This document shows, in pieces, positions 1 to 43,486 of a stretch of DNA of 43,486 nt. The stretch spans positions 1 through 43,486 of the forward strand of contig JASEFR010000006.1 of the NCBI GenBank assembly GCA_030019025.1, in the 5' to 3' direction. The stretch is from a bacterium. Its GTDB lineage: Bacteria > Hydrothermota > Hydrothermia > UBA1063. Below the pieces are notes generated by a model. The model saw nothing but the letters and a program-made list of their open reading frames with translations. It searched no databases and was not told the origin of the DNA. A program made the position numbers and the translations under genes. The number at the start of each line of letters is the position of its first letter. The first letter of the stretch is position 1.

Positions 1-372
1 TATATCTTTTTTAGTTGACAATTTATAAATGTAAGCCCCCCTCTCAACGACTCCTGGTGGAAATAGAAGAGGTATGATGTCAGCCAGACTGCACAGATAG
101 TAATCTCGCATCCATTCGGCAAGCTTAAGGTAGGGTTCAGTTGTTGCAAACTCCGAAGTAAGAACTTCTTCTATCGGTTTAATTTTTTCTTCAGGTAAAT
201 CTGGGGTATCAATGATTTCCCAGACTACACCCTTTGACCGAGTTCTTTGAAATGGAACAATAACAACCGCCCCCGGGTAAGTTTTTTCAAATAGTTCTTC
301 CGGTATGGAGTAAGTAAAATGGTCTAAGCTTGTTCTTGGTATCACCACGTGTGCAAACTTTTTAGAACTCAT
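1..372 (-). CDS. priA: Primosomal protein N' (PriA), N-terminal part, cut by window edge
   Basis: PriA is the 3'-to-5' helicase that restarts stalled replication forks. Only the first 124 codons lie in the window; the frame stays open to the left edge. The translated segment resembles the PriA 3'-DNA-binding domain: an early stretch with HFTYSIPEEL, then PGAVVIVPFQ, a KPIEEVL stretch near residue 70, and the family-typical WMRDYYLCSLADIIPLLFPP near residues 90-110. The helicase and zinc-binding regions would be outside. The ATG at 372-370 overlaps the 3' end of tamB by 11 nt, so it is probably the third gene of an rpmB-tamB-priA operon. Recognition is from these N-terminal motifs only. Confidence 0.8.
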   Translation of the reverse strand, partial: MSSKKFAHVVIPRTSLDHFTYSIPEELFEKTYPGAVVIVPFQRTRSKGVVWEIIDTPDLPEEKIKPIEEVLTSEFATTEPYLKLAEWMRDYYLCSLADIIPLLFPPGVVERGAYIYKLSTKKDI

Positions 373-3300
373 AAATATAGTCAAGACCTATGAAAAGCCT
401 ATGCTCTTGGTCTCGCTCTGCAAATATTCCGAAATTATTGTTAACTTTGTATCTTATTCTAAACATGTCCTTGGTTATATCAAAGATATCGTGCGAGTAC
501 CAGAGATAGAAGCGAGGATTTAGATAAAACCCTATGAGAAGTGCTGGATTTTCAGTGGTTTCGGAACTGGACAGCCTTAATTCTTGAAACCTCAATGTTC
601 TTCTAAGGCTTTGTGATATTAGAGTGCTTGCCAGGGTGAAAGCCCTATTTTTAAGCTCCTGTAGCTCTTCTATCCCTGATGAAGTCGTGTCGCCATATGG
701 TTTGCCAAGAGTTAAAAGATAGATTATGTTTAACTCATCAAGGGGTGGTTCAGAAGTTAGTGTAATTTGAGGATTTCTCATAGTGCCAGCCAGCGTAAGG
801 TAAACATTGAAGGTGTCAACCTTTGAGAAAGCTTTTAAATTAAACTCCGGTTCTAAGTCTTCTGAAGAGTTAAAATTCACATATCCGGATTGGATATCAA
901 AGATTCGATCTAAGTAGAGAAAATACCCTTTAACTACGTCAACAGTCCCATCTAAAAGCATTTTACCACCCATTATCTGGTAAACAAGATTACCTTTGAT
1001 TTCAATATCTGCCAGCTCATTTACCAAAAAGGTATTACCCTCGAGGTGCAAATTGAGGAGGAGATTCAAATTTTGAGGAAATTGGGAGTGAGATTCTTTT
1101 GGTGGTCTTATGCTTTGGAAAATTGTTGCCTCTTTAATCAGTGCATCGCCTTTCACTATAATACCATCTTCTCTGATTAAAACATCAATTTTGGTGTCAC
1201 CTGAGGCAAAGAGGTTATAAGATGGATATAGGGTAACGTTGGTGCCTGAAAAAGTGAGGAATATTTCTCTCTTTTTTTCGAATAGCTTTTTACCATGTCC
1301 ATATATTTTCACTGTTCCATGGTCGACAAGGGCGGTTCCTCTCTTGATTTTAAAACCATCTCCTTCAAGTTCGGTAAATATCTCACCTTTGGAAAATTCA
1401 AGTTGTATAGGAGTATAAATACCCGACATGTTCTCGCTCCTTAGAAATCCCGAAAGATATGGCTGTGATCCGTATGTACCATAAATTTTCACTTCCCCGT
1501 ATATATTGAGCGAATTCAATATTAGTTGTTTATCTGTAAAGTTGTTTATTTTTTCAGCTGGTAAATCACGGATTCTTGCTTCGATTTCATACTTCCCTTG
1601 ATTCTCTGGTTTGAAGTTAAAAGGCAGTAAGGAAAAAGTTAGAGGAAAAAAACCATTAAGCTCAACATCCGTCGAAGGGCCAAGAATTGAAACAGTATCA
1701 AGAATAACGCCATTTTCGTAGATTTTTGCAAAAACACATAATTTTAGGTCTTTGTATTCTCTAAAGTTTAAGTTTTCTGCCTGAATCCACGCATTTGCCT
1801 TTGGAGTTTCGAGGGTTCCGCTAATGTAGAGTGAGCCTGATAATATCGAACTAATTCCTGCTAAGTTGTTGATTTTTAGTGTATTAATCAAAAATTGCGC
1901 ATCAATTTCTTTCGTAGATAAATCAAGATTAGCTTTAAGTAAGACTGGAGAGGAGTTTACCCATATTTTACCGCTGTCAATGGATACTTTGTTATACCTT
2001 TTGACTACATTTATGGGATCTGTTATCTCAAACGTGTCGGTTTTTCCTACAAGGAATTGCAAATTGGTGACTTGAAAGTCAAAGTTTTTACCACCTAAAT
2101 TGCTAAAGAAAAAATTACCTTTGAGCGATGAGCAGTTTTGGAAAGCAGAGAGAGTTATGTAAAAGTGCTTAAGTTCATCGGAAACAAGCAAAGTTATTGT
2201 TGAGTCAGCCTGTAAGTTTGATGCCATTAATTCTTTGCCGAATATTTTTAAGCTGTCTATTTGACCTTTTGACGAGATGGTAAGGAGAATTTCCTTAGCG
2301 CTGGTTTTCTCATAATTTAGTGCCTTCGCTTTAAAGATAGCATAACCCTCTCTGTAATCTCTTCCAAGCGTGTAATTTATATTAAAGTGGGCAATGCCTC
2401 CTAAGTCTTTTAAAAGGTCGGACAGTGAAAGAACTCCGTTAGCAACAATTTTTGCCTTGTTATCGGTAAATACGACTTTTCCTGATAAGTTGGAGTTCGT
2501 AGATGTAATGTTGTCTAAATTGATGTTGAGTTTGCTGTCATAAAAGGAGAACTTACAGTTTATTTGAAAATCTTCGGAATTAAGGTACTTTAGATTACTG
2601 GAGCTGAATTTTCCAAAAAGTTTACCTTTTTCAAACTCTAGGCTTGAAGTGATATACCCCGTTAGCCCTGCTTCGTTAAGGGAAATATCGAGTGCACCAA
2701 TTGAGAGCTTGCCTTCCTTGATTAAGTAAACCCCGTTTCCGTTAATTGTATTTTCTCTGTACTTGAATAAGACTTTTTCAATTATTAAAGAGTCAGGGAA
2801 TTCCTGGTCCATTACAGCAAAAACATCTTTAAAGGTTTGCCCTTGGACGTTAATTTCCCGGGCATTTAAAAAAAGTTTGCCGTTGTTTATTAAATAAAGG
2901 AGATTTAGTTCTTTTGCACTGTTTTGTTGTAATTTGATAAGACTTATCTTTAGTCTTGCTGAGTCAGGTAAATATATTGCTCCGAAGGTACCAGAAATGC
3001 CCAGTTTGTTGTTTTGGATTTCCATATCCTTGATCAGGATTGTGTTGTTTTTTATCAGTATGTCACTGTAAAAATAAAAGTTTTCATCCTCAAAGTATAT
3101 TTCGTTGATGTAGCTTCTTATTCTATAGGGTTTGCCTGTGCCTTCACCGGTGAGGTAAATGAAATTTAGCTCAATTTTTGTTGTATCCAGAACGATTATA
3201 CCTTTTTTAATCCTTATTTCCTCGAACTGGACAGGGATTGTTAATGTTGTGGTAAAAGAAGGGCTTTTCTTATTGCCGGTTCCTTTTAACTTGTAGGGAT

Positions 3301-3610
3301 AGATTGTAAATTCTTCGGCATGGATGTAACTTATAGTCCTGAGAAAAATAAGAGAAAAGGGATTGTACTTGAGAGTGAAGTTCTTTACTAAAAGTGCATC
3401 TCCTAGTTTTAACTCTTTAAAATTCAAATTTCCAAAAATGTTGAAATGATAACCACTTATTTTGCACCTTTCATTTAAGGACTTCTCCAGATACTTTTGT
3501 ATTAGGATTTTCGAGTATAAATTAAAAACGATATAAGTCGCCCCAGTTAAGAACGAGACAACAAGGGCGACTATTCCGATTTTCTTAATTTTTTGTAGCA
3601 CTTCGAACAA
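362..3610 (-). CDS. tamB: TamB-like translocation/assembly module protein (DUF490 family)
   Basis: This protein of about 1082 residues begins with a basic stretch and one hydrophobic segment (about residues 12-30, [15 protein letters not shown]) that fits an inner-membrane anchor. A very long beta-rich body follows, typical of AsmA/TamB proteins that span the periplasm and are implicated in outer-membrane protein assembly or lipid transfer. The last 150 residues match the TamB C-terminal domain in style ([15 protein letters not shown], then [17 protein letters not shown] and a final aromatic residue). The first codon is TTG at 3610, or GTG at 3601; either lies inside the end of rpmB, giving a 31-40 nt overlap. 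No clear Shine-Dalgarno is seen, so translational coupling is likely. No TamA/BamA partner is visible. Confidence 0.82.
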
Positions 3611-3756
3611 ACTTTAGCTTTTACCAAATAACCATCTACTTCTATCTCAACTTTGCGTAAATTTGGAAGCCAGCGTCTTGAGCTCTTTTTATTGGCATGA
3701 GAAACGTTGTTACCATATAATGGACCTTTCCCGCAAATATCACATCTTTTTGCCAT
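3571..3756 (-). CDS. rpmB: 50S ribosomal protein L28
   Basis: L28 is a 61-residue large-subunit ribosomal protein. The start [12 protein letters not shown] and the later [17 protein letters not shown] are classic for the family. Cysteines 5, 8, 50 and 53 form two CxxC pairs, so this is the zinc-binding (C+) form. A strong Shine-Dalgarno (AAGGAGGAAG) precedes the ATG. A good promoter lies about 26 nt upstream (3783-3811). It leads the minus-strand group with tamB and priA, and its 3' end overlaps the tamB start by 31-40 nt. The gene is divergent from the tRNA cluster. Confidence 0.97.
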
Positions 3757-3782
3757 TATTCTTCCTCCTTTGGTTGTAGGAA

Positions 3783-3811
3783 ATTTTAGAACAAAAAGGC
3801 TGAATATTCAA
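3783..3811 (-). promoter_or_regulatory. Sigma-70-type promoter for rpmB-tamB-priA
   Basis: On the minus strand, TTGAAT (3811-3806) and TAAAAT (3788-3783) are separated by exactly 17 nt. They sit just upstream of the rpmB Shine-Dalgarno. This was found by matching to consensus; no transcription data were available. Confidence 0.65.
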
Positions 3812-3854
3812 AGACGGAGAGTCTTTATATTTGTAGTGTGTTATCTGGCTTAGA

Positions 3855-3881
3855 TTGACTATTCGCTTCCTTTACTATAAA
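3855..3881 (+). promoter_or_regulatory. Probable promoter for the tRNA cluster
   Basis: TTGACT at 3855-3860 is followed after 15 nt by TATAAA (3876-3881), or after 17 nt by TAAATT. The first tRNA begins at 3919. It is divergent from the rpmB promoter. The -35 box is good, but the exact -10 box is uncertain. Confidence 0.5.
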
Positions 3882-3918
3882 TTTAAAATACTAACAGAGG
3901 TTGTTCTTTGTTAAAGTT

Positions 3919-3991
3919 GCTGGCGTAGCTCAGTCGGCAGAGCAGGTGATTTGTAATCACCAGGTCGGGGGTTCAAATCCCTCCGCCAGCT
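3919..3991 (+). tRNA. tRNA-Thr (anticodon TGT)
   Basis: A complete cloverleaf of 73 nt can be folded: acceptor GCTGGCG/CGCCAGC, D stem GCTC/GAGC, anticodon stem GGTGA/TCACC with loop TTTGTAA, and T arm GGGGG-TTCAAAT-CCCTC. The anticodon TGT reads Thr codons. The discriminator is T, and CCA is not encoded. It is the first of the tRNA cluster, 9 nt before tRNA-Tyr. Confidence 0.96.
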
Positions 3992-4000
3992 GGGAATGAT

Positions 4001-4084
4001 GGAGGGGTACCCAAGCGGCCAAAGGGGGCAGACTGTAAATCTGCTGGCTTTAGGCCTTCGGTGGTTCGAATCCACCCCCCTCCA
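4001..4084 (+). tRNA. tRNA-Tyr (anticodon GTA)
   Basis: This is an 84-nt class II tRNA with acceptor GGAGGGG/CCCCTCC, anticodon stem GCAGA/TCTGC around loop CTGTAAA, a long variable arm, and T arm GGTGG-TTCGAAT-CCACC. Anticodon GTA together with the long variable arm identifies tyrosine. The discriminator is A, and CCA is not encoded. Confidence 0.96.
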
Positions 4085-4150
4085 TATTTAAATGTTTTGG
4101 GTTGTAGGACAAGTCTGTCTGGTTCTTTAAAAAGTAGGTGAGAATAAAAA

Positions 4151-4220
4151 ACGGGAGTAGCTCAATGGTAGAGCATCCCCTATGCGGGGGATGGTTGCGG
4201 GGCGAGTCCCGTCTAAGGGT
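4151..4220 (+). pseudogene. Degenerate tRNA-Gly-like sequence
   Basis: The first half (GGGAGTAGCTCAATGGTAGA and on to 4177) is identical to the functional tRNA-Gly at 4245. The D arm is intact. The anticodon-arm helix TCCCC/GGGGA is fully paired, but the loop has only 6 nt (TATGCG). The T-arm helix is kept, but its loop has also lost one base and the TTC. The 3' acceptor strand reads CTAAGGG instead of CTCCCGC, so the middle of the acceptor stem cannot pair. It cannot be a normal tRNA. It could be a relic of a duplicated glycine tRNA, a sequencing artefact, or a tRNA-like RNA with another role. Confidence 0.7.
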
Positions 4221-4244
4221 TGAAAAAAAGTTCTTTTAAAATGT

Positions 4245-4316
4245 GCGGGAGTAGCTCAATGGTAGAGCATCGGCCTTCCAAGCCGGTGGTTGCGGGTTCG
4301 AGTCCCGTCTCCCGCT
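4245..4316 (+). tRNA. tRNA-Gly (anticodon TCC)
   Basis: A standard 72-nt cloverleaf: acceptor GCGGGAG/CTCCCGC, D stem GCTC/GAGC, anticodon stem TCGGC/GCCGG with loop CTTCCAA, and T arm GCGGG-TTCGAGT-CCCGT. Anticodon TCC reads GGA and GGG, and possibly more by wobble. The discriminator is T, and CCA is not encoded. It lies 42 nt before rpsO and may be co-transcribed with it. Confidence 0.97.
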
Positions 4317-4358
4317 TTTGTTTTTTATTTAAACTGAAAAAATGGAGGTAGAATTCTC

Positions 4359-4628
4359 ATGACCATTAGCAAGGAAGAGAAGGAAAAAATAATTAAAGAA
4401 TGGAGAAAGCATGAAAAAGACACGGGTTCTGTGGAGATACAAATTGCTCTATTGACCAAGAGAATTGCAGATCTGACAGAACATCTTAAAGTACATCGTA
4501 AGGATGTGCATTCCAGGACTGGTTTAATCAAATTGGTTGGTAAAAGAAAGAGGCTTTTAAATTACCTAAGGAGAGAGAATTTCGCCCGATATGCTGAACT
4601 CATTGATAAGCTGGGTATTAGAGGATGA
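4359..4628 (+). CDS. rpsO: 30S ribosomal protein S15
   Basis: S15 is an 89-residue protein that binds 16S rRNA early in small-subunit assembly. The sequence carries family hallmarks: [16 protein letters not shown] near residues 24-39, [15 protein letters not shown], and the C-terminal [24 protein letters not shown] Shine-Dalgarno stands about 12 nt before the ATG. The stop TGA overlaps the ATG of pnp by 4 nt, the common rpsO-pnp order. No clear promoter is seen between tRNA-Gly and this gene, so it may share the tRNA transcript. Confidence 0.97.
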
Positions 4629-6742
4629 TTTTTTCTTTAGAACGTGAAATTGCTGGCCGGACGCTAAAAATTGAAGTAGGTAGAGTTGCAAACCAGGCGA
4701 CATCTTCCCTATTAATATCTTACGGTGATACAGTACTTCTCGTAACCGTTGTAACCCAGGAGTCAAAGGAGAAAAGGGATTTTCTCCCGCTACTTGTTGA
4801 ATATAGAGAACAGTCATACGCTGCCGGTAAAATACCCGGTGGTTACCTGAAGAGAGAGGGTAAACCCACAGAGAGAGAAATCCTGCATGGAAGGGCTATT
4901 GATAGGGCTATAAGACCGAGATTCCCTAAGGATATGATGAATGAGATAGAAGTCATAGCATATCTTTTGTCTTATGATCTTGAGAATGAAACAAACTTTC
5001 TCGGGATAATAGGCGCTTCTGCCTGTTTACACATTTCGGAAATCGAATTTGATGGTCCCATAGCAGCCTGTAGGGTTGGAAGAATAAACGGGGAATTTGT
5101 CCTTAATCCGACAAATTCTCAAATTGAGCAAAGTGATTTCGATTTGCTTGTTGCAGGTTCTTCTGGCGAGATTAACATGATTGAATTTGGCGGTAAAGAA
5201 GTTCCGGAAGGCGTTGTATTTCAGGCTATTGAATTTGCCATACCATATCTTAAGGAAATAGAGGATTTTCAAAATGAACTTAGAGAAAAAATAGGAAAGT
5301 CGAAAGTTCCGTATCAGAGGCTGATAATCTCCGATGAATTTTATTCCGGAATTAAGGATCTCGTGTACAAGGATATCGTTGATGCAATGCACATTAGTGA
5401 GAAGAAGTTGCGCAATGAAAGTCTTGATGCTATTAGAAAAAAAGCGGAAGAATATGTCAAAAACACTTATCCATCTGAAGATTTAACCAATGAGTTAAAT
5501 CAAACACTTTATGAGCTCGAAAGGAAAGCACTTCGCGAGATGACATTGAATGAGGGAAAAAGAGTTGATGGAAGGGGATTTGAGGAAATAAGGCCGATTA
5601 CCTGTGAAGTTGGGATACTCCCCAGAACACATGGTTCAGCTCTCTTCAAGAGAGGTGAGACGCAGACCCTTGTTGTAACAACGCTAGGGACAAAAGAAGA
5701 CGTTCAGAAGCTTTCCGAGCTCGAGCCAGAAGAAGAGAAACGTTTTATGCTTCATTATAACTTTCCTCCCTTCTCTACGGGTGAGGTTAAACCTCTAAGA
5801 GGGGTTTCAAGGAGAGAAATTGGGCACGGAAATCTCGCAGAAAAGGCACTGGCTCCTCTGATACCTTCTGAGGAAGAATTTCCTTACACAATCAGAGTTG
5901 TATCAGATGTTTTGGAGTCAAATGGTTCTACCTCAATGGCTACCGTTTGTGGTGGTTCTTTGTCCCTTATGGATGCCGGAGTACCAATTAAAGCAGCTTG
6001 TGCGGGGATATCTACGGGCTTGATTAAAGAGGGTGATCGGTATGTTTTGCTCACGGACATCGTGGGTGCAGAAGATCACTATGGTGATATGGATTTTAAG
6101 ATTGCAGGTACTTCTAAGGGAATTACTGCTATCCAACTCGATCTTAAGATCAGGGGATTACCGCTGAATATTATAAAAGAGACCTTTGAGAGGGCAAGGA
6201 AAGCCAGGCTCTTTATTCTTGATATAATGAATGCAACGATTTCCAAACCGCGGGATAGTGTATCCATTTATGCCCCAAAGGTGTCTTCAATAACAATTCC
6301 CACTGACAAAATTGGTCTTGTAATAGGACCTGGAGGAAGGACTATCAAAAAGATCATTGAACAGACTGGCACCAAAATTGAGATTGATGACACTACAGGG
6401 AGGGTGCTTATTTCAGGTTACAGTGAAGAAGGTGTTGAAGGTGCTAAGGAAATGATTAATGAAATGGTTCAGGAAGTAGAGCTCGGTAAGGTTTATATGG
6501 GGGTTGTGAAGAGAATTGCTCCTTTTGGCGCTTTTGTAGAGATTTTGCCTAATAAAGAAGGCCTTTTACACATTTCAGAAATTTCCGACTCCAAAATTTC
6601 AAAGGTTGAAGATGTCTTGAAGGTGGGGGATAAGGTTCTGGTCAAGGTAATCGAAATTGATGAAGCAGGTAGGTTTAAGCTATCGAGAAAAAGGGCCTTG
6701 AAAGGCGGTTTGCAGGAACTCGGAGCAATTGACACTGAGTAA
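4625..6742 (+). CDS. pnp: Polyribonucleotide nucleotidyltransferase (PNPase)
   Basis: PNPase degrades RNA 3'-to-5' by phosphorolysis as a ring-shaped trimer. The 705 residues show the full layout: a first RNase PH domain, an alpha-helical linker, a second RNase PH domain with the catalytic-site segment [10 protein letters not shown], a KH domain with [14 protein letters not shown] near residue 562, and an S1 domain starting near residue 623 ([15 protein letters not shown]). Length is normal. It is translationally coupled to rpsO by an ATGA overlap. Its 3' end overlaps the next gene by 14 nt. Confidence 0.97.
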
Positions 6743-7877
6743 GGGATTTAAAATTCCACTTTTTGAAACCTTTTTTGACGAATCTGACATTGAAGCAGTG
6801 TCATCAACTATCAAAACTGGTTGGGTATCCCTTGGACCTAAAACCAACGAATTAGAGAGGGCTTTTGAGTCTTATTTTGGAGTTAAATATGCGCTTTTTG
6901 TCTCTTCGGGTACAGCTGCCCTTCATCTTGCATATATATCTGCTGGTATAGGGCCTGACAGTATTGTGGTCCTGCCATCATTTACTTACATTTCCACCTT
7001 GACACCCCTGATTTGGATGGGTGCAAAGTTTGTTTTTGCGGATATTGAATCTCTTCAAAAGCCTGTTATCTCACCCGATACTATAGAAAATGTCAAAGGT
7101 AGAGCAACTCACGCTATTTACGTCGCATACGCTGGCTTTATGGAAGGAATTGATGAAGTTCAAAAGTACTGTAAAGAGAAGAACCTTGTTTTAGTTGAGG
7201 ACGCATCCCATTGTCACGGGTCGATATGGAAAGGTAAAAGGGCCGGTAATTTTGGCATTGTGGCAGGAATGTCTCTTTATGCCAACAAAAGTATTACAAC
7301 GGGAGAGGGAGGGGTAATTTTAACGAATGATGAGAATATATACAAGAGATGTAAATCCTTAAGGTCTCAGGGTATTTCGAGCACATCATATGAGCGTTAT
7401 AAGGGTTTAGAACTGGATTACGATATATACGAAATTGGTTACACCTACCGTGCCACAGAGATTCAAGCTGCCCTTGGTTTATCACAGCTAAAAAAGATTG
7501 AATGGATTAATCAAAGGAGAAGAGAATTGGTGGGGCTTTATCGGAAGTTGTTAGAAGATGTTCCTGAAATTATTATACCGTTTGAAAATTACCAACTTTC
7601 TGGAAATTATATTTTTTCGGTTTTTTCCAAGGTAGACAGGGATGCTTTGAGACTTTTCCTATTCGAACATGGGATACAGACCAGTATCCATTATAAACCT
7701 TTGCATCTTTTTAGTGCTGTTCAGAAGCACTATCCGTATAGGCCGCTTCCCGTTACTGAAGAGGCCTACCGGATGCAGATCACTTTGCCTCTTTTCCCTA
7801 CCATGAAAGAAGAATGGGTTGAGTATATTGTGAAGGTGCTTAAGGATGGAATTGCTAAGTACAAAGGTAATTTCTAA
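6729..7877 (+). CDS. DegT/DnrJ/EryC1-family PLP-dependent aminotransferase
   Basis: This 382-residue protein belongs to the sugar aminotransferase family that makes amino-sugars for glycans such as perosamine-type or bacillosamine-type sugars. Visible landmarks are SSGTAALHLAY near residue 60, LPSFTYISTLTPLIW, VEDASHCHGS (cofactor aspartate) near residue 158, and the Schiff-base lysine in YANKSITTGEGG near residue 187. The first codon is TTG inside the end of pnp (14 nt overlap). No sugar nucleotide dehydratase or glycosyltransferase is adjacent, so the substrate cannot be assigned. The downstream gene starts inside its 3' end. Confidence 0.88.
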   Translation: MTLSKGFKIPLFETFFDESDIEAVSSTIKTGWVSLGPKTNELERAFESYFGVKYALFVSSGTAALHLAYISAGIGPDSIVVLPSFTYISTLTPLIWMGAKFVFADIESLQKPVISPDTIENVKGRATHAIYVAYAGFMEGIDEVQKYCKEKNLVLVEDASHCHGSIWKGKRAGNFGIVAGMSLYANKSITTGEGGVILTNDENIYKRCKSLRSQGISSTSYERYKGLELDYDIYEIGYTYRATEIQAALGLSQLKKIEWINQRRRELVGLYRKLLEDVPEIIIPFENYQLSGNYIFSVFSKVDRDALRLFLFEHGIQTSIHYKPLHLFSAVQKHYPYRPLPVTEEAYRMQITLPLFPTMKEEWVEYIVKVLKDGIAKYKGNF

Positions 7878-8568
7878 CGAGTTTTTGGGCGATGGTTTTT
7901 TCCTGCTTGAGGTTGAGAACTTATGGGGGGAATCCATTTCTCCTGGACAATTTTTTCAACTAAGAGTGAGCAAAGGCCTTAGCCCTTTTCTTTCACGGCC
8001 CTTCAGTGTTTTTTTTGCAGATGCTAAAAGTCTTTTGTTTTTGATAAAGGTAGTAGGAATCGGAACCGAACTTCTCTCCGAAAAGAGAAAGGGAGAACCT
8101 TTAAGCTTATTAGGTCCTCTTGGAAAGGGATTTCCTGAACTACCTAATCCGACTCTTGTTGCAGGCGGTTCGGGCCTTGGTCCTCTCTATTTTTATGCCA
8201 AAAAAGTAGGGAATTTCAAAAGGTTTTTGTGGGGATTGAAAAGTAAGCCTCCTCAGGGCTTGGCTAATCTATTGAGGGAATTAAATATTTTTTTAATCAC
8301 TGAGGATGGTTCTGAAGGTCAGAAAGGGTTAGTTACGGATTTTATCAATGAACAGGAGGATAGAATTATATATGCTTGTGGTCCTGTTCCCATGCTTAGA
8401 AATTTGAAGAACTTTAAAACTTCTGATGTGTGGGTTTCCGTTGAAACTGTTATGGCTTGTGGAATTGGACTTTGCTTTGGTTGTTCAGTTAAAAAGCCTT
8501 ATGGCTCGGGATACTTTCGAGCCTGTAAGGATGGGCCGGTTTTTAATTTAAAGGATATTGAAATTTAG
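7846..8568 (+). CDS. PyrK-like dihydroorotate dehydrogenase electron-transfer subunit
   Basis: This 240-residue protein is a ferredoxin-reductase-like FAD/NAD-binding protein with a C-terminal 2Fe-2S site. Cysteines 205, 210, 213 and 227 (CGIGLCFGCS, then RAC) have the spacing typical of PyrK, the subunit that passes electrons from class 1B dihydroorotate dehydrogenase to NAD. The N-terminal half has the flavin motif RPFSV near residue 51, and a glycine-rich VAGGSGLGPL lies near residue 105. No pyrD is in the window, so this could also serve another oxidoreductase. The ATG at 7846 overlaps the aminotransferase by 32 nt; TTG at 7852, better spaced from AAGGA, is an alternative start. The stop codon overlaps that of miaA. 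Confidence 0.82.
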   Translation: MELLSTKVISNEFLGDGFFLLEVENLWGESISPGQFFQLRVSKGLSPFLSRPFSVFFADAKSLLFLIKVVGIGTELLSEKRKGEPLSLLGPLGKGFPELPNPTLVAGGSGLGPLYFYAKKVGNFKRFLWGLKSKPPQGLANLLRELNIFLITEDGSEGQKGLVTDFINEQEDRIIYACGPVPMLRNLKNFKTSDVWVSVETVMACGIGLCFGCSVKKPYGSGYFRACKDGPVFNLKDIEI

Positions 8569-9485
8569 GATATCCTTTTTAAAATTTCTTCGTCGAGCCT
8601 ATTAAACAGGTCGTTGATTTCCTTTGTTATATCGAACCAGCTAACATTTTTAAAATTTTTGAAAAACATTTTTTGCCTGCGGGCGTAAATCTTAGTATTT
8701 TTTATAGTTTTAGATATCGCTTCTTCTAATTTAAATTCCCCTTTCAGATATTTGATGGTTTCTTTGTAGCCTATTGTGTTGAGTGATGGTAATTTTTCAT
8801 CGTATCCCATTTCAAGAATTTTTTTAGTTTCTTCGATGAGGCCTTCTGAAAACATTCTTTTCGTGCGTTCTTCGATTTTCCTGTATAGTTCAGCGTTTTG
8901 TTGTGTTATACCTATATATTCGGGCTCAAAAATCCTTTTTTTGCGAAGTTTCCTTCTTGCCTCACTGGCAGGCATTCCTGTGTTATAGTAGATTTCAAGA
9001 GCCCTTGTGATCCTCAGCCAATCCTTAGGATGGAGTTTTTTTGCAGTCTCAGGATCTTTTATCTTTAGTTCTTCGTATAGTTTTTCCACGCCCTCCTCAT
9101 TTAGTCTATTGAGTAAATATTGCCTTATTTCAGGATCCTTCTTAGGTTCTTCAAAAAAATCAGAAAAGAGTGCTTTGTAATACAGAGGCGTACCTCCTAC
9201 GATTACAGGGACTTTTCCCCTATTTAAAATCTGCGTTGCTACTTTTTCTGCGTCTCTGGCAAAGTCACCTGCGCTGTAAATTTCGTCGGGGTTTTTTATA
9301 TCTATGAGCTCAAAAAATTCCCTGAAGGGCTTTTCCGGTTTTGCGGTCCCTATATCCATGTACCTGTAAACTTTTCTTGAATCACATGAGATGAAGTGAA
9401 CTCTGTCACCAAATTTTGTTAGCAAATATTTAGCAATTTCCTTTTTGCCACAAGCTGTTGGCCCAAGTATACATATTATTTTCAT
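8565..9485 (-). CDS. miaA: tRNA dimethylallyltransferase
   Basis: MiaA adds a dimethylallyl group to A37 of tRNAs that read codons starting with U. The 306-residue protein shows a P-loop at residues 8-15 (GPTACGKK), the SCDSRKVYRYMDIGTAKP segment, VIVGGTPLYYKAL, and a basic C-terminal helix (TKIYARRQKMFFKNF). The P-loop ends in lysine where the family has serine or threonine, which is unusual for magnesium binding. The ATG directly follows the glmS stop (TAAATG), making it the last gene of the mutS-mre operon. It converges with the pyrK-like gene, sharing TTAG at the stops. Confidence 0.94.
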   Translation of the reverse strand: MKIICILGPTACGKKEIAKYLLTKFGDRVHFISCDSRKVYRYMDIGTAKPEKPFREFFELIDIKNPDEIYSAGDFARDAEKVATQILNRGKVPVIVGGTPLYYKALFSDFFEEPKKDPEIRQYLLNRLNEEGVEKLYEELKIKDPETAKKLHPKDWLRITRALEIYYNTGMPASEARRKLRKKRIFEPEYIGITQQNAELYRKIEERTKRMFSEGLIEETKKILEMGYDEKLPSLNTIGYKETIKYLKGEFKLEEAISKTIKNTKIYARRQKMFFKNFKNVSWFDITKEINDLFNRLDEEILKRIS

Positions 9486-11291
9486 TTAGTCCACGGTAAG
9501 GGTTTTAGAAATATTTTTGGGAAAATCAGGATCTATCCCTTTATGGATGCTCATGTGATACGCAATGATCTGCAAGGGTATGACAGATAGAATTGGAGTA
9601 AGGTACTCGTTTCCGTCGGGGATGGGCACAAATATGTGGCTTTCCTTTCTTAATTCTGCATCATCGGGAGCAATGGTTATTATTTTACCCCCACGGCATT
9701 TTACTTCATTAATGTGGGAGAGGATCATATGCTTGTCTTTAAGAGTAGCGACAAAGATGACTGGATACTCTTCCTCAACGATGGATAAGGGACCGTGTTT
9801 GAATTCTGCAGAATACATACCCTCCGCATGGATGTAAACCACTTCTTTTATTTTTAATGCACCTTCAAGAGCGATGGGATAGGTCAATCCAAATCCAAGC
9901 ACATAGAAATCTCTCCAAGGAATTAGGGCCTTTATTACTTCATTTTTATGAGTTTCGGCGATTTTTATGGTTTCACTAAGTTTCTTCGGTAATTCTTCGA
10001 AGTTTATTTCAGGGTAAGAGAGCCCTTTCTTTTTCGCAATTTCTATCGAAAGGTAGAGGAGAGCAATTACCTGATTTACAAAGGTCTTTGTTGCAGGCAC
10101 ACTGATTTCCAGGTCAGAGAGAACGGGAATTACATGGTCACACCTCAAGGCGATGCTTGAACCAAGAACATTTATAAGTCCAATGGTTCTCCCCCTATTT
10201 CCAAAAGAATCCATGGCATTCTTTACATCTTTCGTCTCACCACTCTGAGTAACTACAAACAGAAGGTCCCCATCTTCAATAACATTCCCGTATCTCTCTG
10301 AAAATTCTGAAGCAGCTACCGGTATAAACATTTCTTTAGCTATTCGGGATAAATAAAAGCTTCCGAGAATGCCTGCGTGTAGAGAAGTACCACTACCTGT
10401 TATAAATTTTTTCTTTGATGTGAGAATATCATCCACTATCTGGTCAAGTTTCTTGAATTCCGGGAGAAAATTAATAATATTCCTTGCTTTTTCTGGTATT
10501 TCATTTATCTCCTTGATCATGAAGTGTGGAAAGCTTCCCTTTTCAGCATCTTTGATATCCATTTCCGTGTAAACTGGCTCTCTATGGATTTTTTCGCGGG
10601 TGTTCAAATTATATATGGTATATTCACTCTCTGTAAATTCAACCATTTCTCCGTCGTAGAGGGTGACAATATTTTTGGTAAGGTCGAGGAGGGCAACAAG
10701 ATCGCTGGATACAGCAATGAAGTTTTCACCTATTCCTAAGAATAAAGAAGACCCCTTTTTAACGGCGTAAAATTTGTTTTCATTCACTGCGGTTATGGAA
10801 AATGCATAGTCACCCTTCAGAATTTCGTACGACCGGAATATAGAGTCTTTAAGGTCTCCTGATGAGTTATAATAATCTTCTATCACGTGGACGAGGGTTT
10901 CGCCGTCATTTTCGCCATTAAAATGGTGTCCTTTTTGGATCAAATTTTCTCTTAAGAATGGCGAGTTAACGATGTTACCATTGTGGGCACCGATTAAACT
11001 TTTTTTGCAGTCGAAGTGTGGCTGTGCATTTTCATAGGAGGGTGCTCCGTAGGTTGCCCATCTTAATTGTATGGTTCCCCTTTTACCTTCTATTTCCTCG
11101 AAGTTCAGGTCTTTGTAAACCCTGTGAATCTTTCCAGGTGCCTTTCTTATCTCAAATGTTCCGTTATCCTTAATAAAGCCAATTCCTACAGTATCGTATC
11201 CTCTGTATGCGAGCCTGAATCCTGCTTTTGTAAGGATGCTTCCCAACTCTTTCTGATCATTTTTATAGATTATACTGAAAAAACCGCACAT
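9486..11291 (-). CDS. glmS: Glutamine-fructose-6-phosphate aminotransferase (GlmS)
   Basis: GlmS makes glucosamine-6-phosphate from fructose-6-phosphate and glutamine, the first step to UDP-GlcNAc. The 601 residues begin MCGFF, placing the Cys2 nucleophile at the N-terminus. They continue with an Ntn-type glutaminase domain (RLAYRGYDTVGIG, RWATYG, HNGNI) and two SIS domains (GSGTSLHAG, TQSGETKDVKNA, KTFVNQVIALLYL, EGALKIKEVVYIHAEGMYSAEFKHGP by parts). The C-terminus ISKTLTVD is the family ending. RWATYG and GENDGE differ from the usual RWATHG and SETDTE, so it is a divergent member. A GGAGG sits before the ATG inside the rodA end. No glmS ribozyme is possible in the 1-nt gap. Confidence 0.93.
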   Translation of the reverse strand: MCGFFSIIYKNDQKELGSILTKAGFRLAYRGYDTVGIGFIKDNGTFEIRKAPGKIHRVYKDLNFEEIEGKRGTIQLRWATYGAPSYENAQPHFDCKKSLIGAHNGNIVNSPFLRENLIQKGHHFNGENDGETLVHVIEDYYNSSGDLKDSIFRSYEILKGDYAFSITAVNENKFYAVKKGSSLFLGIGENFIAVSSDLVALLDLTKNIVTLYDGEMVEFTESEYTIYNLNTREKIHREPVYTEMDIKDAEKGSFPHFMIKEINEIPEKARNIINFLPEFKKLDQIVDDILTSKKKFITGSGTSLHAGILGSFYLSRIAKEMFIPVAASEFSERYGNVIEDGDLLFVVTQSGETKDVKNAMDSFGNRGRTIGLINVLGSSIALRCDHVIPVLSDLEISVPATKTFVNQVIALLYLSIEIAKKKGLSYPEINFEELPKKLSETIKIAETHKNEVIKALIPWRDFYVLGFGLTYPIALEGALKIKEVVYIHAEGMYSAEFKHGPLSIVEEEYPVIFVATLKDKHMILSHINEVKCRGGKIITIAPDDAELRKESHIFVPIPDGNEYLTPILSVIPLQIIAYHMSIHKGIDPDFPKNISKTLTVD

Positions 11292-11292
11292 A

Positions 11293-12450
11293 TTAATCCT
11301 CCAGTTTCAAAACCAAGAATATTGCTGTTATTTCAGTAAGCAGATGGCTTCCGCCGTAAGTGATAAAGGGAAGCGGAATGCCAACTACTGGAAGTAAGGA
11401 AAGATTTGACAGGATATTGACAGAAAAGTGAAAAAAGAAGTAAGCAAAAATGCCAGTTAGTATCAATTTTTCCTGGCCTTCTTTCAATTCTATTTTTCTA
11501 AGTAAAAAACTGAGAAAAGCCATAAAAGTAACAATTATAATAATAAGGCCTACAAAACCGAATTCCTCACCAATGCTCGTAAACATGAAGTCGGTGTGGG
11601 CAGCGGGTAGAAATGCAAGGCCTTTTTGAGTGCCTTTTCCGGGACCTTTACCAAAGATACCGCCAGAGCCTACGGCAATTTTTGCCTGGTATATTTGCCA
11701 ACCTTCTCTGCTTTTACTTTTTTCGGGGTTTAGAAAAGCAGTTAGCCTGTATCTCTGATATGGTTTTAACATTTTTTTCCATACAAAGGGTGTTGATAAA
11801 CTGACAACAGTGAGAAAGCTGATAGTTAAAATCTTTTTATACAACACCTCTTTTGAAATTAAGAGAAAAATCAATAGAGTTAAGAATAGGATAGTTGTTG
11901 AAAGTAAATGAGCGGAGGCTATCATGGTGATAGGGGTTAGAATTAGAAGTCTGGTAAGAAAGGGGTCAAGCCCTGATATCCAACTCATAAGAAAGGCGAT
12001 GAAGAGAAAAGTTAGAGCGGTCCCGAGATCTGGTTGAAGCATCACGAGAATAAAGGGAAATAACGTATATGCAAAGGCTTTAATCAACCTGATTTTTAGG
12101 GGCCTTTGGGTATTGGAGAGGATTTTACTTAATGCTAAAATAAGGCCAAGCTTTGCGATTTCTGAGGGCTGGAGTTGCATGAATCCAAGGTTTATCCATC
12201 GGTTAACTCTTCCTTTACCTGCTATTAAGACGATTATCAAGAGAATTAAGGAAAAGTAGTATATCAAATGTCCGTAATTGAGAATGTGTTCCTTCCTAAT
12301 GAAAAGAGAAATTGTAAAAAGAAAGACAGTAAAGATTAAAGCCTTAGAAAGTTGGGAAAAGAAGTAGGAGTTGTTGATAAAATATAACTCTAAAAGCCCT
12401 ATAGCGGTCAAAAATAAAGCGCTGGTGATGAGGACACTATTTCTTTTCAC
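11293..12450 (-). CDS. rodA: Rod-shape peptidoglycan glycosyltransferase RodA (SEDS family)
   Basis: RodA is the SEDS-family glycosyltransferase that polymerises peptidoglycan along the cell side wall together with PBP2. The 385-residue protein is almost entirely hydrophobic with about ten membrane spans. SEDS landmarks include GRVNRWINLGFMQLQPSE, the loop MLQPDLGTALTF, GSGGIFGKGPGKGTQ, LPAAHTDFMFTSIGEEFGF, and GIPLPFITYGGS near the C-terminus. It follows the PBP2 gene with a 14-nt overlap, as expected for its partner. Length is normal. RodA rather than FtsW is assigned from the mre context. Confidence 0.95.
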   Translation of the reverse strand: MKRNSVLITSALFLTAIGLLELYFINNSYFFSQLSKALIFTVFLFTISLFIRKEHILNYGHLIYYFSLILLIIVLIAGKGRVNRWINLGFMQLQPSEIAKLGLILALSKILSNTQRPLKIRLIKAFAYTLFPFILVMLQPDLGTALTFLFIAFLMSWISGLDPFLTRLLILTPITMIASAHLLSTTILFLTLLIFLLISKEVLYKKILTISFLTVVSLSTPFVWKKMLKPYQRYRLTAFLNPEKSKSREGWQIYQAKIAVGSGGIFGKGPGKGTQKGLAFLPAAHTDFMFTSIGEEFGFVGLIIIIVTFMAFLSFLLRKIELKEGQEKLILTGIFAYFFFHFSVNILSNLSLLPVVGIPLPFITYGGSHLLTEITAIFLVLKLED

Positions 12451-13354
12451 TCAACATCCTCCTTGCAATATTGATAGCTATTGGGGCTGCTGCTTCACTT
12501 CCGTGCCCCGCATTTTCTACAACAACAGTTAACACGTATGTGGGGTCATCATAAGGGAAAAAGCAAGTAAACCAGGAATGCTCTTTCCCGTGTGGGTTTT
12601 GCGCAGTTCCTGTTTTTCCAGCTATTTTGTAGGAAGGATCATAGAGATATCCCACAGTTCCTTGCGGGCTTTCAACGGTTAACCGCATGCCTTCTTTTAT
12701 GATGTCAAAATGTTCCAAAGGAAGATTTAGGGTAATATATCCGGTTTTCTCGCCTTTTCTTACTATTGGTTTAGCGCACCTCCCATTTCCAGCTATTAAT
12801 CCAGTTACTAAGGCCATCCATGCAGGGGTGACTTGGATTTCTCCTTGACCTATAGACCAGTTGATAACAGAACTTGGAAGGAGTAGTTTGTTCTTCATCA
12901 TCTTGGTAGTTGGAATTAGAATTGAATATTCGCCGATTAAGTCGATTCCGGTTTTTTCAGGTAAGTTAAAGTGGTCAAGGGTTTCTATGAAGTTCTGCGT
13001 TCCTATCTTTGCTCCAACATTATTAAAATATACGTTACACGATTGCGCAATTGCTTGGGTTAGATTGAGTGGGCCGTGTCCTTCTGTTTTCCAGCAAAGC
13101 CATGTCCTCTTTCCAAAGGTAAACCCCCCTGTACAGTAGAAAGTTGTTTGCTCACTTATCACTCCAGTGTATAAACCTACAAGGGCGGTAATGAGTTTAA
13201 AAGTTGAACCAGGTGGATAGAGTCCCTGTAAGACTCGGTTCAGTAAAGGTTTTTCCTTGTCCGAAGTGTAATAATTCCATTTAACGATAAGGCTTTCGGG
13301 GTTAAAATAGGGTTTTGAGTAAAATACCAATACTTCTCCTGTCTTGATGTTCAT
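12437..13354 (-). CDS. mrdA: Penicillin-binding protein 2, C-terminal transpeptidase part (gene split by in-frame TAA)
   Basis: This is the catalytic half of PBP2, the transpeptidase partner of RodA. All three active-site motifs are intact: STFK with the nucleophile Ser50 and Lys53 of this fragment, SCN at 105-107, and KTGT at 247-250. The frame is open upstream to 13381, directly after the TAA at 13384-13382, and the nine intervening codons read NYPRGAAFG, which resembles the conserved lead-in to this domain in PBP2. The N-terminal part is therefore in the same frame and only one stop codon separates them. The ATG at 13354 would give a protein without membrane anchor, so it is unlikely to be useful alone. 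Confidence 0.88.
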   Translation of the reverse strand: MNIKTGEVLVFYSKPYFNPESLIVKWNYYTSDKEKPLLNRVLQGLYPPGSTFKLITALVGLYTGVISEQTTFYCTGGFTFGKRTWLCWKTEGHGPLNLTQAIAQSCNVYFNNVGAKIGTQNFIETLDHFNLPEKTGIDLIGEYSILIPTTKMMKNKLLLPSSVINWSIGQGEIQVTPAWMALVTGLIAGNGRCAKPIVRKGEKTGYITLNLPLEHFDIIKEGMRLTVESPQGTVGYLYDPSYKIAGKTGTAQNPHGKEHSWFTCFFPYDDPTYVLTVVVENAGHGSEAAAPIAINIARRMLSEKK

Positions 13355-13381
13355 TCCAAAGGCAGCACCGCGCGGATAATT

Positions 13382-14095
13382 TTAAAATAAGGAGTCTAAT
13401 AAAGCCTGGATTTTTATGTCTATTGTTAGCAAGACCTCTTCGCCTTCTATTGGTTCTATTGGAGGTCGAGGATTAGTAGTTACCACATTCCCTCTTGAGT
13501 CTAAAGCAATGAATCTCGCGCCATCTTCTCCCCGCAGTAATAAATCGAAACTTCTTTCTACCCCGGCTTTTCCAATGAAATCCCCTGGGTCGAGATTGAA
13601 TTTTTTCACTTCATCTTTAGATGCTTCACCAACATAACCTATAAGGTGTGCGGCGTATTTGGCGTAAGGTGTGTAAACTCTTACTGGATCTGCGTCTATC
13701 ACGATACTTTTAATATTCGGCGATTTTTCCAGTAATTTTGTGGTTACTTCGTAAGAGAGATTTCCTTTAATCTCAATATAATTTCCTTTATGCTTCAGAG
13801 TGTCGGGATTAATTGTTAGATCTCCTAAGAGTTCTTTAAGAGTCACGTAGTCTTCATCTTTTAAAAACTTGGGTATTACCATCAGGCGGAAGGCTGGCTT
13901 CCAGTACGCAAGTAATACACCGTTCCTATCGTATATCTTGCCCCGTGGTGCGTGAATTTTATATTCTTTGAGAAAATTGTATGTTGCCTTTTGTAGGAGA
14001 GACTCATGCTCAATTATCTGAAATTGAAATAGCCTTATTACAATAATTACAGAGATTAACCAGAGTAAAGTTCGGAGAACGTTTACTTTACTCAT
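13382..14095 (-). CDS. mrdA: Penicillin-binding protein 2, N-terminal part (ends at in-frame TAA)
   Basis: This 237-residue piece holds the membrane anchor (about residues 7-25) and the PBP dimerisation/pedestal domain: the family signature APRGKIYDRNGVLLAY near residues 53-68, and YAAHLIGYVGEASKDEV and IGKAGVERSFDLLLRGEDG farther on. It ends ILLTID-type sequence (LLTIDIKIQALLDSLF) and a TAA at 13384-13382, where intact PBP2 proteins run on into the transpeptidase domain. The ATG overlaps the mreD stop (ATGA). With the following 12437-13381 frame it makes one gene of normal PBP2 length interrupted by a single codon. Mutation, read-through or a base-call error are the options. Confidence 0.88.
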   Translation of the reverse strand: MSKVNVLRTLLWLISVIIVIRLFQFQIIEHESLLQKATYNFLKEYKIHAPRGKIYDRNGVLLAYWKPAFRLMVIPKFLKDEDYVTLKELLGDLTINPDTLKHKGNYIEIKGNLSYEVTTKLLEKSPNIKSIVIDADPVRVYTPYAKYAAHLIGYVGEASKDEVKKFNLDPGDFIGKAGVERSFDLLLRGEDGARFIALDSRGNVVTTNPRPPIEPIEGEEVLLTIDIKIQALLDSLF

Positions 14096-14514
14096 ACTAA
14101 AAATGCTGTAATTATAGCTAAGGCAAGGGTTAGGATAAATTTAAACCCGATTGCCATCAAGTTTATGTTCCAGAATAAAGAGTAAATAACAAAGGATAAT
14201 GTAACAAAACTTGTTACGAAAATTAATTTAGCGGGCGCGAAGGTTAAATTGAAATTGCTCTTTGCCCAATTAGTTGATAGTGTTAGTACAGGAAAAACAA
14301 TTGGTGAGACCCAGATTTTATCAATATTGAATCCGTCGTGTACTAAACCGCTCAAAAATGCCCAGAAAAGCAAAGCGGGTGTCTCATATTTAAGGGAGAG
14401 ATATAGCAATGCAATTATAGAAATGTCAGGAAAAGTTTTAGGGAGTATGACCGTTGATGCCGAGGCAAGTATTAATAAAATAACGCCCGTGGTACTAATT
14501 TTTTGATTTTCCAT
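14092..14514 (-). CDS. mreD: Rod shape-determining protein MreD
   Basis: MreD is a small inner-membrane protein of the elongation complex. The 140-residue sequence has about four to five hydrophobic segments (for example ISIIALLYLSLKY, LLFWAFLSGLVHDG, LIFVTSFVTLSFVIYSLFW). The FLSGLVHDGF stretch in the second to third span is a typical MreD feature. It is slightly short for the family. It lies between mreC (20 nt overlap) and PBP2 (ATGA overlap), which supports the assignment more than the divergent sequence alone. Confidence 0.85.
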   Translation of the reverse strand: MENQKISTTGVILLILASASTVILPKTFPDISIIALLYLSLKYETPALLFWAFLSGLVHDGFNIDKIWVSPIVFPVLTLSTNWAKSNFNLTFAPAKLIFVTSFVTLSFVIYSLFWNINLMAIGFKFILTLALAIITAFLV

Positions 14515-15220
14515 AGATCACAACAATCCTTGAGGTAAAAGGCTTGAAGAACGGTTCGATTTTTGCTCTGTAAAAAATTGGATTATCAATGTCTTTCTGG
14601 TAGTTTTTCACCACACCAACTGGAGCGTAAGGCTTTGCATAACTTGAGAGTCGGGAAGTGTAAATTGTGTCTCCCGTGTGAATTTCTGCGTCAACGGGTA
14701 TGTATAAAACCATTGGAAATTCTCCGCCCTGCAGAATTCCTGTATAGTATGGATTGATTGACTCAACTCCCACTTTAAAGCTTTCGTTATAAATTGTTTT
14801 TATCCTGACTTGCTCTCCTATTTGCATTTCGACTTTCCCTATCAGATAGCCATTTAAATCAACAACGGTACCTTCAACTAAATCTCCTATTTTTTTAGAT
14901 TTAACTTTGACCAATATTTCCTCAGGGATTCCCATAGGAAAGTATTGAAAGATTTCTCCTATGAACGAATTGATTGATGTATCAACAACATTGTTTTCAG
15001 CAAAATCTTTACTATTGAGTTGTTCTCTTAGCCTTTGATTCTCAATGCTGAGTTGAATTGAACGCCTTTCTACGTTAGAGAGTAAAAGTAAGAGATTGCG
15101 TGTGTAAATGAAGGGAAAATAAAAGGATTTTGATAGCACTAATGCCACTTGCTCCTTTACGCCACTTATGTTAACGAAAATCGTTAGTAATAAAAACAAG
15201 ATAAAGAGTTTTTTCTCCAT
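14495..15220 (-). CDS. mreC: Rod shape-determining protein MreC
   Basis: MreC is a bitopic periplasmic scaffold that activates the PBP2-RodA pair. The 241 residues show an N-terminal membrane segment (FILFLLLTIFVNISGV), a coiled-coil stretch around residues 50-72 (RRSIQLSIENQRLREQL), and a beta-rich C-terminal domain with segments such as GTVVDLNGYLIGKVEM and the PYAPVGVV region before the end. The ATG immediately follows the mreB stop (TGAATG). The 3' end overlaps mreD by 20 nt. Length is at the short end of normal. Confidence 0.92.
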   Translation of the reverse strand: MEKKLFILFLLLTIFVNISGVKEQVALVLSKSFYFPFIYTRNLLLLLSNVERRSIQLSIENQRLREQLNSKDFAENNVVDTSINSFIGEIFQYFPMGIPEEILVKVKSKKIGDLVEGTVVDLNGYLIGKVEMQIGEQVRIKTIYNESFKVGVESINPYYTGILQGGEFPMVLYIPVDAEIHTGDTIYTSRLSSYAKPYAPVGVVKNYQKDIDNPIFYRAKIEPFFKPFTSRIVVIYGKSKN

Positions 15221-16291
15221 TCAATCGATAAAATCCGCTCTTTTAACCATTGTTTTAGAAGAAGCAGTTAACACTTGCTGGTATTTGTCTATGTTTTCCA
15301 ATATTTTCCCTGCTCCCAACACCACACAATGTCTTGGATTTTCTGAAACTTTCATGAGGATATTCGTTTCTTCCATAAGAAGATCTGGGAGTCCTTTAAG
15401 CAAAGATCCACCCCCTGTGAGGTAAATTCCTCTGTCTATTATATCAGCGACCAGTTCTGGAGGTGTCTGTTCCAGGGCTTTCTTTAATGCAAAGACGATT
15501 TCGTTAAGAGCAGTTCTTAGAGCGTTTCTGACCTCGGAGCTTGAGATTTCTATGGTTTTAGGCGTACCGCTTATGAGGTCTCTCCCCCTTACTTCCATTT
15601 TCTCCTCTGGATATGTAGGGAAAGCATTTCCAAGTTTAATCTTTATTTCTTCTGCTGTTTGTTCTCCAATTGCAATTCTATATTTTTCCTTTATATATGT
15701 TGCTATTGCTTCATCCATTTCATCTCCGGCAGTTCTTATGGATTTATTTACCACGATTCCAGAAAGAGAAATTACCGCAATCTCCGTGGTGCCAGCACCT
15801 ATATCTATTACCATATTTCCCACTGGTTCTTCTATAGGGAGTCCCAAACCTACTGCAGCTGCAACAGGTTCAGATACCATGTGAACCTTTTGAACACCAG
15901 CAAGTAGCGCTGCGTCTCTCACTGCGCGCCTTTCGACATCAGTAATTCCTGAAGGTACAGAGATTAAAACCACTGGTCTGATTAAGATATTCTTTTCCAA
16001 TACCTTGTTTAGGAAGTATATGATCATTTCTTGAACCATATCAAAATCTGCAATTACACCATCCTTCATAGGGCGTTTTGCCACAACCGTTTCTGGTGTT
16101 TTTCCAAGCATTTTTTTGGCTTCAATTCCACAGGAAATAATTTTACCAGTATAAAGGTCCATTGAAACCACTGAAGGTTCATCCAGAACTACACCTTTCC
16201 CCTTTACGTAAATCAGCGTGCTGGAAGTTCCAAGGTCAATAGCGATCTCATTTTTCAAAAAACTTATTAACCCTTTTAGGAACCGGAACAT
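15221..16291 (-). CDS. mreB: Rod shape-determining protein MreB (bacterial actin)
   Basis: MreB forms membrane-bound filaments that direct side-wall synthesis. The 356-residue protein has the actin-fold nucleotide-binding motifs: phosphate 1 IAIDLGTSSTLIYVKGKG near residue 17, phosphate 2 MVIDIGAGTTEIAVISL near residue 160, and the adenosine motif IYLTGGGSLLKGLPDL near residue 290. VLISVPSGITDVERRAVRDA is a clear MreB signature. A good AGGAGG lies within the end of mutS upstream of the ATG (16 nt overlap with mutS). It starts the mre block of the operon. Confidence 0.97.
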   Translation of the reverse strand: MFRFLKGLISFLKNEIAIDLGTSSTLIYVKGKGVVLDEPSVVSMDLYTGKIISCGIEAKKMLGKTPETVVAKRPMKDGVIADFDMVQEMIIYFLNKVLEKNILIRPVVLISVPSGITDVERRAVRDAALLAGVQKVHMVSEPVAAAVGLGLPIEEPVGNMVIDIGAGTTEIAVISLSGIVVNKSIRTAGDEMDEAIATYIKEKYRIAIGEQTAEEIKIKLGNAFPTYPEEKMEVRGRDLISGTPKTIEISSSEVRNALRTALNEIVFALKKALEQTPPELVADIIDRGIYLTGGGSLLKGLPDLLMEETNILMKVSENPRHCVVLGAGKILENIDKYQQVLTASSKTMVKRADFID

Positions 16292-18831
16292 TTATTCAAT
16301 TCCTCCTTAAGTTTGTAAAGTAAGTTTAAAGCTTCTCTCGGACTTATTCCATCAACATCGATAGTCGATAACATTTCGCAGATTTTACATTGGTTTTTTG
16401 TTACCTCTTCTCTTTCAAAGAGGTTGAGCTGTTTAATGTTGGACCTTATTCTCTTTATAAGCTCGCTTTCCTTTCTTTCCAACTGGCTTGCTATTTCTCT
16501 TGCTCGCTCGATAACTTCTTCTGGAAGTCCAGAAAGGGCAGCAACATGAATTCCATAACTTTTATTTGCGACTCCCTCTACAAGTTTTCGCAGAAAAACT
16601 ACATTTCCTTCCCACTCCGCCACTTTCATGTGATAGTTTTTTACCTCTGGATGTATTCGCGAAATCTCTGAAAGTTCATGGTAATGAGTTGCGAAGAGGG
16701 TTTTTGCTTTAATTTTTTCAACGATATATTCAACACATGCCCAAGCTATTGCAATGCCATCGGTGGTTGAGGTGCCACGACCAATTTCATCAAGAATAAG
16801 CATTGAATTGGAGGTTGCGTTTCTCATTATCTCAGCAGTTTCAAGCATTTCGGCCATAAAGGTTGAAACCCCTTTTGTAATATCGTCGGATGCCCCAATT
16901 CTTGCAAATATTCTGTCGGTAAGAGGGATTTCAGCATAAGAGGCAGGGACGAAGCATCCCATATGGGCCATTATCATTATGATGGCTACTTGCCTTAGAT
17001 AGGTTGATTTTCCTGACATATTTGGACCCGTGATAATGTAGAGTATATTGCTTTCCGTATCCAACACTGTGTCATTAGGAATAAAGGCAGATTTCAGGTT
17101 TTTTTCCACTACCGGATGTCTTCCTTCTTTTATAAGCAACTTGGTGCTCGTTGTAAAAACGGGTTTGGTGTATTTGTATGTTCTTGAAACCTCTGCAAAA
17201 GCCTGAATTAAATCCAGTTCTTTTACAAATTCAGTTAAAGCCACAATTTCCTTTGAAAAATTTAAGACAGAATTTCTGAGGTTTTCAACAATTTCTTTTT
17301 CAATGGAGACGGTTTTCTCTTCTGCCGATAGGAGCTTTTCTTCAAGTTCTTTAAGCTCTTCAGTATAGAACCTCTCGGCATTTTGAAGAGTTTGTTTTCT
17401 GATGAAATACGGGGGAACCTTATCAAGGTGTGATTTTGTTACCTCATAGTAAAAACCAAAAACTTGGTTGTAGCCAATTCTCAGGTTTGGAATTCCTGTT
17501 CGTTCTCTTTCTCTTATCTCCATTTCCAGAAGTTTTTCTTTGGAATGCGTTAAGAGAAATTTCAATTCGTCAAGTTCCTTGTTCACACCACTTCTTACCC
17601 ACCCCGGAGGGGTAGCAGGTGGATCCTCTTCAATGGTAGACTCAATCTTTCTCATCAAAAGTTCAAAATTTTCTGATGTTAAAGGGAAGGCAAACAATTC
17701 CTCGCCTTTAAGTAAATTCTCAATTTCTTTGAAGGCTTTAATACTTTCAAGAAGTCTTAAGAAGTCTCTAATGTGAAATTTTTGAGTGGAAAATCTGGAG
17801 ATGATTCTTTCCAAATCGGAAATTTTTTTTAATTGCTCTCGGACCTTTTTATGTTTTTCTTGGTTTGTTAAGAAGAACTCAACTTTGCATAGTCTTTCAT
17901 TAATTAAATTTGCATCCCTTGGTGGAGTCAAAATAGTTTCTTTTAAGTATCGACTTCCTTGGGGAGTTATTGTCTCCTTTAGGTGGTAATAAAGGGTATC
18001 GTCTTGCGCTCCATAGGGTTTTTCTAATAGCTCGAGATGTTTTGCTGTTTTAGCATCAATTTTTAGAATTTTATCGGTGTCAATTCGCTTGATGGTTCTT
18101 AGGTGACTAAGCATTCCAGGTTTTTTCTCTTCCAAATAGTTTATTAGATTGAATATTGCACGAAGCTCAGGCAGGTCATCGTGCAAATTTATAATCTTTA
18201 TGTCTGGAACGCCGAAGAATTTGCAGATTTTTTCTACAATTGAATCTCTGGATAGAAGCGTTGATGCAATTCTTGTGTAATTAAGTGCATATCTGTCCTT
18301 CAGCTCAAAGTAAAGATCATCTTCCACCAGGATTTCCTGAATGTTGTAAGTTTCTATACGGTTCATTAGCTCTTCCAGAGTGCCTCCTTCTACAAAGATT
18401 TCTCCTGTACCTATATCCGCTATGGCAATAGCCCCCTTCCCCTTCAAAAGTGTCAAAGAGCCAATAAATATGTGTTCAGTTTCATCGCTAAAATCTGGAT
18501 GATAAAAAGTTCCTGGAGTCAATATTTCAACAACTTCTCGTTCCATCAATTTTTTACCTTCGCCGAGTTGTTCACAGATTGCAACCTTATAGCCGTTTTT
18601 TACTAATTTTTCGAAATATTGCCAGGCTGCCTTTGCGGGAATGCCTGCAAGGGGTGCCCTGTGGTTTTTATAAAGAGGTTTGGATGTAAGGGTTATGCCT
18701 AATACCTTTGAAGCTACATGTGCATCATCGTAAAGAAACTCATAAAAGTCGCCAATTCTAAAGGCTAACAAAGTGTCCTTGTTTTTCTCTTTCAAGGTTC
18801 TGTACTGGGTAAGAAGTGGTGTCTGATACAT
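16276..18831 (-). CDS. mutS: DNA mismatch repair protein MutS
   Basis: MutS recognises mismatches and recruits MutL. The 851-residue protein has the mismatch-binding N-terminal domain with the Phe-x-Glu motif in RIGDFYEFLYDDA (FYEF near residue 29), the core and clamp regions, and an ABC-type ATPase with Walker A TGPNMSGKSTYLRQ near residue 600, Walker B MLILDEIGRGTSTTDG, and FATHYHEL. The C-terminal tail has the usual SPREALNLLYKLKEEL. No mutL is adjacent. It is the first gene of the operon leading into mreB. It lacks a Shine-Dalgarno, and its -10 box ends 6 nt before the ATG. Confidence 0.97.
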   Translation of the reverse strand: MYQTPLLTQYRTLKEKNKDTLLAFRIGDFYEFLYDDAHVASKVLGITLTSKPLYKNHRAPLAGIPAKAAWQYFEKLVKNGYKVAICEQLGEGKKLMEREVVEILTPGTFYHPDFSDETEHIFIGSLTLLKGKGAIAIADIGTGEIFVEGGTLEELMNRIETYNIQEILVEDDLYFELKDRYALNYTRIASTLLSRDSIVEKICKFFGVPDIKIINLHDDLPELRAIFNLINYLEEKKPGMLSHLRTIKRIDTDKILKIDAKTAKHLELLEKPYGAQDDTLYYHLKETITPQGSRYLKETILTPPRDANLINERLCKVEFFLTNQEKHKKVREQLKKISDLERIISRFSTQKFHIRDFLRLLESIKAFKEIENLLKGEELFAFPLTSENFELLMRKIESTIEEDPPATPPGWVRSGVNKELDELKFLLTHSKEKLLEMEIRERERTGIPNLRIGYNQVFGFYYEVTKSHLDKVPPYFIRKQTLQNAERFYTEELKELEEKLLSAEEKTVSIEKEIVENLRNSVLNFSKEIVALTEFVKELDLIQAFAEVSRTYKYTKPVFTTSTKLLIKEGRHPVVEKNLKSAFIPNDTVLDTESNILYIITGPNMSGKSTYLRQVAIIMIMAHMGCFVPASYAEIPLTDRIFARIGASDDITKGVSTFMAEMLETAEIMRNATSNSMLILDEIGRGTSTTDGIAIAWACVEYIVEKIKAKTLFATHYHELSEISRIHPEVKNYHMKVAEWEGNVVFLRKLVEGVANKSYGIHVAALSGLPEEVIERAREIASQLERKESELIKRIRSNIKQLNLFEREEVTKNQCKICEMLSTIDVDGISPREALNLLYKLKEELNKCSGS

Positions 18832-18837
18832 AAGATA

Positions 18838-18866
18838 ATTTTAATTTTTAAAATCAAAACTCGCAA
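18838..18866 (-). promoter_or_regulatory. Promoter of the mutS-mre operon, probably giving a leaderless mRNA
   Basis: On the minus strand, TTGCGA (18866-18861), a 17-nt spacer and TAAAAT (18843-18838) are followed by only 6 nt before the mutS ATG at 18831. The usual start 7 nt after the -10 box would be the A of the ATG. There is no Shine-Dalgarno. Inferred from sequence only. Confidence 0.6.
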
Positions 18867-18927
18867 AAGTCCAATTTTAGTTTTTCTTAACCCTGCTGTT
18901 TTGAACTTTTTGTTTTTAACCTTTTTG

Positions 18928-18956
18928 TTGAAAAAAGGATGTTTTTAACTTATACT
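18928..18956 (+). promoter_or_regulatory. Promoter of the yebC-ruvCAB operon
   Basis: TTGAAA (18928-18933), exactly 17 nt of spacer, then TATACT (18951-18956): a near-consensus sigma-70 promoter. The yebC Shine-Dalgarno GGAGGTG and ATG follow within 35 nt. It is divergent from the mutS promoter. Confidence 0.7.
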
Positions 18957-18990
18957 TAACCAAATGCAGTTTTAAAATGGAGGTGAAAAT

Positions 18991-19749
18991 ATGGCTGGTC
19001 ATTCCAAATGGGCTCAAATTAAACATAAAAAAGCAAAGGTTGATGCTCAGCGTGGAAAAATTTTTACGAAAATAATCAGGGAAATTACGGTTGCTGCGAA
19101 GCTTGGAGGTGGTAACCCAGAAAATAATCCACGTCTTCGTATTGCAATTGAAAAAGCTAAGGAAATAAATATGCCGTGGGAAAACATAGAAAGAGCTATT
19201 AAAAGAGGTACTGGAGAGCTTGAAGGAGTTGAGTACGTAGAGACTGTATTTGAAGGGTATGGTCCAGAAGGTGTTGCCTTCATAGTGAAAGTGCTTACCG
19301 ATAACAAGAATAGAACCAGTGGAGAAATCAGGCATATTTTCTCCAAACACGGTGGTCATCTTGGGGTACCGGGAAGTGTTGCATGGCAGTTTACGGAGAA
19401 GGGGATAATTTACGTTGATAAGGATAAAGTTTCTGAAGATGCAATCTTGGAAATTGCACTGGAAGCAGGGGCAGAAGATGTAAAAGAAGAAGGAGATTCC
19501 TTTGCTATCTACTGTGATCCTAAGGATTTTGAATGGGTTAAGAATGCATTTAAAGAAAGGGGTATAGAGATTTCTGAAGCCGATATTACTATGCTTCCAC
19601 AATCCACAGTAAAAATTGAGGATGAAAAAACCGCAGAAAAAATTCTGAAATTAATGGATGCCCTTGAGGAGAATGACGATGTTCAAAAGGTTTTTGCGAA
19701 CTTTGATATACCTGAAGATGTGCTCCAGACTATAGCAGCGAAATCTTGA
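18991..19749 (+). CDS. yebC: YebC/PmpR family regulator or translation factor (TACO1 family)
   Basis: The 252-residue protein starts with the signature [19 protein letters not shown] and continues with [16 protein letters not shown] and [21 protein letters not shown] (by parts), all diagnostic of YebC. The family has been described both as DNA-binding regulators and as ribosome factors relieving stalls, so its role here is not settled by sequence. It has a strong GGAGG 7 nt before ATG and its own near-consensus promoter. It leads ruvC, ruvA and ruvB, a common bacterial order. Length is standard. Confidence 0.96.
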
Positions 19750-19753
19750 TTGG

Positions 19754-20230
19754 ATGTTGGTTTTAGGAATTGACCCCGGATTGAAGGCAAGTGGCGTTGC
19801 CATCATTGACCACAATTATAACATTAAGTTTTCTGAAACTCTTTATACCGAGGCAGGAGGCTTGGGTGAGCGTCTGAATGTTATTTACGAAGGAATCAGT
19901 AAGGTGCTTGAAGATTGGAACCCTGATGTGGTTGTGATAGAGAGCACTATCTATTATAGGAATGTAAAAACAGCCCTTACACTTGGTGCAGTGAGGGGGA
20001 CCTTTCTTCTTGCGGTTGCACAGAGGGGAATTGAAGTTGCAGAAATTTCCCCAACCAAAGTAAAGGTTAGCCTTACTGGGCAGGGAAGAGCAAGGAAGAA
20101 GCAGGTTGCCTATATGGTTAAGAATCTGGTGAAGCTTAATAAAGACTTGACAGAACATGAATTTGATGCCGTTGGGGTGTGTATTGCTTATTTGAGGAGT
20201 CTAAAAAATGCTTTACGCCTTAGAAGGTAA
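19754..20230 (+). CDS. ruvC: Holliday junction endonuclease RuvC
   Basis: RuvC cuts Holliday junctions as a dimer. The 158-residue protein has the RNase H-like core: Asp7 in LGIDPGLKASGVA, Glu63 in VVIESTIYY, and Asp138 in EHEFDAVGVCIAY. His135 stands where Escherichia coli has the other C-terminal aspartate, a variation known in the family. Length is normal. The ATG is 4 nt after the yebC stop, and the 3' end overlaps ruvA by 23 nt. Confidence 0.96.
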   Translation: MLVLGIDPGLKASGVAIIDHNYNIKFSETLYTEAGGLGERLNVIYEGISKVLEDWNPDVVVIESTIYYRNVKTALTLGAVRGTFLLAVAQRGIEVAEISPTKVKVSLTGQGRARKKQVAYMVKNLVKLNKDLTEHEFDAVGVCIAYLRSLKNALRLRR

Positions 20231-20789
20231 AGTAGTTGAGAAAAGGGATGTGCATGTTTTTCTCAACGTTAATGGCCTTGTCTTTGATATTCTTGTTGCT
20301 CCCTCCTTTGCGGAAGAGCTGATAGTTGGAGCTGTTAATTTTATTTACGTCAGCATGGTGGTTTTTGAGGAGAGTGTTGTCTTGTATGGTTTCAAAACTT
20401 CTGAGGAGCGCGAGATTTTTAGTTATCTCATCAAATTGCAAGGCATTGGACCAAATCTGGTTTTCCGAATAATGTCGGCATTGAGTGTAGAGGAGTTGAA
20501 AGACTGTTTGGAAAAGGGTGATGTTAATAGATTATCGCAAATAAAAGGTGTTGGAACTAAGAGAGCTGAACGTATAATCTTTGAGGCCCAAGGGATTACT
20601 ATTAAAACTGGAGAAAGAAAAGTTGAAGAGTCGGTAAGGTCAAAAGCGATCTCTGCCCTTATGTCCCTCGGATTGAGGGAACAGGACGCTACAAGTTTGG
20701 TAGATAAAGCAATAAAGAGTATCGGAAAACCTGTTAACCTTGAAGAGCTTATAAAAGCTGCATTGGGAGGTGGCGGTGAGAATAACTGA
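20208..20789 (+). CDS. ruvA: Holliday junction branch migration protein RuvA
   Basis: RuvA binds the junction as a tetramer and loads RuvB. The 193 residues show the N-terminal OB-fold ([22 protein letters not shown] by parts), two helix-hairpin-helix segments ([16 protein letters not shown] near residue 73 and [16 protein letters not shown] near residue 107), and the C-terminal RuvB-contacting domain ([15 protein letters not shown]). It overlaps ruvC by 23 nt, so translation is coupled. Confidence 0.96.
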
Positions 20790-21816
20790 TCCTAAAGGGG
20801 TTTTTGACGAAGACAGAGAACTGGATAAAACTCTGAGGCCTCTTTCTTTTGAAGAGTTTATAGGGCAGGAAAAAATTAAAGAAAATTTGAAAATTTTCGT
20901 AAAGGCTGCAAATTTGCGAAATGAGCAGTTGGATCATGTGTTGCTTCTCGGCCCGCCCGGTCTTGGTAAAACAACTCTGGCTTATATTATTGCAAATGAG
21001 ATGGGAGTTAACATTAAAACCACATCAGGCCCTATTATTGAAAGGCCTATTGACCTTGTCGGAATCTTAACCTCTCTTAAGGAAAGGGATGTGCTTTTTA
21101 TCGATGAGATACACAGACTTCCCCGAGCGGTTGAAGAGTACCTTTATTCGGCGATGGAAGACTTTAAAATTGATATAGTTCTCGATAAGGGCCCCAAAGC
21201 AGAATCTGTGAGAATAGATATCGCTCCATTTACATTAATTGGTGCAACAACCAGGGTTGGATTGTTAACGTCTCCCTTAATATCGCGTTTTGGAATGTCT
21301 TTCAGACTTGATTATTACAGCGTTCAGGAACTTTATAAAATAATTCTTCGATCGGCTAAATTGTTGAAAGTGGAGGTTAGCGATGAAGGCGCGTTGGAGA
21401 TTGCAAGAAGGGCAAGGGGAACTCCGAGGGTCGCCAACCGCCTTCTTAGAAGGGTAAGGGATTACGCAGAAGTAAAATCTAACGGGATTATAGATAAAGA
21501 GATTGCGATCTATGCTTTGAACAATTTAGATGTGGACGAAAAAGGCCTCGATGAAATGGACAAGAAGATTTTGAAAACAATTATAGAGAAATTTAATGGT
21601 GGACCAGTCGGGATAAAAACTCTTTCCCATGCGGTTTCGGAAGACCCTGGCACTATTGAAGAGGTTTATGAACCCTTCCTTTTAAGGGAAGGTTTTCTGA
21701 AAAGAACTACGAGGGGTAGAGTAGCAACCCCTCTGGCTTACGAACATTTGGGTTATGATACAAAAAACTATAACTTGGAACTATTTAAAGAATGGGAGGT
21801 TCGCAATGAAGATTAA
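20776..21816 (+). CDS. ruvB: Holliday junction branch migration helicase RuvB
   Basis: RuvB is the AAA+ hexameric motor of branch migration. It has Walker [14 protein letters not shown] near residue 57, Walker [19 protein letters not shown], sensor 1 LIGATTR, and the arginine-finger region [11 protein letters not shown], followed by the winged-helix C-terminal domain ([17 protein letters not shown]). Two in-frame GTG codons are possible, at 20770 and 20776. The second is 5 nt after GGGAGG while the first overlaps it, so 20776 (346 residues) is preferred. Both starts lie inside ruvA. Confidence 0.96.
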
Positions 21817-22387
21817 GTTAAGAGAAAAAGATGCATTGATTATCGTTGACTTGCAAAATGATTTCTGTCCTGGGGGTGCTCTGGCTGTTCCTGATGGAGA
21901 TAAGATTGTCCCGGTTTTGAATGCGTATATAGAGCGTTTTTCATCGGGTAGATCGTTGATAGTAGCCACAAGGGATTGGCATCCTGAAAGCCACATTTCC
22001 TTCGTGGAGCAGGGCGGCATATGGCCTAAACACTGTGTTCAGAATACTAAGGGGGCTGAATTTCACCCTGATTTGAAATTGCCCCAGGATGCAATAATAG
22101 TATCTAAGGCGACAGAACCTGAGAAAGAGGCTTATTCTGGGTTTGATGGGACTGGCCTGGAGAAACTTTTAAGGGGAAGAGGAATAACCCGGCTTTTTAT
22201 TGGTGGACTCGCAACGGATTACTGTGTAAAGGCTACTGTTCTTGATGCATTAAGATTTGGATTTTGTGTATTTTTGCTTCTTGACGCGGTGAAGGGTGTG
22301 AATGTACAGCCAGAAGATTCGGAAAGAGCGATTATTGAGATGCTTGAAAAAGGAGCTATTGGAATAGTTTTTGAAGAGATCAAGTAA
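21806..22387 (+). CDS. pncA: Nicotinamidase (PncA, isochorismatase-like)
   Basis: The enzyme hydrolyses nicotinamide to nicotinate in NAD salvage. With the start at ATG 21806 (GGAGG 8 nt before) it has 193 residues. The triad is visible as Asp15 ([13 protein letters not shown]), Lys101 ([15 protein letters not shown]) and Cys140 ([15 protein letters not shown]). The metal ligands Asp57, His59 and His63 lie in RDWHPESH. These match PncA specifically among isochorismatase-fold proteins. It overlaps the ruvB end by 11 nt. An earlier in-frame start at 21755 would add 17 residues that do not belong to the family. Confidence 0.93.
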
Positions 22388-22402
22388 GACTGGTGCATTT
22401 TA

Positions 22403-23431
22403 ATGGTTCCCAGAGTTGTAGCTTTGATGAGTGGAGGAGTTGATTCTACTGTTGCAGCTCTGACTTTAAAGGAACAGGGATATGAAGTAATAGGTGTCAC
22501 TTTCAATTTTAATACCAGGTGTGGGAGGGTTCAAGATATTGAGGATGCTAAAAAGATGGCGAGAGAGATCGGCATAAGGCACGAGGTGTTTGATGTTTCT
22601 GATTACTTTAAAAAAGAAATTATCCAATATTTCTTGGATGAATACAAAAAAGGGCGTACTCCCAATCCTTGTGCCCTTTGCAATAAGAAGGTTAAATTGA
22701 GCTTGGGAATAAAGATTGCTAAAGGGTTTGGGTGTGATTTTGTTGCTACAGGTCATTATGCGAGGATAACGCGAGAAAATGGAGAAGTTCATTTGAGAAA
22801 GGCTCTGTGGGAAAACAAATCGCAGGAATATTATCTTGCTTTGATTGAAAAAGCACATCTTGAGAAATTGATCCTTCCCCTTGGTGAGATGTCAAAGGAT
22901 GAGGTGAGAGAAAAGGCAAAAAAGTTTGGGCTTGAAGTTCATGACAAAGAAGAGAGTCAGGATGTTTGTTTTGTGGGGAAGGATTATAGGGTATTTCTTC
23001 TAAAAAAGGGCTTTGAAAAGAAAGAAGGCTTGATAGTTGACGAAAATGGCAATGTTCTGGGAAAGCACGACGGCTATTATTTCTTTACCATTGGTCAAAG
23101 AAGAGGAATTGGAGTAGCAATGGGCAAAAGGTTTTATGTAAAAGAAATCCTTCCTGAAAGAAATCTTGTTGTTGTTGCTCCCTTTGAAAGATTGTACGAC
23201 AACAGTTTTTCCGTTAAAGATATGAATTTTTTGGAAGAAGTAGTAGAGGGAGAGCGGTTAGAAGTGAGAGTGAGATATAGGGGTAAAATGGCTGAGTGCA
23301 CCCTCTTTCCTTTATCCGATGGTACTTATAAGGTTATTCTTAGTGATAAGCTTTTTGCAATTACTCCTGGACAGGTTGCGGTGTTTTACCGGGGAGATAT
23401 GGTCGTAGGTGGGGGTATAATTGATGGCTGA
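22403..23431 (+). CDS. mnmA: tRNA 2-thiouridylase MnmA
   Basis: MnmA adds sulfur at position 2 of the wobble uridine in Lys, Glu and Gln tRNAs. The 342-residue protein has the PP-loop MSGGVDST near residue 9, TPNPCALCNKKVK with the catalytic Cys90 (and Cys93), ATGHYARI, and SQDVCFVG with the second catalytic Cys189, followed by the central and C-terminal beta domains (FFTIGQRRGIGVA). The two cysteines correspond to the known nucleophile and persulfide carrier. It ends overlapping the next PP-loop gene. Confidence 0.96.
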   Translation: MVPRVVALMSGGVDSTVAALTLKEQGYEVIGVTFNFNTRCGRVQDIEDAKKMAREIGIRHEVFDVSDYFKKEIIQYFLDEYKKGRTPNPCALCNKKVKLSLGIKIAKGFGCDFVATGHYARITRENGEVHLRKALWENKSQEYYLALIEKAHLEKLILPLGEMSKDEVREKAKKFGLEVHDKEESQDVCFVGKDYRVFLLKKGFEKKEGLIVDENGNVLGKHDGYYFFTIGQRRGIGVAMGKRFYVKEILPERNLVVVAPFERLYDNSFSVKDMNFLEEVVEGERLEVRVRYRGKMAECTLFPLSDGTYKVILSDKLFAITPGQVAVFYRGDMVVGGGIIDG

Positions 23432-24431
23432 GAACAAAGTAAAAGCTTTGGCACTTTTATCAGGGGGACTTGATTCCACACTTTCAGCATTAATAATGCA
23501 AAAGCATGGAGTTGAAGTCAAGGGGATTGTTTTCGTCACTCCCTTCTCTTCCTCTGAGGTGGACCTGAGAAGAGTTTCAGAATCTAAGAGGGCTTATTAC
23601 AGTAAAGTTGGAATTGATGTTGATGTTTATGAAATTGTTGAGGAATATTTTGAGATTGTAAAAAATCCCCTGCATGGTTATGGTAAAAACCTGAACCCCT
23701 GTGTCGATTGTAAAATCTTGTTTCTAAGAAAGACTAAGGAGTTGCTGGGTATATACGGTGCTAATTTTATCATAACTGGTGAAGTTTTGGGGCAGAGGTC
23801 GATGTCGCAAATGCTGAATACTTTACTACACATTGAAAGAGAAGCGGGGGTTGAAGGGCTCGTCGTAAGGCCACTCTCGGGGAAATTGTTACCTCCTACA
23901 AAGCCTGAGCTGGATGGAATTATAAAAAGAGAATGGCTTATGGCTATAAAGGGAAGAGGGAGAAAAGAACAACTTGAACTGGCGAGGGAATTGGGATTGA
24001 CAGAATTTCAGCAACCTGCAGGAGGATGTTTGTTAACAGTACCAAGTTTTTCAGAACGCCTTAGAAAGGTTTTGCTTAGAAATGAGCTGGACCAATTTCA
24101 CGTGGCCCTAATTAAGTTGGGAAGGCATTTCTTTGTAAACGGCAGAAGATTGGTAATAGGTAGAAACGAGAAAGAAAATCAACAGATTTTGAGAATAGCT
24201 TCAGGTAAGTTGGCTATTTTTGAGCCCATAAGTACCAAAGGTCCAGTAGCGGTTTTTGAAAGCCAAGATTTAGATTTAGAATCATTAAGTACCATCCTCG
24301 GAATTGTAGCGAGGTATTGTGACGAGAAGGAAAATGTTGAATTTTTTATTAAATTGCCCTCAGGGGAAAACTTTAGCTACCGGATTGAAAAATCTTTCCA
24401 TCCATCAGAAGTTGAAAAATTCAGAAATTAG
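23424..24431 (+). CDS. PP-loop ATPase related to MnmA/ThiI, likely tRNA sulfur transfer, uncharacterised
   Basis: This 335-residue protein begins with a PP-loop (LLSGGLDSTLSAL, residues 11-23). It has NPCVDCK with Cys93 and Cys96, then ITGEVLGQRSMSQ, RPLSGKLLPPT, PAGGCLLT with Cys202, and a C-terminal region beginning KLGRHFFVNGRRLVIGRNEKEN that resembles the NFACT-R-like RNA-binding domain associated with this family. The family is widespread in anaerobes and often annotated as ThiI-like or as a thiouridylate enzyme, but its target is not established to my knowledge. ATG 23424 is preferred over TTG 23421. It overlaps mnmA by 8 nt, suggesting a linked role. Its stop overlaps that of the convergent DUF4416 gene. 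Confidence 0.8.
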   Translation: MAENKVKALALLSGGLDSTLSALIMQKHGVEVKGIVFVTPFSSSEVDLRRVSESKRAYYSKVGIDVDVYEIVEEYFEIVKNPLHGYGKNLNPCVDCKILFLRKTKELLGIYGANFIITGEVLGQRSMSQMLNTLLHIEREAGVEGLVVRPLSGKLLPPTKPELDGIIKREWLMAIKGRGRKEQLELARELGLTEFQQPAGGCLLTVPSFSERLRKVLLRNELDQFHVALIKLGRHFFVNGRRLVIGRNEKENQQILRIASGKLAIFEPISTKGPVAVFESQDLDLESLSTILGIVARYCDEKENVEFFIKLPSGENFSYRIEKSFHPSEVEKFRN

Positions 24432-24952
24432 TAAATTCGGTAGAGTTTAAGCTTCTCGCGGGCTTTTTTGAAGAAATCTTTTGCAGCTTGGGTTTTATAA
24501 TCTGGATAAGTCCAGGGGAGCTCTTTAAAACCTTCCTTCTTTGAGAATACCAGGGTTACTTCTGCGTAAATCCCATCAGATATGTAAATCCTGTGGGAGT
24601 AGTTTTTAGTGGTAAAAAGGACCACATTGGAGAGGGTTATATAACCGGGGTCAATGTTGATCGTTCGCTTTCCGGAGACTGAGAATCTGTTTTCTATTTC
24701 ATTGGAGAGTAGTTTTACTTTGTGAAGGTCCTCTAAGGGCTTAATTCCCTTAAATAAGACCCAGCATCTTAAAAGTCCTTTGCCCATTTCCTCAGCGTAA
24801 TAATCAGTAAAATTGTCGAAGGGTAACACTTCAGATACGAAATCAATTTCACCTATGGGGTTCAGTATCTCTCCAAGCTTCGCAATGTTTTCCTCTTGGG
24901 AAATGATACCACTGAAGAGTAGTACCTCCTCTGGAGTTTTGACTTCTCCCAT
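24428..24952 (-). CDS. DUF4416 family protein, function unknown
   Basis: This is a conserved protein of about 174 residues. The recognisable family segments are FDNFTDYYAEEMG, INIDPGYITLSNVVL, HRIYISDGIYAEVTLVF and the C-terminal PWTYPDY. No catalytic motif with known function is evident. The ATG at 24952 is chosen because a perfect TATAAT lies 6 nt before it and the family-like sequence begins MGEVKTPEEV. A TTG at 24979 would add nine residues but lies upstream of the -10 box. There is no Shine-Dalgarno at a usable distance. It is divergent from ribD and convergent with the PP-loop gene. Confidence 0.8.
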   Translation of the reverse strand: MGEVKTPEEVLLFSGIISQEENIAKLGEILNPIGEIDFVSEVLPFDNFTDYYAEEMGKGLLRCWVLFKGIKPLEDLHKVKLLSNEIENRFSVSGKRTINIDPGYITLSNVVLFTTKNYSHRIYISDGIYAEVTLVFSKKEGFKELPWTYPDYKTQAAKDFFKKAREKLKLYRIY

Positions 24953-24954
24953 GG

Positions 24955-25016
24955 TTAAATTATAAATCACCTTACCCAAAAATGGGCCCGACTATGGGCT
25001 AACCTTTATAATTTAA
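24955..25016. promoter_or_regulatory. Nearly symmetric divergent promoters for DUF4416 (-) and ribD (+)
   Basis: TATAAT occurs on the minus strand at 24964-24959 (6 nt before the DUF4416 ATG) and on the plus strand at 25007-25012 (8 nt before the ribD ATG). Both are embedded in an exact 11-bp inverted repeat, TTAAATTATAA (24955-24965) and TTATAATTTAA (25006-25016). Neither promoter has a good -35 box. The shared -35 zone (about 24982-24989) contains GGGCCC and the direct repeat ATGGGC at 24982 and 24994, 12 bp apart, a candidate operator. Confidence 0.6.
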
Positions 25017-25020
25017 GTAT

Positions 25021-26106
25021 ATGCCTGACGATATTTTCTATATGAGAAAGGTCTTTGAACTGGCAAAGCTGGGAGAGGGTTTTACTTCTCCTAATCCGAT
25101 GGTGGGCGCTGTGATTGTTAAAGAAGGTAGGATCGTCGGTATCGGATATCACAAGAAAAAAGGCGACAAGCATGCTGAGATAAGGGCGATAGAAGATGCG
25201 GTAGGACATTTGGAAGGTTCCACCCTATACATCAATCTGGAACCTTGTGTTCATCACGGTTCTACGCCACCTTGTGCACCAGTGGTTGCTCAGTCAGGGA
25301 TTAAAAGAGTGGTGATCTCCAATATTGATCCCAATCCGCTCGTTAGCGGAAAAGGAGTCGAATATTTGAGGAGCAAGGGTATAGAGGTCCTCACAGGGGT
25401 TCTTGAAGAAGAAGGGTATTTTCTCAACCGATTTTTCTTTCATTACATGAAGACTGGCTTTCCATACGTAATTGGAAAGATGGCTTTGAGTATGGATGGA
25501 TTCATTGCAGACAATAGCGGAAATTCAAAATGGATTACCGGTGAAGATTCCAGAAAGTATGTACATAAGTTAAGGGGAGATGTTGATGCCATAATGGTCG
25601 GGAAAGGCACCATTGAAAAAGACAATCCTTCTCTTCTGCCACGACTTATATATTCCCCCAGAGTACCTGCAAAGGTTGTTGTCGCAAGGAAACCCTTCAA
25701 GAATTTTGATTACCAGATTTTTGATTCTGAGGGGATGGTTTATGTCCTGACTGTGAAGAATTCAGAATGGCGAGTTCCATCAGATTTAAGGGCAAACATA
25801 GAACTCGTTGAAGTTGGTGTATTAGAAAACGGTGCCATTGATCTGAGGGAGGCTCTTGTTGCTCTTGGAAAGAGAGGAATTCAATCTATTCTCTGTGAGG
25901 GAGGGAGTTTTCTCATGGGAGAACTCTTAAAGCTTGGGCTTGTTCAAGAGTTGGTTATTTTCTATTCAAATCTGATTCTTGGAAGTGGATTGAAGCCCTT
26001 TGGTGGCATTTCCTTAGCAATAGATGAGGCGATTAAAGATTTTAAGCTCTTTGAGCGGTTAAGTTTCCAGAATGACATTATGGTGAGGTTTTTAAAAAAT
26101 GACTGA
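25021..26106 (+). CDS. ribD: Bifunctional riboflavin deaminase/reductase RibD
   Basis: RibD carries out the deaminase and reductase steps of riboflavin synthesis. The N-terminal cytidine-deaminase-like domain has the zinc site His51-Ala-Glu53 (DKHAEIRAIEDA) with Cys76 and Cys85 (EPCVHHGSTPPCAPVV), and SPNPMVGAVIV. The reductase domain from about residue 140 shows PYVIGKMALSMDGFIA, KWITGEDSR, and LCEGGSFLMGELL. Length (361) is normal. No ribE, ribA or ribH is near. The ATG stands 8 nt after a TATAAT box without any Shine-Dalgarno, so the mRNA may be leaderless and cannot hold an FMN riboswitch. Confidence 0.95.
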   Translation: MPDDIFYMRKVFELAKLGEGFTSPNPMVGAVIVKEGRIVGIGYHKKKGDKHAEIRAIEDAVGHLEGSTLYINLEPCVHHGSTPPCAPVVAQSGIKRVVISNIDPNPLVSGKGVEYLRSKGIEVLTGVLEEEGYFLNRFFFHYMKTGFPYVIGKMALSMDGFIADNSGNSKWITGEDSRKYVHKLRGDVDAIMVGKGTIEKDNPSLLPRLIYSPRVPAKVVVARKPFKNFDYQIFDSEGMVYVLTVKNSEWRVPSDLRANIELVEVGVLENGAIDLREALVALGKRGIQSILCEGGSFLMGELLKLGLVQELVIFYSNLILGSGLKPFGGISLAIDEAIKDFKLFERLSFQNDIMVRFLKND

Positions 26107-26668
26107 AAAAATAATATCTTACATGTCAAATTTTATTACAAGTAAGGAGTTGCTGGTATTTGTTGTGTCAATGCTTCCTATAGTGGAGCTAAGAGGTGCA
26201 ATTCCACTTGCCGTTTTTCAGTATAATTTCCCTCTTTATAAGGCTTTCACTCTTTCCGTAGTCGGAAACGTTTTAATTACCGTGCCCCTTGTATTTCTGA
26301 TAGGCTTTGCAGAAGAACATTTTAGGAAATTTGCTTTTTTAAGTAAATTAATGGATAAAATTTTGGCAAAGGCAAATAAACATAAGGGATACATTGAAAA
26401 GTATGAGTTTCTTGGCCTTTTTCTTTTCGTTGCTATCCCCTTACCTGGAACGGGAGCTTGGACTGGGGCGTTAATTGCTTACCTTTTGTCAATGAATAAA
26501 TGGTTTGCCTTTTCCTCGATCTCTCTCGGTGTTTTGGTAGCCGGGATTTTGGTTAGTTTTTTCACTTCCTTTGGGTTTTTAAAAGGATTGCTGGTAGCGG
26601 TTTCTACATTATTTGTGGTTAATAAAGTGGTTTCTTATTTTCTGGATAGATTTTACAAAAAGGCTTAA
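26099..26668 (+). CDS. COG2426-type small multidrug export / integral membrane protein
   Basis: This 189-residue hydrophobic protein has about four to five spans. The segments LPIVELRGAIPLAVFQYNFP and, later, FVAIPLPGTGAWTGALIAYLL are the hallmark of the COG2426 family, which databases call small multi-drug export protein. The transport role rests on that name and is not firmly established. The ATG overlaps the ribD end by 8 nt, so it is co-translated with ribD, although no functional tie is obvious. Confidence 0.75.
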   Translation: MTEKIISYMSNFITSKELLVFVVSMLPIVELRGAIPLAVFQYNFPLYKAFTLSVVGNVLITVPLVFLIGFAEEHFRKFAFLSKLMDKILAKANKHKGYIEKYEFLGLFLFVAIPLPGTGAWTGALIAYLLSMNKWFAFSSISLGVLVAGILVSFFTSFGFLKGLLVAVSTLFVVNKVVSYFLDRFYKKA

Positions 26669-26695
26669 AATATTTTTATTAACAGGAGGAGTTTG

Positions 26696-27835
26696 ATGAG
26701 AGTCAATTTAAGTTATAGCTACAAAGATGTATGGAATAGCATAAAGTACAGTTTCAGTTTCAAGAAACTGTGGACCCAACTGCAAGGTCTAATTCTGGGA
26801 ATACTTATCTATTCGGTATTTTCTTATTTAGCGCTAATTGTGTCCGGTTATTCTATTAAAGAGATATGGTATTACTGGAAGTTTGTCCCAATACCGGTTG
26901 GAGAACCATTATCCCTTTGGAGCTGGATTCTTTTGATAATAGGCATTGCAGGGCTTTTGGTGTTCACTTATATTTATGCTGTTGCTGTAGCTAAAATTAC
27001 CGTTGAACAGTTAAGAGGGGATGAATTTTACGAGGTAAAAGATGCCGTAAGTTATGCGAGGAAAAAGGGATGGCCAGTTATCACCACTCCTTTAAGTATA
27101 TTATTCGTAATCCTATTTATCCTTCTCTGTGGTGTTGTCCTCGGCCTTTTAGGGAAAATACCCTATCTCGGTGAGATTATCATTTTAATTGGTGCTATCC
27201 CCGCTGTTGTAATGTGTTTTTTCCTTGTTTATCTCTTCTTCGCTTTTATTATTTCACTAATACTTTCCGTTTCAGTCGTTTCCCTTCAGGAATCGGATAC
27301 CTTTGATACCTTGTTTGAGGTCTTTTCAACATTAAACGAGCAACCATTTCGGTTTGTTCTTTATCAGCTTTATGTGATAATTCTGGCTGTTTTTACCTCT
27401 TCCTTATTTGCTTGGGCTCTGGGAAGGGCGGTCTGGATAATGGACAAAGTGCTTTCGGCATCCTGGCTTATGGGTTCCAAGTTTAAAGCCATTGAAGAGA
27501 GTGCTCTTTACTTTTTCACAACTACACCACTATTTGGGTCGCTTTATTCCTATCTCAAGTTTCTTGGGGTTCAGAAGATTCTGAGCATCCCATCTGCACT
27601 TCCTGCGGAGGGGGGTCTTGTTAATCTGGTAGGGTTTTTCTTCGGCATAGGACTCTATGTGATGGTTTTACTTGTCATTGCTCAGCTTCTGAACTCGCTT
27701 AATGTTGGAACATTGCTTTCGTATCTTGTAATCGTTAAGAAAAAAGATGATCTGGACCTTCTGGAAGTAAAGAAGGAAGAGGAAAAAGTGGAAGAGGCAA
27801 GTTCAGAGCCCAGCGGAGGTGGAGAAGGTAATTGA
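26696..27835 (+). CDS. Polytopic membrane protein with charged C-terminal tail, unknown
   Basis: I do not recognise this 379-residue protein with confidence. It has roughly six to seven hydrophobic segments (for example LILGILIYSVFSYLALIV, WILLIIGIAGLLVFTYIYAV, ILFVILFILLCGVVLGLL, AVVMCFFLVYLFFAFIISLIL, IGLYVMVLLVIAQLL). A soluble loop after the second span (VEQLRGDEFYEVKDAV) and a Glu/Lys-rich tail (KKEEEKVEEASSEPS) follow the membrane parts. AGGAGGA precedes ATG 26696; a TTG just before is less likely. It is coupled to the PilM-like gene by a 4-nt overlap and could be the membrane partner of that block. Confidence 0.7.
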   Translation: MRVNLSYSYKDVWNSIKYSFSFKKLWTQLQGLILGILIYSVFSYLALIVSGYSIKEIWYYWKFVPIPVGEPLSLWSWILLIIGIAGLLVFTYIYAVAVAKITVEQLRGDEFYEVKDAVSYARKKGWPVITTPLSILFVILFILLCGVVLGLLGKIPYLGEIIILIGAIPAVVMCFFLVYLFFAFIISLILSVSVVSLQESDTFDTLFEVFSTLNEQPFRFVLYQLYVIILAVFTSSLFAWALGRAVWIMDKVLSASWLMGSKFKAIEESALYFFTTTPLFGSLYSYLKFLGVQKILSIPSALPAEGGLVNLVGFFFGIGLYVMVLLVIAQLLNSLNVGTLLSYLVIVKKKDDLDLLEVKKEEEKVEEASSEPSGGGEGN

Positions 27836-28554
27836 TAGGGATAGATCTTGATTTTGAGACCTTCCGATTTATCAGGCGAGAAAGGGGGCGTATTCTTGAA
27901 TTTCTTGAAGGGAGCGTTAAAGATTTAGGTAAATTAAAAGGCGAAGATATCTACATATCGTTCTCGGCTCCCAGGGTCGTTGGTAAGTTTTACGAGAATA
28001 GAGTGAATCAGCGAGTGGTTGAGGAGGAATTTGGCGTTTCTTTTGAGATTAGAAAGAAAGTCTTTAAAATTGGTAATAAGAATCTCACTTTCATTGGAGC
28101 GGTAGAAAGAGAAACCTATGAATCGGCGATGAATTTAATTGAAAGCTTAAAAATTTCCCGAATTAAAAGAATTGATTTTTCTCCTTTCGTCTTTCACGAT
28201 CTTTTGTATACTCTCAATTTCTCTTCGAGGTACAAGGATTTTCTTGCTATCTACTTTGGGAAAAGTTGTTTTTATTACGCAGTGTGCAAGGAAGGAACAA
28301 TTAGGTTGGTTTCTTCTGCTGAGATGGAAAGCTATTCCAATATAGTGAGTGAGTTGGTTAAGACCTTTTTCGAAGAGGGGCTTACCCTTGCCGTTGTCTC
28401 AGGTGATTACACTAAGGAGTTGACCATGGAATTGAAGGAAATTGCTGAGGATGTTGATGTTGAGATTTTAAATCCCTTTGCTGGTTTTAGTATTATGACT
28501 CCTGAAGAGGTAAAACAAACACTCTACTCACTTGCTCTCGGAGTCACCCTATGA
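27832..28554 (+). CDS. PilM-like actin-fold protein (reduced)
   Basis: The 240-residue protein begins IGIDLDFETFRFI, in the place of the PilM phosphate-binding strand, and has the alternating strand pattern of an actin/PilM fold (LKGEDIYISFSAPRVVGKF; FLAIYFGKSCFYYAVCKEG). It ends VEILNPFAGFSIM ... YSLALGVTL, closely like the C-terminus of PilM (a proline-rich NP-x-A segment followed by ALGLAL). PilM is the cytoplasmic ring protein of type IV pili. It is about 100 residues shorter than usual, and the glycine-rich nucleotide loops are poor. TTG start; overlaps both neighbours by 4 nt. Confidence 0.6.
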   Translation: MIGIDLDFETFRFIRRERGRILEFLEGSVKDLGKLKGEDIYISFSAPRVVGKFYENRVNQRVVEEEFGVSFEIRKKVFKIGNKNLTFIGAVERETYESAMNLIESLKISRIKRIDFSPFVFHDLLYTLNFSSRYKDFLAIYFGKSCFYYAVCKEGTIRLVSSAEMESYSNIVSELVKTFFEEGLTLAVVSGDYTKELTMELKEIAEDVDVEILNPFAGFSIMTPEEVKQTLYSLALGVTL

Positions 28555-28970
28555 TATTAAGATTCGACTTTCGCAAAAAGAAACTGTCCTTAAGGCCTCT
28601 GCTCATAACATCGTCTCTCCTATTGATTTTGTTACTTCTGATTACGCAAAAAGAACAAGTAATCAAGTTCGGTAAATCCTTGAATATAAGAGAAATATTT
28701 GCAACAACGAAAGTTAAGAGGGCAGAACTTCGGAAGGAGAGCGATATTGGTGTGACGGTGAAAAAACCCCAAGTTGCTGAAAAGAAGCTGGCTTTGTGCG
28801 GAGTATTACAATTTGGAGATCAAGGGTATGCATTTTTAAAGTCTTCTGAAGATGAGAAATTCATACTTCGAGAGGGAGAGTACGCTGGTTCATTCAAGTT
28901 GGAGAACGTCTTTGCAGATTCTGTTATTTTGGTGTGGAATAACGGCAAACGCGAGGTTTTGCATTGGTAG
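28551..28970 (+). CDS. Small bitopic membrane protein with a PilP/GspC-like periplasmic domain
   Basis: This 139-residue protein has a basic cytoplasmic tail (MILRFDFRKKKLSLRP), one membrane span (LLITSSLLLILLLLI) and a linker. The C-terminal region of about 60 residues, LCGVLQFGDQGYAFLKSSE then EGEYAGSFKLENVFADSVIL and NGKREVLHW, follows the small beta-barrel pattern of PilP and the GspC homology region, which dock on secretin N-domains. The tail resembles in character the PilM-binding peptide of PilN, so it may combine both jobs; that is inference. ATGA overlap with the PilM-like gene. Confidence 0.55.
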   Translation: MILRFDFRKKKLSLRPLLITSSLLLILLLLITQKEQVIKFGKSLNIREIFATTKVKRAELRKESDIGVTVKKPQVAEKKLALCGVLQFGDQGYAFLKSSEDEKFILREGEYAGSFKLENVFADSVILVWNNGKREVLHW

Positions 28971-29575
28971 TTGCTTATCTATTGATTTTAATGATTAGTG
29001 GCTTCATTTCAGTAGAACAGGATATAAGAATGGTGGACATAACAGTTAGAGGGAGTTTTTCAAATGTGGAAGTTCAGGATTTTCCATATGAGGGGGTACT
29101 TACGATTGACATAAAAGGCATCATAAAAGGTGATTTTCCCGTAGGAAATTATCCCAACTCCTTTGTTAAAAAGGTAGAAATTAAGAGGGTCAACGGTATA
29201 ATGAGGATTATCTGCAAAATGGCTGGACCATTCGAAATTGCTGAAAAGATTACAAGCGGGGACCTAATTAGAATAACCTTAAAACCCGTGCAAGGAAGGA
29301 TTTCATTGGAAACGGAAAAGCATTTCATGATTCAGTCACAGCCTCCTAAGAAAGTAAGGGCGGTTGTGGAAACGGTTTTTGTAACCAGACCTCAGCCGGT
29401 TTATTTAAAATGTAAAGATTTAACAGGAGCCGAAATATCAGAATTTATCAAAGCGGCCGCTGGAAAAAGTTTAGTATTGCCCAGTAATAAAAAGTTTTCT
29501 GGGCATTTTGGTTCTCCCTCTTTAGAAAAATTTCTTGAGGAGTTTCCAGCTTATTTTGAGAAGTATGCAAAGTGA
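28964..29575 (+). CDS. Exported AMIN-domain plus secretin N-domain-like protein lacking the secretin channel
   Basis: The 203-residue product has a hydrophobic start (VVAYLLILMISGFIS) that could act as a signal peptide, then an AMIN-like domain to about residue 110 (MVDITVRGSFSNVEVQDF; VKKVEIKRVNGIMRIICKM), and a short segment near residues 145-195 (YLKCKDLTGAEISEFIKAAAG; PSLEKFLEEF) resembling the STN/secretin N0 domain at the start of PilQ. It then stops; no secretin sequence follows in any frame before rsmI. TTG start, 7 nt overlap with the previous gene. Assignment is by pattern, not by strong motifs. Confidence 0.5.
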   Translation: MVVAYLLILMISGFISVEQDIRMVDITVRGSFSNVEVQDFPYEGVLTIDIKGIIKGDFPVGNYPNSFVKKVEIKRVNGIMRIICKMAGPFEIAEKITSGDLIRITLKPVQGRISLETEKHFMIQSQPPKKVRAVVETVFVTRPQPVYLKCKDLTGAEISEFIKAAAGKSLVLPSNKKFSGHFGSPSLEKFLEEFPAYFEKYAK

Positions 29576-30254
29576 GAATGGAGTTTTATTTGTCGTTTCA
29601 ACTCCTATAGGTAATTTAGAGGATATTACTATCAGGGCATTAAAAGTTCTCTCAGAGTCAGATATAATACTTTGCGAAGATACAAGGGAAACGCTTAAAC
29701 TTTTAAATCATTATAAGATTTCGGGTCCAAGGCTTTTGAGGTACGATGAGCATGTTGAAGCGAAAAGAATCCCTGAAGTAAAGGAGTACTTAAAGAGTGG
29801 AATGAAAGTTTCCCTTGTAACAAATGCTGGAACCCCAACCATACAAGATCCCGGTTACAGATTAGTGAGGTCCCTAAGGCAGGAAGGATTTAAAGTCATA
29901 CCGGTTCCTGGCCCTTCTGCTCTTATTGCTGCTCTTTCTGTGTCTGGCTGCCCAACGGATAGTTTTGTCTTTTATGGTTTTCTTCCAAGAAAAGAAGGTA
30001 AAAGGAAAAGGCTGATACAGGGTTTCATTGATGAGACGAGGACAATCATTTTTTATGAGTCTCCGGAGCGGATCATAAGAACAATTGAGGAGCTTAAGGG
30101 TTTTGAAAAACTTAATGACAGGTTTATATTTATTGCAAGAGAAATGACTAAGTTGTTTGAAGAATATATTTTTTGCAGACTTTCGGATCTTGATGTGAGT
30201 ACTTTGAAAACAAAGGGTGAGTTTGTAGTTATTATGGAGGGGTCCAGTGAATGA
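29565..30254 (+). CDS. rsmI: 16S rRNA 2'-O-ribose C1402 methyltransferase RsmI
   Basis: RsmI methylates C1402 in the decoding centre. The 229 residues have the tetrapyrrole-methylase-like fold: VVSTPIGNLEDITIRAL at the start, CEDTRETLKLLNHY, VTNAGTPTIQDPGYRLV, VIPVPGPSALIAALSVSG and the RsmI-typical FYGFLPRKEGKR. FYESPERIIRTI follows. ATG 29565 gives the family N-terminus; an upstream start at 29535 would add ten unrelated residues from within the preceding gene. It is coupled with the AMIN gene (11 nt overlap) and with the next gene (8 nt overlap). Confidence 0.95.
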   Translation: MQSENGVLFVVSTPIGNLEDITIRALKVLSESDIILCEDTRETLKLLNHYKISGPRLLRYDEHVEAKRIPEVKEYLKSGMKVSLVTNAGTPTIQDPGYRLVRSLRQEGFKVIPVPGPSALIAALSVSGCPTDSFVFYGFLPRKEGKRKRLIQGFIDETRTIIFYESPERIIRTIEELKGFEKLNDRFIFIAREMTKLFEEYIFCRLSDLDVSTLKTKGEFVVIMEGSSE

Positions 30255-30852
30255 AGAGGTGAAAAAAACAGCGAGAAATGTGCTTTCTCCATTGGTTAAA
30301 GTTGCAATCAAGCTCAATATAAGCCCTAATGCTGTTACTTTAGTCGGTTTAGGTATTACTCTCTTTGCATCTTATTTGTATGCCAAGGGCAATTTTAGAG
30401 TGGCGGGTCTTATCCTTGCCCTTGCCGGTTTATGTGATGCTATTGATGGCGAAGTTGCAAGGAAGGCTAATAGAGTAAGCAAGTTTGGTGCGTTTTTTGA
30501 TTCCACCGTTGATAGATTTGAAGAATTTTTTGTCTACGGGGGGATTTTATACTATTATTCGCTGGTTAAAGTCAATGCCCTCCTTTCAATAATTACCTAT
30601 ATTGTTTTGCTTGGTTCAATAATGACAAGCTACATAAGGGCAAGAGCGGAGGGAGTAGGTTTCTCTCCCACCTCGGGACCAATGGATAGACCCGGTCGAT
30701 ACATTTACCTCGTCTTATTTTCTATTATTGCGGGTAGTAGTGTGGTTTTTGACATTGCCATGGGATTTTTGTTGATTTTGGTCTATTTGACTGTAATTAA
30801 TAGATTTAAAGAATTCAGGGATTTGATAAACAAGGAGGGAAATAATGGGTGA
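30247..30852 (+). CDS. CDP-alcohol phosphatidyltransferase, probably makes phosphatidylinositol phosphate
   Basis: This 201-residue integral membrane enzyme has the complete signature D64-x2-D67-G-x2-A-R-x8-G81-x3-D85-x3-D89 in [16 protein letters not shown] and [10 protein letters not shown]. It joins a CDP-linked lipid to an alcohol. The following gene makes inositol-3-phosphate and starts within its last codons, so the likely alcohol is inositol phosphate, giving phosphatidyl- or archaetidyl-inositol-phosphate-type lipids. That substrate is inferred from context. Phosphatidylglycerophosphate synthesis is less likely because a separate PgsA is at 40080. GTG start with GGAGG upstream. Confidence 0.85.
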
Positions 30853-31942
30853 AATCCGGGTTGCCATAATTGGCGTCGGGAACTGCGCCTCCAGTTTGGT
30901 TCAGGGTGTATATTATTATAGAAATGCAAAGCCGGGTGATTTTATTCCAGGAATCATGCACGTTGAGCTTGGTGGTTACCACATTAGTGACATCAAATTT
31001 GTCGCGGGTGTTGATATCAACATTACCAAGGTTGGAAAGGATTTGTCCGAGGCTATTTTTGCCGAGCCTAACTGTACTTACAAGTTTACTGATGTCCCTA
31101 AGCTGAACGCTAAGGTTTACAGAGGAATGACTCACGATGGGATTGGAAAGTATCTTGAAAACATTATCGTTAAAGCCCCTGGTCCTACTGATGATTTAGT
31201 TAAGATTTTCAAAGATCTCGGTGTTGACGTCGTCGTAAACTTTTTGCCCGTGGGTTCAGAAGAAGCCACTAAGTGGTATGTGGAACAAGCTATTCAGGCT
31301 GGAGCCGCTTTTGTGAATGGTATTCCTGTTTTTCTTGCAAGTTCTCCATATTGGCAGAAAAGATTCGAGGAGGCAGGTCTTCCAGTTTTGGGAGATGATA
31401 TAAAGTCTCAGGTTGGTGCCACGATAGTGCATAGAGTTCTGACTCAGCTGTTTATTGACAGGGGAGTGAAACTTGAAAGAACCGCGCAGTTAAATGTAGG
31501 CGGTAATACGGATTTTCTAAACATGCTTGAAAGAGAAAGGCTTGCTTCCAAGAAGGTTTCTAAAACCAATGCTGTAAGGTCCCTTTTGCCTTACGATATT
31601 GGCGATGAAAATATTTACATAGGACCTTCTGACTATGTCGCCTGGTTAAAAGACAGAAAATGGGCCTATATAAGACTTGAAGGAAGAACCTTTGGTGATG
31701 TTCCTTTGAACATAGAGCTAAAGCTTGAAGTCTGGGATTCTCCGAATTCTGCGGGAGTCATGATTGATGCAATAAGATGCGCCAAAATTGCGAAGGATAG
31801 AGGACTTAAAGGAGCAATAGTTGAGCCATCATCCTACTTTTTCAAGACCCCGCCTCAACAGTTTCCTGATTGGAAGGCAAGGGAGTTGACAGAGGAATGG
31901 ATAAGAAAGTACGGTCACGGTGAAGTTAAAGAGAATAGTTAA
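30845..31942 (+). CDS. ino1: Inositol-3-phosphate synthase (prokaryotic type)
   Basis: The enzyme turns glucose-6-phosphate into myo-inositol-3-phosphate using NAD. The 365 residues match the short prokaryotic form: Rossmann start [70 protein letters not shown] and [11 protein letters not shown]. Active-site lysines in DDIKSQ are retained. AAGGAGGGA is before the ATG. Tight linkage to a CDP-alcohol phosphatidyltransferase points to inositol phospholipids; a role in inositol-based compatible solutes of thermophiles is an alternative. Confidence 0.94.
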
Positions 31943-32592
31943 TGGGTAGATGGGGTTTCTTTATAACCATCGAGGGGCCGGAAGGTAGTGGAAAGAGCAC
32001 ATTAACCGAAGGAATATTGAATTTTCTTAAAGAAAAAGGTTTTGACGTTGTATATACTCGAGAGCCTGGTGGTACTCCCTTAGGTGAGCGCATAAGAGAT
32101 GTGATCCTCAATAGCGTTGAAAGTATGGACTCTTACACTGAAGTATTTTTGTTCCTTGCGGCGCGAAGGGAAAATGTTATAAGAAATATTCTGCCTGCAT
32201 TAAGGGACGGTAAGGTGGTTGTTTGCGATAGATATGCCGACTCTACCATAGCGTATCAGGGATATGGGAGAGGCCTTCCTATTAAGCTACTTCGGAGATT
32301 AAATAAACTGGCAACTGGCGGAATAAAGCCCGACATTACTCTTTTTATTGACGTGGAGCCCTTGAAGGGTTTACAAAGGATTAATGGAAAAGAGTTTGAT
32401 AGAATAGAAAGGGAAGACCTTCGGTTTCATCAAAGGGTTAGGGAGGGTTACCTTAAAATTGCCAAAATCGCCGGCAAAAGGGTTAAAATATTGGATGGCA
32501 CGCTCCCGCCGAATGAGCTTTTAGAGAAAGCCATTGGTTTGATAAAAGCAAGAATGCAAGAAAAGAAAAAAATAAGAGGTGTTATGATATGA
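31942..32592 (+). CDS. tmk: Thymidylate kinase
   Basis: Tmk phosphorylates dTMP to dTDP. The 216-residue enzyme has the P-loop IEGPEGSGKSTLTEG near residue 9, YTREPGGTPLGERIRD, the DRYADSTIAYQGYGRGL substrate segment, and FIDVEPLKGLQRI. Glutamates in the P-loop and REPGG are as in other bacterial enzymes. Its ATG overlaps the ino1 stop by 1 nt, and its own end overlaps the S41 protease gene by 4 nt. Confidence 0.95.
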   Translation: MGRWGFFITIEGPEGSGKSTLTEGILNFLKEKGFDVVYTREPGGTPLGERIRDVILNSVESMDSYTEVFLFLAARRENVIRNILPALRDGKVVVCDRYADSTIAYQGYGRGLPIKLLRRLNKLATGGIKPDITLFIDVEPLKGLQRINGKEFDRIEREDLRFHQRVREGYLKIAKIAGKRVKILDGTLPPNELLEKAIGLIKARMQEKKKIRGVMI

Positions 32593-34094
32593 GATTCAGA
32601 AAAGCTTTAGTTTTGGCAGCTGTAGTGTTTTTATCCGTACTCCTCGGTTATGGCATAGGTGTTTGCAAGGAAAGAGCTTCTCTTCGAACGATGATGCAAA
32701 TTTATTCCAACGTCCTTACTTATATCCAGATGTTCTATGTGGAGGAAAGAAATCCATCAGAACTTGTTGAAAATAGTATCAAAGGTATGGTTGGTGCCCT
32801 TGACCCCTTCTCCGAGTTTCTTAATCCTGAAGAAAGTGAGGAATTTTCTATTGCTACAACGGGGAAATTTGGTGGTATCGGTGCTCAAATTGGTATAAGA
32901 GATAATTGGGTCACCATTATTGCACCAATTGAGGGAACACCAGCTTACCGGGCTGGGCTAATTGCAGGTGATCGCATCGTAGAGATTGATGGTAAATCCA
33001 CTGAGGGGATGAAGGTAAACGATGCCGTTAAACTTTTAAGGGGAGAACCTGGTACGGTTGTGAGGATTAAAATTTATAGACCAATTAGTCAAAAGGAGTT
33101 TTCAATAGAACTGGTTAGGGACACAATTTTTATCGACCCGATCCCCTACTATGGAAATTTGGATGAAAAAACTGGTTACATCAGGGTATCGAGCTTCCAG
33201 GACGGTCTTTCCAAGGAATTTTCAGCAGTTCTTGATTCACTGAGAATGAAGGGCGTAAATAGAGTGATTATTGACCTTAGAGGCAATCCCGGTGGTTTGT
33301 TAAATGAAGCAGTTAATCTTCTCAGCTTTTTCTTTGAGCCAGGAACCCTTGTGGTTTTTACTAAGGGGAGAACACCTGATAACAACTTTGAGTATAGAAC
33401 CGTTGGGGATGGAAAGTTCAGAGATGTTCCAGTGGTTGTCTTAGTGGATAAAGGTTCTGCGAGTGCAAGCGAAATTGTGGCGGGAGCGTTCCAGGATTGG
33501 GACAGGGGTATTATTATAGGTGATACGACCTTTGGAAAGGGATCGGTTCAGAGGGTTTTTAAACTTCAGGAAGGGTATGAGTTGAAATTAACGACAGCCA
33601 AGTACTATACACCTTCTGGACGTTGTATTCATAAGTCGGAGAAGGTTGATTCTTTGGGGAAGGATACCGCCACCTACTACACAAAGGTCCTTAAAAAGCC
33701 ATTAAAGGGTGGAGGAGGTATTTCGCCTCACATTATTGTAAAACAAGAAGTAATATCCAATTTTACTCAGGAAATCTACCCGCACTTTTTTGGCTTTGCC
33801 GTTGAATATAAGTCTAAGAACAAAGTTTACCAGGGGATGAACAGTACAGTTATCAGTGAGTTTAAGGAATACTTAAGAAGGAACAATGTGAAGTATTCCG
33901 ATGAAGAATTTGAAAAGAATCTTAACCAGATAAGGCGGCTATTAGATGCAGAAATTTCAGAGAAGTATCATGGGACGAAGGGAAGGTATGCCAGCCTTTT
34001 AAAAGATGATTTGACTGTCAGGAGAGCTAAGGAAGTTCTTAAAAGTTTAAACTCTGTAAAAGATTTGAGAAATTTTATTTCCTCAGAATTGTAA
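32589..34094 (+). CDS. C-terminal processing peptidase (S41 family, CtpA/Prc-like)
   Basis: This 501-residue exported serine protease starts with a basic N-terminus and hydrophobic signal/anchor (ALVLAAVVFLSVLLGYGIG). A PDZ domain with GGIGAQIGIRDN and PAYRAGLIAGDRIVEIDGK lies around residues 95-185. The S41 catalytic core follows: VIIDLRGNPGGLL, DKGSASASEIVAGAFQDW with the nucleophilic Ser near residue 297, and TTFGKGSVQ with the Lys general base. The extra 120-residue C-terminal helical part is common in CtpA. It acts in the periplasm on unstructured C-termini; targets are unknown. Confidence 0.92.
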   Translation: MRFRKALVLAAVVFLSVLLGYGIGVCKERASLRTMMQIYSNVLTYIQMFYVEERNPSELVENSIKGMVGALDPFSEFLNPEESEEFSIATTGKFGGIGAQIGIRDNWVTIIAPIEGTPAYRAGLIAGDRIVEIDGKSTEGMKVNDAVKLLRGEPGTVVRIKIYRPISQKEFSIELVRDTIFIDPIPYYGNLDEKTGYIRVSSFQDGLSKEFSAVLDSLRMKGVNRVIIDLRGNPGGLLNEAVNLLSFFFEPGTLVVFTKGRTPDNNFEYRTVGDGKFRDVPVVVLVDKGSASASEIVAGAFQDWDRGIIIGDTTFGKGSVQRVFKLQEGYELKLTTAKYYTPSGRCIHKSEKVDSLGKDTATYYTKVLKKPLKGGGGISPHIIVKQEVISNFTQEIYPHFFGFAVEYKSKNKVYQGMNSTVISEFKEYLRRNNVKYSDEEFEKNLNQIRRLLDAEISEKYHGTKGRYASLLKDDLTVRRAKEVLKSLNSVKDLRNFISSEL

Positions 34095-34105
34095 CATTAC
34101 ACAAA

Positions 34106-37100
34106 ATGAAAGAATTTGTTCATTTGCATTTACATTCTGAATATAGTGTTTTGGATGGAGTACTCTTTATCGATGAGATCGTAAATACCGCTTTGAAGTT
34201 CGGAATGCCAGCAGTTGCCCTTACGGACCATGGTAACCTTTTTGGTGCTATAGAGTTTTATAAGAAGGCAACGGAAAAGGGAATTAAGCCCATTATAGGA
34301 ATGGAAGCCTATGTTACCAATGGATCTATGTATGAGAAAGTGAAGACTGGAGAAATATACCACCTCACGTTGTTGGCTGAAAATGATGAAGGTTACCGAA
34401 ATCTCTTAAAAATTTCCACAGAATCTTACCTGAAAGGATTTTATTATAAACCGAGGGTGGACAAGGAATTCTTGAAAAAAAACTCGAAGGGGCTTATTGC
34501 TCTTTCGGGTTGCCTCCAGGGTGAGCTTTCCAGGAAAATATTACTCGGGTTTGATGAAGCGGAATTACAAAAAACTCTTCAGTCTTACATTGAAATTTTT
34601 GGACCAGACAACTTTTTCCTTGAACTTCAAGACATCGGTCTTAATGAGAACAAAACTGTAAATCGAAAATTGCTGGAGCTTTCGAGTAAATATAATGTAA
34701 GAGTTGTAGCTACAAATGATGTGCATTTTCTAAGACCTGACGATAAAATCCTTCAGGAAGTTGTTCTTTGTATCCAGACAGGGACACATCTTGATGATCC
34801 TAAAAGAATGAAAATAGAAACTGACCAAATCTACTTTAAGAGTCCAGAGGAAATGTGGAACATATTTGGAGAATTAGAAGAGGCTCTTCTAAATACTGTT
34901 GAGATTGCAAATAGGGTTAACTTGACTCTTGAGTTGGATCCAACAAATATACACTTACCTCGCTTTGATATTCCTGAACAGTACAGTAGTGCTTTTGAAA
35001 TGCTATCCGATCTGGCCTTAAGAGGCCTTAAGGAGCGATTTAGGGGGAGTGAAATTCCAGCAGAGTATATGGAGCGACTCCAAAAAGAGCTTAAAGTAAT
35101 TAAGGAATTAAATTTCTCAATGTATTTTCTCATTATCTGGGACTTAATCAACGAGGCGAAAAAAAGAAATATACCCGTTGGTCCAGGAAGAGGATCGGCT
35201 GTTGGTTCTCTTGTTTTGTATGCTCTTGGTGTCACGGATGTGGATCCCATAAAGTATAATTTGCTTTTTGAAAGGTTTTTAAATCCAGAAAGAGTTTCCC
35301 CACCGGATGTAGACATAGATTTTGCTGACAATAGAAGAGACGAAATGATAAGATATATTAGAGAAAAATATGGTGAAAACAACGTTGCTCAAATTATAAC
35401 TTTTGGAAGAGCAAAAGCGAAACAGGCAATTAAGGATGTAGCAAGGGTTTTAGGACTTCCCTACAGCGAGAGTGACAAAATTGCCAAAACTATCACTGAG
35501 ACTGGTTCTCTTCAAGATGAATATGAAACTAATCCTGTTTTCAGAGATTTGATCAATTCCAACGAAGTTTACAAAAAAGTTTACGATTATGCATGTAGAA
35601 TCGAAGGCCGTGTTAGAAACATATCTACCCATGCTGCAGGCGTAGTTGTTGCACCTGTTGAAATTTACAGAATTGCTCCCCTTTACCGGTCGGAAGATGA
35701 AGACACCGTCACTGTTCAATTTGATATGAAGTCTCTGGAATTGTTAGGCCTTTTGAAAATTGACCTTCTTGGACTCAGGACGCTCACTATTGTGTATGAG
35801 ACGGAGAAGCTCGTAAAACGGAAAACCCCGGATTTTTCCATTGATAGGATAAATTACGATGACATAAAAACTTATGAGTTGCTCTCAAAGGGGGACACAA
35901 TAGGTGTTTTTCAGTTGGAATCTGAAGGTTTTAGAAATGTTTTAAAACGTGTAAAACCAGGGAAGATAGAGGATTTAATTGCGGTTCTTGCCTTATATCG
36001 CCCCGGACCAATGAAGAGTGGAATGCTTGAAAGCTACATAAGGAGAAAAAACGGTGAGGAGAAAATTGATTATTTAGACGAGAGGTTAAAAGATATTCTT
36101 CAAGAGACTTACGGAGTTATTGCCTATCAGGAGCAGGTTATGCTCCTTGCATCTACCCTTGCGGGATTCTCTCTTGGTGAAGCAGATGTGTTAAGGAAGG
36201 CGATGGGTAAGAAGCAAAAAGAAGTTATGGAAAAAATGATGGAGTCCTTTGTCGAAGGCAGTGTCAAGAATGGTATAGAAAAAGAGAAGGCTGAACAAAT
36301 ATTCAATTTCATTGCACCTTTTGCAGAATACGGTTTTAATAAGTCTCATGCCGCCGGATATGCAAAACTTGCTTATATTACGGCGTATTTAAAAGCCCAT
36401 TATCCCCTTGAATTCATTGTTGCTAATCTTAATGCAGAAATGAATACTCAGGATGCCCAGGAAAAAATTTTCAAATTCTTGAATGAAGCCAAGACCTTCG
36501 GAATTAGTATCGTCCCACCTTCTATAAATAGAAGCGATTATGAATTTAAGATTGAAGGTGAGAACTCCATAATGTATGGATTAGGGGCGATAAAAAATGT
36601 TGGAAAAGCAGCGGTTGAAGAAATATTGAAGGTTAGAAGTTCAAAAGGTAAATTTGAAAGTGTTGAAGATTTTATATCCCTTGTGGATACGCGAAAGGTT
36701 AATAGAAAAACGCTGGAAAGCCTTATAAAGGCGGGGGCTTTTGACGAGTTTTATCCCAACAGAAAAGCATTGCTTCAGGCGTTGGATGAATTATTGCAAT
36801 CCTCTAAATCTTCTGTAAAGATGGGCACTTTATTCACATTCTCTTCTAACCAAAGTCCAATAGAAAAGTACAAGCACTTACCTTTTACCTTAGATGATAT
36901 CATTTATTTTGAAAGAGAGGCCCTTGGACTTTATTTGAGTATTCATCCCCTCGACAAATTTCCTTTTGTAAAATTTCAGCCTATAAATTCTTCTAAGATT
37001 AAAGATGATTTGCTGGATGGGGATGAGGTGTTGCTGGTTGGTGTTATTAGTGATGTTTCAAAAAAGAAAAATAAGAACGGAGAGGTTTATGCTAGTATTA

Positions 37101-37486
37101 AAATAGCCGATTTTGAAGGTGAAGTTAGAGGATATATTCATCCCCAATTGTTTAAAGACAAAGCAGAATTGCTAAAAGAAGATCAGATCGTTTTAATCTC
37201 AGGCAGAGTTTCAGAAAATGGGGATGGGAAGGAACTGAGGATTAATGATATAACTGAGTTTGAGGGGGTTAAGGCGATTGAGATCAATCTTGATGGTATC
37301 GATATTCCAAAGATAGATGAGCTTTTCGAACTGATAAAGGTTTCATCGGGAGGAAACATTGATCTTTTTACGTGGATTGGGGGAAAAAGGTATCTTTCTG
37401 AATTCAAGATAATAGAGAGCGCTGATTTCGCGGATAAAATATTGGATATTTTGCCTCAGGAACGCATAAAGGCAATACTTTTGTAA
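34106..37486 (+). CDS. dnaE: DNA polymerase III subunit alpha
   Basis: DnaE is the main replicative polymerase subunit. The 1126 residues contain the N-terminal PHP domain (HLHLHSEYSVLDG, VALTDHGNLFGAI) with metal-binding histidines kept, and the polymerase palm with GPGRGSAVGSLV and PPDVDIDFAD; the catalytic aspartates are residues 401 and 403, as in Escherichia coli. It also has THAAGVVVAP, RPGPMKSGM, EYGFNKSHAAGYA, a helix-hairpin-helix region, and a C-terminal OB domain (VLLVGVISDVSKKKNKNGE). No Shine-Dalgarno is obvious; the ATG is 11 nt after the protease gene. A weak -10-like TAACAT precedes it by 8 nt. Confidence 0.97.
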   Translation: MKEFVHLHLHSEYSVLDGVLFIDEIVNTALKFGMPAVALTDHGNLFGAIEFYKKATEKGIKPIIGMEAYVTNGSMYEKVKTGEIYHLTLLAENDEGYRNLLKISTESYLKGFYYKPRVDKEFLKKNSKGLIALSGCLQGELSRKILLGFDEAELQKTLQSYIEIFGPDNFFLELQDIGLNENKTVNRKLLELSSKYNVRVVATNDVHFLRPDDKILQEVVLCIQTGTHLDDPKRMKIETDQIYFKSPEEMWNIFGELEEALLNTVEIANRVNLTLELDPTNIHLPRFDIPEQYSSAFEMLSDLALRGLKERFRGSEIPAEYMERLQKELKVIKELNFSMYFLIIWDLINEAKKRNIPVGPGRGSAVGSLVLYALGVTDVDPIKYNLLFERFLNPERVSPPDVDIDFADNRRDEMIRYIREKYGENNVAQIITFGRAKAKQAIKDVARVLGLPYSESDKIAKTITETGSLQDEYETNPVFRDLINSNEVYKKVYDYACRIEGRVRNISTHAAGVVVAPVEIYRIAPLYRSEDEDTVTVQFDMKSLELLGLLKIDLLGLRTLTIVYETEKLVKRKTPDFSIDRINYDDIKTYELLSKGDTIGVFQLESEGFRNVLKRVKPGKIEDLIAVLALYRPGPMKSGMLESYIRRKNGEEKIDYLDERLKDILQETYGVIAYQEQVMLLASTLAGFSLGEADVLRKAMGKKQKEVMEKMMESFVEGSVKNGIEKEKAEQIFNFIAPFAEYGFNKSHAAGYAKLAYITAYLKAHYPLEFIVANLNAEMNTQDAQEKIFKFLNEAKTFGISIVPPSINRSDYEFKIEGENSIMYGLGAIKNVGKAAVEEILKVRSSKGKFESVEDFISLVDTRKVNRKTLESLIKAGAFDEFYPNRKALLQALDELLQSSKSSVKMGTLFTFSSNQSPIEKYKHLPFTLDDIIYFEREALGLYLSIHPLDKFPFVKFQPINSSKIKDDLLDGDEVLLVGVISDVSKKKNKNGEVYASIKIADFEGEVRGYIHPQLFKDKAELLKEDQIVLISGRVSENGDGKELRINDITEFEGVKAIEINLDGIDIPKIDELFELIKVSSGGNIDLFTWIGGKRYLSEFKIIESADFADKILDILPQERIKAILL

Positions 37487-37551
37487 GTCCTTCTTACTGA
37501 AAGACTTATTAGTTCATTCTCTTAAATTCGCTTTTCCCGACAGCAAAAATC

Positions 37552-37584
37552 TTGACAAAATGTGCGCTATGCTTTATTTATTAT
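37552..37584 (+). promoter_or_regulatory. Probable promoter of the HU gene
   Basis: A consensus TTGACA at 37552-37557 lies in the 144-nt gap after dnaE. At 17 nt spacing the -10 position reads TATTTA (weak). A better TATTAT (37579-37584) is at 21 nt. The -35 box and isolated position support a dedicated promoter, but the -10 box is unsure. The rest of the gap (37487-37551) shows only an imperfect hairpin at 37485-37507 without a T tract. Confidence 0.45.
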
Positions 37585-37630
37585 AGTACCTACAGAAATG
37601 CTTGATAAATAAAAAAAGGAGGAGTGAGGT

Positions 37631-37909
37631 ATGAACAAACAAGAACTGATAAACAAAGTAGCAGAAAAAGCTGGTGTAACCAAAAAAGACGCAGCACTTG
37701 TGGTGAATGCATTCATCGATGTAGTGAAAGACTCCCTCGCAAAGAAGAATCCTGTGAGAATCATCGGCTTCGGTACTTTCGATGTAAGGAAAAGAGCTGA
37801 AAGAAAAGGCAGAAATCCCAGAAGCAAGCAGGAGATTAAGATTCCTGCCAGAATAGTCCCCGTATTCAGAGCATCCTCAACCCTTAAAGAGATGGTGAAC
37901 AAGGGCTAA
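37631..37909 (+). CDS. hup: HU-family DNA-binding protein
   Basis: HU is a small nucleoid protein that bends DNA as a dimer. The 92 residues start MNKQELINKVAEKAGVTKKD, contain GFGTFDVRKRAERKGRNP with the conserved beta-arm start, and the arm residues RSKQEIKIPARIVPVF where proline 82-type intercalation is found. AAAGGAGG is 8 nt before the ATG. It is a single-gene transcript with its own promoter and a strong terminator downstream. Codon use looks slightly more selected than its neighbours, as expected for an abundant protein. Confidence 0.96.
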   Translation: MNKQELINKVAEKAGVTKKDAALVVNAFIDVVKDSLAKKNPVRIIGFGTFDVRKRAERKGRNPRSKQEIKIPARIVPVFRASSTLKEMVNKG

Positions 37910-37930
37910 TAAGAGCGATAATCTCCTAAA

Positions 37931-37963
37931 AATAAAGGGGCCGTTCGGCCCCTTTATTTTTAT
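37931..37963. terminator. Bidirectional rho-independent terminator between HU and argF
   Basis: A perfect 12-bp stem, AATAAAGGGGCC / GGCCCCTTTATT, with loop GTTC is followed by TTTTATT on the plus strand and by an A/T-rich flank that gives a U-run on the minus strand. It is placed between the converging HU and ornithine carbamoyltransferase genes and can serve both. Confidence 0.92.
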
Positions 37964-37980
37964 TAAAGAATCCGAATTTC

Positions 37981-38898
37981 TCAATACATATTCCTGAAAA
38001 GTTTTATCAGGATTGCTTTTTCTGAGTGGAGTCTGTTTTCAGCCTGGTCAAGCACGATGGAATGAGGTCCATCAAGGACTTCGTCGGTAATTTCCTCACC
38101 TCTGTGAGCAGGAAGACAATGTAATACTGCTACATGAGAAGGAGCAAGCCTTAGTAGTTCACTATCTACACGATAGTTTTTGAAAATTTGCCTTCTTTGT
38201 TCTGCTTCTTGTTCCTGCCCCATTGAAGCCCATACGTCTGTATAGATGAAATCTGCGTCTTTGACTGCTTCTTTCGGGTCTCGTACGATTTCAACTTTCG
38301 CGCCAGTGATTTTTGAAATTTCCATTGCCTTCTCATATAAGTTTTTGTTGGGTTCGTACCCTTGAGGGCAAGCGATGGTAAATTTTCCTCCTAATAGAGA
38401 AGTCATTAGCATTAAGGAGTTGGCGACGTTATTCCCGTCTCCTATAAAAGTGAGGTTAACTTTAGTTTTTCCTGATTTTTCGAGAATAGTTAAATAATCC
38501 CCCACAATCTGGCAAGGGTGTTCAAGGTCTGAAAGGGCATTTATTACAGGTATTCTGACATTCTGTGCCATTTCAATTAATGTAGAGTGGGCAAAAACCC
38601 TTGCTACAACACCGTCAACCCACTTTTCGAGATTTCTTGAAACATCTTTTACGGATTCTCTCTGGCCGAGTTTTATGTCATTGTTAGAGAGGTAAATGGG
38701 TTTGCCACCAAGGTCGTAAATGGCTCTTTCAAAAGTTACCCTTGTACGAAGGGAAGGCTTTTCAAAAATGAGGGCGAGGATTTTACCGTCAAGCGTCTTT
38801 TCGGCTATCTTTCCTTTTTTTACTTTAAGTGAGAAATCTAACAACTCATGTGCCTCTTCAATTGAGAGATCAAGGATTGACAAAAAGTCTTTCTTCAC
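37981..38898 (-). CDS. argF: Ornithine carbamoyltransferase
   Basis: The enzyme makes citrulline from ornithine and carbamoyl phosphate in arginine synthesis, or runs in reverse in the deiminase pathway. The 305 residues have the carbamoyl-phosphate motif PSLRTRVTFERA (residues 48-59), the HPCQ segment (DLEHPCQIVGDYLTI), LTFIGDGNNVANSLM, and the ornithine-type VLHCLPAHRGEEIT near residue 262. Those last two favour ornithine over aspartate carbamoyltransferase. GTG start overlapping the TPR gene stop by 4 nt; GGAGG upstream. No other arginine gene is nearby. Confidence 0.94.
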   Translation of the reverse strand: MKKDFLSILDLSIEEAHELLDFSLKVKKGKIAEKTLDGKILALIFEKPSLRTRVTFERAIYDLGGKPIYLSNNDIKLGQRESVKDVSRNLEKWVDGVVARVFAHSTLIEMAQNVRIPVINALSDLEHPCQIVGDYLTILEKSGKTKVNLTFIGDGNNVANSLMLMTSLLGGKFTIACPQGYEPNKNLYEKAMEISKITGAKVEIVRDPKEAVKDADFIYTDVWASMGQEQEAEQRRQIFKNYRVDSELLRLAPSHVAVLHCLPAHRGEEITDEVLDGPHSIVLDQAENRLHSEKAILIKLFRNMY

Positions 38899-39914
38899 TT
38901 TTTATTACCTCCGTTGTTGCTTTTTATTTCCTGGAGTTTTTTGATGGTTTCCATAAGTTCTTTGTTCATTTTAAGTTGGTTATAAATTAGAGCCTTGAAA
39001 CTATAAGCGTCTTCGTAGTCGGGTTTCAATTCAATGGCCTTGTCAAAGGCATTCAGAGCTTCTTGCATTTTATTTTCATTGTAAAGGCAGGCCCCTAACG
39101 TAAACCAGATATCGTAAGCATCGGGTTGTTTTTCCAAATACTCGCGGAATAATTTTTCCGCTTCTTCGTAATTAGAAAGCCTGTAATAAGAAAGAGCCAT
39201 GTTTAACAGTGCATCGAGATTTTCTTTGTCAAGCTCGTATGCCTTTTTGAAGTATTGTGCAGCTTTTTCGAACTCCTGATCATCGAAATGGAGAACTCCT
39301 AAGTCAAAATATGCTTTAGCAAAGGTTGTGTCTTTTTCAATTATTTTTACTAAATCTCTTTTTGCTTCTTCTTTTTGCCCGGCTTGAGCGTAAAACTTCG
39401 CTCTGTAGTAAAGTGCCTGCAAATCGTTTGGATTAATTTCAATAGCTTGATTTGCATAGTTAATGGCATCTTCTAAATTTCCCAGTTTATTATACACTAC
39501 AGCGATTGCCAAGTAAGCTCTCTCGTCTTTGGGATTGATTTTCGTAACGTAAGTGAAGTATTTTAGGGCTGTAGAATCATCACCCTGCTGGAATAAGTTT
39601 TTCCCTGCTGTCAAAATTGTGTTTATCTCGTTTTCTCCAAATTCTTTGAGATACTTTCCGGAGTCTGCGTCCAGCTCGTACGCTTTAATGAATTCATCGG
39701 CGGCTTTGATGTAATTACGTGTTCCTATGTAGGCTCTGCCAAGCCATATATGGGCCTCAGGATTATTTGGATTTTCTGCAACCCACGCTTGAAATTCTGT
39801 AACTGCTTTGTTATACAGGCCCTGCTGCATATATATGATTCCGGATGATTTGTGAGGGGTTGTTGCACAGGCTATAAAAAAGAAAAACAACCCCAAAAGT
39901 AACACCTTCCTCAT
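38895..39914 (-). CDS. TPR-repeat lipoprotein
   Basis: This 339-residue protein begins MRKVLLLGLFFFFIAC, a signal peptide with a relaxed lipobox and Cys16 as the likely lipid-carrying residue. The rest is a row of about eight to nine tetratricopeptide repeats, for example NPEAHIWLGRAYIGTRNYIKA, AYLAIAVVYNKLGNLEDAI, AYFDLGVLHFDDQEFEKA and IWFTLGACLYNENKMQEA. Such proteins act as protein-binding scaffolds in the envelope; the partner here is unknown. It has a strong AAAGGAGG and a near-consensus promoter, and is co-transcribed with argF. Confidence 0.88.
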   Translation of the reverse strand: MRKVLLLGLFFFFIACATTPHKSSGIIYMQQGLYNKAVTEFQAWVAENPNNPEAHIWLGRAYIGTRNYIKAADEFIKAYELDADSGKYLKEFGENEINTILTAGKNLFQQGDDSTALKYFTYVTKINPKDERAYLAIAVVYNKLGNLEDAINYANQAIEINPNDLQALYYRAKFYAQAGQKEEAKRDLVKIIEKDTTFAKAYFDLGVLHFDDQEFEKAAQYFKKAYELDKENLDALLNMALSYYRLSNYEEAEKLFREYLEKQPDAYDIWFTLGACLYNENKMQEALNAFDKAIELKPDYEDAYSFKALIYNQLKMNKELMETIKKLQEIKSNNGGNKK

Positions 39915-39938
39915 GTTTACCTCCTTTGTTTTTGCTAA

Positions 39939-39967
39939 ATTATAACTCCAAGCATGCTTTTATTCAA
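39939..39967 (-). promoter_or_regulatory. Promoter of the TPR lipoprotein-argF operon
   Basis: On the minus strand, TTGAAT (39967-39962) and TATAAT (39944-39939) are separated by exactly 17 nt. They are followed by a short leader with AAAGGAGG before the TPR gene ATG at 39914. A near-consensus sigma-70 promoter. Confidence 0.75.
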
Positions 39968-40043
39968 AAACACCATTGGTCGCGTTGATTCGATGTCACA
40001 AATGTGTTTTAGAGTTAGAAATATTTTATGTAGTTTAAGATTT

Positions 40044-40072
40044 TTGACTTTTCTTAGCGCATAAAGTATCAT
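40044..40072 (+). promoter_or_regulatory. Promoter of pgsA, probably giving a leaderless mRNA
   Basis: TTGACT (40044-40049), 17 nt spacer, TATCAT (40067-40072), then 7 nt to the GTG at 40080. No Shine-Dalgarno precedes the GTG. The expected transcription start falls on or next to the start codon. It is divergent from the TPR promoter. Confidence 0.62.
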
Positions 40073-40079
40073 TAATAAA

Positions 40080-40652
40080 GTGACTCGATTTCACTCTGTA
40101 AGGTTTAAAATATTCACTCTTCCAAATATTCTCAGTGTTTGCAGGCTTTTGCTGATTTGCCCGATCTTTGTTTTTATGAAGGAGTCCAGAATTTTTTTGA
40201 CGAGTCTTTTTCTTATCTTGATTGTTATAACTGATGTGTTGGACGGTTACTTTGCAAGAAAATACCACCTTGAAAATCCTATGGGGAAAGTGTTGGACCA
40301 TGGTGTTGATAAGGTGTTTTCGATGTTTATCTCTTATATTTTTTACAAATATTCTTTTTTACCCACTTGGGCTTTTTTGTTTTTCTTTTTCAGAGATTTA
40401 CTCATACTTTTAGTAGGAAGCATCTTGTTCTTTCGTTTTAAACTTGCCTTTGGTTCGCTCTGGCTTGGTAAAATTGCCGGCGTTTTTTACTTTGGTATGT
40501 TTTTTGCTTTCTTGCTCAACTTCGAGACCCTGGGGAGGGTTTTTATGTTTTTAAGCATCGCGTTGTTCTCTTTCGTGTTGATAGTTTACCCTTTAAAATT
40601 TTACCCCGTTTTGAAAGAAAGAATATTTTCCAATAAAGGAGGAAAAGCGTGA
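40080..40652 (+). CDS. pgsA: CDP-diacylglycerol-glycerol-3-phosphate phosphatidyltransferase (PgsA-like)
   Basis: This 190-residue membrane enzyme has TLPNILSVCRLLLICP, the PgsA-style start, and the full CDP-alcohol signature D52-x2-D55-G-x2-A-R-x8-G69-x3-D73-x3-D77 in TDVLDGYFARKYHLENPMGK and VLDHGVDK (by parts). Phosphatidylglycerophosphate synthesis is the most likely reaction, given the N-terminal LPNIL segment; cardiolipin-type or other head groups cannot be excluded. The GTG start is supported by the promoter lying just before it. Its stop overlaps the next gene (GTGA). It is the second family member in the window. Confidence 0.83.
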   Translation: MTRFHSVRFKIFTLPNILSVCRLLLICPIFVFMKESRIFLTSLFLILIVITDVLDGYFARKYHLENPMGKVLDHGVDKVFSMFISYIFYKYSFLPTWAFLFFFFRDLLILLVGSILFFRFKLAFGSLWLGKIAGVFYFGMFFAFLLNFETLGRVFMFLSIALFSFVLIVYPLKFYPVLKERIFSNKGGKA

Positions 40653-41878
40653 AAAGAAATTTCATTTTGTTTGAGGACGAACATATAAGCAGCTTTCTTC
40701 CTCTTGTTTGGTTGAATCCTTTTTTAAATCTGCGCCTTGGGGTTTCGACGCTATATGAGAAGTGGGAAAAAGTCTTACCTCAGATTGATGTTCTTTTAGT
40801 CAGAGATTTTTTGAAGGATTATACACAATTCCTGTTTCCACATCTTAAGGTAAATGGCTCTTCTTTTGGAATTTGTGTTTTTATTAATTCCAGGCTAAAT
40901 CCGTATCAAAAACTAATTTCTACTCTTCTCGAGGTTGAGCCAGGTGAGGGTTGCGTTGATGAAGAAGGGGTGGTTTTGTCTTTTGCTTTGGAGTTTCCAT
41001 CTAACGCAGACATATCGGATATCAAAGAGTTGATTCAGGGAGTAAAAGTCTGGAAGAAGGTTCAAGGAGTTGAACTTTTTAGGAGGCTTGAGGATTTAAT
41101 AAATCTGAATGGGATTTTTATAACACAAGATTTTTTGAGATTTTACGACCGTTTTTCTTTTAGAATACCGGTGGATGTAAGAATTTTGGGAGATGCTGTT
41201 TTTATATCGGATGAAGCACAAATATCACCCTTTGTATTTATTGATGCTACAGAAGGCCCCGTGATAATTGAAAGAAACGCTGTAGTTTCTTCTTTTGCTT
41301 ACATTGAGGGGCCTGTTTATTTAGGAGAAGGTGTACTGATTAAACCTTTTAGTAAAATTTTTAAAAATACGACTATCGGTCCTGTATGTAAGGTTGGAGG
41401 GGAGATTGAATCCTCAATCTTTCACTCCTACTCTAATAAACAACATGATGGTTTTTTGGGTCACTCTTACGTTGCACCTTGGGTAAACATTGGGGCTGAT
41501 ACGGTAACCAGTGACCTGAAGAATAATTATTCTACCATCAGGCTAAGGTATAGAAAGCAGGAATGGGATACTGGCTCCCAGTTCATAGGCACCATTTTCG
41601 GGGATCACGTAAAAACTGGAATTAACACCATGCTTAATTCAGGTACTATTGTAGGAGTTTTCACTAACATTTTCGGTGGTGGTTTTCATCCCAAATTTAT
41701 ACCATCTTTTTTCTGGGGTGGTGGAAAGGAATGGCAGATCCACGAATTAGGGAAAGCTATCGAGACTGCGAAGAAAATGATGCGAAGAAGGAATGTAATT
41801 CCTGATGAAACCTATTTAAAACTTATAGAAAAAGTATTTTGGCTGTCCGAAGTAGAAAGGAAGGATTTCAATTTGTAA
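40649..41878 (+). CDS. GlmU-like sugar nucleotidyltransferase with left-handed beta-helix (alternative type)
   Basis: The 409 residues begin with a divergent nucleotidyltransferase half (NFILFEDEHISSFLPLVW, NLRLGVSTLYEKWEK) and end with a hexapeptide-repeat left-handed beta-helix from about residue 185. The stretch TTIGPVCKVGGEIESSIF, HSYSNKQHDGFLGHSYV, NIGADTVTSDLKNNYS and GDHVKTGINTMLNSGT matches the alternative GlmU-type proteins known mainly from Bacteroidetes and relatives, proposed to supply UDP-GlcNAc. The usual GlmU N-terminal motif for nucleotide binding is not seen. Together with GlmS at 9486 it could complete amino-sugar activation. GTG start with AAAGGAGG, overlap of 4 nt with pgsA. 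Confidence 0.8.
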   Translation: MKRNFILFEDEHISSFLPLVWLNPFLNLRLGVSTLYEKWEKVLPQIDVLLVRDFLKDYTQFLFPHLKVNGSSFGICVFINSRLNPYQKLISTLLEVEPGEGCVDEEGVVLSFALEFPSNADISDIKELIQGVKVWKKVQGVELFRRLEDLINLNGIFITQDFLRFYDRFSFRIPVDVRILGDAVFISDEAQISPFVFIDATEGPVIIERNAVVSSFAYIEGPVYLGEGVLIKPFSKIFKNTTIGPVCKVGGEIESSIFHSYSNKQHDGFLGHSYVAPWVNIGADTVTSDLKNNYSTIRLRYRKQEWDTGSQFIGTIFGDHVKTGINTMLNSGTIVGVFTNIFGGGFHPKFIPSFFWGGGKEWQIHELGKAIETAKKMMRRRNVIPDETYLKLIEKVFWLSEVERKDFNL

Positions 41879-42715
41879 ATGCAGATTGCAACTTTTTCTC
41901 CTTCTTCGAAACCCGATGAAAATCTATTGAAGAAAGCAATTCTTAACCTTGAAAGCCGTGGAATAAAAGTTGAGCTTTCCCCCAATTTATTGGGAAGACG
42001 TGGGCTGGATGTAAGTTCGGATAAAGAAAGATTTAATGACTTTAAGTGGGCATTCTTTGAATCTCGTTCTACTATTCTTATTCCTTCCAGGGGTGGATAT
42101 GGATTGTCGAGGATTTTGGATGAGATAGTTAAGCTTAACTTTGCAAAAGTGAAAAAGACGTTGATAGGTTTTAGTGATTTAACTTTTGTTTTAAATTTTC
42201 TTTCTGTTTTTGAGAACTTTGATATATTTCATGGTCCAATGCTTGCGACAAACTTCTTTGCTGGTGGTGATGAGCTTTTTCATTATTTGGAGAAAGTAGT
42301 AAATAAGGTATCTTATGAAATTCGGTGGGAAGGATATTCCAGTGGAGGCAGATTTTCAGGAAAAATTTACGGGGGAAACTTGACTTGCTTTTCTTTTCTT
42401 GTTAACACTAATTTTTTACCTCATATACAAGATTTTATCCTCTTTCTTGAAGAGTATAATGAAGAGGAATATCGCGTTGACAGAATGCTTCATTTTTTGA
42501 AATACAGCGGGATTTTTCGAGAAGTAAAAGGTGTAATTGTAGGTTTCAGTGATGTTGGTTACGATGTGTATATAAATTTTTTTAGAAAAAACAAAATTCC
42601 CTTTAGCACAAATTTTCCGGGAGGGCACGGTAAAATGAATTTACCTTTCCCTATTGGGAGAGTATGTGAATTCGATGCAGATAGAAATGTTTTAAGAGTT
42701 CATTTTGAAAGATAG
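41879..42715 (+). CDS. LD-carboxypeptidase (peptidase family S66)
   Basis: Family S66 enzymes remove the terminal D-alanine from peptidoglycan tetrapeptides during cell-wall recycling, or related peptides. The 278-residue protein has IPSRGGYGLSRIL, the nucleophile serine in LIGFSDLTFVLNF, HGPML, the glutamate region LEEYNEEEYRVDRMLHFL, and the histidine in GGHGKMNLPFPIGRVCEF. All triad positions are present. No signal peptide is seen, as expected for a cytoplasmic recycler. The ATG directly follows the GlmU-like stop (TAAATG). The 3' end overlaps the converging gene by 16 nt. Confidence 0.88.
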   Translation: MQIATFSPSSKPDENLLKKAILNLESRGIKVELSPNLLGRRGLDVSSDKERFNDFKWAFFESRSTILIPSRGGYGLSRILDEIVKLNFAKVKKTLIGFSDLTFVLNFLSVFENFDIFHGPMLATNFFAGGDELFHYLEKVVNKVSYEIRWEGYSSGGRFSGKIYGGNLTCFSFLVNTNFLPHIQDFILFLEEYNEEEYRVDRMLHFLKYSGIFREVKGVIVGFSDVGYDVYINFFRKNKIPFSTNFPGGHGKMNLPFPIGRVCEFDADRNVLRVHFER

Positions 42716-43486
42716 AGGTCACAAATGTTTACAGATTCACTCGGAATTGCGCTCGATTTCAAATCCTGTAAAATCATGAGTTCATTTACCTTGATGATTG
42801 AAGCTTCTTTTAGCATAGCAAGTACCAATAGGTCTTCGATATCGTATTTTGAGTGTTCGTAAAAAGTCCACTGAAATATAACATAGAGCGTATTAAAATA
42901 GATAAGGCTGAGTATAGCACCAATTTCCCACTCTTCTACTTTAAAAGAGTAATAGTTGAAGTCGAAGCCCACTGTTTGTAACTCAAAGAGCGTCGTTACT
43001 ACTAAATTCCTCGATAGAAGGGGTAGATTGGTTGTTTTGCTTAGAGCGGATTCTACTTTCTGCTGCACATCAAGGGGGTCTGAGATTGGCACTACGTCAA
43101 CTCTTCCTTTTACTAATTCTTTAAGAATTTTGCCGAACTTTTCTTGATTTTTAGGCTTAACTTTGTACACCCACCGCTCAAAATCTTCGGGTACTTTTAA
43201 TTTAATGTAATTGCGGGTTGTCGTAGAGAGATTTGGAAAGTGATTTTTAAAATACTCGGGGTCTCTTTTTTTAATTAGAAGGTTTGCTATAAGGATTTCC
43301 CCGAATTCTGACTTTAAAAGGTCAATAACCTCTTCCGGCGCTTTTTCGAGAATTGATATGGTGTAGAAGTGTGGAAATTCAGGGGGTATTGGAGTTCTGA
43401 ATAAATTTCCCTGTGAATTCTTTAAAATTAAGAATTCCGTGAGGGTGTCTTCCTCTTGAAAAAAAACTAAATAAGCCTCTTCGCTC
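42700..43486 (-). CDS. Unknown protein, cut by the right window edge
   Basis: One frame is open from the right edge down to the stop at 42700, giving at least 261 residues. A GTG at 43170 would give 156 residues, but the frame continues upstream without a stop and with sensible sequence (for example TEFLILKNSQGNLF, FPHFYTISILEKAPEEV, NHFPNLSTTTRNYIKLKV), so the true start is probably outside. Mixed alpha/beta composition, no signal peptide, membrane span or motif that I recognise. A helical C-terminal third contains IEDLLVLAMLKEASIIKVNE. Convergent with the S66 gene. Function not assigned. Confidence 0.65.
   Translation of the reverse strand, partial: SEEAYLVFFQEEDTLTEFLILKNSQGNLFRTPIPPEFPHFYTISILEKAPEEVIDLLKSEFGEILIANLLIKKRDPEYFKNHFPNLSTTTRNYIKLKVPEDFERWVYKVKPKNQEKFGKILKELVKGRVDVVPISDPLDVQQKVESALSKTTNLPLLSRNLVVTTLFELQTVGFDFNYYSFKVEEWEIGAILSLIYFNTLYVIFQWTFYEHSKYDIEDLLVLAMLKEASIIKVNELMILQDLKSSAIPSESVNICDLYLSK

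Follow-up and report, generated by a model that had tools for sequence, protein, structure and literature searches.

We describe here an mrdA gene whose frame for PBP2 runs for 552 codons to a TAG and carries one interruption, an in-frame TAA at codon 238. The window analysed is the initial 43,486 bases of contig C6, at whose end a 10-N scaffold gap starts, in a metagenome-assembled genome of the Caldifarciminota (WOR-3) that comprises 58 contigs and is 98.9% complete. We consider it probable, at roughly 0.6, that the TAA is an error of the consensus or the assembly, or else came into the metagenome assembly from a minority strain, and our best reading ranks this ahead of a very recent nonsense mutation, with read-through and a split protein lacking positive support. 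The TAA stands alone as a one-base difference in an mrdA that is single-copy, constrained and otherwise normal; we infer that this base is wrong, and the cells would then make an ordinary one-piece PBP2. The earlier note on this DNA announced that the gene is split, which is stronger wording than the evidence bears, although the options it listed (base error, recent mutation, two-piece enzyme, read-through) were the right set.

The interrupted gene and its operon

Translation of the minus strand from 14095 to 12437 gives 237 residues before the TAA at 13384-13382 and, with the frame unchanged, 314 more up to the terminal TAG. The N-terminal part (13385..14095, minus strand) contains the membrane helix, the pedestal domain and the first transpeptidase helix (predicted at 227-236), and matches the TIGR03423 pbp2_mrdA profile over positions 3-243 (E 8.5e-48, 163.3 bits). 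The C-terminal part (12437..13381, minus strand), which according to the translation, the profile and the predicted structure carries the rest of the transpeptidase domain, matches over positions 249-592 (E 2e-82, 277.7 bits). Single halves score below the profile cut-off of 455 bits, which is set for the unbroken protein, and because the two profile ranges adjoin, the halves directly follow each other in one protein that spans the profile and aligns at full length with 25 relatives. Translation and profile thus bear out the earlier description of a single in-frame TAA in an otherwise intact PBP2 frame. The catalytic motifs SxxK, SxN and KTG are intact, as also claimed there, in the forms STFK, SCN and KTGT, and S297, K300, S352, K494, T495 and G496 are invariant in the PBP2 alignment. 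What the gene does not have is a single unbroken frame. No further stop or indel was found in mrdA besides the TAA, whose surroundings contain neither a scaffold gap nor a long homopolymer.

The gene order along the minus strand is mutS-mreB-mreC-mreD-mrdA-rodA-glmS, and the rod operon has no breaks apart from that in mrdA. Family matches identify mreB (15221..16291), mreC (14495..15220) and rodA, encoding the partner glycosyltransferase (11293..12450); mreD (14092..14514) is assigned only by its position between mreC and mrdA, without a family match. All four are intact and on the minus strand. The locus therefore resembles the mrdA/PBP2 genes of TIGR03423 in its contiguous profile halves, its mreB-mreC-mreD-mrdA-rodA context and its catalytic motifs, but differs from them in the TAA at codon 238, which is present in none of the 25 aligned relatives. 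A search of the genome for a second PBP2, as the earlier note had advised, found none; the sole other transpeptidase match is an FtsI-like gene on contig C15 with 32% identity.

Origin and age of the stop

All 25 relatives that align through the site have a sense codon there. The three congeners have GAA (E), CAA (Q) and CAG (Q), with TAA one base away from both GAA and CAA, and the column is variable in the remaining relatives (L, A, I, R, K, S, E or P). Matches to the C-terminal half of PBP2 in the 59 other genomes searched contain no internal stops. The nearest congener, G003, has a PBP2 protein that is 83% identical, and because the relatives carry sense codons at codon 238, sequence comparison places the stop after the split from G003, whether it arose in the lineage or was introduced. 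The earlier note had reasoned that the same TAA in related genomes would support a real split or read-through; it is common to no relative, and since the sister genomes lack it, neither is supported. We saw no excess of odd residues that would hint at a bad stretch in this PBP2, with two deviations in 89 conserved columns compared to 0-7 in other genomes.

Both halves remain strongly and equally constrained against G003, with dN of 0.105 and saturated synonymous sites in the N-terminal part, and dN of 0.104 with dS of 1.77 in the C-terminal part; the stop is therefore either very young or not real. Neutral substitution of 5% predicts 4.2 more stops in mrdA, and none is observed (P of none 0.015), which together with the low dN indicates that the gene has been unconstrained for no appreciable part of its branch. 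A decayed pseudogene would show relaxed constraint and more disabling changes, and mrdA shows neither, so that the earlier view that the gene has not decayed holds.

A real nonsense mutation of very recent origin, whether fixed in the sampled population or still polymorphic there, is possible but in our estimation rather unlikely. It would look identical in an assembly, the TAA is a single base change from the congener codons, and a lone in-frame TAA in a conserved GGDEF-type gene of the G003 assembly implies that single nonsense changes do occur in assemblies of this group. Polarised amino-acid changes on this branch and the sister branch number 5:5 in the N-terminal part, 14:5 in the C-terminal part and 66:54 in six neighbouring genes, and the excess downstream of the stop would speak for such a mutation, but it is not significant relative to the neighbours (Fisher P 0.14; 0.40 for the whole of mrdA). 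Carriers of such a mutation would be without PBP2 or would survive without the rod elongasome. Against the mutation stand a low dN where synonymous sites are near saturation, the absence of further stops and indels, and intact mreB, mreC and rodA genes in a genome where a second PBP2 was not found. A literature search found nothing bearing on the mrdA stop.

Read-through and a two-piece enzyme as unlikely readings

If the stop were real and the cells still rod-shaped, we would have a remarkable example of read-through or of an essential transpeptidase in two pieces, and a working PBP2 made across a real TAA would represent a lineage-specific way to make an elongasome enzyme. We regard a real and fixed TAA with a working PBP2, made by either route, as very improbable. 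That a share of ribosomes decodes the UAA and so produces full-length PBP2 is as doubtful on its own account. It would agree with the continuous frame and the constraint on both halves, but no congener has a stop at codon 238, and a programmed site would be expected to be conserved in relatives. None of the 45 tRNAs above the cut-off has a UUA anticodon, and the RNA downstream of the stop folds like its shuffles (z 0.77), although near-cognate decoding could still occur in the absence of a suppressor tRNA or stimulating RNA structure. Among bacterial stops UAA generally allows the least leakage, and more genes in the window end in TAA than in either other stop (16 of 35 likely genes), in agreement with the earlier argument against a general reassignment.

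A degenerate tRNA-like sequence lies between tRNA-Tyr and tRNA-Gly at about 4152-4224 on the plus strand, with a good D-arm and a long G+C anticodon-like stem. The match to it, at 4156-4214, scores 28.9 bits with the Rfam tRNA model, below the cut-off, and the sequence folds more stably than its shuffles (z -2.8). We rejected it as a suppressor, as its loop contains no UUA anticodon and ARAGORN does not call it.

The slightest prospect of all is a true two-piece PBP2, in which the N- and C-terminal parts are made separately and then assemble. The two pieces adjoin on the same strand, and the first ATG past the TAA, at 13354-13352, is 10 codons downstream and 27 bases from the stop. A structure model in which codon 238 was given an amino acid (mean pLDDT 83.9, pTM 0.79, 10 sequences) places it in a loop joining helix 227-236 to strand 243-249, so that the stop would fall in a loop and at a variable column, as might suit a split. 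However, we take this helix and strand, from what PBP2 structures generally show, to be transpeptidase-domain elements, and the predicted cut would thus lie within that domain rather than at a domain boundary, leaving helix 227-236 on the N-terminal piece. The next AUG, at codon 248, lies within strand 243-249 in the model, the C-terminal piece would lose most of that strand, and a two-piece enzyme is unlikely for this reason. By eye, we saw nothing like a ribosome-binding sequence suitably spaced ahead of codon 248. Relatives show no split at codon 238, and solved homologue structures align across the site.

Broken genes elsewhere in the assembly

An error, or a minority variant, is favored because similar small changes break several other genes of the assembly. 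We set 1.21 Mb of this 1.73-Mb genome, about 70%, against the G003 open reading frames (1.22 Mb), a census covering 607 orthologue-like genes and 226,495 aligned residues. Away from N gaps, seven broken genes turned up here in addition to PBP2. Five of them carry a one-base indel: HemW (C2:47566), a Nudix hydrolase (C2:48172), a presumed M14-like peptidase, named by our reading of the sequence (C2:53866), a bacteriohemerythrin (C2:108873) and a 1086-residue protein (C4:51208); a TPR-like protein has an in-frame TAG (C3:17694), and an M23-like peptidase gene is multiply broken by two stops and a frameshift (C17:8340-8542). The 10-N scaffold gaps break three more genes. Individual checks of HemW, the Nudix hydrolase and the TPR-like protein showed uninterrupted genes in each of the three congeners. 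The mrdA stop resembles the one-base gene breaks and pseudogene calls of metagenome assemblies in that an isolated one-base difference disrupts a conserved gene, with at least seven others here, but differs in being a substitution, whereas one-base indels account for five of the other seven. That the other breaks are mostly indels counts against an error, as does a site free of scaffold gaps and long homopolymers, and some of those breaks could be real mutations. In favor of an error are a stop that is unique to this assembly and one base from GAA or CAA, and a rod operon that is otherwise intact.

In this assembly a small change away from scaffold gaps disrupts roughly one orthologue in 75, so a lone interrupted housekeeping gene should not be equated with biology unless reads or a relative sharing the break support it. 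HemW and the Nudix hydrolase are neighbours (C2:47510-48240), both broken within about 600 bases, and this region looks like a poor consensus stretch on that account. The short M23-type peptidase gene (C17:8270-8800) is unbroken in G003 and may be a true pseudogene here. The reverse comparison, for breaks in G003, gave four apparent shifts and one clear isolated stop, namely the TAA in the GGDEF-type gene at C1:790013, where this genome encodes glutamate (C6:64634-65776). Several census matches were dropped as antisense or spurious open reading frames, tRNA regions, or extensions upstream of the real start. We also discounted a candidate break at C4:63423 that reflects a gene fusion found in one genome only: genes that we read from their sequences as presumably flavodoxin-like and flavin-reductase-like are separate here (C4:63390-63480) and form an in-frame fusion in G003.
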